From the NCBI RefSeq assembly GCF_001905825.1, contig NZ_LIVV01000006.1:558001-622000 (forward strand): DNA of 64,000 nt. Reading direction: 5' to 3'. Under the pieces are notes generated by a model that was given only the letters and a program-made list of their open reading frames with translations, did not search any database and had not been told where the DNA came from. Shown here in pieces: positions 1 through 64,000 of this stretch (its first letter is position 1; each line of letters opens with the position of its first letter). The stretch comes from Streptomyces sp. CB02009. Its GTDB lineage: Bacteria > Actinomycetota > Actinomycetes > Streptomycetales > Streptomycetaceae. Both the position numbers and the translations under genes were made by a program.

Positions 1-681
1 CCCTCCGCCGAACAGGAACGGCTCGCCGTCGAGGCCCTGCGCACCGGTGAACCCGTCCTCGCCCTCCACACCGAACCGGTCGTCGCGGAACCCGAGGAAC
101 CCGAACCGGTCGGCGTCGAACTCGTCATCGCCCTGCCCGACCAGCCGGGCGTGCTCCCCGCCGTGGCCGGCGTCCTCGCCCTGCACCGGCTCACCGTCCG
201 CGCCGCCGATCTCCGCGCCGTCGAGCTCCCGCTCGACCTCGGCGCCGGCTCGGGACCCGTCCTCGTCCTCGACTGGCGGGTCGCCGCCGAGTACGGCTCC
301 CTGCCCGAGGCCGCCCGGCTCCGCGCCGACCTCGTCCGCGCCCTCGACGGCTCCCTCGACATCCCCGCCCGGCTGGCCGAGCGCGAGGCCGCCTACCCCC
401 GGCGGCGCGGCCTCACCGCCCCGCCGCCCCGCGTCACCGTCGCCGCCGCGGACTCCCGCCTCGCCACCGTCATCGAGGTCCGCGCCCAGGACGCGCCCGG
501 CCTGCTCCACCGCATCGGCCGGGCCCTGGAGGGCGCGGCGGTACGGGTCCGCAGCGCACACGTGTCGACGCTCGGCGCCAACGCCGTCGACACCCTGTAC
601 GTCACCCGGCCCGACGGCTCCCTGCTGCCCGACGAGGAGGCGATCGACCTGGCGCGGGCACTGGAGTCGGCGCTCCGCTGA
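1..681 (+). CDS. glnD: [Protein-PII] uridylyltransferase GlnD, C-terminal part (gene starts outside window)
   Basis: The last 226 residues of a reading frame open from base 1 and ending at TGA 679-681. Two ACT-type repeats are visible: one beginning VELVIALPDQPGVLPAVAGV and one containing VIEVRAQDAPGLLHRIGRAL. This is the C-terminal layout of GlnD, where paired ACT domains sense glutamine and control (de)uridylylation or adenylylation of PII. The nucleotidyltransferase and HD domains lie upstream and cannot be seen. Position just before ffh matches the actinobacterial amtB-glnK-glnD-ffh order known to me. Another ACT-domain enzyme is possible but less likely. Confidence 0.85.
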   Translation, partial: PSAEQERLAVEALRTGEPVLALHTEPVVAEPEEPEPVGVELVIALPDQPGVLPAVAGVLALHRLTVRAADLRAVELPLDLGAGSGPVLVLDWRVAAEYGSLPEAARLRADLVRALDGSLDIPARLAEREAAYPRRRGLTAPPPRVTVAAADSRLATVIEVRAQDAPGLLHRIGRALEGAAVRVRSAHVSTLGANAVDTLYVTRPDGSLLPDEEAIDLARALESALR

Positions 682-695
682 CCCCGGTCCGCACC

Positions 696-727
696 GCCCC
701 CGCCCGCCGGATCCGGCGGGCGGGGGC
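696..727 (+). terminator. Palindromic hairpin after glnD
   Basis: A perfect 32-bp palindrome (GCCCCCGCCCGCCGGA and its complement) begins 15 nt after the glnD stop. There is no T-run, as is common for Streptomyces terminators. It separates glnD from ffh. Confidence 0.65.
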
Positions 728-799
728 ACACACTTCGAGCGGCCCGATACCCTGGAGGGCAGTCCGACCGCCCCCGACACCTGAGGATCCGCGACCGCC

Positions 800-2353
800 G
801 TGTTCGATACCCTCTCCGACCGCCTTGCAGCGACCTTCAAGAACCTCCGCGGCAAGGGCCGTCTGTCCGAGGCGGACATCGACGCCACCGCGCGCGAGAT
901 CCGTATCGCGCTGCTCGAAGCGGATGTCGCCCTGCCGGTCGTCCGGTCCTTCATCAAGCAGATCAAGGAGCGCGCCCTCGGCATCGAGGTCTCGCAGGCC
1001 CTGAACCCGGCCCAGCAGGTCATCAAGATCGTCAACGAGGAGCTCATCGGCATCCTCGGCGGCGAGACCCGGCGCCTGCGGTTCGCCAAGACCGCGCCCA
1101 CCGTGATCATGCTCGCCGGTCTCCAGGGTGCCGGTAAGACCACCCTCGCCGGAAAGCTCGGCCTCTGGCTCAAGGGCCAGGGCCACTCCCCGCTGCTCGT
1201 CGCCTGCGACCTCCAGCGCCCCAACGCCGTCACCCAGCTCGGCGTCGTCGCCGAGCGCGCGGGCGTGGCCTTCTACGGCCCGCAGCCGGGCAACGGCGTC
1301 GGCGACCCGGTCCAGGTCGCGAAGGACTCGATCGAGTTCGCGCGCACCAAGATGTACGACGTCGTCATCGTCGACACCGCCGGCCGCCTCGGCATCGACC
1401 AGGAGCTGATGCAGCAGGCCGCGGACATCCGCGACGCCGTCAGCCCCGACGAGGTCCTCTTCGTCGTCGACGCCATGATCGGTCAGGACGCGGTCAACAC
1501 CGCCGAGGCCTTCCGGGACGGCGTCGGCTTCGACGGCGTCGTGCTCTCCAAGCTCGACGGCGACGCCCGCGGCGGTGCCGCGCTCTCCATCGCGCACGTC
1601 ACCGGCAAGCAGATCATGTTCGCCTCCAACGGCGAGAAGCTGGACGAGTTCGACGCGTTCCACCCGGACCGCATGGCGTCCCGCATCCTCGGCATGGGCG
1701 ACATGCTCTCCCTCATCGAGAAGGCGCAGCAGACCTTCGACGAGGAAGAGGCCGCCAAGATGGCCTCGAAGCTCGCGTCGAAGAAGGGCCAGGAGTTCAC
1801 GCTCGACGACTTCCTGGCGCAGATGGAGCAGGTCCGCAAGATGGGCTCCATCTCGAAGCTCCTCGGCATGCTCCCTGGCATGGGCCAGATGAAGGAGCAG
1901 ATCGCCAACATCGACGAGAAGGACGTCGACCGCACGGCCGCCATCATCAAGTCGATGACCCCGGGCGAGCGCCACGACCCGACCATCATCAACGGCTCGC
2001 GCCGCGCCCGTATCGCCAAGGGTTCCGGCGTCGAGGTCAGCGCGGTCAAGGGTCTCGTCGAGCGGTTCTTCGAGGCCCGCAAGATGATGTCCCGCATGGC
2101 CCAGGGCGGCGGCCTTCCCGGCATGCCGGGCATGCCGGGCATGGGCGGCGGCCCCGGCCGGCAGAAGAAGCAGGTCAAGCAGGCCAAGGGCAAGCGCAAG
2201 AGCGGCAACCCGATGAAGCGGAAGGCCGAGGAGCAGGCCGCCGCCGAGCGCCGCGACCAGGCGCAGCAGGGCGGCGCCTTCGGTCTGCCCGCGCCGGGGC
2301 AGACCCCGAAGGACTTCGAGCTGCCGGACGAGTTCAAGAAGTTCATGAGCTGA
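800..2353 (+). CDS. ffh: Signal recognition particle protein Ffh
   Basis: 517 residues from a GTG start. It is the GTPase that binds 4.5S RNA and signal sequences of nascent membrane and secreted proteins and docks with FtsY. The N domain begins MFDTLSDRLAATFKNLRGKG. The G domain has the P-loop GLQGAGKTT (about residues 107-115), VIVDTAGR and LSKLDGDARGG. The M domain is methionine-rich with GMPGMPGMGGG near residues 440-452. A basic glutamine/lysine-rich tail extends it beyond the roughly 450 residues of E. coli Ffh, as usual in actinobacteria. It is flanked by strong hairpins, so it is probably monocistronic. Confidence 0.97.
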   Translation: MFDTLSDRLAATFKNLRGKGRLSEADIDATAREIRIALLEADVALPVVRSFIKQIKERALGIEVSQALNPAQQVIKIVNEELIGILGGETRRLRFAKTAPTVIMLAGLQGAGKTTLAGKLGLWLKGQGHSPLLVACDLQRPNAVTQLGVVAERAGVAFYGPQPGNGVGDPVQVAKDSIEFARTKMYDVVIVDTAGRLGIDQELMQQAADIRDAVSPDEVLFVVDAMIGQDAVNTAEAFRDGVGFDGVVLSKLDGDARGGAALSIAHVTGKQIMFASNGEKLDEFDAFHPDRMASRILGMGDMLSLIEKAQQTFDEEEAAKMASKLASKKGQEFTLDDFLAQMEQVRKMGSISKLLGMLPGMGQMKEQIANIDEKDVDRTAAIIKSMTPGERHDPTIINGSRRARIAKGSGVEVSAVKGLVERFFEARKMMSRMAQGGGLPGMPGMPGMGGGPGRQKKQVKQAKGKRKSGNPMKRKAEEQAAAERRDQAQQGGAFGLPAPGQTPKDFELPDEFKKFMS

Positions 2354-2389
2354 CGAGCCGGCCGGGCCGCGTGCCCGGTGGCGGCGTGA

Positions 2390-2428
2390 GGGGCCCGGGG
2401 CGGTGCGAAACCGCCCCGGGCCCCTTTT
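2390..2428 (+). terminator. Rho-independent terminator of ffh
   Basis: A perfect 15-bp stem (2390-2404 with 2410-2424) with loop GCGAA is followed by TTTT. It lies 37 nt after the ffh stop and is the most canonical terminator in the window. Confidence 0.92.
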
Positions 2429-2530
2429 CATCCCTGCGGACCGCCCGCGTTCATCCCCGCGGACCGCCCGCGATGCCGCGTTCGTCCCGCTCTTCGATAC
2501 TGGGGCCACTGCCGCCCCGAGGAGAGCCAC

Positions 2531-4456
2531 GTGGCCAACCCCGTACCCCCGCGCGACCGGACCGACCAGCCCTGGCGCTCGGAAGGGGCCCCGCCGCCAC
2601 CCCCGGCGAAGCGGAAGATGCCCGGCGGCTGGGGAGGCCTCATCCTCACCGCCCTGGTCGTCTACCTGATCGCCAACCTCGTGCTGTCGTTCTTCAACCG
2701 GGGCGACGAGCCGACGATCTCGTACACCGAGTTCAGCAAGCAGGTGACCTCCGGCAACGTCACCAAGATCTACTCCAAGGGCGACGCGATCCAGGGGGAG
2801 CTGAAGAACAAGCAGCCCCTGCCCAACGGCGACAAGGGCGACTACAGCAAGTTCGTCACCCAGCGGCCCGCGTTCGCCGACGACAACCTCTGGGGCGAGC
2901 TCACCTCGAAGGGCGTCACCGTCACCGCGGAGCCGGTCGTCCAGGAGCGCAGCTTCCTCGCCAACCTCCTCATCTCGCTCGCGCCGATGCTGCTGCTCGT
3001 CGTGCTGTGGATCTTCATCGCCCGCCGGATGAGCTCCGGCATGGGCGGCGCCGGCGGCATGCTGGGCCGCAAGGCCCCGCCCAAACCCGTCGAGCTGGAG
3101 GCCGGGGACAAGCGCACGACCTTCGCCGACGTCGCCGGCATCGACGAGGTCGAGGGGGAACTCAACGACGTCGTCGACTTCCTCAAGAACCCGCAGGCCT
3201 ACCGCGAGATGGGCGCCAAGATGCCGCGGGGCGTGCTCCTCGCGGGCCCGCCCGGCACCGGCAAGACCCTCCTCGCCCGCGCCGTGGCGGGGGAGGCCGG
3301 CGTGCCGTTCTTCTCCGCCTCCGCGTCCGAGTTCATCGAGATGATCGTGGGCGTCGGCGCCTCCCGGGTCCGCGAGCTGTTCGCCGAGGCCCGCAAGGTC
3401 GCCCCCGCGATCATCTTCATCGACGAGATCGACACCATCGGCCGGGCCCGCGGCGGCGGCTCCGGGATGGGCGGCCACGACGAGCGCGAGCAGACCCTCA
3501 ACCAGATCCTCACCGAGATGGACGGCTTCACCGGCTCCGAGGGCGTCATCGTCCTCGCCGCCACCAACCGCGCCGACGTCCTCGACCCGGCCCTCACCCG
3601 CCCCGGCCGCTTCGACCGGATCGTCCACGTCAACCCGCCCGACCGGGGCGGCCGCGAGGCCATCCTCAGGATCCACACCCGGGAGATCCCGCTCGCCAAG
3701 GACGTCGACCTGGAGCACGTCGCCCGCACCACCCCCGGCATGACCGGCGCCGAGCTCGCCAACCTCGCCAACGAGGCGGCCCTCCTCGCCGTGAAGCGCG
3801 ACCAGCGGGCCGTCACCCAGTCGGACCTCTCCGACGCCCTGGAGAAGGTCCAGCTCGGCGCGGAACGGCCGCTGGTGATGCCCGCGGAGGAGCGCCGCAG
3901 GACCGCCTACCACGAGAGCGGCCACGCCCTCCTCGGCATGCTCCAGCCCGGTGCCGACCCGGTCCGCAAGATCACCATCGTCCCCCGCGGCCGCGCGCTC
4001 GGCGTCACGCTCTCCACCCCCGACGCCGACCGGTACGCCTACACCGAGGAGTACCTGCGCGGCCGGATCATCGGCGCCCTCGGCGGCATGGCCGCCGAGC
4101 AGGTCGTCTTCGGCGTGGTCACCACCGGCGCCGAGAGCGACCTGGAACAGGTCACCGGCATCGCCCGGGGCATGGCGGGACGCTGGGGCATGAGCGAGCT
4201 CGTCGGACGCCTCACCGCCATCCCCGGCGACTCCCAGCAGGCGTACGGGCTCTCGGCGGCCCCCGCCACCCTCGACACCGTCGACGCGGAGATGCGCCGC
4301 ATCGTCGACGAGTGCTACGAGAGCGCCGTACGGCAGCTCCACGAGCACCGCGACAAGCTGGACGCGCTGGCCGCCGCGCTCCTGGAGAACGAGACCCTGG
4401 AAGAGGCCGCCGCCTACCGCGCGGCGGGCATCACGCGCGCGCCGCGGGAGGACTGA
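2531..4456 (+). CDS. ftsH: Membrane-bound ATP-dependent zinc metalloprotease FtsH
   Basis: 641 residues, GTG start (encoding [10 protein letters not shown]). A cytosolic proline-rich start is followed by TM1 ([19 protein letters not shown], about 35-55), a periplasmic FtsH_ext domain and TM2 ([20 protein letters not shown], about 143-162). The AAA module has Walker A GPPGTGKT (about 239), Walker B IIFIDEID and the second region of homology [20 protein letters not shown]. The protease has zinc motif HESGH (about 461; the usual form is HEAGH) and a downstream acidic ligand in [11 protein letters not shown]. FtsH degrades misfolded membrane proteins. Streptomyces usually has more than one FtsH-like gene, and this one lies next to ffh rather than hpt-tilS. 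Confidence 0.95.
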
Positions 4457-4571
4457 GCGGGCGGACGGGCCACCGGCGGACGGACTAGGGGCGGAAGGGC
4501 CACCGGCGGACGACCCACCGGCGGAGGGGCCGGCGGCGCCCGGAACTCCGGCGCCCGGGGACCCGCGGGCG
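4457..4571. other. Convergent intergenic region with short repeats and a dyad
   Basis: This separates ftsH (+) from the methyltransferase (-). GGGCCACCGGCGGACG occurs at 4468-4482 and 4498-4512, with a shorter ACCCACCGGCGGA copy after it. GGCGCC at 4535-4540 can pair with GGCGCC at 4550-4555. It is probably a shared transcription end; no gene is seen. Confidence 0.4.
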
Positions 4572-5297
4572 CTACGGCACCCGGGCGACCACGTACCGGA
4601 AGACGTTCGGCATCCACACCGTGCCGTCCGCGCGCGTGTGCGGGGCGAGCGCCTCCTCGATCTCCTTCTCGACCTGGGCGAGCTCCGTCGCCCGCACGGC
4701 CTCGTCGAACGCGCCCGTCGACAGCAGACCGCGCACCGCGCTGCCCGCGTCGGCGTACCCGAAGGGACAGGCCACCCGCCCCGAGCCGGCCGGCCGCAGC
4801 CCCGCCCCCGCGACCAGCCCCTCCAGGTCCGTGCGGAGGCCCGGCCTGCGGTCCGCGAGCCGGGCCGCGACCCGCAGCACCGCCTCGGTGGAACACCGCT
4901 CCGCCGGCCCCCAGCCGGCGAGCACGACCGTCGCGCCCGATTGGGCCGTACGGGTGAGCGCCGCCAGCTCCGGCAGCAGCGCGTCCGTCGTGTGGAAGGC
5001 CGTGATCACGTCGTACGCGTCCCCCGCGGGGGGCTCGTCCGTGACCGTCACGTCCCCGGGGAGCCGCTCCCTCGCCAGCTCCACGCGCGCGTGGTCCCGG
5101 TCCGCGCCGGCCACCCGGGCGCCCCGCGCCGCCGCCATGAGGAGCGCCAGGCCGGAGCCACAGCGCAGGCCGAGGACCCGGGTCCCGGCGCCCACGCCGA
5201 GGCGGTCGTACACCGCCTCGTAGAGCGGGACGAGCATCCGTTCCTGGATCTCGGCCCAGTCACGCGCGGGGTGGTACGGGACGAGCGTAGGTGTCAT
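4572..5297 (-). CDS. SAM-dependent methyltransferase, class I (substrate unknown)
   Basis: 241 residues from ATG 5297 (MTPTLVPYHPARDWAEIQER). The Rossmann-type SAM site is RVLGLRCGSGLALLMAAARG, followed by VAGADRDHARVELARERLPG and a hydrophobic strand (YDVITAFHTTDAL). The glycine motif reads GLRCGSG instead of the commoner D/E-x-G-x-G, so a SAM fold is likely but catalysis is less certain. The frame stays open further upstream to 5591, but that extension is Arg-rich, repeat-containing and unlike a protein. The gene is alone and convergent with ftsH. Confidence 0.7.
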   Translation of the reverse strand: MTPTLVPYHPARDWAEIQERMLVPLYEAVYDRLGVGAGTRVLGLRCGSGLALLMAAARGARVAGADRDHARVELARERLPGDVTVTDEPPAGDAYDVITAFHTTDALLPELAALTRTAQSGATVVLAGWGPAERCSTEAVLRVAARLADRRPGLRTDLEGLVAGAGLRPAGSGRVACPFGYADAGSAVRGLLSTGAFDEAVRATELAQVEKEIEEALAPHTRADGTVWMPNVFRYVVARVP

Positions 5298-5681
5298 GGA
5301 AAACTGCCCCAATCCGTGCTCGGACGACGACCCCCCGTAGCCAGGGAACTGCGCATCCCGGGCCGCGTCCAGTGCTCGCACCGCACCGATTCGTCCGGAG
5401 CGCCGCACCGATTCGTCCGGAGGAGAAGCGACCCGGTAATGTCCCTGCCAAGCTTCCCGGTCCGCCCGGAGGAGCCGTTCCCCGAGAGGCGCGCGCACCA
5501 CGGCCGCACGCCGACGCGTATGCGCCGCTACGCACCAGGTTGACGCCCCCTGCGTGACTCCTCCGCAGATCGGCGCACTGGCCCTCGTCACGACACATCA
5601 ACGGCAACTGACGGGTACGTGCAAAATATTTGGGATGCCCCGGAATGGAACCCGGGGGCACTTCGGCTCGTTGTACGCGAC
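5298..5681. other. 384-nt divergent intergenic region
   Basis: This lies between the methyltransferase (-) and the SprT-like gene (+). It holds the tandem 22-bp repeat at 5381-5422 and a local AT-rich patch (AAAATATTT near 5623). I see no convincing small gene. Reading frames that cross it are Arg/Pro-rich with no recognisable features. Confidence 0.5.
5381..5422. repeat. Two tandem copies of a 20-bp sequence, 22-bp period
   Basis: CCGCACCGATTCGTCCGGAG occurs exactly at 5381-5400 and 5403-5422, separated by CG. The pair lies 84-125 nt upstream of the methyltransferase start. The 22-bp spacing is about two helical turns, so both copies face one side of the DNA, as expected of a paired operator. 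The function is inference. Confidence 0.7.
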
Positions 5682-6275
5682 GTGAGCACGACACCACCTG
5701 TTCTCGCCGCAGAGCTGGCACAGGCGTGGGCCGACATTCAGCGGCACCACCCCGAGCTGCCCGATCTTGCCGCGCCCGAGTCCCTGATCGGAGAGTCCTC
5801 GTCCGCCTGCGGCGCCGAGCTCTCCTTCGAACGACTGCTCCACGAGGCAGTCCACGGCATCGCCGCCGCCCGGGGTGTCCGCGACACCTCCCGCGCCGGC
5901 CGGTACCACAACCGCAGATTCCTCGCGATCGCCGAGGAGATGGGCCTCGACCACCCCGAGGAGCCGCACGCCAGCAGCGGCTTCTCCCTGGTCACGCTCA
6001 ACCCCGAGGCGAGGCGGCGCTACCGCCCCACCATGGAGCGGCTGCAGCGCGCCCTCAAGGCCCACACGGTCGCCACGGCGGCCGACACCAAGCGCTCCTT
6101 CCGCGGACCGGCCGCCCGGCACGGCTCCTCGGGCGGCGGCGTCCGCGTCAAGGCCGTCTGCGACTGCGGACGCAATGTGCGCGTGGTGCCCTCGGTGCTC
6201 GCCCAGGCCCCGATCGTCTGCGGCGGCTGCGGCAAGCCCTTCCGCATCCCGGAGACCGTGGGCGCCGCGAGCTGA
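5682..6275 (+). CDS. SprT-like putative zinc protein with C-terminal zinc ribbon
   Basis: 197 residues from GTG 5682 ([16 protein letters not shown]). The centre carries [17 protein letters not shown], an HExxH zinc-protease motif, followed by [20 protein letters not shown]. That resembles SprT-like proteins, where a third His follows a glycine-rich segment. The C-terminus has CDCG and CGGCGKPF, a four-cysteine zinc ribbon. SprT-like proteins (SPRTN, Wss1 relatives) act on DNA-protein adducts, but no substrate can be assigned. No good Shine-Dalgarno precedes this GTG; an ATG at 5619 is in frame but its extension looks non-coding. It is upstream of rpsP but 155 nt apart. Confidence 0.7.
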
Positions 6276-6430
6276 CCTCGCGGTGTGTGGCACAATGGCT
6301 AGCTGTACTCGACAGTCGCACAGGACCCCTCTCTCCTCCGGCTGACGCGTCCATCGGGCATCCGAGTACCGCAACCCCACGTGGCATCTCAAAGTGCCCA
6401 ACCACGTCAAGACCAGGAGACACCACTCCA

Positions 6431-6874
6431 GTGGCAGTCAAGATCAAGCTCAAGCGCCTCGGCAAGATTCGCCAGCCGCACTACCGCATCGTCGTCGCCG
6501 ACTCGCGCACCCGCCGCGACGGCCGCGCGATCGAGGAGATCGGCCTCTACCACCCGACGTACAACCCGTCGCGTATCGAGGTCGACTCCGAGCGTGCGCA
6601 GTACTGGCTGTCCGTCGGCGCCCAGCCGACCGAGCCGGTTCTCGCCATCCTGAAGCTCACGGGCGACTGGCAGAAGGCCAAGGGCCTCCCGGCCCCCGAG
6701 AAGGCCCTGCTCGTCCCCGCGACGAAGGAGGCCAAGCGCGCTTCGTTCGACGAGTTCGCGAAGGCCCTCGAGGGCGGCGACGACAAGGGTGAGGCCATCA
6801 CCCCGAAGGCCAAGAAGGCCGACAAGAAGGCTGACGAGGCCGAGGCCGCGTCGACCGAGTCGACCGAGGCCTGA
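6431..6874 (+). CDS. rpsP: 30S ribosomal protein S16
   Basis: 147 residues from GTG 6431 ([20 protein letters not shown]), with the S16 signatures [20 protein letters not shown] and [17 protein letters not shown]. The C-terminus ([15 protein letters not shown]) is a charged Ala/Lys/Glu tail typical of actinobacterial S16. CAGGAGA lies about 12 nt upstream of the start. It begins the rpsP-khpA-rimM-trmD-rplS block; khpA starts 2 nt after its stop, implying coupled translation. Confidence 0.97.
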
Positions 6875-6876
6875 GC

Positions 6877-7116
6877 ATGCTCGAGGAGGCTCTCGAGCAC
6901 CTCGTGAAGGGCATCGTCGACAACCCCGACGACGTGCAGGTCGCCTCGCGCACCCTGCGCCGCGGGCGCGTGCTGGAGGTCCGGGTCCACCCGGACGACC
7001 TCGGCAAGGTGATCGGCCGCAACGGCCGCACCGCCCGCGCGCTGCGTACCGTCGTGGGTGCCATCGGCGGCCGTGGCATCCGGGTCGACCTCGTCGACGT
7101 GGACCAGGTCCGCTGA
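6877..7116 (+). CDS. khpA: KH-domain RNA-binding protein KhpA
   Basis: 79 residues, close to the family length. A single type II KH domain carries the GxxG loop in VIGRNGRTARALRTVV, preceded by VEVRVHPDDLGK. KhpA pairs with KhpB/Jag in Firmicutes to bind RNA and affect cell division; whether this holds in Streptomyces is not shown here. It starts 2 nt after the rpsP stop, the usual place for this gene in actinobacteria. Confidence 0.92.
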   Translation: MLEEALEHLVKGIVDNPDDVQVASRTLRRGRVLEVRVHPDDLGKVIGRNGRTARALRTVVGAIGGRGIRVDLVDVDQVR

Positions 7117-7150
7117 GCAGGCCGGCAGCATCACCTTAGTAGTGCCGGCA

Positions 7151-7186
7151 CGGGCCGGGGAGGGCTTACGAGCCCGCCCCGGCCCG
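7151..7186 (+). terminator. Intercistronic hairpin khpA-rimM
   Basis: CGGGCCGGGG (7151-7160) pairs with CCCCGGCCCG (7177-7186), with an inner GGGCT/AGCCC stem and loop TACG. There is no T-run. It may be a partial terminator or an mRNA processing/stability element separating rpsP-khpA from rimM-trmD. Confidence 0.6.
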
Positions 7187-7235
7187 TTGTCGTTCGCGTC
7201 GTCGTACGAGCTGTGTGACAGGAGAGTGTGGAGCA

Positions 7236-7802
7236 GTGCAGTTGGTAGTCGCGCGGATCGGCCGCGCCCACGGGATCAAGGGCGAGGTCACCGTCGAGGT
7301 ACGCACGGACGAGCCCGAACTCAGGCTCGGCCCCGGCGCCGTACTGCTCACCGACCCGGCCTCCGCCGGGCCGCTGACCATCGAGACCGGCCGGGTCCAC
7401 AGCGGCCGGCTGTTGCTGCGTTTCGAGGGCGTCCGCGACCGCACCGGCGCCGAGGCCCTGCGCAACATCCTCCTCATCGCCGAGGTCGACCCCACGGAGA
7501 TGCCCGAGGAGGAGGACGAGTACTACGACCACCAGCTCATGGACCTGGACGTGGTGCTCGCCGACGGCACCGAGATCGGCCGCATCACCGAGATCTCCCA
7601 CCTGCCCTCCCAGGACCTCTTCATCGTCGAGCGTCCCGACGGCACCGAGCTGATGATCCCCTTCGTCGAGTCGATCGTCACCGAGATCGACCTCGAGGAG
7701 CAGCGGGCCGTCATCGACCCGCCGCCCGGGCTGATCGACGACCGCGCCGAGATCGTCTCCTCCCGCGACGAGTCCGACGCCGAGGAGGGGGAGGGCGCAT
7801 GA
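7236..7802 (+). CDS. rimM: 16S rRNA processing protein RimM
   Basis: 188 residues from GTG 7236 ([20 protein letters not shown]). An in-frame ATG-type start at 7215 lacks support; AGGAGAG at 7220-7226 sits about 9 nt before the chosen GTG. The N-terminal RimM barrel ([26 protein letters not shown]) is followed by a PRC barrel ([27 protein letters not shown]). RimM assists maturation of the 30S head. Its stop overlaps the trmD start as ATGA. Confidence 0.95.
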
Positions 7803-8620
7803 GGCTCGACGTCGTCACGATCTTCCCCGAGTACCTCGAGCCGCTGAACGTCTCCCTCGTCGGCAAGGCCCGCGCGCGCGGGCAGCTCGACGTCCACGTC
7901 CACGACCTGCGGGACTGGACGTACGACCGGCACAACACCGTCGACGACACCCCGTACGGCGGCGGCCCCGGCATGGTCATGAAGACCGACCCCTGGGGCG
8001 ACGCGCTCGACCAGACGCTCGCCGACGGCTACGAGAGCGGCGCCCACGGCCCCGTCATCGTCGTCCCGACCCCCAGCGGCCGCCCCTTCACCCAGGAGCT
8101 CGCCGTCGAGCTCTCCGAGCGCCCCTGGCTGATCTTCACGCCGGCCCGCTACGAGGGCATCGACCGTCGCGTCATGGACGAGTACGCGACCCGGATGCCC
8201 GTCTACGAGGTCTCCATCGGCGACTACGTCCTGGCCGGCGGAGAGGCGGCCGTCCTCGTCGTGACCGAGGCCGTCGCCCGCCTCCTGCCCGGTGTCCTCG
8301 GCAACGCCGAGTCCCACCGGGACGACTCCTTCGCCCCCGGCGCGATGGCCAACCTCCTCGAAGGGCCCGTCTACACCAAGCCCCCCGAGTGGCGCGGCCA
8401 CGGCATCCCCGACGTGCTCCTCAGCGGGCACCACGGCAGGATCGCCCGCTGGCGGCGCGACGAGGCCTTCCGCCGTACCGCCGCACACCGGCCCGACCTG
8501 ATCGAGCGCTGCGACCCGGCGGCGTTCGACAAGAAGGACCGCGAGATCCTCTCGATGATGGGCTGGGCGCCCGAGCCCGGCGGCCGATTTTGGCGCAAGC
8601 TCCACGACGTGGAAGAATAG
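7799..8620 (+). CDS. trmD: tRNA (guanine-37-N1)-methyltransferase TrmD
   Basis: 273 residues beginning [20 protein letters not shown]. The SPOUT knot region is clear: [39 protein letters not shown] and [17 protein letters not shown]. It methylates N1 of G37 in tRNAs reading CNN/GGN codons and so prevents frameshifting. It overlaps rimM by 4 nt. The length is slightly above the roughly 255 residues of E. coli because of a C-terminal tail ([14 protein letters not shown]). Confidence 0.97.
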
Positions 8621-8631
8621 GCCGCTGCCGT

Positions 8632-8738
8632 CCGTCCGGCGCGCGCCCCTGCCACAGGGGGAACGACGCCGCCAGGACCGGACGGTCTTCCGAATCACTT
8701 CGAACGTACCGCTGATGACCTGTGGCATCAGCGAGGAA
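8632..8738 (+). promoter_or_regulatory. Candidate structured 5' leader of rplS
   Basis: CCGTCCGG (8632-8639) pairs with CCGGACGG (8678-8685) around an inner CCCCT/AGGGG hairpin. A second hairpin GCTGATG (8711-8717)/CATCAGC (8726-8732) ends exactly at the GAGGAAA ribosome site. Autogenous L19 leaders are known in other bacteria; equivalence here is inference. Confidence 0.45.
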
Positions 8739-8748
8739 AGAGACCTCC

Positions 8749-9099
8749 ATGGCCTCCCTGCTCGACCAGGTCAACGCGGGTTCGCTCCGCTCCGACCTCC
8801 CCGCCTTCCGCCCCGGCGACACCGTGAACGTCCACGTGCGCGTCATCGAAGGCAACCGCTCGCGTATCCAGCAGTTCAAGGGCGTCGTCATCCGTCGCCA
8901 GGGTTCGGGCGTCAGCGAGACCTTCACGGTCCGCAAGGTCTCGTTCTCCGTCGGCGTCGAGCGCACCTTCCCGGTGAACAGCCCGATCTTCGAGAAGATC
9001 GAGCTCGTCACCCGCGGTGACGTCCGTCGCGCCAAGCTCTACTACCTCCGTGAGCTGCGCGGCAAGGCCGCGAAGATCAAGGAGAAGCGCGACCGCTGA
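8749..9099 (+). CDS. rplS: 50S ribosomal protein L19
   Basis: 116 residues from ATG 8749 ([20 protein letters not shown]). GAGGAAA lies 10 nt upstream, which argues against the in-frame start 27 nt earlier. Family signatures are [40 protein letters not shown] and a basic C-terminus. L19 sits at the 30S/50S interface. It closes the translation block and has its own leader. Confidence 0.97.
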
Positions 9100-9168
9100 G
9101 CTCGGGCTCCCGGCACGCTCTACGCTTCCGAGCCCTCGCACAGGCAGTCCGGATAGGCTCTGCCACCG

Positions 9169-9990
9169 ATGGACACCGAAGCACAGCACACGGAGCGCGA
9201 CCCCTCTTCCGACACGGAGGACGGGTCGCGCTCCGCGCGCGTTTCCGAGGACACGAACGACACGCGGGACGCGGGCGACATGGCGGACGCCGGGAGTGCG
9301 CGGAGCACCTCCTCCTGGCGGCGCACCGCCTTCGTGGGCGCCGCCTGCGTGGCCTTCCTGCTGCTCCTGAGCCACTTCGTGATGCAGCCCTTCCTGATCC
9401 CCAGCCGCTCCATGGAACCGACCCTCCAGGTCGGCGACCGGATTCTGGTCAACAAGCTGGCGTACCGTTTCGGCAGTGAGCCGGCCCGGGGCGACGTCGT
9501 CGTCTTCGACGGCACGGGGTCCTTCGTACGGGAACAGCCCCGGGGCAATCCCGTCACCGGTCTCCTGCACGACGGGGCGGCCGCCCTCGGGCTCGCCGAG
9601 CCCGACGAGACCGACTTCGTGAAGCGGGTCGTCGGCATCGGCGGCGACCGGGTCGTCTGCTGCGACAAGAACGGCCGCCTCACCGTCAACGGCGTCCCCG
9701 TCGAGGAGCGTTACGTGATGCTCGGCGACCAGCCGTCCTCCGTGCCCTTCGACATCGTCGTCCCGCAGGACAGGCTCTGGGTCATGGGCGACCACCGCAG
9801 CCAGTCCAGCGACTCCCGAGACCACCTCGGCAACCCCGGCGGCGGCATGGTCCCCGTCGACAAGGTCGTCGGCCGCGCCGACTGGATCGCCTGGCCCTTC
9901 GACCGCTGGACCACGGTCCAGGAGACCGACGCCTTCGACGCCGTACCCGCCGCTCCGGCCGGCGGGCACGGGACGGCACCCCATGGGTAG
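9169..9990 (+). CDS. sipW: Type I signal peptidase SipW-like (first of four)
   Basis: 273 residues. An acidic, Ser/Asp-rich cytosolic tail of about 50 residues precedes one TM helix (TAFVGAACVAFLLLLSHFV, 53-71). The catalytic Ser81 lies in IPSRSMEPT and the general-base Lys152 in DFVKRVVGIGGD; box E is VMGDHRSQSSDSR. There is no C-terminal TM helix, the feature I recall distinguishing SipW from SipX/Y/Z in S. lividans. It removes signal peptides from secreted pre-proteins on the outer membrane face. Its stop overlaps the sipX start. A CC pair (VVCCDKNGR) recurs in SipX and SipZ. Confidence 0.93.
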   Translation: MDTEAQHTERDPSSDTEDGSRSARVSEDTNDTRDAGDMADAGSARSTSSWRRTAFVGAACVAFLLLLSHFVMQPFLIPSRSMEPTLQVGDRILVNKLAYRFGSEPARGDVVVFDGTGSFVREQPRGNPVTGLLHDGAAALGLAEPDETDFVKRVVGIGGDRVVCCDKNGRLTVNGVPVEERYVMLGDQPSSVPFDIVVPQDRLWVMGDHRSQSSDSRDHLGNPGGGMVPVDKVVGRADWIAWPFDRWTTVQETDAFDAVPAAPAGGHGTAPHG

Positions 9991-10978
9991 CCGGGGCCGG
10001 CCGCCGGGCGGCGCCGGCCGCCCCGCCGACCGGGGGCCCGAGCAGGCCCCGGCCCTGCCGGGCCGGGCCGAGCGGCGCAGGCTCGCCCGCAAGGTCAAGC
10101 GGCGCCGGCAGCGCTCCGCGATCCGCGAGATCCCCATCCTGATCACGGTGGCCGTCCTCATCGCGCTCGTCCTGAAGACCTTCCTGGTCCAGGCGTTCGT
10201 CATTCCCTCCGGCTCCATGGAACAGACGATCCGCATCTCCGACCGGGTCCTCGTCGACAAGCTCACGCCCTGGTTCGGCTCCCGGCCGCAGCGCGGCGAC
10301 GTCGTCGTCTTCAAGGACCCCGGCAACTGGCTCCAGCAGGAGGCCGCGCCGCCCGCCGACGATCCCATCGGCGTCAAGCAGGCCAAGCAGGCCCTCACCT
10401 TCATCGGGCTGCTGCCCTCCGCGGACGACCGCGACCTCATCAAGCGGGTCGTCGCCGTCGGGGGCGACACCGTCCGCTGCTGCGGCAAGGACGGGCGGAT
10501 CACCGTCAACGGCGTGGCACTCGACGAGCCGTACCTGCATCCCGGCAACGAGCCGTCGACCATCCCCTTCGAGGTGAAGGTCCCGCAGGGCCGCATCTTC
10601 GTCCTCGGCGACCACCGCTCCGACTCGGCCGACTCCCGCTTCCACCTCGAGGAGAAGGACCACGGCACCGTCTCCGAGGAGCAGGTCGTGGGCCGCGCCG
10701 TCGTGATCGCCTGGCCCGTCGCGCACTGGCGGGGCCTGGAGGAACGGGGGACGTTCGCCGCCGTACCGGACGCCCGTGCGGGTTCCGAGACCGCGCTCGG
10801 TCCGTCGCATAGTGTGTCCCAGCGGAATCTGAACGGATTCCCCGGGCTCCCGACCCCTGCGGAACTTCTGCTCGTTATGGGAGTGGTGGGCCTGTCCCTG
10901 TTCCGGGGCAGGCGATCGCACGGACTGAGGAGTGGATGTGGGGGATTTGGCCGTCGGCGCACGATCCGGACACGATGA
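9983..10978 (+). CDS. sipX: Type I signal peptidase SipX-like (second of four)
   Basis: 331 residues. A Gly/Arg-rich cytosolic tail leads into a TM helix (IPILITVAVLIALVLKTFLV, about 50-69). Catalytic Ser78 lies in IPSGSMEQT and Lys154 in DLIKRVVAVGGD; box E is VLGDHRSDSADSRFH. A second hydrophobic stretch near the end (PAELLLVMGVVGLSLF) is a likely C-terminal anchor. It overlaps sipW by 8 nt and runs 41 nt into sipY, so translation is coupled. Gene symbol by position and domain layout. Confidence 0.9.
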   Translation: MGSRGRPPGGAGRPADRGPEQAPALPGRAERRRLARKVKRRRQRSAIREIPILITVAVLIALVLKTFLVQAFVIPSGSMEQTIRISDRVLVDKLTPWFGSRPQRGDVVVFKDPGNWLQQEAAPPADDPIGVKQAKQALTFIGLLPSADDRDLIKRVVAVGGDTVRCCGKDGRITVNGVALDEPYLHPGNEPSTIPFEVKVPQGRIFVLGDHRSDSADSRFHLEEKDHGTVSEEQVVGRAVVIAWPVAHWRGLEERGTFAAVPDARAGSETALGPSHSVSQRNLNGFPGLPTPAELLLVMGVVGLSLFRGRRSHGLRSGCGGFGRRRTIRTR

Positions 10979-11894
10979 GCCCGACAAGAGGGCCGGCGGG
11001 GCCTTCGGCGATGACACGACGGGTGACGACGTGACGGATGACGGGCAGGCGCAGCCGCCGAGCGGCGGGGCACCGGACGGCGGGACGCCGGACGACGGGG
11101 ACGAGGCGGCGGACGGCTCCGGCCGCGGCCCCAAGAAGCCGCGTTCCTTCTGGAAGGAACTGCCGCTTCTGGTCGGCATCGCGCTCGTCCTCGCCCTGCT
11201 GATCAAGACCTTCCTGGTGCAGGCGTTCTCGATCCCCTCGGAATCGATGATGAACACCCTCCAGCGGGGCGACCGGGTGCTCGTCGACAAGCTGACCCCC
11301 TGGTTCGGCTCCGAGCCCGAGCGCGGCGAGGTCGTCGTCTTCCACGACCCGGGCGGCTGGCTCGAGGGCCAGGAGACGCCCACGCCCAACGTGGTGCAGA
11401 AGTTCCTCAGCTTCATCGGCCTCATGCCGTCCGCCGAGGAGAAGGACCTCATCAAGCGGGTCATCGCCGTCGGCGGCGACACCGTGTCCTGCAAGGAGGG
11501 CGGCAAGGTCGTCCTCAACGGCGTGCCGCTGGACGAGACCTCGTACCTCTACCCCGGCTCCGTCCCCTGCCAGGACTCCTTCGGCCCGATCAAGGTCCCC
11601 GAGAACCGCATCTGGGTCATGGGCGACAACCGCCAGAACTCCCTCGACTCCCGCTTCCACCAGCAGCTCCCCGGCGGCGGCACCGTCTCCGTCGACGAGG
11701 TCGTGGGCCGTGCGGTCGTGATCGCCTGGCCCGTCACCCGCTGGGCCACCCTCCCGGTGCCGGAGATCTTCGACAACCCCGCGCTCAACAAGGCCCTGGG
11801 CGCCGCCCCCCTCGGAGCGGCCGGCCTCGCCGGAGCGCTCCCGCTGGTCCTGTGGCGCCGGAAGAAGGTCGCCGCACGGCATACCGCCGAGTAG
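10938..11894 (+). CDS. sipY: Type I signal peptidase SipY-like (third of four)
   Basis: 318 residues from GTG 10938 (MGDLAVGARSGHDEPDKRAG). GAGGAG at 10927-10932 is 5 nt upstream and decides this over the GTG 6 nt earlier. A long Asp/Gly-rich cytosolic tail precedes the TM helix (LLVGIALVLALLIKTFLVQ). Catalytic Ser103 is in IPSESMMNT and Lys173 in DLIKRVIAVGGD; box E is VMGDNRQNSLDSRFH, the most canonical of the four. A C-terminal hydrophobic stretch (GAAGLAGALPLVLW) ends in basic residues. In S. lividans SipY is, from memory, the major enzyme. Confidence 0.92.
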   Translation: MGDLAVGARSGHDEPDKRAGGAFGDDTTGDDVTDDGQAQPPSGGAPDGGTPDDGDEAADGSGRGPKKPRSFWKELPLLVGIALVLALLIKTFLVQAFSIPSESMMNTLQRGDRVLVDKLTPWFGSEPERGEVVVFHDPGGWLEGQETPTPNVVQKFLSFIGLMPSAEEKDLIKRVIAVGGDTVSCKEGGKVVLNGVPLDETSYLYPGSVPCQDSFGPIKVPENRIWVMGDNRQNSLDSRFHQQLPGGGTVSVDEVVGRAVVIAWPVTRWATLPVPEIFDNPALNKALGAAPLGAAGLAGALPLVLWRRKKVAARHTAE

Positions 11895-11968
11895 CGACCC
11901 GCGGGTAGGGTGCCGTCCCGGACCGTCGACAGACCAGCGGTCCGCCGACAGACCTACGGGGTGCGCAC

Positions 11969-12745
11969 ATGAGCGGAAACATACGGACCAAGGGCGGCCA
12001 CGGCAGCCTCGGCAGCATGCTGTCGGGGCTGGCCGTGGCCGTCGGCTGTGTGCTCTTCCTCGGCGGCTTCGTCTGGGGAGCCCTGCTCTACCAGCCGTAC
12101 TCGGTCCCCACCGACTCCATGACCCCCACCCTCGACGTCGGATCCAAGGTCCTCGCCCAGCGCGTCGACGGCGCCGAGGTGCGGCGCGGGGACGTCGTCG
12201 TCTTCACCGACCCCCTCTGGGGCAACACCCCCATGGTGAAGCGGGTCGCCGCGGTCGGCGGCGACACCGTCGCCTGCTGCGACCGGGACGGCCGCCTCAC
12301 CGTCAACGGCGAGCCCGTCGAGGAGCCCTATCTGCGGCCCGGACCCGGCGGCAGGATCATCGCCTCCGGCACGGAGTTCTCCGTGACCGTCCCGGACGCC
12401 AACCTCTTCCTCCTCGGCGACGACCGGCACACCTCGCTCGACTCCCGCACGCACATGGAGGAGGCCGGACGTGGTTCCGTGCCCCGCTCCTCCGTGGTCG
12501 CCAGGGTCGACGCCGTGGTCTGGCCCGCCAAGGGCCTCCTGGACCGCCCCGAGGGCTTCGCCGGACTTCCCGGCGGGATCTCGGAGCCCGGGCCCGTCAT
12601 GCCCCTCCTGGGCGCGATCGCGGCCGGAGGGGTCCTGGTCCTCGCCGGGGGAGCGTACGGGCCGGTGGTACGGCGGACGAGCCGGCTGACGAAGCGCCGG
12701 CCGACGGGCACGGCTCCCGGGGCGCGGGAGAAGGTGGGTACATGA
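11969..12745 (+). CDS. sipZ: Type I signal peptidase SipZ-like (fourth of four)
   Basis: 258 residues, ATG start. TM1 is MLSGLAVAVGCVLFLGGFVW (about 17-36), then catalytic Ser50 in VPTDSMTPT and Lys91 in MVKRVAAVGGD. Box E is LLGDDRHTSLDSR. A C-terminal TM helix (PLLGAIAAGGVLVLAGGAY) is present. It is the most divergent copy: TDSM instead of SxSM, and no long cytosolic tail. A 74-nt gap from sipY could hold a promoter. The stop overlaps the Nudix gene start (ATGA). Confidence 0.9.
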   Translation: MSGNIRTKGGHGSLGSMLSGLAVAVGCVLFLGGFVWGALLYQPYSVPTDSMTPTLDVGSKVLAQRVDGAEVRRGDVVVFTDPLWGNTPMVKRVAAVGGDTVACCDRDGRLTVNGEPVEEPYLRPGPGGRIIASGTEFSVTVPDANLFLLGDDRHTSLDSRTHMEEAGRGSVPRSSVVARVDAVVWPAKGLLDRPEGFAGLPGGISEPGPVMPLLGAIAAGGVLVLAGGAYGPVVRRTSRLTKRRPTGTAPGAREKVGT

Positions 12746-13353
12746 CGGACTCCGCGGCACGGCAGACGCAGGGGCCCGGTGCCGGTGCGATCGATGATCC
12801 GGGTACCGGGGCGGGGGCCGGTTCGGGGGCCGGTCCGATCGACGCGTCGGGTGCCGGGCCGCAGGTGGAGGTGCGGCGGGTCGCGCGGGTCGTCCTGCTC
12901 GACGCCGACGACCGCGTCCTCCTCCTGCACGGGTACGAGCCCGACCACCCCGACCAGACCTGGTGGTTCACGCCCGGCGGCGGCCTGGAGGGCGACGAGA
13001 CCCGGCAGGAGGCGGCCCTGCGCGAGCTCGCAGAGGAGACCGGCATCACCGACATCGACCTCGGGCCCGTGCTCTGGACGCGGTACTGCTCGTTCCCCTT
13101 CGACGGGCGCCGCTGGGACCAGGACGAGTGGTACTACCTCGCCCGCACCCGGAGGGCCGAGGCCGCGCCCCGGCCGCAGGCCCTCACCGAGCTGGAGAAC
13201 CGCAGCCTCGCGGGCCTCAGATGGTGGACCTCCGCCGAACTGTCGGCGGCCCGTGAGACGGTGTACCCGACCAGACTCGCCGAGCTGCTGCGCACGCTGC
13301 TCGACGAGGGACCTCCGCGTGCACCGGTGGTTCTCGCCCCGGAAATCGTTTAG
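12742..13353 (+). CDS. Nudix hydrolase
   Basis: 203 residues. The first 42 are low-complexity Gly/Ala/Pro repeats (AGAIDDPGTGAGAGSGAG). The Nudix box is complete: GGGLEGDETRQEAALRELAE followed by ETGI, matching Gx5Ex7REUxEExGU. Such enzymes hydrolyse nucleoside diphosphates linked to another group; the substrate cannot be told. It is coupled to sipZ by a 4-nt overlap, though no functional link with signal peptidase is known to me. Confidence 0.93.
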   Translation: MTDSAARQTQGPGAGAIDDPGTGAGAGSGAGPIDASGAGPQVEVRRVARVVLLDADDRVLLLHGYEPDHPDQTWWFTPGGGLEGDETRQEAALRELAEETGITDIDLGPVLWTRYCSFPFDGRRWDQDEWYYLARTRRAEAAPRPQALTELENRSLAGLRWWTSAELSAARETVYPTRLAELLRTLLDEGPPRAPVVLAPEIV

Positions 13354-13408
13354 GGGCGCGTCCGCCTGGCGCACAATAGGGGGACGCACGGCTGAAGGGG
13401 AACATGCC

Positions 13409-13717
13409 ATGAGCGCCGAGGACCTCGAGAAGTACGAGACCGAGATGGAGCTGAAGCTCTACCGGGAGTACCGCGATGTCGTCGGGCTGTTCAAATACGT
13501 GATCGAGACCGAGCGGCGCTTCTACCTCACCAACGACTACGAGATGCAGGTGCACTCGGTCCAGGGCGAGGTCTTCTTCGAGGTCAGCATGGCCGATGCC
13601 TGGGTCTGGGACATGTACAGACCGGCCAGGTTCGTCAAGCAGGTCCGTGTTCTCACCTTCAAGGACGTCAACATCGAGGAGCTCAACAAGAGCGACCTCG
13701 AACTCCCCGGCAGCTGA
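13409..13717 (+). CDS. Conserved DUF2469 family protein
   Basis: 102 residues from ATG 13409 (MSAEDLEKYETEMELKLYRE), preceded by AAGGGG. It is a small acidic protein with no TM segment: EYRDVVGLFKYVIETERRFY, DYEMQVHSVQGEVFFEVSM and DAWVWDMYRPARFVKQVRV. This family is strongly conserved across actinobacteria in the rplS-sip-yraN neighbourhood, but I know of no assigned function. The reading frame upstream belongs to nothing real. Confidence 0.9.
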   Translation: MSAEDLEKYETEMELKLYREYRDVVGLFKYVIETERRFYLTNDYEMQVHSVQGEVFFEVSMADAWVWDMYRPARFVKQVRVLTFKDVNIEELNKSDLELPGS

Positions 13718-13798
13718 CCCGGCCCTGCCGAGCTCACCCGTACGAGTGAGCAGGTTCTCCACAGGTCCTCGGTCGTCCACAGCGCCGCTCGCGATCCC

Positions 13799-13831
13799 AC
13801 CACCTCCGTCACAGTCGGTGACGGAGGTGGT
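13799..13831 (+). promoter_or_regulatory. Hairpin enclosing the yraN ribosome binding site
   Basis: ACCACCTCCGTCAC (13799-13812) pairs perfectly with GTGACGGAGGTGGT (13818-13831), loop AGTCG. The GGAGG Shine-Dalgarno of yraN (13823-13827) lies inside the right arm. A weaker dyad GCTCAC (13732-13737)/GTGAGC (13746-13751) lies upstream. Confidence 0.7.
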
Positions 13832-13836
13832 ACCGC

Positions 13837-14202
13837 ATGAACAGGACCCAAGCGCTCGGACGGTACGGAGAAGAGCTGGCGACCCGCCTGCTCACCGCGA
13901 CCGGCATGCGCATCCTCGCCCGCAACTGGCGCTGCGGCCGGACCGGCGAGATCGACATCGTCGCCCGCCACGGCGACACCCTCGTCATCTGCGAGGTCAA
14001 GACCCGGCGTGACGGTGCGTACGAGCACCCGATGGCCGCCGTCACACCCCGCAAGGCGGACCGGCTCCGACGGCTCGCCGCCTGCTGGCTCGACCGCAGC
14101 GGCATCCCGGCCCCCTCCGGCGGGGTCCGCATCGACCTCGTCGGGATCGTCCTGCCCCGCCGCGGCGCCCCGCTCCTCACCCACGCCCAGGGGGTGGCCT
14201 GA
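13837..14202 (+). CDS. yraN: YraN/UPF0102 family nuclease-like protein
   Basis: 121 residues, the usual family length. It has the restriction-endonuclease-like fold signatures: [40 protein letters not shown] and [10 protein letters not shown], the D-E-x-K-type metal site. Function is unproven; it is often beside comM and dprA, as here, hinting at DNA processing. GGAGG lies 9 nt upstream but inside a stem. comM starts 1 nt after its stop. Confidence 0.93.
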
Positions 14203-14203
14203 G

Positions 14204-15826
14204 ATGGGATTCGCCCGCACCTGCTCCGTCGCCCTCGTCGGTGTCGAAGGCGTCGTCGTCGAGGTCCAGGCCGACCTCGAACCCGGCGTCGCCGCCTTCG
14301 CCCTGGTGGGACTCCCCGACAAGAGCCTCACCGAGAGCCGTGACCGGGTCCGTGCGGCCGTCGTCAACTCCGGCGCCGAATGGCCCCAGAAGAAACTCAC
14401 CGTCGGACTCAGCCCCGCGTCCGTGCCGAAGGGCGGATCGGGCTTCGACCTCGCCGTGGCGGCGGCCGTCCTGGGCGCCGCCGAGCGCATCGACCCGCGG
14501 GCCATCGCCGACCTCGTCCTCATCGGCGAACTCGGCCTCGACGGACGGGTCCGGCCCGTCCGCGGCATCCTCCCCGCCGTCCTCGCCGCCGCCGACGCCG
14601 GGTACCACCAGGTCGTCGTCCCCGAACAGACCGCCGGCGAGGCCTCCCTCGTCCCAGGGGTGTCCGTCCTGGGCGTCCGCAGCCTCCGCCAGCTCATCGC
14701 CGTCCTCACCGACGAACCCGTCCCCGAGGAGGAGCCCACCGAGGCCGGCCGGCCCGACGCCATGCTCGCCGGACTCCTCGTCCCCGGCGCCGGCCTCGGC
14801 ACCGGACTCGCCGCCGACCCCACCGACCCCTCCGAAGGCCCCGACCTCGCCGACGTCGCCGGCCAGCACCGGGCCCGCCGCGCCCTCGAAGTGGCGGCCG
14901 CGGGCAGTCATCACCTCCTGCTGTCCGGACCGCCCGGCGCGGGGAAGACCATGCTGGCCGAGCGCCTCCCCGGCATCCTTCCGCCCCTCACCCGGCAGGA
15001 ATCGCTCGAAGTCACCGCTGTCCACTCCGTCGCCGGCATCCTCCCGCCCGGCGAACCCCTCGTCCGGCGCGCCCCCTACTGCGCGCCCCACCACTCCGCC
15101 ACCATGCAGTCCCTCGTCGGCGGCGGAAACGGACTCCCCAGGCCCGGCGCCGTCTCGCTCGCCCACCGGGGCATCCTCTTCCTGGACGAAGCCCCGGAGT
15201 TCTCGGGGAAGGCGCTCGACGCGCTCCGCCAACCCCTCGAATCCGGGCACGTCGTCATCGCCCGCGCCGCCGGAGTCGTCCGGCTCCCCGCCCGCTTCCT
15301 CCTCGCCCTCGCCGCCAACCCCTGCCCCTGCGGACGCCATACGCTGCACGGCGCCGGCTGCGAATGCCCCGCCGCGCTCGTCCGCCGCTACCAGGCACGT
15401 CTCTCCGGACCCCTCCTCGACCGCGTCGACCTCCGCGTCGAGGTCGAACCGGTGACCCGCTCCGACCTCCTCGGGCAGGGCGGTCGCGGCGAGACCACCG
15501 AGGCCGTCGCCGAACGCGTCCGCGAAGCCCGCGACCGCGCCGCCGCCCGCCTCGCCGACACCCCCTGGAACGTCAACAGCGAGATCCCCGGGCACGAGCT
15601 CCGCACCCGCTACCTCGCCGCCCCCGGAGCCCTCGCCACCGCCGAACGCGACATCGAACGCGGACTCCTCACCGCCCGCGGCCTCGACCGGGTCCTCCGC
15701 GTCGCCTGGACCGTCGCCGACCTCGCCGGACACGACCGCCCCGACAGCGAGGACATCGCCCTCGCCCTCGAACTGCGCACCGGCATCGCCCGCGGCGTGC
15801 CCGTCGGAGCGGGGGACCGGCCATGA
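14204..15826 (+). CDS. comM: ComM/YifB family Mg-chelatase-like AAA+ ATPase
   Basis: 540 residues. The N-terminal Lon-protease-S5-like domain (VGVEGVVVEVQADLEPGVAA, LVGLPDKSLTESRDRVRAAV) is followed by the AAA+ core with Walker A SGPPGAGKTM and Walker B ILFLDEAPEFS, then the Mg_chelatase_C domain. A four-cysteine knuckle NPCPCG...CEC sits between. In transformable bacteria ComM is a hexameric helicase promoting branch migration of donor DNA; Streptomyces is not known to be naturally competent, so the role here is open. It overlaps dprA as ATGA. Confidence 0.94.
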   Translation: MGFARTCSVALVGVEGVVVEVQADLEPGVAAFALVGLPDKSLTESRDRVRAAVVNSGAEWPQKKLTVGLSPASVPKGGSGFDLAVAAAVLGAAERIDPRAIADLVLIGELGLDGRVRPVRGILPAVLAAADAGYHQVVVPEQTAGEASLVPGVSVLGVRSLRQLIAVLTDEPVPEEEPTEAGRPDAMLAGLLVPGAGLGTGLAADPTDPSEGPDLADVAGQHRARRALEVAAAGSHHLLLSGPPGAGKTMLAERLPGILPPLTRQESLEVTAVHSVAGILPPGEPLVRRAPYCAPHHSATMQSLVGGGNGLPRPGAVSLAHRGILFLDEAPEFSGKALDALRQPLESGHVVIARAAGVVRLPARFLLALAANPCPCGRHTLHGAGCECPAALVRRYQARLSGPLLDRVDLRVEVEPVTRSDLLGQGGRGETTEAVAERVREARDRAAARLADTPWNVNSEIPGHELRTRYLAAPGALATAERDIERGLLTARGLDRVLRVAWTVADLAGHDRPDSEDIALALELRTGIARGVPVGAGDRP

Positions 15827-17193
15827 CCACCCCAGGCCCCGGCCCCGGACCTGACCCGGGCCACCGCGGTTTCGACACCGGCCACCCCGGCACCGGCCCC
15901 GCCCCCGGCCGCCTCGGCTTCGACACCGGCCTTGAGCCCGGCCTCCGCCAGGACTCCAGGCCCGGACCCGGCCCCGACAGCGACTCCCGCCCCGGCGTCT
16001 CCGGTGCGGACTCCGGGGACGAGCGGCTGGCGCGGGCCGCGCTCAGCCGCGCCGTCGAACCCGGCGACGAGCACGCCGGCCGCTGGCTCCGCCGCTACGG
16101 AGCCGTCGGGTTCCTCGACCGGCTCCTCGACACCGCGCCCGCCCGCCGCGCTCCCCGGGGCGAGGGCGACGGCGACCCCTTCCCCGGCACCGGGCCGAAG
16201 CGTGTCGCCTCCTGGAGACTCCGCGCCGCCGCCGCCGCCGACCCCGGCCGCGACCTCGCCACCATCCGCGACCTCGGCGGACGCTTCCTCGTCCCCGGCG
16301 ACACCGAATGGCCCCGGCAGCTCGACGACCTCGCGGACGCCCGCCCCCTCGGCCTCTGGGTCCGGGGCCCTGCCGACCTGCGCGCCTGGGCCCTCCGCTC
16401 GGTCGCTCTCGTCGGCGCCCGCGCCTGCACGCCGTACGGCGCCCACACCGCCGCCGACCTCGCCACCGGCCTCGCCCGCCAGGGCTGGGTCGTCGTCTCC
16501 GGAGCCGCCTACGGCATCGACGGGGCCGCCCACCGCGGCGCCCTCGCCGCGGGCGGGGCCACCGTCGCCGTCCTCGCCTGCGGCGTCGACACCCCCTACC
16601 CCCGCGGCCACGCCCAGCTCATCGATCGCATCACCGAACAAGGGCTCGTCGTAGGTGAGTTGCCACCCCAGAGCCATCCGACCCCGAGCCGCTTCATCCT
16701 CCGCAACCGGGTCATCGCCGCTCTCACCCGGGGCACCGTCGTCATCGAGGCCCAGCACCGCAGCGGTTCACTCGTCACCGCACGCGCCGCCGCCCGCCTC
16801 GGCCGCCACACCATGGGCGTTCCCGGCCCCGTGACCAGCGCACTCTCCGCCGGCGTCCATGAACTCCTGCGCGGCGACGCCGTCCTCGTCACCGACGCCG
16901 ACGAGATCGTCGAACTCGTCGGCGAGATGGGCCAGCTCGCCCCGGCGCGCCGAGGACCCGTCCTCCCGCGCGACCTCCTCGCCCCGGCCGCGGCGCACAT
17001 CCTCGAAGCGGTCCCGGCCCGCGGACCCACCCCCACCACCGTCATCGCCCGTCGCGCCGGAACCACCCCCGACGACACCCTCGCCAAGCTGTACGAACTC
17101 CATTCCCTGGGCTTCGTCGAACGGCACGGAGAGGGCTGGCAGTTGACGAACACGACGACTCCCGCCCCGAACGTGCGGCGAGGCGGTACTTGA
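15823..17193 (+). CDS. dprA: DNA processing protein DprA (Smf) with low-complexity N-terminal extension
   Basis: 456 residues. The Rossmann-like core is present: VALVGARACTPYGAHTAADL, VVVSGAAYGIDGAAHRGAL, VLACGVDTPYPRGHAQLIDR and PTPSRFILRNRVIAALTRGT. A C-terminal winged-helix-like region follows (TVIARRAGTTPDDTLAKLYE). The first 65 or so residues are Gly/Pro/Asp repeats (TPGPGPGPDPGHRGFDTGH, GFDTG three times) not seen in typical DprA. DprA loads RecA on single-stranded DNA. The start is fixed by the overlap with comM. Confidence 0.94.
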   Translation: MTTPGPGPGPDPGHRGFDTGHPGTGPAPGRLGFDTGLEPGLRQDSRPGPGPDSDSRPGVSGADSGDERLARAALSRAVEPGDEHAGRWLRRYGAVGFLDRLLDTAPARRAPRGEGDGDPFPGTGPKRVASWRLRAAAAADPGRDLATIRDLGGRFLVPGDTEWPRQLDDLADARPLGLWVRGPADLRAWALRSVALVGARACTPYGAHTAADLATGLARQGWVVVSGAAYGIDGAAHRGALAAGGATVAVLACGVDTPYPRGHAQLIDRITEQGLVVGELPPQSHPTPSRFILRNRVIAALTRGTVVIEAQHRSGSLVTARAAARLGRHTMGVPGPVTSALSAGVHELLRGDAVLVTDADEIVELVGEMGQLAPARRGPVLPRDLLAPAAAHILEAVPARGPTPTTVIARRAGTTPDDTLAKLYELHSLGFVERHGEGWQLTNTTTPAPNVRRGGT

Positions 17194-17432
17194 CCTGGAG
17201 CATTCGGGTGAAAGGGTGAAGGTGATGAACAATCGAGTTCTCTCGGTCGCACCCGAGGGGCCGACACGCGCCACGGCCCGGGTTCGAAGATGTGGCCGAC
17301 GGCGTCCACCCGGAGCGGCGCGATCCGCCGATGTTCGCGCACCGCGACCGCGCACTCACGCTACGCTCACCAGAATTCCGTCCAGGACACCCGCACCGAC
17401 ACACCCGACAGCAGAACGGCTCAAGGCAACGC

Positions 17433-18269
17433 ATGCCCCAGCACACCTCCGGGTCTGACCGCGCTGCGGTGCCCCCAGCAGCCCGGGGCACCGTGCGACC
17501 ACCCGCACCGACCTCCCTCGACGAACTGTGGCGGTCGTACAAGGACACGGGAGACGAGCGGCTGCGGGAACAGCTGATCCTGCACTACTCGCCCCTCGTC
17601 AAATACGTCGCGGGACGTGTCAGCGTCGGGCTGCCGTCCAACGTCGAACAGGCCGACTTCGTCTCCTCCGGCGTCTTCGGCCTCATCGACGCCATCGAGA
17701 AGTTCGACGTCGAGCGCGCGATCAAGTTCGAGACGTACGCCATCACCCGCATCCGCGGCGCCATGATCGACGAACTCCGCGCCCTCGACTGGATCCCGCG
17801 CTCCGTCCGCCAGAAGGCCCGCAACGTCGAGCGCGCGTACGCCACCCTCGAAGCCCAGCTCAGGCGCACCCCCTCCGAGACCGAGGTCGCCGCGGAGATG
17901 GACGTCACGCTGGAGGAACTGCACGCGGTTTTCAGCCAGTTGTCCCTGGCGAACGTGGTCGCCCTCGAAGAGCTGCTGCACGTCGGCGGCGAGGGCGGCG
18001 ACCGGCTCTCCCTGATGGACACGCTCGAGGACACCGCCGCCGACAACCCCGTCGAGGTCGCCGAGGACCGTGAGCTGCGCCGGCTGCTCGCCCGCGCCAT
18101 CAACACGCTCCCCGAGCGGGAGAAGACCGTCGTCACGCTCTACTACTACGAGGGCCTCACCCTCGCCGAGATCGGCCACGTCCTCGGCGTCACCGAGAGC
18201 CGCGTCAGCCAGATCCACACCAAGTCCGTCCTCCAGCTCCGGGCCAAGCTGGCCGACGTCGGACGCTGA
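17433..18269 (+). CDS. whiG: RNA polymerase sigma factor WhiG (sporulation)
   Basis: 278 residues from ATG 17433 ([20 protein letters not shown]). Region 2 reads [20 protein letters not shown], then [20 protein letters not shown]; region 4 is [20 protein letters not shown]. It is a FliA/sigma-28-class factor that starts aerial hyphal sporulation in Streptomyces and is held by an anti-sigma factor with c-di-GMP. The frame stays open to 17292 upstream, but the added His/Arg-rich segment is unlike a sigma factor. The 239-nt gap after dprA carries three imperfect GGTGAA repeats (17205-17228) and no gene; the ribosome site is weak (AAGG). Confidence 0.96.
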
Positions 18270-18299
18270 CCCGGCGCGAGCCGGTCGTACAGTGGAGCC

Positions 18300-18890
18300 G
18301 TGCCCAGGATTCGAGCGGCCTCGGTGGCCGAGCACCGGACGATGCAGCGCGGCGCCCTGCTGGACGCCGCGCGTGCCCTGCTGTCCGAGGGCGGTACGGA
18401 GGCGTTGACCTTCCCCGCACTCGCCGAGCGCACGGGCCTGGCCCGTTCCTCGGTGTACGAGTACTTCCGATCGCGCGCGGCGGTCGTCGAAGAGCTGTGC
18501 GCCGTCGACTTCCCCGTGTGGGCGGCCGAGGTCGAGGTCGCCATGGACGGCGCGGACACCCCGCAGGGCAAGGTCGAGGCCTACGTCCGCAAGCAGCTGG
18601 AGCTCGTCGGCGACCGCCGGCACCGCGCGGTCGTCGCCATCTCGGCGAGCGAGCTCGACGACGGCGCCCGCGAGAAGATCCGCGCGGCCCACGGCGGACT
18701 CGTCGCCATGATCGTCGAGGCGCTCGCGGCCCTGGGGCAGTCCCAGCCCCGCCTGGGCGCCATGCTCCTCCAGGGCGTCGTCGACGCGGCGGTCCGCCGC
18801 ATCGAGCTCGGCGCGGCGGAGAACCCCGAGGAGATCGCCGACGCGGCGGTCACGATGGCCCTCCACGGAGTCAACGGCACCGGGTCCTGA
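18300..18890 (+). CDS. TetR/AcrR family transcriptional regulator
   Basis: 196 residues from GTG 18300 (MPRIRAASVAEHRTMQRGAL). The N-terminal helix-turn-helix reads LTFPALAERTGLARSSVYEY followed by FRSRAAVVEELC. The C-terminal ligand/dimer domain is not family-specific. It lies 30 nt after whiG in the same direction and may share transcripts. Ligand and targets are unknown. Confidence 0.9.
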   Translation: MPRIRAASVAEHRTMQRGALLDAARALLSEGGTEALTFPALAERTGLARSSVYEYFRSRAAVVEELCAVDFPVWAAEVEVAMDGADTPQGKVEAYVRKQLELVGDRRHRAVVAISASELDDGAREKIRAAHGGLVAMIVEALAALGQSQPRLGAMLLQGVVDAAVRRIELGAAENPEEIADAAVTMALHGVNGTGS

Positions 18891-18941
18891 CCCCGGGCCC
18901 GACCCCGGGCCCGACCGTCCGCGGTCGCTCCCGCCGCCCGG

Positions 18942-19391
18942 TCACCCCCCGACCGGCAGCAGGCGGGACGGGGTGCGCGGGGTCAGCAGCAGCGGGTTCA
19001 GGTACCGGTCGCCTCTGAGCAGGCCCCAGTGCAGACAGGCCTCCGGGCAGTGCGTGCCGGGGGCGACCCGGGCGACCGGAGTGCCCGCCGCGACCCGCGT
19101 GCCGGTCCTCACCAGCGGAGTCACCGGGCTGAAGGTGGTCCGCAGCGGGGGAGTGCCCGAGTGCGGCAGGGTCAGGGTCAGGACCCCGCGCCCGCCGACC
19201 GGGCCCGCGAAGGTGACCGTGCCCGCGACCGGGGCCACCACCGCGGTGCCCGGCGGGGCGGCCAGGTCGACGCCGCGATGGCCGGCCGCGTACGGCCCCG
19301 GCGGCGGCTGCCAGCCGCGGAGGACCTCCGGGATCGGCGGCCCCACCGGCCACAGGAGGCCGAGAGTCAGGATCAGTGTCATGAGGTGCAT
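18942..19391 (-). CDS. M23-like secreted protein, probably degenerate
   Basis: 149 residues from ATG 19391 ([20 protein letters not shown]), with a hydrophobic export signal. The LytM/M23 fold is seen in [20 protein letters not shown] (zinc ligands H and D) and in [19 protein letters not shown]. The usual H-x-H motif here reads C-L-H, so the catalytic first His is Cys. GTHCPEAC adds another Cys that could form a disulfide. Either it is an inactive peptidoglycan-binding regulator, or an enzyme with altered chemistry. Convergent with the TetR gene, divergent from rpsB. Confidence 0.82.
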
Positions 19392-19511
19392 GGGAGAACG
19401 CTCCCCCGCACGTCGGGCGCGCAGGGGTGGCGGACGGTTTCTGTGGACGACCAGCCGGTTGTGGACAGCGCCGTCACCCGCTGCTCCCGGGGTCCCGTAC
19501 ACTTCCTATGG

Positions 19512-19531
19512 CGACCCGGGTCACCGGGTCG
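19512..19531 (+). promoter_or_regulatory. Hairpin in the rpsB 5' region
   Basis: CGACCCGG (19512-19519) and CCGGGTCG (19524-19531) form a perfect 8-bp stem with loop GTCA. It is 115 nt before rpsB in a 255-nt gap with no other gene. Autogenous S2 leaders are known in other bacteria; assignment is tentative. Confidence 0.4.
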
Positions 19532-19646
19532 ACTTCGCACGCCCCGCCACTACCGTCACCGGCCGTGGCAGCGCCTTTCGGTCCCTTGCGGGCATGGCGC
19601 GTCGGGGCGTCAGGAACATAACCGAGAAACCCAAGGAGATACGGCC

Positions 19647-20564
19647 ATGGCCGTCGTCACGATGCGGGAGCTGCTGGAGAGCGGCGTCCACTTCGGTCAC
19701 CAGACCCGTCGCTGGAACCCGAAGATGAAGCGCTTCATCTTCACCGAGCGCAACGGCATCTACATCATCGACCTGCTCCAGTCGCTGTCGTACATCGACC
19801 GCGCCTACGAGTTCGTCAAGGAGACCGTCGCGCACGGCGGCTCCATCATGTTCGTCGGTACGAAGAAGCAGGCCCAGGAGGCCATCGCCGAGCAGGCGAC
19901 GCGTGTCGGCATGCCGTACGTCAACCAGCGTTGGCTCGGTGGCATGCTCACCAACTTCTCCACCGTCTACAAGCGTCTGCAGCGCCTCAAGGAGCTCGAG
20001 CAGATCGACTTCGAGGATGTGGCCGCGTCCGGCCTCACCAAGAAGGAGCTCCTGGTCCTCTCCCGCGAGAAGGCCAAGCTGGAGAAGACCCTCGGCGGTA
20101 TCCGCGAGATGTCCAAGGTGCCCAGCGCCGTCTGGATCGTCGACACCAAGAAGGAGCACATCGCCGTCGGTGAGGCGCGCAAGCTCCACATCCCGGTCGT
20201 CGCGATCCTCGACACCAACTGCGACCCCGACGAGGTCGACTACAAGATCCCGGGCAACGACGACGCGATCCGCTCCGTCACCCTGCTCACCCGCGTGATC
20301 GCCGACGCCGTCGCCGAGGGCCTCATCGCCCGCTCCGGCGCCGCGACCGGCGACTCGAAGCCGGGCGAGAAGGCCGCCGGCGAGCCCCTCGCCGAGTGGG
20401 AGCGCGACCTGCTCGAGGGCGAGAAGAAGGCCGACGACGCGGCCCCCGAGGCTGCCGAGGTCCAGGCCTCCGCCGAGACCGAGAAGGTCGCCGACGCCGA
20501 GGCCGCCGACGCCCCGGCCGAGGCCGCCGCCGAGGCTCCGGCCGCGGACGCCGAGCAGGCCTGA
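19647..20564 (+). CDS. rpsB: 30S ribosomal protein S2
   Basis: 305 residues from ATG 19647 ([20 protein letters not shown]), with AAGGAG 8 nt upstream. Signatures: [53 protein letters not shown] and [20 protein letters not shown]. The last 70 residues are an acidic Ala/Glu-rich tail ([14 protein letters not shown]) typical of actinobacterial S2. It starts the conserved rpsB-tsf-pyrH-frr-cdsA order. Confidence 0.98.
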
Positions 20565-20584
20565 CCTTCAGGACCTTCGGGTGG

Positions 20585-20613
20585 ACGGCGGGGGCCCACG
20601 AAGCCCCCGCCGT
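20585..20613 (+). terminator. Intercistronic hairpin rpsB-tsf
   Basis: ACGGCGGGGGC (20585-20595) pairs perfectly with GCCCCCGCCGT (20603-20613), loop CCACGAA, 20 nt after the rpsB stop and with no T-run. It is likely an attenuator or mRNA stabiliser between rpsB and tsf. Confidence 0.6.
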
Positions 20614-20663
20614 TCACCCGTGGACCCGCCCGATCTTTCAGACTTCGAGAGAGAAACAGACTC

Positions 20664-21500
20664 ATGGCGAACTACACCGCCGCTGACGTCAAGAAGCTCC
20701 GCGAGCTCACCGGCGCCGGCATGATGGACTGCAAGAAGGCCCTCGACGAGGCCGACGGCAACGTCGACAAGGCCGTCGAGGCCCTGCGCATCAAGGGCCA
20801 GAAGGGCGTCGCCAAGCGCGAGGGCCGCTCCGCCGAGAACGGCGCCGTGGTCTCCCTCATCGCCGACGACAACACCTCCGGCGTCCTCGTCGAGCTGAAG
20901 TGCGAGACGGACTTCGTCGCCAAGGGTGACAAGTTCCAGGCCGTCGCCAACCAGCTGGCCGCGCACGTCGCCGCGACCGCCCCGGCCGACATCGAGGCGC
21001 TGCTCGCCTCCGAGATCGAGGCCGGCAAGACCGTGCAGGCGTTCGTCGACGAGGCCAACGCCAACCTCGGCGAGAAGATCGTCCTGGACCGCTTCGCGCA
21101 GTACGCCGACGGCTTCGTCTTCGCGTACATGCACCGCACGATGCCGGACCTCCCGCCGCAGATCGGTGTCCTCGTCGAGTTCGACAAGGCCGACGCCGCC
21201 GTCGCCAAGGGTGTCGCCCAGCACATCGCCGCCTTCGCGCCGAAGTACCTCACCCGTGAGGACGTCCCGGCCGAGGTCGTCGAGACCGAGCGTCGCGTCG
21301 CCGAGGAGACCACCCGCGCCGAGGGCAAGCCCGAGGCCGCGCTCCCCAAGATCGTCGAGGGTCGCGTGAACGGCTTCTTCAAGGACGCGACGCTGCTCGG
21401 TCAGCCGTACGCCCTTGACAACAAGAAGTCCGTCCAGCAGATCCTGGACGAGGCCGGTGTCACCCTGAAGCGCTTCACCCGCATCAAGGTCGGCATCTGA
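20664..21500 (+). CDS. tsf: Elongation factor Ts
   Basis: 278 residues. Family signatures are [20 protein letters not shown] at the N-terminus (UBA-like domain) and [28 protein letters not shown] in the core. EF-Ts exchanges GDP on EF-Tu. The ribosome site GAGAGAAA lies just upstream. The gene is followed by a long-loop hairpin before pyrH. Confidence 0.98.
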
Positions 21501-21587
21501 GTCCGTACGCGAACGCGACGGACACCGGACCCCGGTAGGGTCTGAGGCAGTCGTCCGCGCACGCGCAGGACGACCGCAGATCTGACG

Positions 21588-21639
21588 AGGAGGCCATTGC
21601 CGTACGGGAAACCGCGAGGACCCAAGGCAATGGCCTCCT
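21588..21639 (+). promoter_or_regulatory. Long-loop hairpin between tsf and pyrH
   Basis: AGGAGGCCATTGCC (21588-21601) pairs perfectly with GGCAATGGCCTCCT (21626-21639). The 24-nt loop contains a possible CGG-GAAA-CCG mini-hairpin. The right arm ends 25 nt before the pyrH start. It could terminate tsf transcripts or regulate pyrH. Confidence 0.65.
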
Positions 21640-21663
21640 TCGTATGTGCACGAGGAGATCTCC

Positions 21664-22428
21664 ATGAACCAGGGCGCCGTACAGGGCGACGACAACAACG
21701 GCAAGAAGGCCGGCCGCTACATGCTGAAGCTGTCCGGAGAAGCCTTCTCCGGCGGTACCGGCCTGGGCGTCGACCCCGACGTCGTGCACGCCATCGCGCG
21801 TGAGATCGCGGCCGTCGTTCGCGACGGCGCGGAGATCGCGATCGTGATCGGCGGAGGCAACTTCTTCCGCGGCGCCGAGCTCCAGCAGCGCGGCATGGAC
21901 CGGGCCCGATCCGACTACATGGGCATGCTCGGCACCGTGATGAACTGCCTCGCCCTCCAGGACTTCCTGGAGAAGGAGGGCATCGACTCCCGCGTCCAGA
22001 CCGCCATCACCATGGGCCAGGTCGCCGAGCCGTACATCCCGCTGCGCGCCGTGCGCCACCTGGAGAAGGGCCGTGTGGTCATCTTCGGTGCGGGCATGGG
22101 CATGCCGTACTTCTCCACGGACACCACCGCCGCCCAGCGCGCCCTGGAGATCGACGCCGAGGCGCTCCTCATGGGCAAGAACGGCGTGGACGGCGTGTAC
22201 GACTCCGACCCGAAGGCGAACCCCGACGCGGTCAAGTTCGACGCACTGGAGTACGGCGAGGTGATCTCCCGCGACCTCAAGGTCGCCGACGCCACCGCCA
22301 TCACCCTGTGCCGGGACAACAACCTCCCGATCCTCGTCTTCGAACTGCTCACCGAGGGCAATATCGCTCGCGCGGTGAAGGGTGAGAAGATCGGCACGCT
22401 CGTGAGCGACCAGGGCACCCGGGCCTGA
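21664..22428 (+). CDS. pyrH: UMP kinase
   Basis: 254 residues from ATG 21664 ([20 protein letters not shown]); GAGGAGA is 7 nt upstream. The amino-acid kinase fold shows [43 protein letters not shown] and [19 protein letters not shown]. It phosphorylates UMP to UDP and is usually allosteric (GTP activates, UTP inhibits). The final segment ([15 protein letters not shown]) is typical. Confidence 0.97.
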
Positions 22429-22522
22429 CCCGAACCGGGGAACCGCCCCGCAAGGGGATGGACAGAGCCCTGCCGGTCGTACACCGTGCAGGACACAACG
22501 CGACGACACGCAGGAGCATGTG

Positions 22523-23080
22523 GTGATCGAAGAGACCCTCCTCGAGGCCGAGGAGAAGATGGAGAAGGCCGTCGTGGTCGCCAAGGAGGACTTCGCCGCG
22601 ATCCGCACCGGCCGTGCGCACCCGGCGATGTTCAACAAGATCGTGGCGGACTACTACGGTGCCATCACCCCCATCAACCAGCTGGCGTCCTTCTCCGTCC
22701 CGGAGCCGCGGATGGCCGTGGTGACCCCGTTCGACAAGAGCGCGCTGCGCAACATCGAGCAGGCGATCCGGGACTCGGACCTCGGCGTCAACCCGAGCAA
22801 CGACGGCAACATCATCCGGGTGGTGTTCCCCGAGCTGACGGAGGAGCGCCGCCGGGAGTACATCAAGGTCGCCAAGGGCAAGGCCGAGGACTCGAAGATC
22901 TCGATCCGCTCGGTCCGCCGCAAGGCCAAGGAGACCATCGACAAGCTCGTCAAGGACGGCGAGGTCGGCGAGGACGAGGGCCGCCGCGCCGAGAAGGAGC
23001 TCGACGACACCACCGCGAAGTACGTCTCGCAGGTGGACGAGCTGCTCAAGCACAAGGAAGCCGAGCTGCTCGAGGTCTGA
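22523..23080 (+). CDS. frr: Ribosome recycling factor
   Basis: 185 residues from GTG 22523 ([20 protein letters not shown]). CAGGAG at 22511-22516 is 6 nt before it and picks this over the adjacent GTG at 22520. Signatures: [40 protein letters not shown] and [23 protein letters not shown] with EF-G splits post-termination ribosomes. Its stop overlaps the cdsA start (TGATG). Confidence 0.97.
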
Positions 23081-24174
23081 TGAACGACTCTTCCTGGGGG
23101 GCCCCGGCCGGTTCCGGCCGTGGGGGACCCGACCAGGGGCCCGTCCCGGCGGGTCCCGCATACGATCGGCAGCAGGCGGCGCAGACTCGGCCCATGCCCA
23201 TCGTGCCCGACGTTCCCGGCGGCGGATTCCAGGACGATCACGGTCGGGGGGCCGCTCACCAGAGCGGTCCCCTGTTCCGCGACGAGACGCCGCACGAGCA
23301 CCCGCAGGAGCCCATGCCCAGCCCCACCCCGCCTCCGCCGCCCGCGCCACGGCAGAAGAAGAGCGCGGGGCGCAATCTGGGCGCGGCCATAGGGGTCGGG
23401 GTCGGCCTCGGGGCCGTCATCATCGCCTCGCTGTACGTCTGGGCTCCGGCGTTCATCGGGGTGATAGCGGTCGCCGTGGTGGTCGGGCTCTGGGAGCTGA
23501 CCTCCCGTCTCCAGGAGCGCAAGGGCATCAAGGCTCCGCTGGTGCCGCTCGCGGTCGGCGGTGCGGCGATGGTCGTCGCCGGCTACGTACGGGGGCCCGA
23601 GGGCGCCTGGGTGGCGATGGCGCTCACGGCGCTCGCGGTACTCGTCTGGCGGATGACGGAGCCTCCCGAGGGCTATCTGAAGGACGTCACGGCGGGTGTG
23701 TTCGCGGCGTTCTACGTGCCGTTCCTCGCGACGTTCGTGGCGCTGATGCTCACCGCCGACGACGGCCCGGAGCGGGTGCTGACGTTCCTGGTGCTGACCG
23801 TGGTCAGCGACACGGGCGCGTACGCGATCGGCTGGCGCTTCGGCAAGCACAAGCTGGCGCCGAGGATCAGTCCCGGAAAGACCCGCGAGGGCCTGCTCGG
23901 GGCGGTGGCCTTCGCGATGGCGGCGGGCGCGCTGTGCATGCAGTTCATGATCGACGACGGCGTCTGGTGGCAGGGTCTGCTGCTGGGTCTCGCGGTGGCG
24001 GCGAGCGCGACGCTCGGCGACCTCGGCGAGTCGATGATCAAGCGGGACCTGGGCATCAAGGACATGGGCACCCTGCTTCCCGGACACGGCGGGATCATGG
24101 ACCGGCTGGACTCGCTGCTGCCGACGGCTCCGGTCGTGTGGCTGCTGTTCGTGATCTTCGTCGGTTCGACCTGA
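23080..24174 (+). CDS. cdsA: Phosphatidate cytidylyltransferase
   Basis: 364 residues. The first 95 are a soluble Pro/Gly/Gln-rich extension (PMPSPTPPPPPAPRQKKSAG) not present in E. coli CdsA. About seven to eight TM helices follow. The CDP-alcohol synthase signature near the end reads LGDLGESMIKRDLGIKDMGT, then LLPGHGGIMDRLDSL. It makes CDP-diacylglycerol from phosphatidate and CTP for phospholipid synthesis. Start fixed by the overlap with frr. Confidence 0.96.
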   Translation: MNDSSWGAPAGSGRGGPDQGPVPAGPAYDRQQAAQTRPMPIVPDVPGGGFQDDHGRGAAHQSGPLFRDETPHEHPQEPMPSPTPPPPPAPRQKKSAGRNLGAAIGVGVGLGAVIIASLYVWAPAFIGVIAVAVVVGLWELTSRLQERKGIKAPLVPLAVGGAAMVVAGYVRGPEGAWVAMALTALAVLVWRMTEPPEGYLKDVTAGVFAAFYVPFLATFVALMLTADDGPERVLTFLVLTVVSDTGAYAIGWRFGKHKLAPRISPGKTREGLLGAVAFAMAAGALCMQFMIDDGVWWQGLLLGLAVAASATLGDLGESMIKRDLGIKDMGTLLPGHGGIMDRLDSLLPTAPVVWLLFVIFVGST

Positions 24175-24193
24175 TCCGTACGCGTGTGCCGCA

Positions 24194-24225
24194 AGGGCCC
24201 GTCACCCTCCTGGGTGGCGGGCCCT
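24194..24225 (+). terminator. Terminator-like hairpin after cdsA
   Basis: AGGGCCCGTCACCC (24194-24207) pairs with GGGTGGCGGGCCCT (24212-24225) with one G-T wobble and loop TCCT, 19 nt after the cdsA stop. It ends the rpsB-cdsA run. Confidence 0.75.
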
Positions 24226-24304
24226 CGTGCGTGGGGGCGCGTAGGACCGCAGGTGTGGACGCCGTCGCCGAGCCGAAACCATCCCGCACGGTGACAATAC
24301 GGTC

Positions 24305-25921
24305 ATGGCATCCACGGCAGGCGCCGGCGGCGCACCCGCGGGGACGCGGCTCGTCCTGCTGACGCTCGCGGCGGGCCAGTTCCTGATGGCCCTCGACAGC
24401 TCCGTCATGAACGTGGCGATCGCGACCGTCGCCGACGACGTGGGCACGACCGTGACCGGCATCCAGGGCGCCATCACCGCGTACACGCTGATCATGGCGA
24501 TGTTCATGATCCCCGGAGGCAAGGTCGGGGTGCTGATCGGACGCCGGCGCGCGTTCATGATCGGCTGCGTGATCTACGGCTGCGGATCGCTGACCACGGC
24601 GCTCGCGCCGAACCTGCCCGTGCTGCTGTTCGGCTGGTCGTTCCTCGAAGGCATCGGGGCGGCGCTCATCCTGCCGTCGATCGTGGCGCTCGTGGCCGGC
24701 AACTTCCCCACCGAGGGCCGGGCGGCGGCGTACGGCATCGTGGCGGCCGCGGGTGCCGTGGCCATCGGGCTCGGACCGCTCATCGGCGGCATCGCCACGA
24801 CCTACTTCTCCTGGCGCTGGGTCTTCGCCGGCGAGGTCCTGGTCGTGCTCGTCATCCTGGTGTTCGCCCGCCGCATCGCCGACGCCGGCGAGGAGGCGCA
24901 CCCGCGCATCGACCTCGTCGGCGCCGCCCTGTCCGCCGCCGGGCTCGGGATCTTCGTCTACGGCGTCCTGCGCTCGGACGAATGGGGCTGGGTCCAGCCC
25001 AAGGCCGACGCGCCCGCGTGGCTCGGGGTGTCGCTGACCGTGTGGCTGATGCTGGCGGGTCTGCTCCTGGTGTACGTGTTCCTCCGCTGGGAGGCCCGGC
25101 TCGTGGAGCGGGGCCGGGAGCCGCTCGTCGACCCCGCCATGCTGCGGAACAAGCAGCTCACCGGCGGTCTGACGATGTTCTTCTTCCAGTACCTCGTACA
25201 GATGGGCGTCTTCTTCGTCGTCCCGCTCTACCTGTCCGTGGCGCTCGGTCTGTCCGCGCTGCAGACGGGCGCCCGGATCCTGCCGCTCTCGCTGACACTG
25301 CTCGCCGCCGCGGTCCTCATCCCGCGCCTCCTCCCCGACGTCTCGCCGCGCCGGGTGGTACGGATCGGGGTGGTGGCGCTGCTCGCCGGCGCGGTCGCGC
25401 TGATGGCCGCACTGGACGCGGAGGCGGGGGCCGAGATCGTCACCGTCCCGCTGCTGCTGATCGGGTTCGGGATGGGGGCCCTGGCCTCGCAGCTCGGATC
25501 GGTCACGGTCTCCGCGGTCCCCGACCGGCAGAGCGCGGAGGTCGGAGGCATCCAGAACGCCGTCACCAACCTCGGCTCCTCGATGGGCACGGCGCTCGCG
25601 GGCTCCCTGATGATCGCCGCGCTCACCACGTCGTTCCTGGGCGCGGTGGAGCGGAACCCGGCCGTCCCGGCCGAGGTGAAGAGCCAGGCCGTCGTCGAGC
25701 TGCAGAGCGGCGTCCCGTTCCTCTCGGACGCCCAGCTGACGGCCGCCCTCGACGAGGCGGGCACCAGTGAGCAGGTGTCCCAGGCCGCCCTGGAGGCCAA
25801 CGAGACCGCCCGCCTGGACGGCCTGAAGGCAGCCCTCGCGATCCTGGCCGGCGCGTCCGTCGTGGCCCTCTTCTTCACCCACCGCATCCCCCGCACCCAG
25901 CCCCGCTCACCCACCCCCTGA
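24305..25921 (+). CDS. MFS exporter, DHA2 (14-TM) family
   Basis: 538 residues. TM1 and the D-x-x-x-x-N motif are in [20 protein letters not shown]. Motif A is [15 protein letters not shown]. Motif C-like glycine-rich segments lie in [20 protein letters not shown]. The hydrophobic pattern gives 13-14 TM helices, placing it among proton-coupled drug/metabolite exporters (EmrB/QacA type). The substrate is unknown. It lies between cdsA and rlmN with its own 130-nt upstream gap and no adjacent regulator. Confidence 0.9.
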
Positions 25922-25968
25922 GGCGGCGAACCGGGCCACGGGCGCGCGTCTGCGACACTGGTACCACC

Positions 25969-27075
25969 ATGCCCAAGCCCGGAGAACTCACTTTCGTCGC
26001 CCCCCGCGGAGCCAAGAAGCCGCCGCGGCACCTGGCCGACCTCACGCCCGCCGAGCGGAAGGAGGCCGTCGCCGCGATCGGCGAGAAGCCGTTCCGCGCC
26101 AAGCAGCTGTCCACCCACTATTTCGCGCGGTACGCGCACGATCCCGCCGAGTGGACGGACATCCCGGCCGCCTCGCGGGAGAAGCTGGCCGGGGAGCTGC
26201 TGCCCGATCTGATGTCCGTGGTGCGGCACATCTCGTGCGACGACGACACCACCCGTAAGACCCTGTGGCGGCTGCACGACGGCACGCTCGTCGAGTCGGT
26301 GCTCATGCGCTACCCGGACCGGGTGACCATGTGCATCTCCTCGCAGGCCGGCTGCGGGATGAACTGCCCGTTCTGCGCGACGGGGCAGGCCGGGCTCGAC
26401 CGGAACCTGTCGACCGCCGAGATCGTGCACCAGATCGTGGACGGGATGCGGTCGCTGCGCGACGGGGAGGTGCCCGGGGGGCCGGCGCGGCTCTCCAACA
26501 TCGTGTTCATGGGCATGGGCGAGCCGCTCGCCAACTACAAGCGGGTCGTCGGTGCCGTCCGGCGCCTCACCGACCCCGAGCCGGACGGCCTCGGGCTCTC
26601 GCAGCGCGGGATCACCGTCTCCACCGTCGGGCTCGTGCCCGCGATGCTGCGGTTCGCCGACGAGGGCTTCAAGTGCCGGCTCGCGGTCTCGCTGCACGCC
26701 CCGGACGACGAGCTGCGGGACACCCTGGTGCCGGTCAACACGCGCTGGAAGGTGCGTGAGGTCCTGGACGCCGCCTGGGAGTACGCGGAGAAGTCCGGCC
26801 GCCGGATCTCCATCGAGTACGCGCTCATCCGGGACATCAACGACCAGGCCTGGCGTGGTGACCTGCTGGGCCGGCTGCTCAAGGGGCGTCGGGTGCACGT
26901 CAACCTGATCCCGCTGAACCCGACGCCGGGTTCGAAGTGGACGGCGTCGCGTCCGGAGGACGAGAAGGCCTTCGTCGAGGCGATCGCCCGCCACGGCGTG
27001 CCGGTGACCGTCCGGGACACCCGGGGCCAGGAGATCGACGGTGCCTGTGGACAGCTGGCGGCCGCCGAGCGCTGA
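25969..27075 (+). CDS. rlmN: Dual-specificity RNA methyltransferase RlmN
   Basis: 368 residues. Radical-SAM cysteines 129, 133 and 136 lie in [20 protein letters not shown]-binding GMGEPLAN and the methyl-carrying Cys360 in EIDGACGQ are present, so all catalytic residues are intact. Other family stretches: [19 protein letters not shown] and [11 protein letters not shown]. It methylates C2 of A2503 in 23S rRNA and A37 in some tRNAs. Confidence 0.97.
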
Positions 27076-27109
27076 CCTTGTACTCTGAGGTCGAACACAT
27101 CTCCATATT

Positions 27110-27203
27110 CCGACAGGGGAGCGCCACAGCGCTGAGAGTGCGGTCACCGTAGGACCGCAGACCCTCTGAACCTTGCCCAGGTCATTCTGGGTAGGAAGTT
27201 CGG
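27110..27203 (+). ncRNA. TPP (thiamine pyrophosphate) riboswitch
   Basis: The THI-box core is clear: ACAGGGGAGC, GCTGAGAGTGCGG, GACCCTCTGAACCT and CATTCTGGGTAGGAAG. The closing stem pairs CCGAC (27110-27114) with GTTCGG (27198-27203). It begins 34 nt after the rlmN stop and precedes the thiamine-type ABC operon, so TPP should repress that operon. Confidence 0.95.
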
Positions 27204-27223
27204 TCGTTAACTCAAGCTGTTGC

Positions 27224-27261
27224 GCCCTGCCCGCGTCCGGTCCGCCGGTCGTGGGCAGGGC
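27224..27261 (+). terminator. Expression-platform hairpin of the TPP riboswitch
   Basis: GCCCTGCCC (27224-27232) pairs with GGGCAGGGC (27253-27261) with a 20-nt loop and a pyrimidine-rich tail (TCTCTTCC). It sits between the aptamer and the AGGAGGAA ribosome site at 27286-27293 and could act as the terminator. Confidence 0.6.
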
Positions 27262-27297
27262 CGCGTCTCTTCCTGGTCACACCCAGGAGGAATCTCA

Positions 27298-28407
27298 GTG
27301 AGCACCAATCCGGTGAGCATCAAGAAGGCCGCCGCCGCCGCGCTCGTCGCGGCGCTGGGCGTCACCACCCTCGCCGCCTGCGGCACGGAGGACGTCCGCG
27401 AGGCCGCGGGCAAGTCCGGCGCGCCCGCGCCGAAGACCGTGACCCTCGTGAGCCACGACTCGTTCAACGCCTCCAAGGAGGTGCTGGCCGAGTTCACCCG
27501 GCAGACCGGCTTCACCGTCAAGGTGTTGAAGAGCGGCGACGCGGGCGAGGCCGTCAACAAGGAGATCCTGACCAAGGGCTCCCCGCAGGGCGACGTCTTC
27601 TTCGGCGTCGACAACACCCTGCTGTCCCGCGCCCTCGACAACGGCATCTTCGTGCCGTACGCGGCGAAGGGCCTCGACCGCGTCCCGGCCGCGTACCAGC
27701 TCGACAAGGAGCAGCGGGTCACGCCGATCGACTCCGGTGACATCTGCGTCAACTACGACAAGAAGTACTTCGCCGACAAGAAGCTGGCGCCGCCGGTGAC
27801 CTTCGACGACCTGGCGAAGCCGGCGTACCGGAACCTGCTCGTCGTCGAGAACCCCGAGCGGTCCTCCCCGGGCCTGGGCTTCCTCCTCGGTACGGCCGCG
27901 AAGTACGGCGACGACGGCTGGCAGGACTACTGGAAGAAGCTCAAGGCCAACGGCGTGAAGACCGTCGACAGCTGGGAGCTCGCCTACAACCAGGAGTTCT
28001 CCGGCTCGGCCGGCGGCAAGCAGGCCAAGGGCGACCGTCCGCTCGTCGTGTCGTACGCCTCCAGCCCGCCGGTCGAGGTGCTCTACGGCGAGCCGCAGCC
28101 GAAGACGGCCCCCACCGGGGTCTCCACCGGGACCTGCTTCCGGCAGACCGAGTTCGCGGGCCTGCTGAACGGCGCGAAGAACCCCGAGGGCGGCAAGGCG
28201 CTGATCGACTTCCTGATCTCGAAGAAGTTCCAGGAGGACATGCCGCTCCAGATGTTCGTCAACCCGGTGGCCAAGGACGCGGCCCTGCCCGAGCTGTTCA
28301 CGAAGCACGGCGTGGTGGTCGACAAGCCGGAGACCATGGCGCCCGAGAAGATCGCCGAGAAGCGTGACCCGTGGATCCAGCAGTGGTCGTCGCTCGTTCT
28401 GAAGTAG
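27298..28407 (+). CDS. thiB: Thiamine ABC transporter substrate-binding lipoprotein
   Basis: 369 residues from GTG 27298, with AGGAGGAA 4-11 nt upstream. A Sec signal with lipobox LAAC puts the lipidated Cys at 28 (VTTLAACG). The mature protein is of the ThiB/iron-binding-like periplasmic type: TVTLVSHDSFNASKEVLAEF, GDVFFGVDNTLLSRALDNGI and DSWELAYNQEF. The TPP riboswitch upstream strongly supports thiamine or a phosphorylated form as ligand. The permease gene overlaps its 3' end. Confidence 0.92.
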   Translation: MSTNPVSIKKAAAAALVAALGVTTLAACGTEDVREAAGKSGAPAPKTVTLVSHDSFNASKEVLAEFTRQTGFTVKVLKSGDAGEAVNKEILTKGSPQGDVFFGVDNTLLSRALDNGIFVPYAAKGLDRVPAAYQLDKEQRVTPIDSGDICVNYDKKYFADKKLAPPVTFDDLAKPAYRNLLVVENPERSSPGLGFLLGTAAKYGDDGWQDYWKKLKANGVKTVDSWELAYNQEFSGSAGGKQAKGDRPLVVSYASSPPVEVLYGEPQPKTAPTGVSTGTCFRQTEFAGLLNGAKNPEGGKALIDFLISKKFQEDMPLQMFVNPVAKDAALPELFTKHGVVVDKPETMAPEKIAEKRDPWIQQWSSLVLK

Positions 28408-30058
28408 TCCCCGACCGCCGGGGAAGCGCGGCGCGGCTCGGCCTGATGGCCGTGCCCGTCGCCTTCTTCGCGCTCTTCTTCGCCTGGCCCGTCGTCTCGA
28501 TCGTCGAGCGCGGGCTCCGGGTCGACGGGGCGTGGCAGTTCGGGCGGTTCGGCGAGACGCTGAGCCGGCCGGAGATCCTCGACGTCCTGTGGTTCACGCT
28601 CTGGCAGGCGCTCGCCTCCACCGGTCTCACCCTGCTGATCGCGCTGCCCGGCGCGTACGTGTTCGCGCGGTTCGAGTTCCGCGGGAAGGTGCTGCTGCGC
28701 GCGGTCGTCACCGTGCCGTTCGTGATGCCGACCGTCATGGTCGGTACGGCCTTCCTGGCGCTCGTCGGGCGCGGCGGTCTCCTGGACGAGCTGTGGGGCG
28801 TACGGCTCGACACCACGTTCTGGGCGATCCTGATCGCCCATGTGTTCTTCAACTACGCCGTGGTCGTCCGGACCGTCGGCGGCCTGTGGGCGCAGCTGGA
28901 CCCGCGGCAGGAGGAGGCCGCCCGGGTCCTCGGCGCGTCCCGCTGGCGGGCGTGGCGGACGGTGACCCTGCCGGCGCTCGCCCCCTCGGTCGCCGCGGCG
29001 GCGCTGATGGTCTTCCTGTTCACGGCGAGCTCCTTCGCCGTCGTCCAGATCCTCGGCGGATCCACGTACTCCACCCTGGAGACGGAGATCTACCGGCAGA
29101 CGGTCGTCCGCTTCGACCTGACGACGGCGGCCGTCCTCACCCTGGTGCAGTTCGTCGCCGTGGGCGTCGTCCTCGCCGTGCACGCCCGGACGGTCCGCCG
29201 CCGGGAGACCGCGCTGCGGATGGTGGCGCCCGAGGAGACGGCCCGCCGGCCCCGGGGCCTCGGCCAGTGGGCGCTGTTCGGGGCCGTCCTGCTCTCCGTC
29301 GTCCTGCTGATCGTGCTGCCGCTCGGTGTGCTCGTCGAGCGGTCCTTCGCCACCTCCCACGGCTACGGGTTCGACTACTACCGGGCGCTGCAGACCCCCG
29401 ACCCCTCCGGCACCTTCCTCGTGCCGCTGCTCGACACGATCGGGAACTCGCTGCGGTACGCGGTCGTCGCCACCCTGATCGCCCTCGTCATCGGCGGGCT
29501 CGCCGCGGCGGCGCTGACCAGGCGCGCCGGTCGGCTCGTCCGGGGCTTCGACGCGCTGCTCATGCTGCCGCTCGGGGTGTCGGCGGTGACCGTCGGCTTC
29601 GGCTTCCTCATCACGCTCGACGAGCCGCCGTTCGACCTGCGGGCCAGCTGGATCCTGGTGCCGCTGGCGCAGGCGCTGGTCGGTGTGCCCTTCGTCGTAC
29701 GGATGATGCTGCCGGTCCTCCGGGCGGTGGACGAGCGGCTGCGGGAGGCGGCGGCGGTGCTCGGCGCCTCGCCGTGGCGGGCCTGGCGGGAGGTGGACCT
29801 GCCGCTGGTGCGGCGGGCGCTGCTGATCGCCGCCGGGTTCGCGTTCGCCGTCTCGCTGGGCGAGTTCGGCGCGACGGTCTTCATCGCCCGGCCCGACAGC
29901 CCGACCCTCCCGGTGGCGGTGGCCCGGCTCCTCGGCCGGCCCGGCGAACTCAACTACGGCCAGGCGATGGCCCTCTCGACGATCCTCATGGTGGTGTGCG
30001 CGGTGTCCCTGCTGCTCCTCGAACGGCTCCGGACCGAACGCACCTCGGGGGAGTTCTG

Positions 30059-30059
<1 letters not shown>
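28383..30059 (+). CDS. thiP: Thiamine ABC transporter permease, fused two-domain type
   Basis: About 558 residues. It contains two complete binding-protein-dependent permease domains in one chain, as in ThiP/FbpB. EAA loops are EEAARVLGASRWRAWRTVTL and REAAAVLGASPWRAWREVDL. About 12 TM helices are expected. The start is uncertain: GTG 28383 (MVVARSEVVPD) or GTG 28371 both overlap thiB and neither has a Shine-Dalgarno, suggesting translational coupling. Its stop overlaps thiQ (TGATG form). Confidence 0.9.
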
Positions 30060-31087
<1,028 letters not shown>

Positions 31088-31166
31088 CGGGTGCGATGAG
31101 TTTCCCGGTCCGGTGGAGTCTCCTTGGTGTCCGTCATGTCTGTGTCGACCACCCGGGAGGAACCCC

Positions 31167-31814
31167 ATGGGCCAGCTGCTCAGAGTCCAGAACTTCATGG
31201 TCTCGTCCGACGGATTCGGTACGGGGGAGGGCCAGAGTCTGGAGCGTCCGTTCGGCCACGCGGATCCCGGGGCCCTGTTCGCCTGGGCGGGGGCCACGGC
31301 GAGCTGGCCCAATCGCACCGACCCCGGCGGCAGCCGCGGCCTCGACGACTACTTCACCCGGGACTTCTCCCACAACATCGGCGCCGAGATCATGGGCCGC
31401 AACAAGTTCGGGCCCCAGCGGGGTCCCTGGCAGGACCACGAGTGGCAGGGCTGGTGGGGTGACGAGCCGCCGTTCCACACGCCGGTGTTCGTCATGACGC
31501 ACCACCCGCGTCCCTCGTTCACGCTGTCCGACACGACGTTCCACTTCGTCGACGGCGACCCGGCGAGTGTGCTGGCGCGGGCGAAGGAGGCGGCGGACGG
31601 CAAGGACGTCCGGCTCGGCGGCGGGGCCACCGTGGTCCGCGCGTTCCTCGACGCCGGTCTCGTCGACACCCTGCACGTCGCGGTGGCGCCGGTGGAGCTC
31701 GGTTCCGGGGTACGGCTCTGGGAGTCGCCCGACGAACTCCTCGACCGCTACCACCGCGACGTCGTACCCAGCCCGGGCGGCGCGGTGACCCACCACCTCT
31801 TCTGGCGGAAGTAG
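31167..31814 (+). CDS. Dihydrofolate reductase/RibD C-terminal family reductase
   Basis: 215 residues from ATG 31167, with GGGAGGAA just upstream. The fold is seen in VQNFMVSSDGFGTGEGQSLE, FSHNIGAEIMGRNKFGPQ, PVFVMTHHPRP, VRLGGGATVVRAFLDAGLVD and LHVAVAPVELGSGVRLWESP. Such proteins are NADPH-dependent and related to the RibD reductase, mostly of unknown substrate. It is not long enough or similar enough to be called true DHFR. Confidence 0.88.
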   Translation: MGQLLRVQNFMVSSDGFGTGEGQSLERPFGHADPGALFAWAGATASWPNRTDPGGSRGLDDYFTRDFSHNIGAEIMGRNKFGPQRGPWQDHEWQGWWGDEPPFHTPVFVMTHHPRPSFTLSDTTFHFVDGDPASVLARAKEAADGKDVRLGGGATVVRAFLDAGLVDTLHVAVAPVELGSGVRLWESPDELLDRYHRDVVPSPGGAVTHHLFWRK

Positions 31815-31866
31815 GGCGCCCTCGCCGCCCGCCTCGCCCTCCTCCCCGCCCTCGGGGGACGCCGAA

Positions 31867-31894
31867 GGGGGTGCCGTGCGGACACGGCACCCCC
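31867..31894. terminator. Bidirectional terminator between convergent genes
   Basis: GGGGGTGCCGTG (31867-31878) and CACGGCACCCCC (31883-31894) form a perfect 12-bp stem with loop CGGA. It lies between the reductase (+, ends 31814) and the permease (-, ends 31904). Confidence 0.85.
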
Positions 31895-31903
31895 GGGTCG
31901 GGC

Positions 31904-33052
31904 TCAGCCGGTCAGCGGCAGCGCCGCCAGCTCCGCCACGGCCCACGTCAGGGGGAGGAAGACTGCCAGCAGCACGCCGGCGCGCATCAGGGCCGCCGAG
32001 CGGAGGACCGCGGGCGGGGCGCCGATGCGGAGGAGGGCCTCGGTGGTGTGGGCGCGGCTCTGCTTGGACTCCAGGGCCGCGGTGAGCAGCGTGGCCGTCG
32101 TGCAGGCCAGGATGAGGGCCGCGCCCAGGCCGGAGAGCGGGCCGAAGGCGCCGGGGCCGGTGCCCGCGTCGTCCAGGGCCGCCGCCGCGAGCGTTCCGGA
32201 GAGCACCGCGCTGACCACGCCCAGGGGGCGGCCGATACGGCGGGACTCGTCCATCAGGACGCGGCCCGCGAGCAGCCGGGCGGCGCCCGGCCGGACGGAC
32301 TGGAGGAGGCGGCCGCAGCCGTGGACGAGGCCGGGGCCCACCATCGCGAGACCGGCGGCGGTGAGGACCCAGCCGGCCAGGACGCCGGCCGGGTTGCCGT
32401 CGAAGCGGCCCGGCAGCGGGAGCCCGGCGCCGCCGCCGCGGCCCGCGTACGTCTCCACGGCCAGGCCGACCGCGACCAGGGCGACTCCCCACGGCAGCCC
32501 GGACGGCACCGGCTTCTCCGCGCCCTCCGGTGCGGCGGGCGCGGTGCGCGGGCGCAGGGCGAGGCCCGCGGCCGTGGCCGCGACGACCGGGACGACGGCG
32601 AGCAGGGTGAGGGCGGCGGCGAGCGGGATCGGCTGGTCGGCGGCGAGGAGGTCGGCGGCCGCCCCGTCGAAGGGCAGGCCCGTGATGTCGCCGCGCAGGT
32701 GCAGGTAGAACAGCAGCGCGACCATGGAGCCGAGGGTGCAGGCGACGGCCGTGGACGCGGCGGCGATCGCCGTGAGGCGGGCCGGGCCGAGGCCGATCGC
32801 GGAGAGTCCCGGCCGCGGGCGGGTGCTGGGGTCCGTCCGGGCCACCGCGACCGCGAACTGGACGGTCGCGGCGAGCGGTAGGACGCACCAGAGCAGCCGC
32901 AGCACGGAGGCCGAGGACCGCTCGGGGTGCCCGACCGCGTATCCGAGGGTGCAGAGCAGGAGGAAGCCGACCCCCGCCGCCGCGACGGCGACGAGGAGCC
33001 GGCGCGTCTGGACGAGGGGGTGGGCCCCGCGGGCTAGACGGAGAGCGAGCAC
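31904..33052 (-). CDS. ABC transporter membrane protein (exporter type)
   Basis: 382 residues from GTG 33052 (VLALRLARGAHPLVQTRRLL). About nine hydrophobic helices, for example LLVAVAAAGVGFLLLCTLGY, GVLLAVFLPLTWAVAELAA and IPLAAALTLLAVVPVVAATA. The middle carries a FtsX-like segment (LLAGRVLMDESRRIGRPLGV). It overlaps the ATPase gene by 19 nt, so the two are partners. There is no binding protein nearby, which suggests export or lipoprotein/antibiotic handling. The substrate is unknown. Confidence 0.8.
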   Translation of the reverse strand: MLALRLARGAHPLVQTRRLLVAVAAAGVGFLLLCTLGYAVGHPERSSASVLRLLWCVLPLAATVQFAVAVARTDPSTRPRPGLSAIGLGPARLTAIAAASTAVACTLGSMVALLFYLHLRGDITGLPFDGAAADLLAADQPIPLAAALTLLAVVPVVAATAAGLALRPRTAPAAPEGAEKPVPSGLPWGVALVAVGLAVETYAGRGGGAGLPLPGRFDGNPAGVLAGWVLTAAGLAMVGPGLVHGCGRLLQSVRPGAARLLAGRVLMDESRRIGRPLGVVSAVLSGTLAAAALDDAGTGPGAFGPLSGLGAALILACTTATLLTAALESKQSRAHTTEALLRIGAPPAVLRSAALMRAGVLLAVFLPLTWAVAELAALPLTG

Positions 33053-33762
33053 GCCGCGACGCCCTCCGCCCCTGACGCGGGGGGTACGGTGCCGACCCGG
33101 CGTCCGTCGAGGAGTGCGACCGAGCGGTCGGCGAGCGCCGCGACCTCCGGGTCGTGGGTGGCGAGGAGCACGGTGATGCCGTGCGAGCGGGCGGCGGCGG
33201 TCAGGGTGCGCAGGACCTGGGCGCCGTCGGCGCGGTGCAGGATCGCGGTGGGCTCGTCGGCGAACAGCACCGACGGGGTGGTGACCAGCGCGCGGGCGAT
33301 CGCGATGCGCTGGCGCTCCGCGTGGGTGAGGGCGTGCGGGCGCTTGCGGGCGCACGCGCCGATGTCGAGGCGCTCGAGCCACTCCACGGCTGCGGTCCGC
33401 GCGGCCCGGTGGGAGGTGCCGCGGAGCAGCAGGGGCAGGGCGGTGTTCTCCCAGCCGGTGAGCTCGGGGACGAGGCCGGGCTCGGGGTCGATCCAGCCGA
33501 AGCGGTCGCGGCGGAGCCGTTCGCGGTCGGCGGGGCTGAGGGTGTGCACGGGGCTGCTGTTGAACCAGACCTCGCCCTGCTGGGCGAGCAGCTGGCCGGA
33601 CAGGCACCGCATGAGGGTGGTCTTGCCGCTGCCGCGCGGGCCGACGACGGCGAGGATCTCGCCCTCGCGGACGCCGAGGGAGACGCCGCTGAGGGCGTCC
33701 GAACCGCCCAGGGCGCAGGTCAGGGAACGCGCCCAGAGCACGTCGTTGTCCGGTGGGGCCAT
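33034..33762 (-). CDS. ABC transporter ATP-binding protein with degenerate signature motif
   Basis: 242 residues from ATG 33762 (MAPPDNDVLWARSLTCALGG); GAGG is 8 nt upstream, favouring it over GTG 33771. Walker A VGPRGSGKTTLMRCLSGQ, Walker B VLFADEPTAIL and H-loop LLATHDPEVAALADR are intact. The signature normally LSGGQ-x-QR reads ALTHAERQRIAIARAL, keeping only L and the trailing QR. It is the LolD/MacB-like type, paired with the overlapping permease. Impaired ATPase or an asymmetric partner is possible. Confidence 0.88.
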   Translation of the reverse strand: MAPPDNDVLWARSLTCALGGSDALSGVSLGVREGEILAVVGPRGSGKTTLMRCLSGQLLAQQGEVWFNSSPVHTLSPADRERLRRDRFGWIDPEPGLVPELTGWENTALPLLLRGTSHRAARTAAVEWLERLDIGACARKRPHALTHAERQRIAIARALVTTPSVLFADEPTAILHRADGAQVLRTLTAAARSHGITVLLATHDPEVAALADRSVALLDGRRVGTVPPASGAEGVAACSLSV

Positions 33763-33879
33763 CGCGTACACCTCGATGTCGGATCCGATCTGTGTCCCCC
33801 GTCCGGGGGAACGAAGGGACGGGCCTGTCGGTCACTGGGCACCGTAAGTATTCGGATCCGTTTGTACGGACAGCACGCG

Positions 33880-33922
33880 GCCCGGGCCGCCGCCATCCAC
33901 TCGGATGGCGGCATGCCCGGGC
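33880..33922. terminator. Long hairpin downstream of the class III aminotransferase
   Basis: Outer GCCCGGGC (33880-33887 with 33915-33922) and inner GCCGCCATCC (33889-33898)/GGATGGCGGC (33903-33912) enclose loop ACTC, with a small bulge. It follows the aminotransferase stop by about 55 nt on the minus strand and precedes the ATPase gene. Confidence 0.75.
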
Positions 33923-33976
33923 CGGGGTCACGCCGTGAGGGCGGCGTGATGTCGTGTGCCTCGCGCGGCGGGGACC

Positions 33977-35326
33977 TTAGAGCTTGGTCCAGGCCTCGGT
34001 GAGCACCGAGCGCAGGATGCCTTCGATCTCGTCGAAGGTGCCCTGGTCGGCGATCAGCGGCGGGGCGAGCTGGATGACCGGGTCGCCACGGTCGTCGGCA
34101 CGGCAGTACAGGCCGTTCTCGAAGAGCGCCTTGGAGAGGAAGCCGTACAGGACGCGCTCGGTCTCCTCGTCCGTGAAGGACTCCTTGGTGACCTTGTCCT
34201 TGACGAGCTCGATGCCGTAGAAGAAGCCGTTGCCGCGGACGTCGCCGACGATCGGGAGGTCGTGCAGCTTCTTCAGGGTGTCGAAGAAGTTGCCCTCCTG
34301 GTCGAGGACGTGCTGGTTCAGGCCTTCCTTGTCGAAGATGTCGAGGTTGGCGATGGCGACCGCCGACGACACCGGGTGGCCACCGAAGGTGTAGCCGTGG
34401 AGGAAGGTGTTGTCGCCCTTGTAGAAGGGCTCCGCGATGCGGTCCGAGACGATGCAGGCGCCGATCGGGGAGTAGCCCGAGGTCATGCCCTTGGCGCAGG
34501 TGATCATGTCCGGCACGTAGCCGAACTTGTCACAGGCGAACATCGTGCCGAGGCGGCCGAAGGCGCAGATCGTCTCGTCGGAGACGAGCAGCACGTCGTA
34601 CTGGTCGCAGATCTCGCGGACGCGCTGGAAGTAGCCGGGCGGCGGCGGGAAGCAGCCACCGGCGTTCTGCACCGGCTCCAGGAAGACGGCCGCGACGGTC
34701 TCGGGGCCCTCGAAGAGGATCTGCTGCTCGATCTGGTCGGCGGCCCAGCGGCCGAAGGCCTCGGGGTCGTCGCCGTGGATCGGGGCGCGGTAGATGTTGG
34801 TGTTCGGCACCTTGTGCGCGCCGGGGACCAGCGGCTCGAAGGGGGCCTTCAGGGCCGGCAGGCCGGTGATGGACAGGGCGCCCTGCGGGGTGCCGTGGTA
34901 GGCGACCGCACGCGAGATGACCTTGTACTTGGTGTGCTTGCCCTGCAGCTTGAAGTACTGCTTGGCGAGCTTCCACGCGGTCTCGACGGCCTCGCCGCCA
35001 CCGGTGGTGAAGAAGACCTTGTTCAGGTCGCCCGGCGCGTAGTCCGCGAGACGCTCGGCGAGCTCGACGGCCTTGGGGTGCGCGTACGACCACACGGGGA
35101 AGAACGCGAGCTCCTGGGCCTGCTTGTACGCGACCTCGGCCAGTTCCTTGCGGCCGTGTCCGGCGTTGACCACGAAGAGGCCCGCGAGACCGTCGAGGTA
35201 GCGCTTGCCCTTGTCGTCGAAGATGTAGGTGCCCTCACCACGCACGATGGTGGGAACGGGCGAGTTCTCGTACGACGACATGCGGGTGAAGTGCATCCAC
35301 AGGTGGTCGTACGCGGTCTTTGACAT
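33977..35326 (-). CDS. Class III aminotransferase, SpuC-like (putrescine/omega-amino acid:pyruvate)
   Basis: 449 residues from ATG 35326 (MSKTAYDHLWMHFTRMSSYE). The PLP lysine is in MITCAKGMTSGYSPIGACIV. Cofactor-site stretches are FFTTGGGEAVETAWKLAKQY, AVAYHGTPQGALSIT and VLLVSDETICAFGRLG. It is closest in style to putrescine-pyruvate or beta-alanine-pyruvate transaminases, so it may convert putrescine to 4-aminobutyraldehyde. Divergent aldehyde dehydrogenase and Lrp regulator support this. The hairpin at 33880 ends it. Confidence 0.88.
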   Translation of the reverse strand: MSKTAYDHLWMHFTRMSSYENSPVPTIVRGEGTYIFDDKGKRYLDGLAGLFVVNAGHGRKELAEVAYKQAQELAFFPVWSYAHPKAVELAERLADYAPGDLNKVFFTTGGGEAVETAWKLAKQYFKLQGKHTKYKVISRAVAYHGTPQGALSITGLPALKAPFEPLVPGAHKVPNTNIYRAPIHGDDPEAFGRWAADQIEQQILFEGPETVAAVFLEPVQNAGGCFPPPPGYFQRVREICDQYDVLLVSDETICAFGRLGTMFACDKFGYVPDMITCAKGMTSGYSPIGACIVSDRIAEPFYKGDNTFLHGYTFGGHPVSSAVAIANLDIFDKEGLNQHVLDQEGNFFDTLKKLHDLPIVGDVRGNGFFYGIELVKDKVTKESFTDEETERVLYGFLSKALFENGLYCRADDRGDPVIQLAPPLIADQGTFDEIEGILRSVLTEAWTKL

Positions 35327-35349
35327 GTCGCTTCGGGACTGGGTCACGA

Positions 35350-35841
35350 TTATCGAGTTCCCCACATATAGGTCTGCTTCTTGAGCTTGAGGTAGACGAA
35401 GCTCTCGGTGGAGCGCACGCCGGGGAGGGTGCGGATGCGCTTGTTGATCACATCCAGCAGGTGGTCGTCGTCCTCGCAGACGATCTCCACCATCAGGTCG
35501 AAGGAGCCCGCGGTCATCACCACGTACTCGCATTCGGCCATGGCCGTCAGGGCTTCCGCAACCGGATCAAGGTCACCCTCGACGTTGATGCCGACCATCG
35601 CCTGCCGCCGGAATCCCACGGTGAGCGGGTCGGTGACGGCGACGATCTGCATGACGCCCTGGTCGAGCAGCTTCTGGACGCGCTGGCGCACGGCGGCCTC
35701 GGAGAGGCCCACGGCCTTGCCTATCGCCGCGTAGGGACGGCGACCGTCCTCCTGGAGCTGTTCGATGATCGCCAGGGAGACGGCGTCGATCGTCGGGGAC
35801 GAACCGGTTCCGGTTCTGGGTTCTGTGCTTCGACTGGCCAC
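35350..35841 (-). CDS. Lrp/AsnC family transcriptional regulator
   Basis: 163 residues from GTG 35841 (VASRSTEPRTG); GTG 35919 would add 26 residues. I prefer the shorter form because family members are about 150-165 long and the first conserved helix is IDAVSLAIIEQLQEDGRRPY. The HTH is YAAIGKAVGLSEAAVRQRVQ; the RAM/ligand domain is VMTAGSFDLMVEIVCEDDDH. It lies 24 nt upstream of the aminotransferase on the same strand and is divergent from the aldehyde dehydrogenase, so it likely regulates both in response to an amine or amino acid. Confidence 0.88.
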   Translation of the reverse strand: MASRSTEPRTGTGSSPTIDAVSLAIIEQLQEDGRRPYAAIGKAVGLSEAAVRQRVQKLLDQGVMQIVAVTDPLTVGFRRQAMVGINVEGDLDPVAEALTAMAECEYVVMTAGSFDLMVEIVCEDDDHLLDVINKRIRTLPGVRSTESFVYLKLKKQTYMWGTR

Positions 35842-35949
35842 GGGTTCACTGTGCACCGAGAATGTCGGTCTTGCAACCCCAGAGCGATGTAATTCGTTGT
35901 CGATCGGCTCGAAACTCACGGAATCCGAAGTTGGAGAGGGTTGGGCCTG

Positions 35950-35977
35950 TTGAAAGCGTCTGCCGAGCGACTAGGCT
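35950..35977 (+). promoter_or_regulatory. Candidate sigma-HrdB-type promoter of the aldehyde dehydrogenase at 36047
   Basis: TTGAAA (35950-35955), 16-nt spacer, TAGGCT (35972-35977). The predicted start near 35984 gives a leader of about 60 nt with AGGAGG before GTG 36047. The region between this and the Lrp gene could hold the Lrp operator. Confidence 0.6.
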
Positions 35978-36046
35978 GAGGTGTCTCGCCCATCGGGACA
36001 CCGCACAAGGACGTGCGACGACAGAACGTGACAGGAGGGGTGGCAA

Positions 36047-37483
36047 GTGACCACCGAGCTGCGCCGGCTGCGTAACTACATCAACGGGGAGTTCCGCGAC
36101 GCGGCCGACGGCCGCACCATCGAGGTGGTCAACCCGGCCACCGGCGAGGTGTACGCCACCTCCCCGCTCTCGGGCCAGGCTGACGTCGACGCCGCGATGG
36201 AGGCCGCCGCGGCCGCCTTCCCCGCCTGGCGTGACAGCACCCCGTCCGAGCGCCAGAAGGCACTCCTCAAGATCGCCGACGCCTTCGAGGAGCGCGCCGA
36301 GGACCTGATCGCCGCCGAGGTCCAGAACACCGGAAAGCCCATCGCCCTCACGGCGAGCGAAGAGATCCCGCCGATGGTGGACCAGATCCGCTTCTTCGCC
36401 GGTGCCGCCCGGATGCTCGAGGGCCGCTCGGCCGGCGAGTACATGGAGGGCATGACCTCCATCGTCCGTCGCGAGCCGGTCGGCGTCTGCGCCCAGGTCG
36501 CGCCGTGGAACTACCCGATGATGATGGCCGTGTGGAAGTTCGCCCCGGCGCTCGCCGCGGGCAACACCGTCGTCCTCAAGCCCTCGGACACGACCCCCGC
36601 GTCGACCGTCCTGATGGCGGAGATCATCGGTCAGATCCTCCCCAAGGGCGTCTTCAACGTCGTCTGCGGCGACCGCGAGACGGGCAAGGCGATGGTCGAG
36701 CACCCGACCCCCGCCATGGCCTCCATCACCGGCTCCGTACGCGCCGGCATGCAGGTCGCCGAGTCGGCGGCCAAGGACGTCAAGCGCGTCCACCTCGAGC
36801 TGGGCGGCAAGGCCCCGGTCGTGGTCTTCGAGGACACCGACATCGACAAGGCCGTCGAGGACATCTCCGTCGCCGGCTTCTTCAACGCGGGCCAGGACTG
36901 TACGGCCGCGACCCGTGTCCTCGTGCACGAGTCCATCCACGACGAGTTCGTCGCCGCGCTCGCCAAGGCCGCCTCCGAGACCAAGACCGGTCAGCCGGAC
37001 GACGAGGACGTGCTGTACGGCCCGCTCAACAACGCCAACCAGCTGAAGCAGGTCACCGGCTTCATCGACCGCCTCCCGGCGCACGCCAAGGTCCAGGCCG
37101 GCGGCCACCGGGTCGGCGACAAGGGCTACTTCTACGCCCCGACCGTCGTCTCCGGCCTCAAGCAGGACGACGAGATCGTGCAGAACGAGGTCTTCGGCCC
37201 CGTCATCACCGTCCAGTCGTTCACCGACGAGGCCCAGGCCCTGGAGTTCGCCAACGGCGTCGAGTACGCCCTCGCCTCCTCCGTCTGGACCAAGGACCAC
37301 CAGCGCGCCATGCGCATGTCCAAGTCCCTCGACTTCGGCTGCGTGTGGATCAACACCCACATCCCGCTGGTCGCCGAGATGCCCCACGGCGGCTTCAAGA
37401 AGTCCGGCTACGGCAAGGACCTCTCCGGCTACGGCTTCGAGGACTACACGCGCATCAAGCACGTCATGACCTCCCTGGGCTGA
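36047..37483 (+). CDS. Gamma-aminobutyraldehyde dehydrogenase (first paralogue)
   Basis: 478 residues from GTG 36047, AGGAGG 9 nt upstream. ALDH features are present: VAPWNYPMMMAVWKFAPALA, LELGGKAPVVVF (catalytic Glu) and GQDCTAATR with catalytic Cys285. The PatD/PuuC-like sequence and PHGGFKKSGYGKDLSGYGFE near the end fit aminobutyraldehyde dehydrogenases. It would oxidise 4-aminobutyraldehyde to GABA with NAD. Divergent from the Lrp and aminotransferase genes. A paralogue lies at 46917. Confidence 0.9.
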   Translation: MTTELRRLRNYINGEFRDAADGRTIEVVNPATGEVYATSPLSGQADVDAAMEAAAAAFPAWRDSTPSERQKALLKIADAFEERAEDLIAAEVQNTGKPIALTASEEIPPMVDQIRFFAGAARMLEGRSAGEYMEGMTSIVRREPVGVCAQVAPWNYPMMMAVWKFAPALAAGNTVVLKPSDTTPASTVLMAEIIGQILPKGVFNVVCGDRETGKAMVEHPTPAMASITGSVRAGMQVAESAAKDVKRVHLELGGKAPVVVFEDTDIDKAVEDISVAGFFNAGQDCTAATRVLVHESIHDEFVAALAKAASETKTGQPDDEDVLYGPLNNANQLKQVTGFIDRLPAHAKVQAGGHRVGDKGYFYAPTVVSGLKQDDEIVQNEVFGPVITVQSFTDEAQALEFANGVEYALASSVWTKDHQRAMRMSKSLDFGCVWINTHIPLVAEMPHGGFKKSGYGKDLSGYGFEDYTRIKHVMTSLG

Positions 37484-37500
37484 ACCACCGCCTGAACGCC

Positions 37501-37543
37501 ACGCGGCCCCGGCACCCCGGTCGACAGGGTGTCGGGGCCGCGT
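37501..37543 (+). terminator. Terminator of the aldehyde dehydrogenase gene
   Basis: ACGCGGCCCCGGCACCC (37501-37517) pairs with GGGTGTCGGGGCCGCGT (37527-37543), 17 bp with one G-T wobble and a 9-nt loop, 18 nt after the stop. Confidence 0.85.
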
Positions 37544-37602
37544 CGCGTCGCTCGACGGAGCGTCCATTGCCCCGGCGCGCCGCCTGCCGCGATGCTGCAC
37601 GG

Positions 37603-38793
37603 GTGAGAGCGACAGCCAGGAACAACATCTCCCGCCGGTCCCTGCTGCGCGGCATCGGCGGTGCCGGGGCCGCGAGTCTGCTCGCCGCCGGATGCGGGGT
37701 CCCCGCCGCCTACGTCGACGAGGGCGACCGGGCCGGCCGCGACCTCTCCGCCCGGGACCGGACGCTCGACTTCGCCAACTGGCCGCTGTACATCGACACC
37801 GATGACGAGGACGCCAGGAAGCGCCCGACGCTCGACGCCTTCAGGAAGCGCACCGGGATCTCCGTCCGGTACACCGAGGAGATCAACGACAACGACGAGT
37901 TCTTCGGCAAGATCAGCCCGTCCCTGATGAACCACCAGGAGACCGGCCGCGACCTGATCGTCGTCAGCGACTGGATGGCCGCCCGCTTCGTCCGCCTCGG
38001 CTGGGCCCAGGAGATGAACCGCGCCACCCAGCCGAACGTCACCGAGCACCTCGACCCGCAGCTCCGCTCGCCCGCCTTCGACCCGGGCCGGCTGCACAGC
38101 GTCCCCTGGCAGTCCGGGATCACCGGCATCGCGTACAACCGCAGGAAGCTCGGCCGGGAGCTCCGCTCCACCAAGGAGCTGTGGGCCGACGACCTGCGCG
38201 GCAAGGTCACCCTGCTGTCCGGGCTCGACGAGTCCTTCGCCCTGCTCATGATGGGCAGGGGGGTCGACGTCACCCGCTGGACCGGCGACGACTTCCACGC
38301 CCTGTGCGAGCAGATCGAGGGCCTCGTGAAGAAGCGGCACATCCGCCGCTTCACCGGCAACGACTACATCAAGGACCTGTCGACCGGCGACGTGCTGGCC
38401 TGTCAGGCGTACTCGGGCGACGTCATCCAACTCCAGGCCGACAACCCGGAGATCGAGTTCGTCGTCCCCGAGGAGGGCGCCGAACTGTGGGCCGAGTCCC
38501 TCATGATCCCCAACCTCGCGCACCACAAGGCCAACGCCGAGAAGCTCGTCGACTACTACTACGAGCCGGAGGTCGCCGCCGAACTCGCCGCCTGGGTCAA
38601 CTACGTGTGCCCGGTGCCGGCCGCGCAGAAGGTCCTCGCGGACTCCGGCGACGAGGAGCTCGTGGCGCTCGCGGAGGACCCGCTGATCTTCCCGGACGCG
38701 GACATGCGGGGACGCCTCGCGATCGCCCGGGACATCACCGCGCGGGAGCGGCAGGACTTCACGAAGCGGTGGAACGCGATCGTCGGTCTGTGA
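37603..38793 (+). CDS. Polyamine ABC substrate-binding Tat lipoprotein (orphan)
   Basis: 396 residues from GTG 37603. The signal has a twin-arginine motif (ISRRSLLRG, Arg11-Arg12) and lipobox LAAGC with Cys31. The mature part is PotD/F-like: LDFANWPLYIDTDDED, YTEEINDNDEFFGKISPSL and RRFTGNDYIKDLSTGDVLAC. It is clearly paralogous to the protein at 48484 but has no permease or ATPase next to it, so it may feed the PotABC system at 49775-52661. No Shine-Dalgarno is seen, and the start could be slightly different. Confidence 0.88.
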   Translation: MRATARNNISRRSLLRGIGGAGAASLLAAGCGVPAAYVDEGDRAGRDLSARDRTLDFANWPLYIDTDDEDARKRPTLDAFRKRTGISVRYTEEINDNDEFFGKISPSLMNHQETGRDLIVVSDWMAARFVRLGWAQEMNRATQPNVTEHLDPQLRSPAFDPGRLHSVPWQSGITGIAYNRRKLGRELRSTKELWADDLRGKVTLLSGLDESFALLMMGRGVDVTRWTGDDFHALCEQIEGLVKKRHIRRFTGNDYIKDLSTGDVLACQAYSGDVIQLQADNPEIEFVVPEEGAELWAESLMIPNLAHHKANAEKLVDYYYEPEVAAELAAWVNYVCPVPAAQKVLADSGDEELVALAEDPLIFPDADMRGRLAIARDITARERQDFTKRWNAIVGL

Positions 38794-38799
38794 GCCGCG

Positions 38800-38841
38800 C
38801 GGGGGCCGCCGCGGGAGTCGCACCCGCGGCGGCCCCCGTTT
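38800..38841 (+). terminator. Strong terminator after the orphan binding protein
   Basis: CGGGGGCCGCCGCGGG (38800-38815) pairs perfectly over 16 bp with CCCGCGGCGGCCCCCG (38823-38838), loop AGTCGCA, followed by TTT. Confidence 0.9.
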
Positions 38842-38842
38842 C

Positions 38843-38869
38843 TGAACGCGTTCAAGAGGGGCGTACGCT
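38843..38869 (+). promoter_or_regulatory. 12-bp palindrome and candidate leaderless promoter of the gene at 38876
   Basis: TGAACGCGTTCA (38843-38854) is a perfect palindrome. TACGCT at 38864-38869 could be a -10 box, which would start RNA at or within 1-2 nt of ATG 38876. A -35 is weak (TTCTGA, 38840-38845), overlapping the palindrome. Confidence 0.4.
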
Positions 38870-38875
38870 GCCCTC

Positions 38876-39466
38876 ATGAGCGACTCGAACGGGCCGAGAG
38901 CCCTTCTCACGCGCATCCGCGTCTGGCTGATCGTCTTCGTCGTCTGCCTGGTCCTGAGCGGGATCACCGCGTTCCCGCTCGTCACCGAACTCCGGCTGCT
39001 TGACTCCGCGCTCGACGGCTGGGCGGCTCCCGTGGCCGACCTCCTCCCCGGACTCGCCGAGTGGATCGACCGGGTGCGGGGCGGCCTCGAGACCGCCGAC
39101 GAGCAGGCCCCGTACCTGCTCTACGGCACCGACTGGCTCGCCTTCGCGCACCTCGTCATCGCGGTCGCCTTCTACGGCGTCCACCGCGATCCCGTCCGCA
39201 ACATCTGGGTCGTCGAGTTCGGCATGATCGCCTGTGTCGGCATCATCCCGCTCGCCCTGATCTGCGGACCGATCCGGGGCATCCCCTTCTGGTGGTCGGT
39301 CATCGACATGTCCTTCGGCGTCATCGGGATCCTGCCGCTGCTCCACGTACGCCGGCTGATCAAGCGGCTCGAAGCCGCCGCGGCACCGGAGCCCGTGCCG
39401 GCCGGCGTCGGCCAGTCCGGCAGGCCGTACGCCGCTAGTCCGGCAGGCCGTACGCCGCGACCATGA
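38876..39466 (+). CDS. Conserved membrane protein, four TM helices, unknown function
   Basis: 196 residues. Hydrophobic helices: VWLIVFVVCLVLSGITAFPL, LLYGTDWLAFAHLVIAVAFY, WVVEFGMIACVGIIPLALIC and WWSVIDMSFGVIGILPLLHV. A Pro/Ala-rich cytosolic tail follows. I do not recognise a domain. No Shine-Dalgarno is visible, which fits a leaderless message. Its 3' end overlaps the convergent beta-lactamase-like gene by 32 bp. Confidence 0.8.
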   Translation: MSDSNGPRALLTRIRVWLIVFVVCLVLSGITAFPLVTELRLLDSALDGWAAPVADLLPGLAEWIDRVRGGLETADEQAPYLLYGTDWLAFAHLVIAVAFYGVHRDPVRNIWVVEFGMIACVGIIPLALICGPIRGIPFWWSVIDMSFGVIGILPLLHVRRLIKRLEAAAAPEPVPAGVGQSGRPYAASPAGRTPRP

Positions 39467-40676
39467 GGTTCAGGGCGGTCGGGTTCATGTCCTGGCCCTT
39501 CGCGTCGGTGGAGTTGACGCTGTAGACGAGGGTGCGCGCGCCGTCGCGGGTGGAGGCGATGGCCGCGTTGTACCCCCAGCGGCCGCCGGTCTTGCCCCAG
39601 ACCTCGCGGCCGCCGAGCCTCTTCATCGACAGGCCCGCGGAGTACGCCGCCGGATCCCCGGACTTCAGGTCCGCGACCTTCGGCAGCGTGAACATCTCCT
39701 CCAGGAGCGGCCCGCGCACCACCCGGCCCGCGAACAGCGCCCGGGTGAACCGCTCCAGATCGGCCGTGGTCGAGACGAGGTCACCGGCCGCCCAGCCGTC
39801 CGTCACCCCCCACACCGAGACGTCCCGCAGCCCGGTCGTCCCGTCGTCGAGCCGCATGGTCTGGTAGCCGTGGTTGTACGGGCCGGCCAGCTCGGCCGCC
39901 TCGCCCGGGAGACAGGTGTCCCGGAGGCCCAGTGGCCGCAGGATCCGCCGCTCCACCTGGTGCTCGTACCTGTCGCCCGTGACCCGCTCCACGATCAGAC
40001 CGGCGATCGTGTACCCGATGTTGAGGTAGTGCTGCTTCGTGCCGGGCCGGAACTCGCGCGGCTTCGCCGTGGCCGAGCGGACCATGTCCTCCGGGCTGTG
40101 GACGTCGAAGCGATGGGCGTACCACTCCTCCACCGTGTCGCCGACGGCCAGTTCGGGGGCCGGGATGCCGTGCGTGTGGTTCAGGAGCTGGCGCACGGTC
40201 ACCGTCGCGTACCGGCCGGGGATCAGCTCCGGCAGGTACGAGCGGGCCGTGCGGTCCAGGTCGATCCGGCGCTCGGACGCCAGCTGCAGGACCGTCGCGG
40301 CCGTGAAGACCTTCGTCACCGATCCGGCGCGGAAGCGGGCCGCCGGGTCCGCCGGGGCGCCGCTCACCAGGTCGTGGACCCCGGCACTTCCCCGCCAGGC
40401 ACCCTCGGAGCCGCCGACCCGGACGAGCGCGGCCGTGGCGTCGGTCCGCGGGAGCCCGGCGATCACCGTGCTCAGGTCCGGGCTCGCCGGGTGGGCCGTC
40501 GCCCCGGTCACCGCAGGAGCCGCGACGGCGGACGGTGTCGCGTCGGCGGACGGCGTCGCGCCGGCCCTGGGCGCTTCGACGGCCCTGGGTGCCGCGAAGG
40601 CCGGGGTGAGCGCCGGGCCCGCCGCGACCCCCAGGACCAGGGCGGCGGCGAGCAGCGTGCGGGTGGACGTCCTCAT
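39435..40676 (-). CDS. Secreted serine beta-lactamase/D-Ala-D-Ala carboxypeptidase-like hydrolase
   Basis: 413 residues from ATG 40676, CGGAG 7 nt upstream. Sec signal with AFA-A cleavage near residue 29, then a Pro/Ala/Thr-rich linker (RAGATPSADATPSAV). All class C/R61-type catalytic motifs are present: SVTK (Ser-x-x-Lys), YLN (Tyr-x-Asn) in KQHYLNIGYTI and KTG in VWGKTGGRWG. It could be a carboxypeptidase, esterase or beta-lactamase; motifs alone do not decide. It stands alone on the minus strand. Confidence 0.9.
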   Translation of the reverse strand: MRTSTRTLLAAALVLGVAAGPALTPAFAAPRAVEAPRAGATPSADATPSAVAAPAVTGATAHPASPDLSTVIAGLPRTDATAALVRVGGSEGAWRGSAGVHDLVSGAPADPAARFRAGSVTKVFTAATVLQLASERRIDLDRTARSYLPELIPGRYATVTVRQLLNHTHGIPAPELAVGDTVEEWYAHRFDVHSPEDMVRSATAKPREFRPGTKQHYLNIGYTIAGLIVERVTGDRYEHQVERRILRPLGLRDTCLPGEAAELAGPYNHGYQTMRLDDGTTGLRDVSVWGVTDGWAAGDLVSTTADLERFTRALFAGRVVRGPLLEEMFTLPKVADLKSGDPAAYSAGLSMKRLGGREVWGKTGGRWGYNAAIASTRDGARTLVYSVNSTDAKGQDMNPTALNLMVAAYGLPD

Positions 40677-40732
40677 GGTCAACTCCGGTGGTGTGAGCCG
40701 TTGTTCTCGATGGCTCCATCCTGCTGACCTGC

Positions 40733-40773
40733 GGCGATCGGCGGATCGCCCGCACCGGCGGTCTTCCGCCGGT
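40733..40773 (-). terminator. Two small hairpins after the response regulator
   Basis: GGCGATC/GATCGCC (40733-40739 with 40744-40750) and ACCGGCGG/CCGCCGGT (40754-40761 with 40766-40773) are both perfect with 4-nt loops. They lie at the 3' end of the minus-strand run 44198-40773. Confidence 0.55.
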
Positions 40774-41486
40774 CAGTTCCTCGCCGACCCGGGGGAGGGG
40801 GCCGGCCCCGCGCCTCCCCCGGGCGGGGGAGAGCCCGCCGCCACCAGACCCGTCTCGTACGCGCAGATCACCGCCTGGATGCGGTCCCGCAGACCGAGCT
40901 TGGCGAGCACGTTCCCCACATGGGTCTTCACCGTGTGGTCGCTGACCACCAGTTCCGCCGCGATCTCCGCGTTGGAGAGACCGCGCGCGAGGAGCAGCAG
41001 GGTCTCCCGCTCCCGTCCCGTCAGCACGTCGAGCCGGGGGTCGGGGGCGGTCCTGCGCGGACCACCCGCCGTGTACTCCTCCACCAGGCGGCGGGCCACG
41101 GAGGGCGCGAGCAGCGAGTCGCCCGCCGCCACCACCCGTACCGCGTGCACCAGATCGTCCCTGCGCACGTCCTTGAGGAGGAAGCCGCTCGCGCCCGCGT
41201 GCAGCGCCTCGTACACATACGCGTCGGTGTCGAAGGTCGTCAGGATCACCGTCCGGCAGCCGGTGCCCGCGCTGATCGCCCGGCAGGCCTCGATGCCGTC
41301 GGTGCCGGGCATCCTGATGTCGAGCAGCGCCACGTCCGGGGCGTGCCGGCGCACCGCCTCGACCGCCTCGGCCCCGTCCCCCGCCTCGGCCACGACCTCG
41401 ATGTCCGGCTGCGCGTCGAGGATCATCGCGAAGCCGCTGCGGACCAGTTCCTGGTCGTCCGCGACCACCACCCGGATCGTCGTCAT
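40773..41486 (-). CDS. NarL/LuxR-family response regulator
   Basis: 237 residues. The receiver domain has acidic pocket VVADDQELVRSGF, phospho-Asp in VALLDIRMPGTDGIE, and Thr/Lys in ILTTFDTDAYVYE and GFLLKDVRRDD. The C-terminal LuxR HTH is LTGRERETLLLLARGLSNAE then SDHTVKTHVGNVLAKLGLRD. It overlaps the kinase gene by 4 nt and is its partner. The Pro/Gly tail is unremarkable. Signal and regulon are unknown. Confidence 0.94.
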   Translation of the reverse strand: MTTIRVVVADDQELVRSGFAMILDAQPDIEVVAEAGDGAEAVEAVRRHAPDVALLDIRMPGTDGIEACRAISAGTGCRTVILTTFDTDAYVYEALHAGASGFLLKDVRRDDLVHAVRVVAAGDSLLAPSVARRLVEEYTAGGPRRTAPDPRLDVLTGRERETLLLLARGLSNAEIAAELVVSDHTVKTHVGNVLAKLGLRDRIQAVICAYETGLVAAGSPPPGGGAGPAPSPGSARN

Positions 41487-42673
41487 CTCCCCACCTCCGC
41501 CGTGGAGGGTACGGGGAGCAGGGCCCGCACCTCGAACCCCCGGCCGCCCGGTCCCGGGCCGGCCGTCACCGTCCCGCCGTGGGCGGCGGCCCGCTCCCGG
41601 ATGCCGGTCAGGCCGTGGCCGCCGGAACCGCGCCCGGCTGGCCCCGGCGCGGGGCCGCGCCCGTCGTCCGTGACCGTGACCCGCAGGACCCCGTCGACGT
41701 GGGCGAGCCGGACGTCGGCCCGGCGGGCGTCCGCGTGCCTGACGACGTTCGTCAGGGCCTCCTGCACGATCCGGTAGGCGCTCGCGCCGGTCGCCGCGGG
41801 CAGCGCCCGCACCCCGCCCTCCGTCGCGTACTCCACGAGGAGGCCGCCGGACCTCACCCGCTCCACCAGCGCGGGGATCCCGGAGAGGTCCGGCTGGGGT
41901 TCGCGGGGCGGCGCCCCCTCGGGGCCCTCCCGCAGCAGCCCCAGCATCTGCCGCAACTGGGTCATCGCCTCGCGGCCCGTCTCCGAGATCGCCTCGAACG
42001 CGGCCTCCGCGCGCTCCGGCGCCGCCCGCACCGCCACCGGGCCCGCCTCGGCCTGCACGACCATCAGGCTCACCGCGTGCGACAGGATGTCGTGCATCTC
42101 CCGTGCGATCCGGGCCCGTTCGCGTGCGGCGGCCCGCTCCGCCTCGATCAGGTGCGCCCGCTGCCGGGCGTCCTGGAGCCGGCCGAAGACATAGGCGGCG
42201 CCGAACACGAAGAGCGAGAAGGTCAGTTCACGGGCCGACTGGGTGTTGAGCCACACCGAGACCGGCACCGCGACCGTCATCAGTCCCGCCGTCGTGAGCC
42301 GCTTCCACGCCGGCGAGTGCAGCGCGATCGTGTAGACGATGACGAGCCCGGTGTACGGCAGCGGCTGGCCCGGCCCTTCGAGCACCAGCTTGTAGAGCGC
42401 GCTCGCCGCCAGGATCGCCAGGAGTACGGCCACCGGCGCCCGTCGCCGCCAGACGAGCGGCACCACGGTGAGCGTGGTCAGGCCGTACGCGGCCCAGGTC
42501 GCCGGTTCGAGTTCGGGTCCGCGCGGCACCACGAACGGCATGGTCATCGCCGCCTGGACCAGCAGCGCGATCCCCAGGTCCACCGCCCACGGGTTCGCCG
42601 CGCCCCAGGCGCGCACCCGCTCCCACCGCCCGCGGAGCGCCTCCCGCCCGCGCGGCATCCCCCTCAGGACCAT
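41483..42673 (-). CDS. Sensor histidine kinase (HisKA_3 type)
   Basis: 396 residues from ATG 42673 (MVLRGMPRGREALRGRWERV). Five to six TM helices occupy the first 180 residues (for example YTGLVIVYTIALHSPAW, LTFSLFVFGAAYVFGRL). The phospho-His lies in IAREMHDILSHAVSLMVVQA; ATPase motifs are EALTNVVRHADARRA, VTDDGRG and GHGLTGIRERAAAHGGTV. There is no obvious extracellular sensor domain, so sensing is probably intramembrane. Its start overlaps the upstream methyltransferase stop (TAATG). Confidence 0.94.
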   Translation of the reverse strand: MVLRGMPRGREALRGRWERVRAWGAANPWAVDLGIALLVQAAMTMPFVVPRGPELEPATWAAYGLTTLTVVPLVWRRRAPVAVLLAILAASALYKLVLEGPGQPLPYTGLVIVYTIALHSPAWKRLTTAGLMTVAVPVSVWLNTQSARELTFSLFVFGAAYVFGRLQDARQRAHLIEAERAAARERARIAREMHDILSHAVSLMVVQAEAGPVAVRAAPERAEAAFEAISETGREAMTQLRQMLGLLREGPEGAPPREPQPDLSGIPALVERVRSGGLLVEYATEGGVRALPAATGASAYRIVQEALTNVVRHADARRADVRLAHVDGVLRVTVTDDGRGPAPGPAGRGSGGHGLTGIRERAAAHGGTVTAGPGPGGRGFEVRALLPVPSTAEVGR

Positions 42674-43458
42674 TACGGCTTGCGGCCCACCGCGCCGAAC
42701 TGCGCCACCACGGGCGCCTCTTCGTCCGTCGCGCGCCAGCGCGAGCAGGAGAGGATGCCCGGCTCCAGGAGGTCGAGGCCGTCGAAGAAGGACGCGATCT
42801 CGGCGCGGCTGCGGGCGGTGATCGGCGGGGTCGCGTTCTCGTTCCAGAAGGCCATGGCCGCCTTGTTGCCCTCGCCGCCGAGCTCCGGCTCCAGGGTGGG
42901 GTGGGTGAGGACCAGGTGGCTGCCGGAGGGGACGGCGTCCATCAGGGCCCGGACGATCGTCCGGGCCTCGCCGGTGTCCAGGACGAAGTTGAGGATGCCG
43001 AGCATCATCACGGCCACCGGCCGGGAGAGGTCGAGCGTCGCACCGGCCGCCGCCAGGATCTTCTCCGGGTCGTGGGCGTCGGCGTCCACGTACTCGGTGA
43101 CGCCCTCCGGCGCGCTGGTCAGGAGCGCGCGGGCGTGGGTGAGGACGATCGGGTCGTTGTCGACGTAGACGATCCGGGCGTCGGGCGCGGCCCGCTGGGC
43201 GACCTCGTGGGTGTTGTCGGCGGTCGGCAGACCCGTACCGATGTCGAGGAACTGGCGCATCCCGGCGTCGGCGGCGAGGAAGGTGACGGCGCGGCCGAGG
43301 AACGCCCGGTCCGCGCGGGCCACTTCGCCGATGCTCGGGTAGAAGCCGGTGACCTGGTCGCCGACCGCCCGGTCGACCGGGTAGTTGTCCTTGCCGCCCA
43401 GCCAGTAGTTCCACACCCGGGCGTTGTGGGCGATGTCGGTCCGGATCCGGTCGTTCAT
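42673..43458 (-). CDS. SAM-dependent methyltransferase, DUF574 (Methyltransf_19) family
   Basis: 261 residues. Family hallmarks: IAHNARVWNYWLGGKDNYPV near the start, SAM site RQFLDIGTGLPTADNTHEVA and IVYVDNDPIVLTHARALL. The family is greatly expanded in Streptomyces, mostly with unknown substrates. It overlaps both the GDPD stop (ATGA) and the histidine kinase start (TAATG), so it is translated as part of one run with the two-component pair. Confidence 0.92.
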   Translation of the reverse strand: MNDRIRTDIAHNARVWNYWLGGKDNYPVDRAVGDQVTGFYPSIGEVARADRAFLGRAVTFLAADAGMRQFLDIGTGLPTADNTHEVAQRAAPDARIVYVDNDPIVLTHARALLTSAPEGVTEYVDADAHDPEKILAAAGATLDLSRPVAVMMLGILNFVLDTGEARTIVRALMDAVPSGSHLVLTHPTLEPELGGEGNKAAMAFWNENATPPITARSRAEIASFFDGLDLLEPGILSCSRWRATDEEAPVVAQFGAVGRKP

Positions 43459-44198
43459 CCCTGGGCCTTTCGCAGGACGGCGGCGAGAGCGTCGACCCGG
43501 TTGGTGGTGATCGAGTCGACCCCGTTCCCGATCAGCTTACGCATGGTGCGGGAGGTGTCCGCCGTCCAGGCCGAGACGAGGAGACCGTCCCGGTGGACCC
43601 GGTCGGTCAGGGCCCGACTCACCAGGCCGAAGCGGTAGTTGAGCCAGCGGGGCCGGACCACGTCGAGCAGGATCGGACGGGGCGGCGCGAGCGAGGTCCA
43701 GGTGAGGGCGATCTCCGCGGCCGGGTCGGCGGCGCGCACCTGGAGCATGGCGACGGCCCCCGCGCAGTAGTAGACGCGCTCCCCGGCGCCGCACTCGCGG
43801 ACCGTACGGACGATGGCGCGGACCGAGTTCTCGTCGCCGCCCGGCAGATCCAGCATCAGCCGCTTCTCCCCGGCGGTGAGCAGCGCCTCGCGCAGGGTCG
43901 GGACCGCGCCGTACGTCAGCTCCCCGACCTGCTCGTACGTGAGCGCGGAGAGCGGGCGGTCATGGCCCCAGAGGCGCTTCAGGGTGTCGTCGTGGAGGAG
44001 CACGGGCACCCCGTCCTTCGTCAGCCGCACGTCGACCTCGACCGCGTCCGCCCCCCGCTCGATCGCCGAGGCGATCGAGCCGAGGGTGTTCTCGCGGACG
44101 CGGTACGGGTCGCCGCGATGGCCCACGACGGTGACGGAGGCCGTGGCCTCGGCTGCGTGCGCGACGGCGGTCGGGTCCATGGCGGTGTCGGAGTCCAT
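43455..44198 (-). CDS. Glycerophosphodiester phosphodiesterase
   Basis: 247 residues from ATG 44198 (MDSDTAMDPTAVAHAAEATA). GDPD motifs: VVGHRGDPYRVRENTLGS (HR...EN), EVDVRLTKDGVPVLLHDDTL (metal-binding E-x-D and second His) and a C-terminal VDSITTNRVDALAAVLR. There is no signal peptide, so it is cytosolic and likely hydrolyses glycerophosphodiesters to glycerol-3-phosphate. It lies 38 nt downstream of the deaminase gene on the same strand. Confidence 0.93.
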   Translation of the reverse strand: MDSDTAMDPTAVAHAAEATASVTVVGHRGDPYRVRENTLGSIASAIERGADAVEVDVRLTKDGVPVLLHDDTLKRLWGHDRPLSALTYEQVGELTYGAVPTLREALLTAGEKRLMLDLPGGDENSVRAIVRTVRECGAGERVYYCAGAVAMLQVRAADPAAEIALTWTSLAPPRPILLDVVRPRWLNYRFGLVSRALTDRVHRDGLLVSAWTADTSRTMRKLIGNGVDSITTNRVDALAAVLRKAQG

Positions 44199-44236
44199 GG
44201 GCCCATTCTCGCCGTCGCGGGCGCCCGGGCCAGTCG

Positions 44237-45268
44237 TCAGCGCGCGAGCCAGGTGCCGGTGTACGTGTCGATCTCGGCGGCGATCCTGGCCTTCCCGGCC
44301 GGGTCGAGGAACGAGGCCTCCACCGCGTTCTTCGCGAGGGCGGCGACACCGCGCTCGTCGAGGCCGAGGAGCCGGGCGGCGACCGCGTACTCGTTGTTGA
44401 GGTCGGTGCCGAACATCGGCGGGTCGTCGCTGTTGACGGTGACGAGGACGCCGGCGTCCACCATCTGCCGGATCGGGTGCTCGTCCAGGGTGGCGACGGC
44501 CCGTGTGGCGATGTTCGAGGTCGGGCAGACCTCCAGCGCGATGCGGTGCTCCGCCAGGTGGGCGAGGAGCGCCGGGTCCTGGACCGAGCTGGTGCCGTGG
44601 CCGATGCGCTCGGCGCCCAGGTCGTTGATCGCGTCCCAGACCGTCTGCGGGCCGGTCGTCTCGCCCGCGTGCGGGACGGAGTGCAGGCCGGCCGCCCGCG
44701 CCCGGTCGAAGTACGGCTTGAACTGCGGGCGCGGCACGCCGATCTCCGGGCCGCCGAGGCCGAAGGAGACCAGGCCCTCGGGGCGCAGCCCGTCGGTGGT
44801 GGCGAGACGGGCGGTCTCCTCCGCGGAGGCCAGGCCGGCCTCGCCCGGGATGTCGAAGCACCAGCGCAGGATGGTGCCGAACTCGGCTTCGGCGGCCTTG
44901 CGGGCGTCCTCGATGGCGGCCATGAAGGCGCGCTCGTCGATGCCCCGGCGGGTGGAGGAGTAGGGGGTGATGGTCAGCTCGGCGTACCGGATGTTCTGCC
45001 GTGCCATGTCACGGGCGACCTCGAAGGTCAGCAGCCGGACGTCCTCGGGGGTGCGGACCAGGTCGACGACCGAGAGGTAGACGTCGATGAAGTGTGCGAA
45101 GTCGGTGAACGTGAAGTAGTCGGTCAGCGCCTCCGGGTCCGTGGGGACCTTGGAGTCGGGGTGCCGGGCGGCGAGCTCGGCGACGATCCGGGGCGAGGCG
45201 GAGCCGACGTGGTGGACGTGCAGCTCTGCCTTGGGCAGGCCCGCGATGAAGGGATGGAGATCGGTCAT
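44237..45268 (-). CDS. Adenosine deaminase-like amidohydrolase, probable aminodeoxyfutalosine deaminase
   Basis: 343 residues from ATG 45268 (MTDLHPFIAGLPKAELHVHH). Metal ligands: HVH at the start, HAGET and NSDDPPMF. Catalytic Glu is in the HAGET stretch. True adenosine deaminases usually have HxHLDG after the first strand; here it is HVHHVGSASP. This variant is the form I recall for Streptomyces 6-amino-6-deoxyfutalosine deaminase (futalosine menaquinone route). The call between the two rests on that memory. Probably its own promoter in the divergent gap to 45344. Confidence 0.82.
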   Translation of the reverse strand: MTDLHPFIAGLPKAELHVHHVGSASPRIVAELAARHPDSKVPTDPEALTDYFTFTDFAHFIDVYLSVVDLVRTPEDVRLLTFEVARDMARQNIRYAELTITPYSSTRRGIDERAFMAAIEDARKAAEAEFGTILRWCFDIPGEAGLASAEETARLATTDGLRPEGLVSFGLGGPEIGVPRPQFKPYFDRARAAGLHSVPHAGETTGPQTVWDAINDLGAERIGHGTSSVQDPALLAHLAEHRIALEVCPTSNIATRAVATLDEHPIRQMVDAGVLVTVNSDDPPMFGTDLNNEYAVAARLLGLDERGVAALAKNAVEASFLDPAGKARIAAEIDTYTGTWLAR

Positions 45269-45343
45269 CCCGTCATCGTAGGCCGGACGGTTACCCCTCA
45301 GGGGTGAGGCCGTAGCATGGCGGGACCATGATGGGGGAGGCCC

Positions 45344-46030
45344 ATGTCTGACAACCAAGACCAGTCGCAGGGCGGGTACGACCCGACGGACCCGTGGGCT
45401 CCGCCGAACCGCGACGGGGTGGAACTGAGCAAGCCGACGACTCCGTCGCCGGTGCACGACCAGCAGACCGTCACGTCCTTTCCGCTGGCGCAGCCCGGCC
45501 CCACCGACGTGCCGCCGCCACCGGTCGCACCCGGCGGTCCTGCGGCGACGCCCGGCGCGTACGGCTACCCGGCGGCGGACACGTCCGGCGGATACGGGTA
45601 CCCGTCGGCGGTGACCCCGCCGCCCGCCCCGGCGGGCTCCGGGTACGGCTATCCCGGCTACCCGTCGCCCGGCGGCTACCCCGGCCAGACCGGCTGGCAG
45701 CAGTCCCCGTCGAACGGCATGGGGACGGCCTCGATGGTGCTCGGCATCATCTCGGTGGCGGGCTTCTGCCTGTGGGGCCTGGGCGCGATCCTCGGCATCC
45801 TGGCGCTGATCTTCGGCATCATCGGCCTGAAGAAGGCCGGCCGGGGCGAGGCGACCAACCGGGGCATGGCCGTCGCGGGCATCGTCCTCGGCGCGATCGG
45901 CACCCTGGTCAGCGCCGTCTTCCTCGGCTTCATCATCTGGGCGGCCACACAGGACTCGTCGTCCTTCGACGACTCCGGCTACGAGGACCCGTTCGCGTCG
46001 AGCCTGGTGGTCGAGAGCGGCAGCCGTTGA
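45344..46030 (+). CDS. DUF4190 membrane protein with Gly/Tyr/Pro repeats
   Basis: 228 residues, GGGGGA 5 nt upstream. The first 125 residues are disordered, with repeats such as AYGYPAADTSGGYGYPSA and GYGYPGYPSPGGYPGQTG. Two TM helices follow (MVLGIISVAGFCLWGLGAIL, AVAGIVLGAIGTLVSAVFLG) in a DUF4190 domain, then an acidic tail. Such proteins are common in Streptomyces and uncharacterised. A short dyad ACCCC-TCA-GGGGT (45293-45305) and a TAGCAT box (45313-45318) lie in the 75-nt divergent gap. Confidence 0.9.
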   Translation: MSDNQDQSQGGYDPTDPWAPPNRDGVELSKPTTPSPVHDQQTVTSFPLAQPGPTDVPPPPVAPGGPAATPGAYGYPAADTSGGYGYPSAVTPPPAPAGSGYGYPGYPSPGGYPGQTGWQQSPSNGMGTASMVLGIISVAGFCLWGLGAILGILALIFGIIGLKKAGRGEATNRGMAVAGIVLGAIGTLVSAVFLGFIIWAATQDSSSFDDSGYEDPFASSLVVESGSR

Positions 46031-46057
46031 TCCACGGTCACCCCGGGTGACACCGGT

Positions 46058-46093
46058 CGAGGGCCCCGCACCCGGTGAGGTGCGGGGCCCTCG
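46058..46093. terminator. Bidirectional terminator between convergent genes
   Basis: CGAGGGCCCCGCAC (46058-46071) pairs perfectly over 14 bp with GTGCGGGGCCCTCG (46080-46093), 8-nt loop, 27 nt after the DUF4190 gene. The rest of the gap to 46190 holds two copies of GCCTCGGCGCGAC (46118-46130 and 46177-46189). Confidence 0.85.
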
Positions 46094-46189
46094 TCGTCCC
46101 GCCGGCGCGAGGCGCGTGCCTCGGCGCGACGCACACACGCCCCGACGCAGCGGGCCCGGCGCGGCCGCACGCGCGCGCCTCGGCGCGAC

Positions 46190-46741
46190 TCACGCGCCCT
46201 GGCGCAGCCGCTCCCGTGCCTCCATGAGGGCGAAGCCCAGGAGGTTGTCGCCGCGCCAGCTCGCCGGGTCGTGGGCGCGCGGGTCGTCGGCGGCCAGACC
46301 GATGCCCCAGACCCGGTCCACCGGGCTCGCCTCCACCAGGACCCGGGTGCCGGTGCCGAGGAGGTAGCCGCGCAGGGCCTCGTCCGAGGAGAACTTGCGG
46401 ACGCTGCCCTCGACGACGATCCCGTACCGCTCCCGCGCCCACACCGTCTCGTCGAAGCCGCGGACGAGCCGGCCCGCCTTCTTGGCCTCGGCCGGGGTAC
46501 GCGCGGACAGCGCGGCCCGCTCCGCCTCGGCGTCCTCGAAGAGCCGGGCCTTGGCCGCCATCATCCAGTGCTCGGCCGTCGCGTACGAGACGCCGTCGAC
46601 CACGAAGGGTGCCGGCCACCACTGGCTGAGACAGCTCGCCGAGAGTCGCCCGTCCGGGTGCGGACGGTGACCCCAGAAGTGCAGCCACTTGACCCGGTCA
46701 CCCCGGTTGACCTGCTGTATCAGAGACTCGCGCTCGCTCAT
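46190..46741 (-). CDS. NADAR/YbiA-like family protein
   Basis: 183 residues from ATG 46741 (MSERESLIQQVNRGDRVKWL). Family motifs: SQWWPAPFVVDGVSYATAEH, WMMAAKARLF, VDRVWGIGLAADDPRAHD and RGDNLLGFALMEARERLR. In E. coli and plants, YbiA/NADAR proteins hydrolyse the N-glycosidic bond of early, reactive riboflavin intermediates; others act on ADP-ribose. Substrate here not shown. An in-frame start 30 nt upstream is possible. Confidence 0.9.
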   Translation of the reverse strand: MSERESLIQQVNRGDRVKWLHFWGHRPHPDGRLSASCLSQWWPAPFVVDGVSYATAEHWMMAAKARLFEDAEAERAALSARTPAEAKKAGRLVRGFDETVWARERYGIVVEGSVRKFSSDEALRGYLLGTGTRVLVEASPVDRVWGIGLAADDPRAHDPASWRGDNLLGFALMEARERLRQGA

Positions 46742-46812
46742 GCACGCGAGTGTGGCATCCGCCACGGACACTTAGTACGGAGATAATCCGGCCGCCTCGA
46801 CACATGGTCGAC

Positions 46813-46848
46813 CGATTCCGTCGCGTAACCAAAAGGCAACAACGGAAT
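46813..46848. promoter_or_regulatory. Inverted repeat upstream of the second aldehyde dehydrogenase
   Basis: GATTCCGT (46813-46820) and ACGGAATC (46841-46848) are a perfect 8-bp inverted repeat with a 20-nt spacer. The right half is 2 nt before the -35 box at 46851. A second, weaker dyad CAACA/TGTTG overlaps that -35. It looks like a regulator site for the polyamine operon. Confidence 0.6.
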
Positions 46849-46850
46849 CA

Positions 46851-46880
46851 CTTGTTGGGCCATCATCCCTCTGTCAGGAT
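46851..46880 (+). promoter_or_regulatory. Candidate promoter of the polyamine import/oxidation operon
   Basis: TTGTTG (46851-46856), 18-nt spacer, CAGGAT (46875-46880), a good Streptomyces housekeeping match. Start predicted near 46887, 30 nt before ATG 46917, leaving room for the CGGAGAG ribosome site. Confidence 0.6.
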
Positions 46881-46916
46881 CGGCACTCAATTCGAGCTGG
46901 AACAACGGAGAGCGTC

Positions 46917-48431
46917 ATGGGCAACCGCTTCCAGGTGACGGACCGCTTCGCGGACGGCGCACAGTACATCGGCGGGCGGCTCCGCGCCGGAACCTCCGGT
47001 CAGGAACACAGCGTGATCGATCCGGCGACCGGGGAGAGCGTGTACACCTACACCCTCGCCTCCACCGCCGACGTGGACGAGGCCGTCGCCGCGGCCAAGG
47101 CCGCCTTCCCCGGCTGGGCCGGCGCCACCCCGGGCGAGCGCTCCGACGCGCTCCACCGCTTCGCCGGCGTCCTCGCCGAGTGGGCGGAGGACTTCGCCCG
47201 CGTCGAGTCCCTCCAGTGCGGCAAGCCGCTCAAGCTCACCACCGAGTTCGACGTGCCCGGCACCGTCGACAACGCCGCCTTCTTCGCGGGGGCGGCCCGC
47301 CACCTCCAGGGCCAGTCCGCCGCCGAGTACAGCGGCGACCACACCTCGTACATCCGCCGCGAACCCATCGGCGTCGTCGGCTCCATCGCCCCCTGGAACT
47401 ACCCGCTCCAGATGGCCGCCTGGAAGATCCTCCCGGCCATCGCCGCCGGCAACACGATCGTCCTCAAGCCCGCCGAGCTCACACCGCTCACCTCCCTGAT
47501 GTTCGCCCAGGCGGCGAAGGAGGCCGGCATCCCCGACGGTGTGGTGAACATCGTCAACGGCGCCGGGCGGACCGTCGGCGAACACCTCGTCGGCCACCCC
47601 GACGTCGTCATGACCTCCTTCACCGGCTCCACGCCCGTCGGCAAGCGGGTCGCCGAGATCGCCACCGCCACCGTGAAGCGCCTCCACCTCGAACTCGGCG
47701 GCAAGGCCCCCTTCGTGGTCTTCGACGACGCCGACCTGGAGGCCGCCGCCCACGGCGCCGTCGCCGCCTCCCTCATCAACAGCGGCCAGGACTGCACCGC
47801 CGCCACGCGCGCTTACGTCCAGCGACCGCTCTTCGACGCGTTCGTCGCGCGCGTCGCCGAACTGATGGAGACCGTCCGGCTCGGCGACCCCTTCGACCCG
47901 GCCACCGACCTCGGCCCGCTCGTCAGCCACCGCCACCGCGACGCCGTCGCCGGCTTCGTCGAGCGGGCCCGCGGCTACGCCACCGTCGTGACCGGCGGAG
48001 AAGCCCCTGGCGGAGACCTCAAGGACGGTGCGTACTATCGTCCGACCCTGATCACCGGCGCCTCGCAGGACAGCGAGGTCGTGCAGTCGGAGATCTTCGG
48101 CCCGGTCCTGGTGGCCCTGCCCTTCGACAGCGACGACGAGGGCATCCGGCTCGCCAACGACACCCCGTACGGCCTGGCCGCCTCGGCCTGGAGCCGGGAC
48201 GTCTACCGGGCCAACCGCGCCACCCGGGAGATCAAGGCCGGCTGCGTCTGGGTCAACGACCACATCCCAATCATCAGCGAGATGCCCCACGGCGGCACCA
48301 AGGCATCGGGCTACGGGAAGGACATGTCGGCCTACTCCTTCGAGGAGTACACGCAGGTCAAGCATGTGATGTTCGACAACACCGCGGTCGCCGCGAAGGA
48401 CTGGCACCGCACGATCTTCGGGGACCGATAG
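46917..48431 (+). CDS. Gamma-aminobutyraldehyde dehydrogenase (second paralogue)
   Basis: 504 residues. ALDH motifs: IAPWNYPLQMAAWKILPAIA, LELGGKAPFVVFDDADLEAA and catalytic Cys293 in NSGQDCTAATRAYV. The ending PHGGTKASGYGKDMSAYSFE parallels the paralogue at 36047, with an additional C-terminal 20 residues (DNTAVAAKDWHRTIFGDR). It heads the run that also encodes a polyamine-binding protein, transporter and FAD oxidoreductase, so it probably oxidises aminobutyraldehyde or a gamma-glutamyl form. Confidence 0.9.
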   Translation: MGNRFQVTDRFADGAQYIGGRLRAGTSGQEHSVIDPATGESVYTYTLASTADVDEAVAAAKAAFPGWAGATPGERSDALHRFAGVLAEWAEDFARVESLQCGKPLKLTTEFDVPGTVDNAAFFAGAARHLQGQSAAEYSGDHTSYIRREPIGVVGSIAPWNYPLQMAAWKILPAIAAGNTIVLKPAELTPLTSLMFAQAAKEAGIPDGVVNIVNGAGRTVGEHLVGHPDVVMTSFTGSTPVGKRVAEIATATVKRLHLELGGKAPFVVFDDADLEAAAHGAVAASLINSGQDCTAATRAYVQRPLFDAFVARVAELMETVRLGDPFDPATDLGPLVSHRHRDAVAGFVERARGYATVVTGGEAPGGDLKDGAYYRPTLITGASQDSEVVQSEIFGPVLVALPFDSDDEGIRLANDTPYGLAASAWSRDVYRANRATREIKAGCVWVNDHIPIISEMPHGGTKASGYGKDMSAYSFEEYTQVKHVMFDNTAVAAKDWHRTIFGDR

Positions 48432-48483
48432 CCATCTGCCGCCGGACCAGCGGCACACTCACCCTCCCGAAAGGGCACAGCGC

Positions 48484-49731
48484 ATGGAGCAGTACGAGCC
48501 CGACAGCCTCTCCGCCGCGCAGACGGCGGCGATACGTCGCAGCCTGACGAGCGGCCGGGGCGCCCTCACCCGCCGTTCGATGCTGCGCGCGGGCGGCGTC
48601 GGCGCGCTCACCGTCGGAGGCCTCGCGTCCCTCAGCGCCTGCGGCATCCCGCCGGCCAAGCGGGAGGGCCAGGGGCCCGCCTCCACCGACGTGTCGGCCA
48701 AGGAGAAGACCCTCGCCTTCTCCAACTGGACCGAGTACATGGACGTCAGCGAGGACGAGAAGTCCCGCCCGACGCTGGAGGCGTTCGCGAAGCGCACCGG
48801 GATCAAGGTCAAGTACACCGAGGACATCAACGACAACGTCGAGTTCTTCGGCAAGATCAAGCCGCAGCTCGCGGCCGGCCAGGACACCGGCCGCGACCTG
48901 ATCTGCGTCACCGACTGGCTCGCCGCCCGGATGATCCGGCTCGGCTGGGTCCAGAAGCTCGACGCGTCGAACCTCCCCCACGCGTACGCGAACCTCTCCG
49001 CCCAGTTCCGCAGCCCCGACTGGGACCCCGGCCGCGCCTACTCGTACCCGTGGACCGGCATCTCCACGGTCATCGCGTACAACGCCAAGGCGACCGGCGG
49101 GAAGAAGGTCGACTCGGTCACCCAGCTCCTCGACGACCCGTCGCTCAAGGGCCGGGTCGGCTTCCTCACCGAGATGCGCGACTCCGTCGGCATGACGCTG
49201 CTCGACCTCGGCAAGGACCCCGGCGACTTCACCGACGCCGACTACGACGCGGCGATCGGGCGCCTCCAGAAGGGCGTCGACAAGAAGCAGATCCGCCGCT
49301 TCACCGGCAACGACTACACCTCCGACCTGGACAAGGGCGACATCGCGGCCTGTCTCGCCTGGGCCGGCGACATCATCCAGCTCCAGGCGGACAACCCGGA
49401 CATCAAGTTCTCCATCCCGTCCGCCGGCTACATCACCTCCAGCGACAACCTGCTCGTCCCCGCCCAGGCCCGGCACAAGACCAACGCCGAGAAGCTCATC
49501 GACTACTACTACGAGCTTCCCGTCGCCGCCCAGCTCGCCGCGTACATCAACTACGTGTGCCCCGTCGACGGGGTGAAGGACGAGCTCGCGAAGATCGACC
49601 CCGAACTCGCGAACAACACGCTGATCCTCCCGGACAAGGCCATGGCCAAGAAGTCGCACGCCTTCCGCTCGCTCACCAGCGCGGAGGAGACGGCGTACGA
49701 GGAGAAGTTCGCCAAGCTCATCGGCGCCTGA
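48484..49731 (+). CDS. potD: Polyamine ABC substrate-binding Tat lipoprotein
   Basis: 415 residues. After a 28-residue N-terminal extension comes the twin-arginine signal (LTRRSMLRAGG, Arg30-Arg31) and lipobox LSAC with Cys53. Mature protein is PotD-like: LAFSNWTEYMDVSEDEKSRP, YTEDINDNVEFFGKIKPQL and RRFTGNDYTSDLDKGDIAAC. It is the binding component for PotABC downstream. Symbol is by operon analogy with E. coli potABCD; ligand (putrescine or spermidine) is inferred. Confidence 0.9.
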   Translation: MEQYEPDSLSAAQTAAIRRSLTSGRGALTRRSMLRAGGVGALTVGGLASLSACGIPPAKREGQGPASTDVSAKEKTLAFSNWTEYMDVSEDEKSRPTLEAFAKRTGIKVKYTEDINDNVEFFGKIKPQLAAGQDTGRDLICVTDWLAARMIRLGWVQKLDASNLPHAYANLSAQFRSPDWDPGRAYSYPWTGISTVIAYNAKATGGKKVDSVTQLLDDPSLKGRVGFLTEMRDSVGMTLLDLGKDPGDFTDADYDAAIGRLQKGVDKKQIRRFTGNDYTSDLDKGDIAACLAWAGDIIQLQADNPDIKFSIPSAGYITSSDNLLVPAQARHKTNAEKLIDYYYELPVAAQLAAYINYVCPVDGVKDELAKIDPELANNTLILPDKAMAKKSHAFRSLTSAEETAYEEKFAKLIGA

Positions 49732-49774
49732 GGCCCCCGTCGTCCACCTCTCTCACTCCCCGGGACCACAACCC

Positions 49775-50944
49775 ATGACTGACAGCACTCCTCACACCGG
49801 AAAGACCACGGGCGGCGGCGACGTCCGTCTCACCGGGATCAGCAAGTCGTACGGCTCCTTCACCGCGGTCCACCCGCTCGACCTGACCGTCCCCCAGGGC
49901 TCCTTCTTCGCCCTCCTCGGCGCCTCCGGCTGCGGCAAGACCACCACCCTGCGGATGATCGCCGGCCTGGAGGACCCCAGCACCGGCACCGTCTTCCTCG
50001 GCGACAAGGACGTCACCGACCTCCCGCCGTACAAGCGGCCGGTCAACACCGTCTTCCAGTCCTACGCGCTCTTCCCGCACATGGACATCACCGAGAACAT
50101 CGCCTTCGGCCTGCGCCGCCGCGGCATCAAGTCGGTGAAGAAGCAGGTCGACGACATGCTGGAGCTCGTCCAGCTGGGCGACAAGGCCCGGCACAAGCCG
50201 CACCAGCTCTCCGGCGGACAGCAGCAGCGCGTCGCCGTGGCCCGCGCGCTCATCAACCACCCGCAGGTGCTGCTCCTCGACGAGCCGCTCGGCGCCCTCG
50301 ACCTCAAGCTGCGCCGCCAGATGCAGCTGGAGCTCAAGCGCATCCAGACCGAGGTCGGCATCACCTTCGTGCACGTCACCCACGACCAGGAGGAGGCCAT
50401 GACGATGGCCGACCAGGTCGCGGTGATGAACGGCGGCCGCGTCGAGCAGCTCGGCGCCCCCGCCGACCTGTACGAGAACCCGCAGACCACCTTCGTCGCC
50501 AACTTCCTCGGCACCTCCAACCTCATCGAGGCCGAGGTCGTCGAGACCGGTGCCGACGTGCTGGTCACGGCCGGCGGCGGCAGGCTCCGCGTCCCCGGCG
50601 ACCGCTGTACCTCCGCCGTCCGCCAGGGCGGCCGGGTGCTCGTGGGCGTCCGCCCCGAGAAGATCTCGCTGACGCACAAGGACGACGCCGACTCGATACC
50701 CGACGGCCGCAACCGCGTCACCGGCCGGATCGCCGACTCCTCCTTCATCGGCGTCTCCACCCAGTACGTGGTGAACAGCCCGGCGGGCGCGGAGCTCCAG
50801 GTGTACGAGCAGAACGTCGACCGGCGCGCGGGACTCCTCCCCGGCGCCGAGGTCGTCCTGCACTGGAACCCGGCCCACACCTTCGGGCTCGACGCCGACC
50901 AGGACATCGACGCCGGTGTGGAGACGGTGGAGGCCACCGGATGA
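49775..50944 (+). CDS. potA: Polyamine ABC transporter ATP-binding protein PotA
   Basis: 389 residues. Walker A LLGASGCGKTTTLRMIAG, Q-loop VFQSYALFPHM, signature LSGGQQQRVAVARAL, Walker B VLLLDEPLGALDLKLRRQMQ and H-loop VTHDQEEAMTMADQ. The C-terminal TOBE_2 domain (VLVGVRPEKISLTHKDDADS onward) is regulatory. It overlaps potB by 4 nt (ATGA). Only weak ribosome site (GGGA). Confidence 0.95.
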   Translation: MTDSTPHTGKTTGGGDVRLTGISKSYGSFTAVHPLDLTVPQGSFFALLGASGCGKTTTLRMIAGLEDPSTGTVFLGDKDVTDLPPYKRPVNTVFQSYALFPHMDITENIAFGLRRRGIKSVKKQVDDMLELVQLGDKARHKPHQLSGGQQQRVAVARALINHPQVLLLDEPLGALDLKLRRQMQLELKRIQTEVGITFVHVTHDQEEAMTMADQVAVMNGGRVEQLGAPADLYENPQTTFVANFLGTSNLIEAEVVETGADVLVTAGGGRLRVPGDRCTSAVRQGGRVLVGVRPEKISLTHKDDADSIPDGRNRVTGRIADSSFIGVSTQYVVNSPAGAELQVYEQNVDRRAGLLPGAEVVLHWNPAHTFGLDADQDIDAGVETVEATG

Positions 50945-51867
50945 CCGCGACCCTCGTGAAGGACGCGCCGCCCACCGAGGAACCGGTGCTGCGCAAGCCC
51001 GCCACCCGCAAGCGGCTCGTCCCCTACTGGCTGCTGCTGCCCGGCATCATCTGGCTGCTCGTCTTCTTCGCGCTGCCGATGGTCTACCAGGCCTCGACCT
51101 CGGTGCAGACCGGCTCGCTCGAAGCCGGCTTCCAGGTCACCTGGCACTTCCAGACCTACTGGGACGCCTTCCAGGAGTACTGGCCGCAGTTCGTCCGCTC
51201 CCTGCTCTACGCCGGGACCGCGACCATCCTCTGCCTGCTGCTCGGCTACCCGCTCGCGTACCTCATCGCCTTCAAGGCCGGCCGCTGGCGCAACCTGCTC
51301 CTCGTCCTCGTCATCGCCCCCTTCTTCACCAGCTTCCTCATCCGGACGCTGGCCTGGAAGACGATCCTCGCCGACGACAGCCTCGTCGTCGACGCGCTGA
51401 ACGCGCTCCACGTCCTCGACGTGACCAGCTGGATCGGCTGGACCGAGGGCGACCGCGTCCTCGCCACCCCGATGGCGGTCGTCTGCGGTCTCACGTACAA
51501 CTTCCTGCCCTTCATGATCCTGCCCCTCTACACCTCCCTGGAGCGGATCGACGGCCGGCTGCACGAGGCCGCGCAGGACCTGTACGCCTCCCCGGCCACC
51601 ACCTTCCGCAAGGTGACCTTCCCGCTGTCGATGCCCGGCGTCGTCTCCGGCACCCTGCTCACGTTCATCCCGGCGAGCGGCGACTACGTCAACGCCGAAC
51701 TGCTCGGCTCGACCGACACCAAGATGGTCGGCAACGTCATCCAGTCGCAGTTCCTGCGGGTCCTCGACTACCCGACGGCGGCCGCGCTCTCCTTCATCCT
51801 CATGGCGATCGTGCTGGTCATGGTCACCGTGTACATCCGCCGAGCGGGAACGGAGGACCTCGTCTGA
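50941..51867 (+). CDS. potB: Polyamine ABC transporter permease PotB
   Basis: 308 residues, six predicted TM helices beginning LLLPGIIWLLVFFALPMVYQ. EAA loop: LHEAAQDLYASPATTFRKVT. The loop and the sequence FIPASGDYVNAELLGSTDTK are characteristic of PotB/PotH. It pairs with PotC to form the channel. Overlaps potA (ATGA) and potC (TGATG). Confidence 0.94.
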   Translation: MTATLVKDAPPTEEPVLRKPATRKRLVPYWLLLPGIIWLLVFFALPMVYQASTSVQTGSLEAGFQVTWHFQTYWDAFQEYWPQFVRSLLYAGTATILCLLLGYPLAYLIAFKAGRWRNLLLVLVIAPFFTSFLIRTLAWKTILADDSLVVDALNALHVLDVTSWIGWTEGDRVLATPMAVVCGLTYNFLPFMILPLYTSLERIDGRLHEAAQDLYASPATTFRKVTFPLSMPGVVSGTLLTFIPASGDYVNAELLGSTDTKMVGNVIQSQFLRVLDYPTAAALSFILMAIVLVMVTVYIRRAGTEDLV

Positions 51868-52661
51868 TGCGCTGGATCCGCAAGAACCTCGTCGTCGTCG
51901 CGGGCCTGCTCACGCTCGCGTACATGATCCTGCCCAACCTCGTCGTGATGGCGTTCTCCTTCAACAAGCCGAAGGGGCGCTTCAACTACTCCTGGCAGGA
52001 GTTCTCGCTCGACGCCTGGAAGGACCCCTGCGGCGTCGCCGACATGTGCGAGTCGCTCTCGCTCTCGCTCCAGCTCGCCGCCTGGGCGACGGTCGGCGCG
52101 GTCGTCCTCGGCACGATGATCGCCTTCGCGCTCGTCCGCTACCGCTTCCGGGCCCGCGGCGCGATCAACTCGCTGATCTTCCTGCCGATGGCGATGCCCG
52201 AGGTCGTCATGGCCGCCTCGCTGCTCACGCTCTTCCTCAACATGGGCATCGAGCTCGGCTTCTGGACGGTCCTGATCGCCCACATCATGTTCTGCCTGTC
52301 GTTCGTCGTGACGGCGGTCAAGGCCCGGGTCATGTCCATGGACCCGCGTCTGGAGGAGGCCGCGCGCGACCTCTACGCCGGGCCCGTGCAGACCTTCCTG
52401 CGCGTCACCCTGCCGATCGCGGCCCCCGGCATCGCCGCCGGCGCCCTGCTCGCCTTCGCGCTCTCGTTCGACGACTTCATCATCACCAACTTCAACGCGG
52501 GCTCCACCGTCACCTTCCCCATGTTCGTCTGGGGCTCGGCACAGCGAGGAACCCCCGTTCAGATCAACGTCATCGGCACCGCGATGTTCGTCCTCGCGGT
52601 ACTGGTGGTCGTGGCCGGTCAGATCATTACGAACCGGCGCAGGAAAACAGCAACAGCCTGA
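51867..52661 (+). CDS. potC: Polyamine ABC transporter permease PotC
   Basis: 264 residues from ATG 51867, overlapping the potB stop. TM1 NLVVVAGLLTLAYMILPNLV; EAA loop LEEAARDLYAGPVQTFLRVT; PotC/PotI hallmark SFDDFIITNFNAGSTVTFPM. Completes the importer. 37 nt separate it from the FAD oxidoreductase, so uptake and first oxidation are likely co-transcribed. Confidence 0.94.
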   Translation: MRWIRKNLVVVAGLLTLAYMILPNLVVMAFSFNKPKGRFNYSWQEFSLDAWKDPCGVADMCESLSLSLQLAAWATVGAVVLGTMIAFALVRYRFRARGAINSLIFLPMAMPEVVMAASLLTLFLNMGIELGFWTVLIAHIMFCLSFVVTAVKARVMSMDPRLEEAARDLYAGPVQTFLRVTLPIAAPGIAAGALLAFALSFDDFIITNFNAGSTVTFPMFVWGSAQRGTPVQINVIGTAMFVLAVLVVVAGQIITNRRRKTATA

Positions 52662-52698
52662 GCGATACGCAGCTCAGGCACCGAAGGAGTTGGAAACC

Positions 52699-54117
52699 AT
52701 GGCCCCAGTCGCCATGCGTCTCGCTGCACAATCTCTCTCCGACGCCCAGCCCGTCCCCTTCTGGCTGGAAGACCCCGGCAAGCCCGGCGCCCTGCCCGCC
52801 CTCACCGGCACCGAGAAGTGCGATCTCCTCGTCGTCGGCGGCGGCTACAGCGGACTGTGGACCGCGCTCCTCGCCAAGGAGCGCGACCCCGCCCGGGATG
52901 TCGTACTGATCGAAGGCCGCGAGGTGGGCTGGGCCGCCTCGGGCCGCAACGGAGGGTTCTGCGCCGCCTCCCTCACCCACGGCTTCGGCAACGGGCTCGC
53001 CCGCTGGCCGGGCGAGCTGCCGAAGCTGGAGGAGCTCGGCGAGCGCAACCTCGACGGCATCGAGGAGGCGGTCGCCCGCTACTCCCTGGACTGCGACTTC
53101 GAGCGCACCGGCGAGATCGACGTCGCCACCGAGCCGTACCAGCTCGACGAGCTCCACGAGATGTACGAGGAGATCGAGCGGCTCGGCCTCGCGGACGGCC
53201 TGGAACTCCTCGACCGGGACGCCGTCCGGGCCGAGGTCGACTCGCCGACCTTCCTCGGCGGCCTCTGGGACCGCCGCGGCGTCGCCATGCTGAACCCCGC
53301 CAAGCTGGCCTGGGGCCTCAAGCGGGCCTGCCTGGACCTGGGCGTACGCGTCTACGAGAACACCCCGGGGCTCGACCTGGTCTCCGCCGGGGCCGGCATG
53401 GGCGTCCGCACCCCCTACGGCCGCGTCCTCGCCCGCCGGGTCGCCCTCGGCACCAACGTCTTCCCTTCGCTGGTCAAGCGCGTGCGCGCGTACACCGTCC
53501 CGGTCTACGACTACGCCCTGATGACCGAGCCGCTCAGCGCCGAGCAGCTCGCCTCCGTCGGCTGGAAGAACCGGCAGGGACTCGGCGACTCCGCCAACCA
53601 GTTCCACTACTTCCGGATCACCGCCGACCACCGCATCCTCTGGGGCGGTTACGACGCGATCTACCCCTTCGGCGGCAAGGTCAGCGCCGAGATGGACCAC
53701 CGTCCGGAGACCTACCTCAAGCTCGCCGAGCACTTCTTCCGGTGCTTCCCGCAGCTGGAGGGGCTCCGCTTCAGCCATGCCTGGGGCGGCGCGATCGACA
53801 CCTGCTCCCGCTTCTCGGCCTTCTTCGGCACGGCGTACCAGGGCAAGGTGGCGTACGCGGCCGGGTTCACCGGCCTCGGGGTCGGCGCGACCCGCTTCGG
53901 CGGTGACGTGATGCTGGACCTGCTCGCGGGCGAGCGGACCGAGCGCACCGAGCTCGAGATGGTCCGCCGCAAGCCGCTGCCGTTCCCTCCCGAACCGATC
54001 GCCTGGGCGGGCATCGGCATCACCAAGTGGGCGATGGCGCGCGCCGACGAGAACGGCGGCCGACGGAACCTGTGGCTGAAGACGATGGACCGGATGGGGC
54101 TCGGCTTCGACAGCTGA
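52699..54117 (+). CDS. FAD-dependent oxidoreductase, PuuB-like (polyamine or gamma-glutamylpolyamine oxidase)
   Basis: 472 residues from ATG 52699, AAGGAG 9 nt upstream (an in-frame TTG at 52690 is disfavoured). The DAO fold has dinucleotide site DLLVVGGGYSGLWTALLAKE, then IEGREVGWAASGRNGGFCAA, and C-terminal AAGFTGLGVGATRFGGDVML. It resembles PuuB of E. coli, which oxidises gamma-glutamylputrescine. Operon position after PotABC and with an aldehyde dehydrogenase supports amine oxidation. No gamma-glutamylpolyamine synthetase is in the window, so the exact substrate is open. Confidence 0.9.
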   Translation: MAPVAMRLAAQSLSDAQPVPFWLEDPGKPGALPALTGTEKCDLLVVGGGYSGLWTALLAKERDPARDVVLIEGREVGWAASGRNGGFCAASLTHGFGNGLARWPGELPKLEELGERNLDGIEEAVARYSLDCDFERTGEIDVATEPYQLDELHEMYEEIERLGLADGLELLDRDAVRAEVDSPTFLGGLWDRRGVAMLNPAKLAWGLKRACLDLGVRVYENTPGLDLVSAGAGMGVRTPYGRVLARRVALGTNVFPSLVKRVRAYTVPVYDYALMTEPLSAEQLASVGWKNRQGLGDSANQFHYFRITADHRILWGGYDAIYPFGGKVSAEMDHRPETYLKLAEHFFRCFPQLEGLRFSHAWGGAIDTCSRFSAFFGTAYQGKVAYAAGFTGLGVGATRFGGDVMLDLLAGERTERTELEMVRRKPLPFPPEPIAWAGIGITKWAMARADENGGRRNLWLKTMDRMGLGFDS

Positions 54118-54252
54118 GGCCGCACGGCCTGCCGCTCCGACCCCCGTGTGACCCACATCACAACCGATGGGTAGCTGAAACCGCGTAAGAGCAGTCGCCC
54201 GAATCGCTCTCTCCGTACGGACACCGTGTCCACACGGAAGGAGACCGTTGCG

Positions 54253-54723
54253 ATGACTGGTACGGGGGCCTCGGGCGCCAAGGGCGCGGTGGAGTGGCTG
54301 GTCTCGGTCGCTCCCGATCCCGACGCCTGCCGGTGGGAGTGGGAGCGCAACCCGCACGGGGTCGCCCTGCTGCCCGCCGGCCGGCGCTGGGACGTCCTGA
54401 TCCTGCCGGCGGAGCTCGGGTATCCCACCCTCGACGTCCTGACCCGCCTGGTGGGCCGGCCTGGTCCGGTCCTCGCCGACTTCGGCGACGCCCGGATGGG
54501 CTTCTTCGTCCCGCCGGGCACCGTGACCCGCTGGCTCGGCACCGGGGTGCGCGGCGCGGGCGCCGGGACCTGGATCGTGGTCCCGTACCCGGGCCGGGCG
54601 ACCGGCGGCGTGCGCTGGCTGGTGGCGCCGGACGGCGCGGGCACCCTCACCGACGCCTCGCTCCTGGAGCTGGCGATGCACGAGGCGGCGGGGCAGATCG
54701 GACGGGCGGGAGGGGCGCCGTAG
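54253..54723 (+). CDS. Hypothetical protein resembling part of bifunctional DNA primase/polymerase
   Basis: 156 residues from ATG 54253, GGAAGGAGA 8 nt upstream. The order of motifs LLPAGRRWDVLILPAELG, RPGPVLADFGDARMGFFVPP, GTWIVVPYPGR, TGGVRWLVAPDG and LLELAMHEAA follows the layout I know from Streptomyces Prim-Pol (AEP-like) proteins. The N-terminal catalytic acidic residues and the helicase part are not evident. It could be a truncated or repurposed Prim-Pol, or an unrelated conserved protein. It follows the polyamine operon but has its own 135-nt leader. Confidence 0.7.
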   Translation: MTGTGASGAKGAVEWLVSVAPDPDACRWEWERNPHGVALLPAGRRWDVLILPAELGYPTLDVLTRLVGRPGPVLADFGDARMGFFVPPGTVTRWLGTGVRGAGAGTWIVVPYPGRATGGVRWLVAPDGAGTLTDASLLELAMHEAAGQIGRAGGAP

Positions 54724-54745
54724 CCGGCGCGGCCGACGGGGGAGT

Positions 54746-54869
54746 GCGGTCCGTACGGCGGGCGGACCGGAGTGGAGGGCGGTCCGTACGAGGGGGGATC
54801 GGCGTGAAGTGCGGTCCGTGCGGCGAGCGGTCCGTACGGTGGGCGGACCGGTGTGTCCGCCGTGCGGAC
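54746..54869. repeat. GGTCCG dyad repeats upstream of the chitinase
   Basis: GCGGTCCGT starts at 54746, 54779, 54811 and 54827 (steps 33, 32, 16). CGGTCCG-N9-CGGACCG occurs twice, at 54747-54769 and 54828-54850. GTCCG-N5-CGGAC follows at 54855-54869. Together they look like a multi-site protein-binding region or terminator; no gene is seen. Confidence 0.6.
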
Positions 54870-54896
54870 GTCAGGGGTAGAGGTCTTGACCACTCG

Positions 54897-54912
54897 ATTG
54901 GTCTGGACCATG
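54897..54912. promoter_or_regulatory. DasR-responsive element (dre) before the chitinase
   Basis: ATTGGTCTGGACCATG contains the palindrome TGGTC-TG-GACCA, matching the known dre consensus ACTGGTCTAGACCACT at 12 of 16 positions. It starts 5 nt after TTGACC (54887-54892), a likely -35, so DasR would block transcription until glucosamine-6-phosphate accumulates. Confidence 0.8.
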
Positions 54913-54957
54913 CTGTGGCGCGCTCCCACCTCGATTCCCCCATCCCCGGAGGCAGTT

Positions 54958-56760
54958 GTGGACCGCGCCAGACCTCTCACCCTGCTCCTCGCAGGCGTCC
55001 TCGCCGCCGGAGGACTCGCCGCACTCGGCCCCGCCGCCCAGGCGGCCGACGCCGAACTCGCCCGCAACGGCGGCTTCGAGGCCGGCCTCGACGGCTGGAC
55101 CTGCACCGCCGGCAGCGGCGCCGTCGTCTCCACCCCCACCCACGGCGGTACGAAGGCGCTCCAGGCGACCCCGGCGGGCAGCGACAACGCCCGCTGCTCC
55201 CAGACCGTCGCCGTGAAGCCCAACTCCTCGTACACGCTCAGCGGCTGGGTGCGCGGCAGCTACGTCTACCTCGGTGCCACCGGCACCGGCACCACCGACG
55301 TCTCCACCTGGACGGGTTCCGCCCCCGACTGGCAGCGGCTCGCGACCACGTTCACGACGGGCGCCTCGACGACCTCGGTCACGATCTACACCCACGGCTG
55401 GTACGGCACCCCCGCCTACCAGGCCGACGACCTCTCCCTCTTCGGCCCCGGCGGCGACCCCGTGCAGCTCCCGGCTGCCCCCTCCGGTCTCGCGGCGGGC
55501 TCCCCGACCTCCACCACCGTGCCGCTGACCTGGTCCGCGGTCTCCGGCGCCACCTCGTACAACGTCTACCGCGGGACCACCAAGGTCCAGACGGTCAGCG
55601 GCACCTCGGCCACCGTCACCGGACTCACCGCCTCCACCGCGTACACCTTCCAGGTCAGCGCGGTGAACAGCGCGGGCGAGTCCGCGAAGTCGGCCACCGT
55701 GAGCGCCACGACGACCAGCGGCGGCAACCCGGGCAACCCCGGCCTGCCCGCGCACGCCCTCGTCGGCTACCTCCACGCCAGCTTCGCCAACGGCTCCGGG
55801 TACACCCGGATGGCCGACGTCCCCGCCTCCTGGGACGTCATCAACCTCGCCTTCGGCGAGCCGACCTCGGTGACCTCGGGCGACATCCGCTTCAGCCTGT
55901 GCCCCGCGACCGAGTGCCCGAACGTCGAGTCGGTCGCCGACTTCAAGGCCGCCATCAAGGCCAAGCAGGCCGCCGGCAAGAAGGTCCTGATCTCGATCGG
56001 CGGCCAGAACGGCCAGGTGCAGCTCTCCACCACCGCCGCCCGCGACACGTTCGTCTCCTCCGTCTCGAAGATCATCGACGAGTACGGCCTCGACGGCCTC
56101 GACATCGACTTCGAGGGCCACTCGCTGTCCCTCCAGACCGGCGACACCGACTTCCGGAACCCGACCAGCCCGGTCATCGTCAACCTGATCCAGGCGGTCA
56201 AGACCCTCAAGGCCAAGTACGGCCAGAACTTCGTCCTGACCATGGCCCCGGAGACCTTCTTCGTCCAGCTCGGCTACCAGTACTACGGCTCCGGCCCCTG
56301 GGGCGGCCAGGACCCGCGCGCCGGCGCCTACCTGCCGGTCATCCACGCCCTGCGCGACGACCTCACCCTGCTGCACGTCCAGGACTACAACTCGGGCTCC
56401 ATCATGGGCCTCGACAACCAGTACCACTCGATGGGCGGCGCCGACTTCCACATCGCGATGACCGACATGCTGCTCACCGGCTTCCCGGTCGCCGGCAACA
56501 CCGACCGCGTCTTCCCGGCCCTCCGCCCCGAGCAGGTCGCGATCGGCCTCCCGGCCTCCACCCAGGCGGGCAACGGCCACACGGCCCCCGCCGAGGTGAA
56601 CAAGGCGCTGGACTGCCTGACGAAGAAGACCAACTGCGGCAGCTACCAGACCCACGGCACCTGGCCGGCCCTGCGCGGCCTGATGACCTGGTCGATCAAC
56701 TGGGACCGCTTCAACCAGTGGCAGTTCTCGAACAACTTCGACGCGTACAACTGGAGCTGA
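54958..56760 (+). CDS. Secreted GH18 chitinase with CBM and fibronectin III domains
   Basis: 600 residues from GTG 54958, GGAGG 5 nt upstream. Signal peptide with cleavage after AAQA near residue 29. Then a carbohydrate-binding module (ELARNGGFEAGLDGWTCTAG to about 165), an FnIII domain (PAAPSGLAAGSPTSTTVPLT to about 262) and GH18 catalytic barrel with DGLDIDFEG: Asp382, Asp384 and catalytic Glu386. MTWSINWDRFN closes the barrel. It hydrolyses chitin outside the cell. The dre site upstream fits. It overlaps the convergent PAP2 gene by 50 bp. Confidence 0.94.
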   Translation: MDRARPLTLLLAGVLAAGGLAALGPAAQAADAELARNGGFEAGLDGWTCTAGSGAVVSTPTHGGTKALQATPAGSDNARCSQTVAVKPNSSYTLSGWVRGSYVYLGATGTGTTDVSTWTGSAPDWQRLATTFTTGASTTSVTIYTHGWYGTPAYQADDLSLFGPGGDPVQLPAAPSGLAAGSPTSTTVPLTWSAVSGATSYNVYRGTTKVQTVSGTSATVTGLTASTAYTFQVSAVNSAGESAKSATVSATTTSGGNPGNPGLPAHALVGYLHASFANGSGYTRMADVPASWDVINLAFGEPTSVTSGDIRFSLCPATECPNVESVADFKAAIKAKQAAGKKVLISIGGQNGQVQLSTTAARDTFVSSVSKIIDEYGLDGLDIDFEGHSLSLQTGDTDFRNPTSPVIVNLIQAVKTLKAKYGQNFVLTMAPETFFVQLGYQYYGSGPWGGQDPRAGAYLPVIHALRDDLTLLHVQDYNSGSIMGLDNQYHSMGGADFHIAMTDMLLTGFPVAGNTDRVFPALRPEQVAIGLPASTQAGNGHTAPAEVNKALDCLTKKTNCGSYQTHGTWPALRGLMTWSINWDRFNQWQFSNNFDAYNWS

Positions 56761-57331
56761 CCGCGAGGATCAGCAGCGACAGGCAGAGGCTGGCCAGCAC
56801 GTCCAGCGGCCAGTGGTAGCCCCGCAGCACCAGACCGGTCCCCGTCACCGCCGTCAGCACGGCGGCGACGGGGACCAGCCGGTTCGAGACCAGGAAGGCC
56901 GCACCGAAGTAGGCGACCATCGCCGTGGCGGTGTGGCCCGAGGGGTAGTAGCCGTGCGCCCAGGGTTCCAGCGGACCGGGGCGGGCCGTCCACTCCTTGA
57001 GGGGGATCACGAGCAGGGGTACGGCGGCCATGGCGAGGCCCGCGTACAGGGCGGCGATCCGTCGGCCGCGCCACACCGCGTACGCCATCGCGCAGGCGAG
57101 GACGGGGAGGGCGACGGTCATGTTGCCGAGGTCGGCGCCGAGTTCGGAGAGGGGCCGGGGGACCGAGTCCACCACGGCCCGGGACACCCGCTCGTCGAGC
57201 CTGGCCAAGGGGCCGTGGACGAGCACCTGCCAGGTCACGACGACGAGGGCGACGAGCGCCGAGAAGAGAGCCGGCCGCCCTGGAACAGGGGGGGTGGTTC
57301 CAGAGCGGCCGAGAGGATCGGATCGCCGCAC
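56711..57331 (-). CDS. PAP2-superfamily membrane phosphatase
   Basis: About 206 residues from GTG 57331 (the start is unsure; ATG 57460 in frame would give 249). Acid phosphatase motifs: KEWTARPGP, YYPSGHTATAM and RGYHWPLDVLAS. Five to six TM helices. These enzymes dephosphorylate lipid phosphates such as phosphatidate or undecaprenyl pyrophosphate. The last 50 nt are antisense to the end of the chitinase gene. Confidence 0.82.
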   Translation of the reverse strand: MRRSDPLGRSGTTPPVPGRPALFSALVALVVVTWQVLVHGPLARLDERVSRAVVDSVPRPLSELGADLGNMTVALPVLACAMAYAVWRGRRIAALYAGLAMAAVPLLVIPLKEWTARPGPLEPWAHGYYPSGHTATAMVAYFGAAFLVSNRLVPVAAVLTAVTGTGLVLRGYHWPLDVLASLCLSLLILAVSSSCTRRSCSRTATG

Positions 57332-57630
57332 GCCCCGGGGGGTGTGGGGCGGGCGGCCGTCCGATCCATGAGGAGTTCCGGAGCACGAGGCTCCAGGGGT
57401 GTGCGCGACGGCACGGTGTGGGCGGTGCTGGGGAGGCTCCGCCCGGGGTGTTTCTCTCATCTGCAGAAACCGTACGTCAGAGAAGGGGGGACCGACAGCA
57501 GGAAACGCGTCCCGCCATCGGCCCCCCACACAGTCTTCACACGGAGTGTCAGATCCGGGCCGGATCCCAGGTCGGATCCGAACTCGGGTCCGATGCCGCA
57601 CCCGGCACGGGCCCGCTCCCGGACCTGCCG
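57332..57630. other. Intergenic region between PAP2 phosphatase and gabT (both minus strand)
   Basis: 299 nt. GATCCGGGCCGGATC (57552-57566) and nearby GGATCCGAACTCGGGTCCG are imperfect dyads that may end gabT transcripts. An alternative longer N-terminus of the PAP2 protein would use the first 129 nt. No other gene is apparent. Confidence 0.4.
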
Positions 57631-58965
57631 TCAGATCTGGGCGAACGCGTTCTCGATGACGTCGAGGCCCTCGTTCAGCAGGTCCTCGCCGATGACCAGC
57701 GGCGGCAGGAAGCGCAGCACGTTGCCGTAGGTGCCGCAGGTCAGGACCAGAACGCCCTCGGCGTGGCAGGCCTTCGCCAGCGCGGCGGCGGCCTCCGCGT
57801 AGGGCTCCTTGGTGTCGCGGTCCTTGACCAGCTCGATGGCGATCATGGCGCCGCGGCCGCGGATGTCGCCGATGGCCGGGAACTTCTCCTGCATGGCGGT
57901 GAGGCGGGCCTTCATGACCTCCTCGATGCGCTGCGCCTTGGCGTTGAGGTCGAGCTCCTTCATCGTCTCGATGGAGCCCAGCGCGCCGGCGCAGGCCACC
58001 GGGTTGCCGCCGTAGGTGCCGCCGAGACCGCCGCCGTGGACGGAGTCCATGATCTCGGCGCGGCCGGTGACGGCGGCGAGCGGCAGACCGCCCGCGATGC
58101 CCTTGGCGGTGGTGATGAGGTCCGGGACGATGCCCTCGTCCTCGCACGCGAACCACTGGCCGGTACGGCAGAAGCCGGACTGGATCTCGTCGGCGACGAA
58201 GACGATGCCGTTGTCGTTGGCGAACTTCACGAGCGCCGGGAGGAAGCCCTTGGCCGGCTCGATGAAGCCGCCCTCGCCGAGGACCGGCTCGATGATGATC
58301 GCGGCGACGTTGTCGGCGCCGATCTGCTTCGTGATGTTGTCGATCGCCTGGGCGGCGGCCTCGGGGCCGCAGTTCTCCGGGCCGGTGGGCCAGCGGTAGC
58401 CGTAGGCCACCGGCACGCGGTAGACCTCGGGGGCGAACGGACCGAAGCCCTGCTTGTACGGCATGTTCTTCGAGGTCAGCGCCATCGTGAGGTTCGTACG
58501 GCCGTGGTAGCCGTGGTCGAAGACGACGACGGCCTGGCGCTTGGTGTACGAACGGGCGATCTTGACCGCGTTCTCGACGGCCTCGGCGCCGGAGTTGAAC
58601 AGCGCGGACTTCTTGGCGTGGTCGCCCGGGGTCAGCTCGGCGAGCGCCTCGCAGACCTCCACGTAGCCCTCGTACGGGGTCACCATGAAACAGGTGTGGG
58701 TGAAGTCCTGGAGCTGCGCGGAGGCGCGGCGCACGACGGCCTCGGCGGAGGCGCCGACGGAGGTCACGGCGATGCCGGAACCGAAGTCGATCAGGCGGTT
58801 GCCGTCGACGTCCTCGATGATGCCGCCACCGGCCCGCTTGGTGAAGACGGGGAGCGTGGAGCCCACGCCACCGGCGACCGTGTCGAGACGGCGGGCCTGA
58901 AGCTCCTGCGACTTCGGACCGGGGATGGCGGTGACGATGCGCCGCTCCTGCGGGACAGCGTTCAT
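57631..58965 (-). CDS. gabT: 4-aminobutyrate aminotransferase
   Basis: 444 residues from ATG 58965 (MNAVPQERRIVTAIPGPKSQ), AGGAG 6-7 nt upstream. Class III aminotransferase with PLP Lys in ITTAKGIAGGLPLAAVTGRA. Other family stretches: FNSGAEAVENAVKIARSYTK, FVADEIQSGFCRTGQWFACE and GLGGTYGGNPVACAGALGSI. It moves the amino group of GABA to 2-oxoglutarate, giving succinate semialdehyde. GabD is not in the window. It probably uses the dyad at 59075 for control by the nearby PucR protein. Confidence 0.94.
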   Translation of the reverse strand: MNAVPQERRIVTAIPGPKSQELQARRLDTVAGGVGSTLPVFTKRAGGGIIEDVDGNRLIDFGSGIAVTSVGASAEAVVRRASAQLQDFTHTCFMVTPYEGYVEVCEALAELTPGDHAKKSALFNSGAEAVENAVKIARSYTKRQAVVVFDHGYHGRTNLTMALTSKNMPYKQGFGPFAPEVYRVPVAYGYRWPTGPENCGPEAAAQAIDNITKQIGADNVAAIIIEPVLGEGGFIEPAKGFLPALVKFANDNGIVFVADEIQSGFCRTGQWFACEDEGIVPDLITTAKGIAGGLPLAAVTGRAEIMDSVHGGGLGGTYGGNPVACAGALGSIETMKELDLNAKAQRIEEVMKARLTAMQEKFPAIGDIRGRGAMIAIELVKDRDTKEPYAEAAAALAKACHAEGVLVLTCGTYGNVLRFLPPLVIGEDLLNEGLDVIENAFAQI

Positions 58966-59074
58966 GCGGGGCTCCTGGGGGTGTTCTGGACGCACTTGCG
59001 GGTTTCCTCCGCAGGCTAGGCGCGAGGCGGGGGCGGAGGCATGCGCCGATCGGGAGTGGTGGGGGGTGTGTCGT

Positions 59075-59089
59075 TGTCCGGGATGGACA
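59075..59089. promoter_or_regulatory. Candidate operator in the gabT upstream region
   Basis: TGTCC-GGGAT-GGACA, a perfect 5-bp inverted repeat with a 5-nt spacer, lies 110 nt upstream of gabT in the 288-nt divergent gap shared with the ATPase gene. The rest of the gap is GC-rich with no gene. Confidence 0.4.
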
Positions 59090-59253
59090 GGGCGGGGGTG
59101 GGAGGAGGCGGTGGCGCTCGTCGTGGTCTGGGCTCGACTGCTCGGGCATGCGTGGGCTGTACGGGTGGTCGAATCCCCTCCCGTGCGCCTCCCGCGCACT
59201 AGATTGACGGTGGTACAGAGGCGGCGACCTGGCTGTTCAGGGGGCAGGGGTTC

Positions 59254-61689
59254 ATGGAGACCGACGGCACGTACGAGTCAGGCGACACCAAGGGGGGCGC
59301 GGTGCCGCGACCGGCGGGGCCTCCCCGGGGGGCGGCCGCCCCCGAGGTGCCACCAGCTCGAAGGGTCGGGCCGGGGCTGCCCAGCGTCCCGCCGTTGCCG
59401 CCCAGGGCTCCCGCCCCGGCCACCGTGCGCGCTTCCTCGCCCGTCGCCGAGTGGCTCGATGCTCCGCGTCCGGAGGCCCCTCTCGGCATCTGGCGGTTCC
59501 GGTACCTTCCGCCGCCTGCCGAGGTCACGCGCATCAGGCCCATCACCTTGCTCGGGATGATGGTCCCCCTGCTGGTCGGACTGTTCATCTGGTTGGCGTA
59601 TCGCAATGACAACCTGCCGTACGCGGCCACCGTGATGCGTACCTTCACGCCGAACGACTGGTGGACCGGCTTCGGAGCGACGGCGAGGGACTGGCAGGGC
59701 GTCGCGGTCCACACGATCTTCGACGGTCTCGTCTTCTTCGGCCTCGTATGGGTGGTCGGTGCCCTGGGCTCCTGGGGCAGGATCATCGGCTACTACCTCG
59801 AGCGACGCCGTCCTCCGGTCCGCGCCGCGCTCACGGGACTGGCGGCGCTCGTCGGACTGGCGGCCGTCCTGCCCGAGGCCCTTCACCTGGGTTGGTCGGC
59901 CGTACCGGTCGTGAACCCGATCCTCTACCTCATCGCCCTGGTGACCGGTGGGTGGCAGATCGCCGGGTCGCCGATCGTCATCTACGCGGTGTACGTCCTG
60001 GCCGCGGCGCTGGTCATCTGGCCGTGCGCGAAGATCGGCGGCTGGGAGGGCCTCTACCGGCAATGGCGCTCCGGGAGCGCCCCGAGCAGCCCGGACCCCG
60101 CCGCTCCGAGCAGCCAGGGAATCCCCCGCTCGCAATGGCCCGAGCTGCGGGCCGCGGGCGCGCACCGGGCGGCGGACGTACTCACCGGCGAAGTCGCCGC
60201 CGGGCGCATGAATGACGCCGACTGCGCCCGGCTGCACCGCGTCTGGCAGGCGGGCGAGCGGGACGCCGGACGCCGTGCCGCCTTCGTCGACGCCCTCGTC
60301 CGCCAGGGTGCCGCCGCCGACACGCACCCGTCCGGCGACCGAGATCTGCCCGCCCGTTCGGCCTCCCACGACCTCCTCGAGGGCCAGGTCAGAGTCGGCC
60401 GGTGGGTGGCTGCCGAGCGTGGTTCACGCAGCTACCACGACGCGGGTCTGGCGCTCGACCCCGAGCTCCTCGGCACCTCCCTTCTGGCCGTGGGCCCCTC
60501 CGGATCGGGCAAGACGCGGTCCCTCGTCGCCCCCGTGGTCGAGTCACTGTGCCTCCAGGCGCTCACCGGCGCCTGCGCCGTCGTCGCCGTCGGCTCGGCC
60601 GGATCGCAGCTCGGTCCCGACGCGGCGTACGACGTCGTGATCCGACTCGGCGACCCCGCCTCCCGGTACGACCTCGACCTGTACGCCGGAGCCACGGACC
60701 CGGACGAGGCCGCCGCGTGCCTCGCCGAAGGACTGGTCGGCGACATGGAGGGCATGGAGACGCGACGAGCCGCCACGGTCCTGGCGCAGCTCCTCGGCCC
60801 CTACCGGGTCGCGTACGGACGGTTTCCCACCGTGCCGGTCCTGCGGGAACTGCTCGAAGCCCGCCCCGAGAGCCTGCGGGACCTGCTCGACCTCCTGCCG
60901 GCCGACGGCGCGCAGGCGATGCGTCGCGAGCTGGAGTCCCGGCTTCGGCAGGTCGGGACCACGAACGACCTGGGCCCCGTCCTCGCCGACCGACTCGCCG
61001 CTCTCGACCGGCCGCTCTTCGCCGAGTTCTTCGGCGGGGCGGAGGGGTCGAGGTCCTTCTCCCTGCGGTCCGCCGCGCAGCACCCGATGCGGGTGCGGAT
61101 CAGCCTGCCCGAGGGCGGCCACGAGGAGGCCGCGCGTCTGCTCAATCGGTTGTTGCTCGCCCAGTTCCAGCACATCACGCGCGGCGGTGCGGGGCGGGGG
61201 ATCTCCGCGTTCCTGGTGCTCGACGACGCGGCGGGTGCCGTGACCCCGGGCGCCCTGCGGGCTCTTCAGCGGCTGCGGACGCAGAACTCGGGTGTCGTGC
61301 TGGCCCTCCGCACCCTCGCGGAGGTGCCTGAGGCCCTGCACGGACCGCTCCTCGCGACCGTCGGCTGCCGGATGGCCTTCTCGGGCCTTCCCACCTGGGA
61401 CGGTCGGGCCTTCGCCGAAGCGTGGGGCACCGAACGGGTGGAGATGACCGAGGTGGCCCATCACACCGTCTTCGCCGATCAGCCGATGACCAGGGCCATC
61501 CACGCCCTGCGCAAGCTGGTGACGGGCAAGGCGGTGACCACAGAGGCGGTCACCGTGCGCGAGGTGGAGCGGCAGCGCTGGTCCGCCTCGGACCTCGCTC
61601 ACGCCGTCCCCCCGGGCCACGCCGTCCTCTCGCTGAGCCACGTGCGGGGTGAGCAGGTACCGCCCATGCTCGTCGACCTCCGCGGCTGA
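59254..61689 (+). CDS. Membrane-anchored VirD4/TraD-like P-loop ATPase, unknown function
   Basis: 811 residues. A Pro/Ala-rich start is followed by about five TM helices within residues 95-265 (ITLLGMMVPLLVGLFIWLAY, IFDGLVFFGLVWVVGALGSW, ILYLIALVTGGW, IVIYAVYVLAAALVIWPCA). A HerA/FtsK-superfamily ATPase follows: Walker A GPSGSGKTR (414-421) and Walker B FLVLDDAAG with Asp657-Asp658. The rest resembles type IV coupling proteins. No relaxase, T4SS or integrase is nearby, so it is a chromosomal member. It lies between gabT and pucR, with a terminator at its end. Not functionally known to me. Confidence 0.85.
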   Translation: METDGTYESGDTKGGAVPRPAGPPRGAAAPEVPPARRVGPGLPSVPPLPPRAPAPATVRASSPVAEWLDAPRPEAPLGIWRFRYLPPPAEVTRIRPITLLGMMVPLLVGLFIWLAYRNDNLPYAATVMRTFTPNDWWTGFGATARDWQGVAVHTIFDGLVFFGLVWVVGALGSWGRIIGYYLERRRPPVRAALTGLAALVGLAAVLPEALHLGWSAVPVVNPILYLIALVTGGWQIAGSPIVIYAVYVLAAALVIWPCAKIGGWEGLYRQWRSGSAPSSPDPAAPSSQGIPRSQWPELRAAGAHRAADVLTGEVAAGRMNDADCARLHRVWQAGERDAGRRAAFVDALVRQGAAADTHPSGDRDLPARSASHDLLEGQVRVGRWVAAERGSRSYHDAGLALDPELLGTSLLAVGPSGSGKTRSLVAPVVESLCLQALTGACAVVAVGSAGSQLGPDAAYDVVIRLGDPASRYDLDLYAGATDPDEAAACLAEGLVGDMEGMETRRAATVLAQLLGPYRVAYGRFPTVPVLRELLEARPESLRDLLDLLPADGAQAMRRELESRLRQVGTTNDLGPVLADRLAALDRPLFAEFFGGAEGSRSFSLRSAAQHPMRVRISLPEGGHEEAARLLNRLLLAQFQHITRGGAGRGISAFLVLDDAAGAVTPGALRALQRLRTQNSGVVLALRTLAEVPEALHGPLLATVGCRMAFSGLPTWDGRAFAEAWGTERVEMTEVAHHTVFADQPMTRAIHALRKLVTGKAVTTEAVTVREVERQRWSASDLAHAVPPGHAVLSLSHVRGEQVPPMLVDLRG

Positions 61690-61727
61690 GCGGCCACCCC
61701 GCCGCCCTGGCACAATCGGGGGCGCCG

Positions 61728-61757
61728 CTCGGCTGAGCGGCGCCCCCTCGCCCAAAG
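61728..61757 (+). terminator. Terminator after the VirD4-like gene
   Basis: GGGGGCGCCGCTC (61728-61740) pairs perfectly with GAGCGGCGCCCCC (61745-61757), loop GGCT, 38 nt after the stop. It is only 16 nt before the pucR start, so pucR either depends on read-through or has its promoter in the hairpin region (CACAAT at 61721). Confidence 0.8.
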
Positions 61758-61772
61758 GTCCGACGGTCCCCA

Positions 61773-63329
61773 ATGCCGCCCACCCTCGCCTCCCTCGTCC
61801 AGCACTCCTCCCTGAAGCTCGTCGTCCGGGCGGGGGAGGACCGTCTGGACACCCCCGTCCGCTGGGCGCACGTCAGCGAGCTCGCCGACCCCGTCCCGTA
61901 CATGGAGGGCGGCGAGCTCCTCCTCACCACCGCGCTCACCCTCGACGCGGAGGACCTGGAGGCGATGCGCCGCTACGTGCGGCGGCTGCTCGGCGCGGGG
62001 GTCGTCGGGCTCGGCTTCGCCGTCGGCGTCAACTACGACGAGATCCCGTCCGCCCTGCTCGACGCGGCCAGGGACGAGCACCTGCCCCTCCTCGAAGTGC
62101 CGCGCAGGACCCCCTTCCTCGCCATCAGCAAGGCCGTGTCCGCGGCCATCTCCGCCGACCAGTACCGCGCCGTCACCGCAGGCTTCGAGGCCCAGCGCGA
62201 GCTGACCCGTGCCGCGCTCGCCGAGGGCCCCGAGGCCGTCGTCGCCCGGCTCGCGGCCCATGTCGACGGCTGGGCCGCGCTCTACGACACCTCCGGCACC
62301 GTCGTCGCCGTCTCGCCCGACTGGGCGGCCCGCCGGGCCGCCCGCCTCACCTCCGACGTCGAGCGGCTGCGCGACCGGCCCGCGCCCGCCAGTGCCGTCG
62401 TCGGCGGCACGGACGACCGTGTCGAGCTCCAGTCGCTCGGCACCGGACGCCGCGTCCGCGGCGCCCTCGCCGTCGGCACCGGCGCGCCCCTGGGGACGGC
62501 CGAGCGGTACGCGGTGCACTCGGCGATCGCCCTGCTCACCCTCACGACGGAACGCTCCCGTTCGCTGCAGGCCGCCGAGCAGCGGCTCGGCGCCGCGGTC
62601 CTGAAGATGATGCTCGCGGGCCAGCCGGACCACGCGCGCGCGGTGGCCGGCGACGTGTACGGCGGGCTGCTCGACGCCCCCTTCCGGCTCCTCGTCGCCG
62701 AATCCGCCGGGGGCGACCCCGCCGGCGAACCGGCGCTCCAGGTCCTCGCCGAGGCCCTGGAGTCGGCGGCCGCACGCGCGGGCGAGGCGGTGCTCACCGT
62801 CCCCGAGAGCGAGCAGCGGCTCGTCGTCCTCGCCGGCGACGCGGGCGCGGTCGTCGCCGCCTGCGAGGGGTACGCCGAACGGGACGCCGAGGACGCCGGC
62901 CTCACCATCGGACTCTCGGCCCCCGCCGGCCCCATCACCGCCGCCACCGCGTACAAGCAGGCGGAACAGGCCCTCTCGGTGGCGAGGCGGCGCGGCAAGG
63001 CGCTCGTCGAGCACGAGGACCTCGCGGCGGGCTCGGTCCTGCCGCTCCTCGCCGACGACGCGGTCCGCGCCTTCGCCGACGGGATGCTCCGCGCCCTGCG
63101 GGACCACGACGCGACGGGCCGCGGCGATCTCGTCGCCTCCCTGCGCGCCTGGCTCTCCCGGCACGGCCAGTGGGACGCGGCCGCGGCCGACCTGGGGGTC
63201 CACCGGCACACCCTGCGCTACCGGATGCGGCGGGTGGAGGAGATCCTCGGCCGCTCGCTCGACGACCCGGACGTACGGATGGAGCTGTGGCTGGCGCTCA
63301 AGGCGACGGGGGAGGGCGCGGCGGAGTAG
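61773..63329 (+). CDS. PucR-family transcriptional regulator
   Basis: 518 residues. N-terminal PucR domain (LASLVQHSSLKLVVRAGEDR to about 125), a middle GGDEF-like/CdaR region (around LGAAVLKMMLAGQPDH to AAGSVLPLLADD) and a C-terminal PucR/CdaR HTH (WDAAAADLGVHRHTLRYRMR, then VEEILGRSL). In B. subtilis, PucR and GabR-type regulators of this class control purine or GABA use. Proximity to gabT suggests control of GABA/polyamine catabolism; that is inference. Confidence 0.9.
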   Translation: MPPTLASLVQHSSLKLVVRAGEDRLDTPVRWAHVSELADPVPYMEGGELLLTTALTLDAEDLEAMRRYVRRLLGAGVVGLGFAVGVNYDEIPSALLDAARDEHLPLLEVPRRTPFLAISKAVSAAISADQYRAVTAGFEAQRELTRAALAEGPEAVVARLAAHVDGWAALYDTSGTVVAVSPDWAARRAARLTSDVERLRDRPAPASAVVGGTDDRVELQSLGTGRRVRGALAVGTGAPLGTAERYAVHSAIALLTLTTERSRSLQAAEQRLGAAVLKMMLAGQPDHARAVAGDVYGGLLDAPFRLLVAESAGGDPAGEPALQVLAEALESAAARAGEAVLTVPESEQRLVVLAGDAGAVVAACEGYAERDAEDAGLTIGLSAPAGPITAATAYKQAEQALSVARRRGKALVEHEDLAAGSVLPLLADDAVRAFADGMLRALRDHDATGRGDLVASLRAWLSRHGQWDAAAADLGVHRHTLRYRMRRVEEILGRSLDDPDVRMELWLALKATGEGAAE

Positions 63330-63357
63330 CGGCAGCGGAGGGCGGGGCCGGCCGTCC

Positions 63358-63476
63358 GGGCCCTCTGGTCGTCCGGGCCCGCTGGTCGTCCGGGCCTGCC
63401 GGTCGCCCGGGCCCTCTGGTCGTCCGAGTTCGCCAACCGCCTGGGCCCGCTGGTCGTCCTGGTCGGCTAGCCGTCC
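63358..63476. repeat. 17-bp tandem repeat array, seven units
   Basis: Unit GGGCCCKCTGGTCGTCC (K = G or T) occurs at 63358, 63375, 63392 (variant), 63409, 63426 (degenerate), 63443 and 63460 (degenerate). It lies between pucR (+) and the small membrane gene (-), touching the latter's stop codon. Two units at 63358 and 63409 are identical, as are those at 63375 and 63443. Confidence 0.8.
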
Positions 63477-63697
63477 GAGCCGCCGCTGTCCGAACCCCCG
63501 CCCCAGCTCCCGCTGTTCCCGCCGCCGTTCGATCCGCGGCCCCGCCGCCGGTTGCTGTCGCGCAGGATGTGGCCGATCGTCAGCGTCACGGCGGCCACCC
63601 CGCGCACCCAGCGGGGCCCGCCCCGTGCCGCCCACACCACGCAGACGCACCCGCCGATCGTGAGCACTAGGACGCCGGCCAACGCGAACATGATCAT
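63467..63697 (-). CDS. Small one-helix membrane protein with Gly/Ser-rich tail
   Basis: 76 residues from ATG 63697 (MIMFALAGVLVLTIGGCVCV), GGGGGAG 5 nt upstream. One TM helix, a basic middle (RGGPRWVRGVAAVTLTIGHI), then a Gly/Ser/Asn tail (NGGGNSGSWGGGSDSGGS). No domain recognised. The tail may be disordered or simply a frame through GC-rich DNA, but the good ribosome site and helix support a real gene. Confidence 0.6.
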   Translation of the reverse strand: MIMFALAGVLVLTIGGCVCVVWAARGGPRWVRGVAAVTLTIGHILRDSNRRRGRGSNGGGNSGSWGGGSDSGGSDG

Positions 63698-63771
63698 GTG
63701 ACTCCCCCTGTCTTCGGTCTCCCCGCACCGCTGCCGCGGCGGGGTCCGGACATCCTGCCACTCCGTGGAAA

Positions 63772-63801
63772 ACGGCCTTCACGCGCGCGCGTGAAGGCCG
63801 T
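63772..63801. repeat. 30-bp perfect palindrome between divergent genes
   Basis: ACGGCCTTCACGCGC followed by its exact complement. It is upstream of both the small membrane gene (-) and the partial gene at 63874 (+), so it is not the 3' end of either. It could be an operator or a 5' hairpin. A second small dyad TGCCCG-ATTG-CGGGCA follows at 63815-63830. Confidence 0.75.
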
Positions 63802-63837
63802 ACCGGCCTCCGTGTGCCCGATTGCGGGCAATTCTCT

Positions 63838-63866
63838 TGGTCAACGGACCTTTCACTCCTTACTCT
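63838..63866 (+). promoter_or_regulatory. Candidate promoter for a leaderless transcript
   Basis: TTGGTC (63838-63843), 17-nt spacer, TACTCT (63861-63866). Transcription would start about at ATG 63874, and no Shine-Dalgarno is present (TCTCCTGCTC before ATG). Confidence 0.55.
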
Positions 63867-63873
63867 CCTGCTC

Positions 63874-64000
63874 ATGACAAGCCCCGCCGTCGATCCGGCT
63901 CCCGACACGACCCGCGCCATCGCCCCCGCCGCGACCGCCACCACCGCCCCCACCCGCCGGATCACCGGGGCCGTATGGGCCGCGCTCGGCATCGTGTACA
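63874..64000 (+). CDS. Start of a membrane protein, possibly an EamA/DMT transporter (runs off the window)
   Basis: The first 42 codons from ATG 63874: a Thr/Ala/Pro-rich start (MTSPAVDPAPDTTRAIAPAA) then RRITGAVWAALGIVY at the edge. The end looks like the beginning of a first TM helix, and the phrase ALGIVY often precedes the first helix of EamA transporters. This is a guess from a short piece. The coding sense is supported by the promoter-like sequence upstream. Confidence 0.55.
   Translation, partial: MTSPAVDPAPDTTRAIAPAATATTAPTRRITGAVWAALGIVY

Follow-up and report, generated by a model that had tools for sequence, protein, structure and literature searches.

A divergent VirD4/TrwB-like membrane protein between gabT and pucR in Streptomyces as a candidate partner of the Cmd apparatus

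Coupling proteins of the TrwB/VirD4/TraD type (PF10412, PF12696) have membrane helices at the N terminus, two in TrwB and VirD4, and then a RecA-like domain that bears a helical insert. TraB, the FtsK/SpoIIIE-like protein of Streptomyces plasmids, is likewise a membrane ATPase and acts in plasmid transfer. For the Cmd apparatus (SCO4126–4131), CmdB was reported to be VirB4-like, SCO6878, SCO6880 and SCO6881 were stated to resemble cmdB, cmdC and cmdD, and cmd null mutants, except for cmdA, were found to form paler colonies with fewer spores (PMC2782261, 2009). In the same paper the deletion of cmd is stated to have left the transfer of an SLP2-derived plasmid unaltered (data not shown there). 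SCO5677 of S. coelicolor, described as an ATP/GTP-binding membrane protein, lies beside SCO5676, a GabT homologue (PMC8998196). Insertions in tgdA (SCO4132), cmdBCDEF and SCO5677 were reported to increase actinorhodin to an equal extent, and RED likewise (by citation), and all these genes are described as participating in aerial hyphae formation (PMC6585502). In the accessible parts of that paper, SCO5677 is neither linked to type IV coupling proteins nor proposed as a coupling protein of Cmd; an earlier insight may be contained in Gehring et al. (2000; PMC16918), which is cited there.

The window analyzed here is a 64,000-nucleotide stretch of the genome of Streptomyces sp. CB02009. Its positions 59254–61689 form one open frame for 811 aa with an ATG start, located at the same place beside gabT as SCO5677, and the codon-position G+C content of this frame (0.76/0.55/0.89) is as in high-GC coding genes. 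The features of the locus, in window coordinates, are:

57631–58965, minus strand: gabT, class III aminotransferase (PF00202), divergent, left marker of the locus
59254–61689, plus strand: 811-aa divergent VirD4/TrwB-like membrane protein, counterpart of SCO5677 by position
59254–59442, plus strand: proline-rich N-terminal tail, residues 1–63 (alignment)
59400–61600, plus strand: allele-swap block, from DNA identity to the type-B strain L019 (see below)
59542–60039, plus strand: membrane region with about five helices, residues 97–262 (hydropathy, predicted model)
60424–61686, plus strand: RecA-like domain predicted to align to TrwB, residues 391–811 (predicted model, structure comparison)
60493–60516, plus strand: Walker A motif GPSGSGKT, residues 414–421, lost in orthologues L011–L016
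60700–61032, plus strand: predicted all-helical insert, residues 483–593 (predicted model)
61213–61227, plus strand: Walker B motif LVLDD, residues 654–658, DD at 657–658 (alignment)
61773–63329, plus strand: PucR-family regulator, right marker of the locus (PF07905/PF13556)

The frame and the positions of both motifs agreed with the original prediction, as did the location between gabT and a pucR gene, which was confirmed by Pfam. The predicted five or so N-terminal membrane helices were borne out by five hydropathy peaks (residues 97–115, 150–168, 192–210, 215–233, and 241–259) and by helices in the N-terminal region of the predicted model; a sixth peak (residues 428–446) falls inside the ATPase domain. 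The window had also been described as giving no sign of an integrated element. Between 24 and 64 kb, 30 other frames were selected by their codon pattern, and the 18 of them that were scanned yielded no integrase, relaxase, or transposase and no recognized channel genes. The genome of CB02009 showed one match to the 811-aa protein.

The family could not be named from the sequence of the 811-aa protein itself. In Pfam it showed only AAA_22 at E 0.056 and no coupling-protein profile, and no useful match was obtained in NCBIfam, PHROGs, PADLOC, or PDB sequences. However, two distant relatives on Nocardiopsis and Saccharothrix plasmids (L034 and L035), 33–34% identical to the window protein over approximately 520 aa, both passed the gathering cut-off of PF10412 (TrwB_AAD_bind), and the Saccharothrix one (L035) was the only one to pass that of PF12696 (TraG-D_C). 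An AlphaFold model built from 24 chromosomal sequences was modest (mean pLDDT 58.7, pTM 0.42); compared with PDB by Foldseek, it placed TrwB first (E 4e-6, probability 1.00). TrwB was also the best match of residues 391–811 in VIA-align (Z 20.6, rmsd 4.4 Å over 337 residues), followed by DndH (18.6), a Legionella coupling complex (16.9), VirB4 (16.8), and HerA (14.8). TcpA, named as a coupling protein among the structure matches, and the coupling protein Cag-beta scored no better than HerA or FtsK (13.0 and 13.9, respectively). The FtsK motor chains reached Z of only about 13.6, and TraB belongs to another family than the window protein. In the model the helical insert may occupy the place of the all-alpha domain of TrwB. 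Together, the Pfam matches of L034 and L035 and the best fold match to TrwB support the resemblance of the window protein to VirD4/TrwB at the level of predicted fold and remote homology.

The gene was found between gabT and pucR, in this order, in all 26 fetched Streptomyces genome loci. The same order was found in Streptomyces sp. BHT-5-2, on a 2.8-Mb record labeled as a plasmid. Homologues are thus not limited to strains with an adjacent relaxase or integrase, as judged from gene order at these loci and from a relaxase scan of the neighbors in the window. The genome scan used six short peptides of the window protein as query, and therefore it retrieved near relatives and is silent on Streptomyces without the gene. 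For the alignment, 23 of the 26 loci and the window gave 24 rows, all sharing the protein start METDGTYE; L017 and L018 (broken frames) and L022 (475-aa frame only) were omitted from the alignment and from the flank tree and counted for locus order. Searched with a profile, four of five other genomes showed a single place each, and the fifth, L017, showed three pieces of one broken gene. No relatives were found in the phage collection or among 29 pattern-matched viral-contig stretches. Besides, eight plasmid records matched the window protein over residues 293–811 or less, and since one of these is the BHT-5-2 record, relatives are present on seven plasmids. The description of the gene as chromosomal thus holds for its fixed locus and not for its relatives as a whole.

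The ATPase motifs deviate from those of TrwB, VirD4, and TraD. The window protein contains DD in Walker B and an arginine in the following motif, whereas L034 and L035 contain DE and, in this next motif, which we take to be motif III, a glutamine. Of 30 Streptomyces rows, two (L006 and L032) contained DE and none the motif-III glutamine. We therefore use the term coupling-protein-like and do not regard the protein as a standard member of the VirD4/TrwB family; the type IV coupling-protein style given in the original prediction is supported as to the predicted fold. The window protein has an intact Walker A, as do 19 of the 25 rows from the chromosomal locus (L032 counted among the 25); the motif was lost in the remaining six (L011–L016) and in three of five Streptomyces plasmid rows (L027, L029, and L030), which takes at least two changes on the domain tree. 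In 23 chosen pairs, the dN/dS of the ATPase part was 0.07–0.42 in 22 pairs and 0.55 in one, which places it under purifying selection in most comparisons. The membrane region was looser, with dN/dS of 1.02–1.35 (possibly affected by saturation) in five pairs of opposite allele type that include L019 or L023. Thus, several lineages appear to retain a protein without an obvious ATPase, and the degenerate signature leaves the role of a pump, proposed earlier, unproven.

Although the original prediction stated that a conjugation system was lacking, a T4SS-like apparatus is encoded elsewhere in the same genome. Two matches to the VirB4-type family PF12846 were found in CB02009, one of them within a cmd locus (L046) with the following genes:

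TgdA: SLT and NlpC/P60 domains
CmdF, positions 3272–3580 of L046: 102 aa, named by gene order
CmdE: 278 aa, single-span protein, named by gene order
CmdD: 439 aa, seven hydrophobic stretches in the longest frame
CmdC: SCO6880-family protein
CmdB: VirB4-like, over the cut-offs of PF12846 and PF19044
CmdA: 595 aa, two N-terminal spans

The names CmdF to CmdA rest on gene order and on the published resemblance of SCO6878, SCO6880, and SCO6881 to cmdB, cmdC, and cmdD. With a VirB4-like ATPase (CmdB) and a VirB1-like wall hydrolase (SLT and NlpC/P60), the locus shows features of a Gram-positive minimal T4SS. CmdD showed weak matches below the cut-offs to the SCO6881 model (27 bits) and to TrbL_4 (E 0.028). 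CmdE had no match in Pfam or PDB sequences, and its likeness to VirB8 is one of anatomy. The last half of CmdA matched 300 plasmid records, and among the 15 matches listed, 14 carry annotations for TraM recognition or type IV DNA transfer. That the cmd locus has a VirD4-like protein of its own in CmdA counts against a link between Cmd and the window gene, although no Walker A motif is visible in CmdA.

Comparison of the window with strain L019 showed 94–99% DNA identity in gabT and 94–98% in pucR (to position 63200), but only 37–72% over most of the gene between them. Between these two strains dS was 0.06–0.11 in the flanks and 0.83–0.89 inside the gene, so a divergent allele has most likely been exchanged. 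The allele of L019 was designated type B and the other type A, after the alignments had been seen; the types differ most in the membrane region. Type B was found in five strains (L019, L020, L021, L023, and L026), which formed one clade in the tree of the ATPase domain (support 100/100) and were scattered over the gabT and pucR tree, where five changes are needed and a tree with a single type-B clade was rejected (AU p 0.004). Pairwise comparisons of the 22-kb loci around the gene in two pairs of sister strains of opposite type, L002 (A)/L019 (B) and L003 (A)/L026 (B), showed it to be the only gene below 85% identity (1 of 13 and 1 of 14 matched genes, respectively).

The analysis also covered the cmd loci of five genomes, and then of L013 and L017. 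In both sister pairs the compared 6.5 kb of the cmd locus were 93–100% identical, except for one 100-bp step at 86–88% in each pair (offset −1400), one at 89% in the second pair (offset +700), and one 700-bp block at 51–69% in both pairs, which takes in the 3′ portion of cmdE together with the 5′ end of cmdD. CmdE was 98% identical before this block and 48–50% identical in its C-terminal part. Over seven genomes, the C-terminal part of CmdE showed 44–51% identity between types A and B, 61–86% within type A, and 78–80% within type B. Where the window gene and cmd lie on one contig, the distance between them is approximately 1.58 Mb (L023), 1.43 Mb (L013), and 1.48 Mb (L017). Matched genes below 85% identity, cmd genes included, numbered 6 of 80 (L002/L019) and 7 of 62 (L003/L026) on the cmd contigs.

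For seven genomes (that of the window, L002, L003, L013, L019, L023, and L026), the lineage-controlled correlation with the identity of the window gene was 0.98 for CmdE, a value reached in 5 of 5040 permutations when the observed order is counted, and 0.65 for CmdD (1 of 5040). CmdC was a borderline case, with 299 of 5040 when the entire window protein was used and 13 of 5040 when only its ATPase part was, and the correlation was not significant for gabT, pucR, TgdA, CmdB, and CmdA. When L017, pieced together from tblastn segments, was included as the eighth genome, the C-terminal part of CmdE gave 0.67 (216 of 40320) and the N-terminal part of CmdD 0.56 (3 of 40320); the rest of CmdD gave 0.28 (2190 of 40320). 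Seven of the eight genomes were concordant. L017 combines a type-A gene with a type-B CmdE, by which perfect matching of the alleles is broken, and a Fisher test of the 2x2 table of the eight genomes gave p = 0.071. An allele association between the window gene and cmdE/cmdD is thus present in these eight genomes; its p-values are exploratory, since the naming of the allele types was post hoc and the independent contrasts are limited to the two sister pairs.

We consider it fairly likely, with a probability of about 60%, that the window protein belongs with the Cmd apparatus as its dispersed and divergent VirD4-like partner, which docks with CmdD and CmdE, and is probably not a free-standing pump. 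This reading draws on the published insertion mutants of SCO5677, which resemble those of cmdBCDEF (PMC6585502), on the allele association, and on the plasmids: in four of the seven plasmid loci (L027–L030) the next gene encodes a CmdD homologue (48–53% identity), in L030 followed by a CmdE homologue. Against it stand the discordant L017, the other divergent genes on the cmd contigs, the remaining three plasmid loci (L033, L034, and L035), where a CmdD homologue was absent, and 22 of the 26 plasmid records with a CmdD relative, which have no match to the window gene. All four plasmid relatives of the window gene that were tested were nearer to type B; the same was expected of the plasmid CmdD and CmdE and was not clearly seen. 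The transfer of the SLP2-derived plasmid was moreover reported to be unaffected by cmd deletion (PMC2782261). A divergent VirD4/TrwB homologue would have become part of the chromosome in a group of Streptomyces, where it would most likely serve as a cytoplasmic, membrane-anchored partner of CmdA–F and the peptidoglycan hydrolase TgdA, a T4SS-related complex that is encoded far from its own gene and that normal aerial hyphae require. Its N-terminal helices would dock on the polytopic CmdD, which is weakly VirB6/TrbL-like, and on the single-span, putatively VirB8-like CmdE, and its RecA-like domain may gate or load the Cmd complex. An allele match of a coupling-protein homologue with two proteins, one VirB6-like and one putatively VirB8-like, would make structural sense by analogy to pCW3, where two-hybrid tests were reported to show an interaction of the VirB8-like TcpC with both TcpA and TcpH (PMC4840375). 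Because one chromosomal clade has lost Walker A, the function common to all members would be docking and not ATP-driven transport; together with the silent cmdA mutant, this loss is a caution against assuming a pump. From position and description we infer orthology to SCO5677, and physical docking and any substrate are inferred as well. The role in hyphae or spores, which had been suggested as an unknown one, is plausible for hyphae, and the published mutants of SCO5677 give some indication of it (PMC6585502).

As originally proposed, the protein might instead stand alone and translocate DNA or protein without Cmd. Such a translocase would be in keeping with the TrwB-like fold and with the Walker A motif kept in the window protein and in most chromosomal rows; the loss of this motif in six rows, the absence of the motif-III glutamine from all Streptomyces rows, and the published SCO5677 phenotype, which matches that of the cmd mutants (PMC6585502), make such a protein improbable. 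Degenerate motifs in several lineages might also be expected of a neutral, functionless remnant of plasmid origin. However, a single site is kept in all 26 fetched loci, the ATPase part shows low dN/dS, and insertion mutants of the positional counterpart SCO5677 were reported to have a phenotype (PMC6585502), so that we regard a remnant as very improbable. HerA, SIR2-HerA, DndH, and TdpAB chains among the fold matches could point to a HerA-type antiphage or antiplasmid defense ATPase, but this is hardly credible for a gene with gabT and pucR as neighbors, no nuclease or SIR2 partner adjacent, no PADLOC match, and a higher score for TrwB.

The polymorphism and the plasmid relatives bear on another alternative, in which the window gene, CmdD, and CmdE form a self/non-self or plasmid-conflict module (exclusion or decoy) that sets compatibility with plasmids or hyphae and is re-specified or jammed by plasmid versions. 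The two divergent allele classes scattered on the flank tree, the contrast in dS between gene and flanks, and the high dN/dS of the membrane region, with the same possibility of saturation, would all suit such a module. So would the plasmids that carry the gene together with CmdD or CmdE relatives. Against such a module, the plasmid CmdD and CmdE are not clearly of either chromosomal type, and the lack of an effect of cmd deletion on transfer of the SLP2-derived plasmid (PMC2782261) applies here too. A conflict module seems rather unlikely to us. The partnership with Cmd preferred here can be extended to a domesticated, dispersed T4SS-like machine, in which the coupling homologue and its two membrane partners would together act as a polymorphic module for recognition. 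Recombination at the two distant loci would have exchanged two old versions of this module, with a tendency for matching versions to remain together, and plasmids would use their own versions of the three parts to re-specify or jam the machine of the host. We put this extension forward tentatively, as less likely than not.

If the partnership holds, SCO5677 and cmd/tgdA, separate developmental loci with shared mutant phenotypes, would be parts of one T4SS-related machine, and the protein that takes the place of VirD4 in the Cmd machine would be identified. The paired polymorphism would then be a natural genetic handle on subunit contacts and on discrimination between plasmids or strains.

Further analysis of the plasmids showed FtsK/TraB-like proteins, below the NCBIfam cut-off, near the plasmid relatives L027 and L028. 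A plasmid P-loop neighbor considered as a VirB4 was placed as TraB/FtsK-like by PHROGs and NCBIfam. The TraB-like protein at L027:4870–7110 gave no match in the genome of CB02009, an empty result that shows little. In both L034 and L035, a gene for an M48 metalloprotease overlaps the ATPase gene.

In the cmd locus of the strain's own genome, which encodes the T4SS-related Cmd apparatus, CmdA looks like a VirD4-type protein, and no Walker A motif was visible in it. Relatives of CmdA were found in 300 plasmid records, with annotated coupling proteins among the matches listed. Another VirB4-like gene of the own genome encodes 856 aa and matched PF12846 at E 5.9e-70. After it comes a frame of 950 aa in which eight hydrophobic stretches were seen, and the two are possibly part of a further T4SS-like cluster.

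L046:8794-10581 (own genome, contig C31), CmdA, VirD4-type by appearance
L045:7523-12834 (own genome, contig C8), VirB4-like gene and next frame

On two actinobacterial plasmids, a coupling-protein-like gene was found to overlap an M48 metalloprotease gene, and no hydrophobic membrane stretch of its own was seen in either ATPase.

L034:10940-13554, Nocardiopsis plasmid
L035:10663-13370, Saccharothrix plasmid

Two Streptomyces plasmids (NZ_CP108823.1 and NZ_CP107781.1) were shown to bear a divergent CmdE/CmdD pair; neither gave a match to the 811-aa VirD4/TrwB-like gene in the search of plasmid records.

The gabT-gene-pucR locus was present in Streptomyces sp. BHT-5-2 on a 2.8-Mb record labelled as a plasmid (NZ_CP081497.1:1418316-1431881). 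In the chromosomal locus of another Streptomyces, the intact frame of the orthologue (L022:10497-11924) comprised just 475 aa, matching from residue 340 onward, which reflects either decay or an assembly error.

Within the window, one predicted tRNA overlaps the beginning of a frame for a solute-binding protein and lies inside it; that frame is perhaps called over-long.

window 48512-48597, tRNA-Val, predicted
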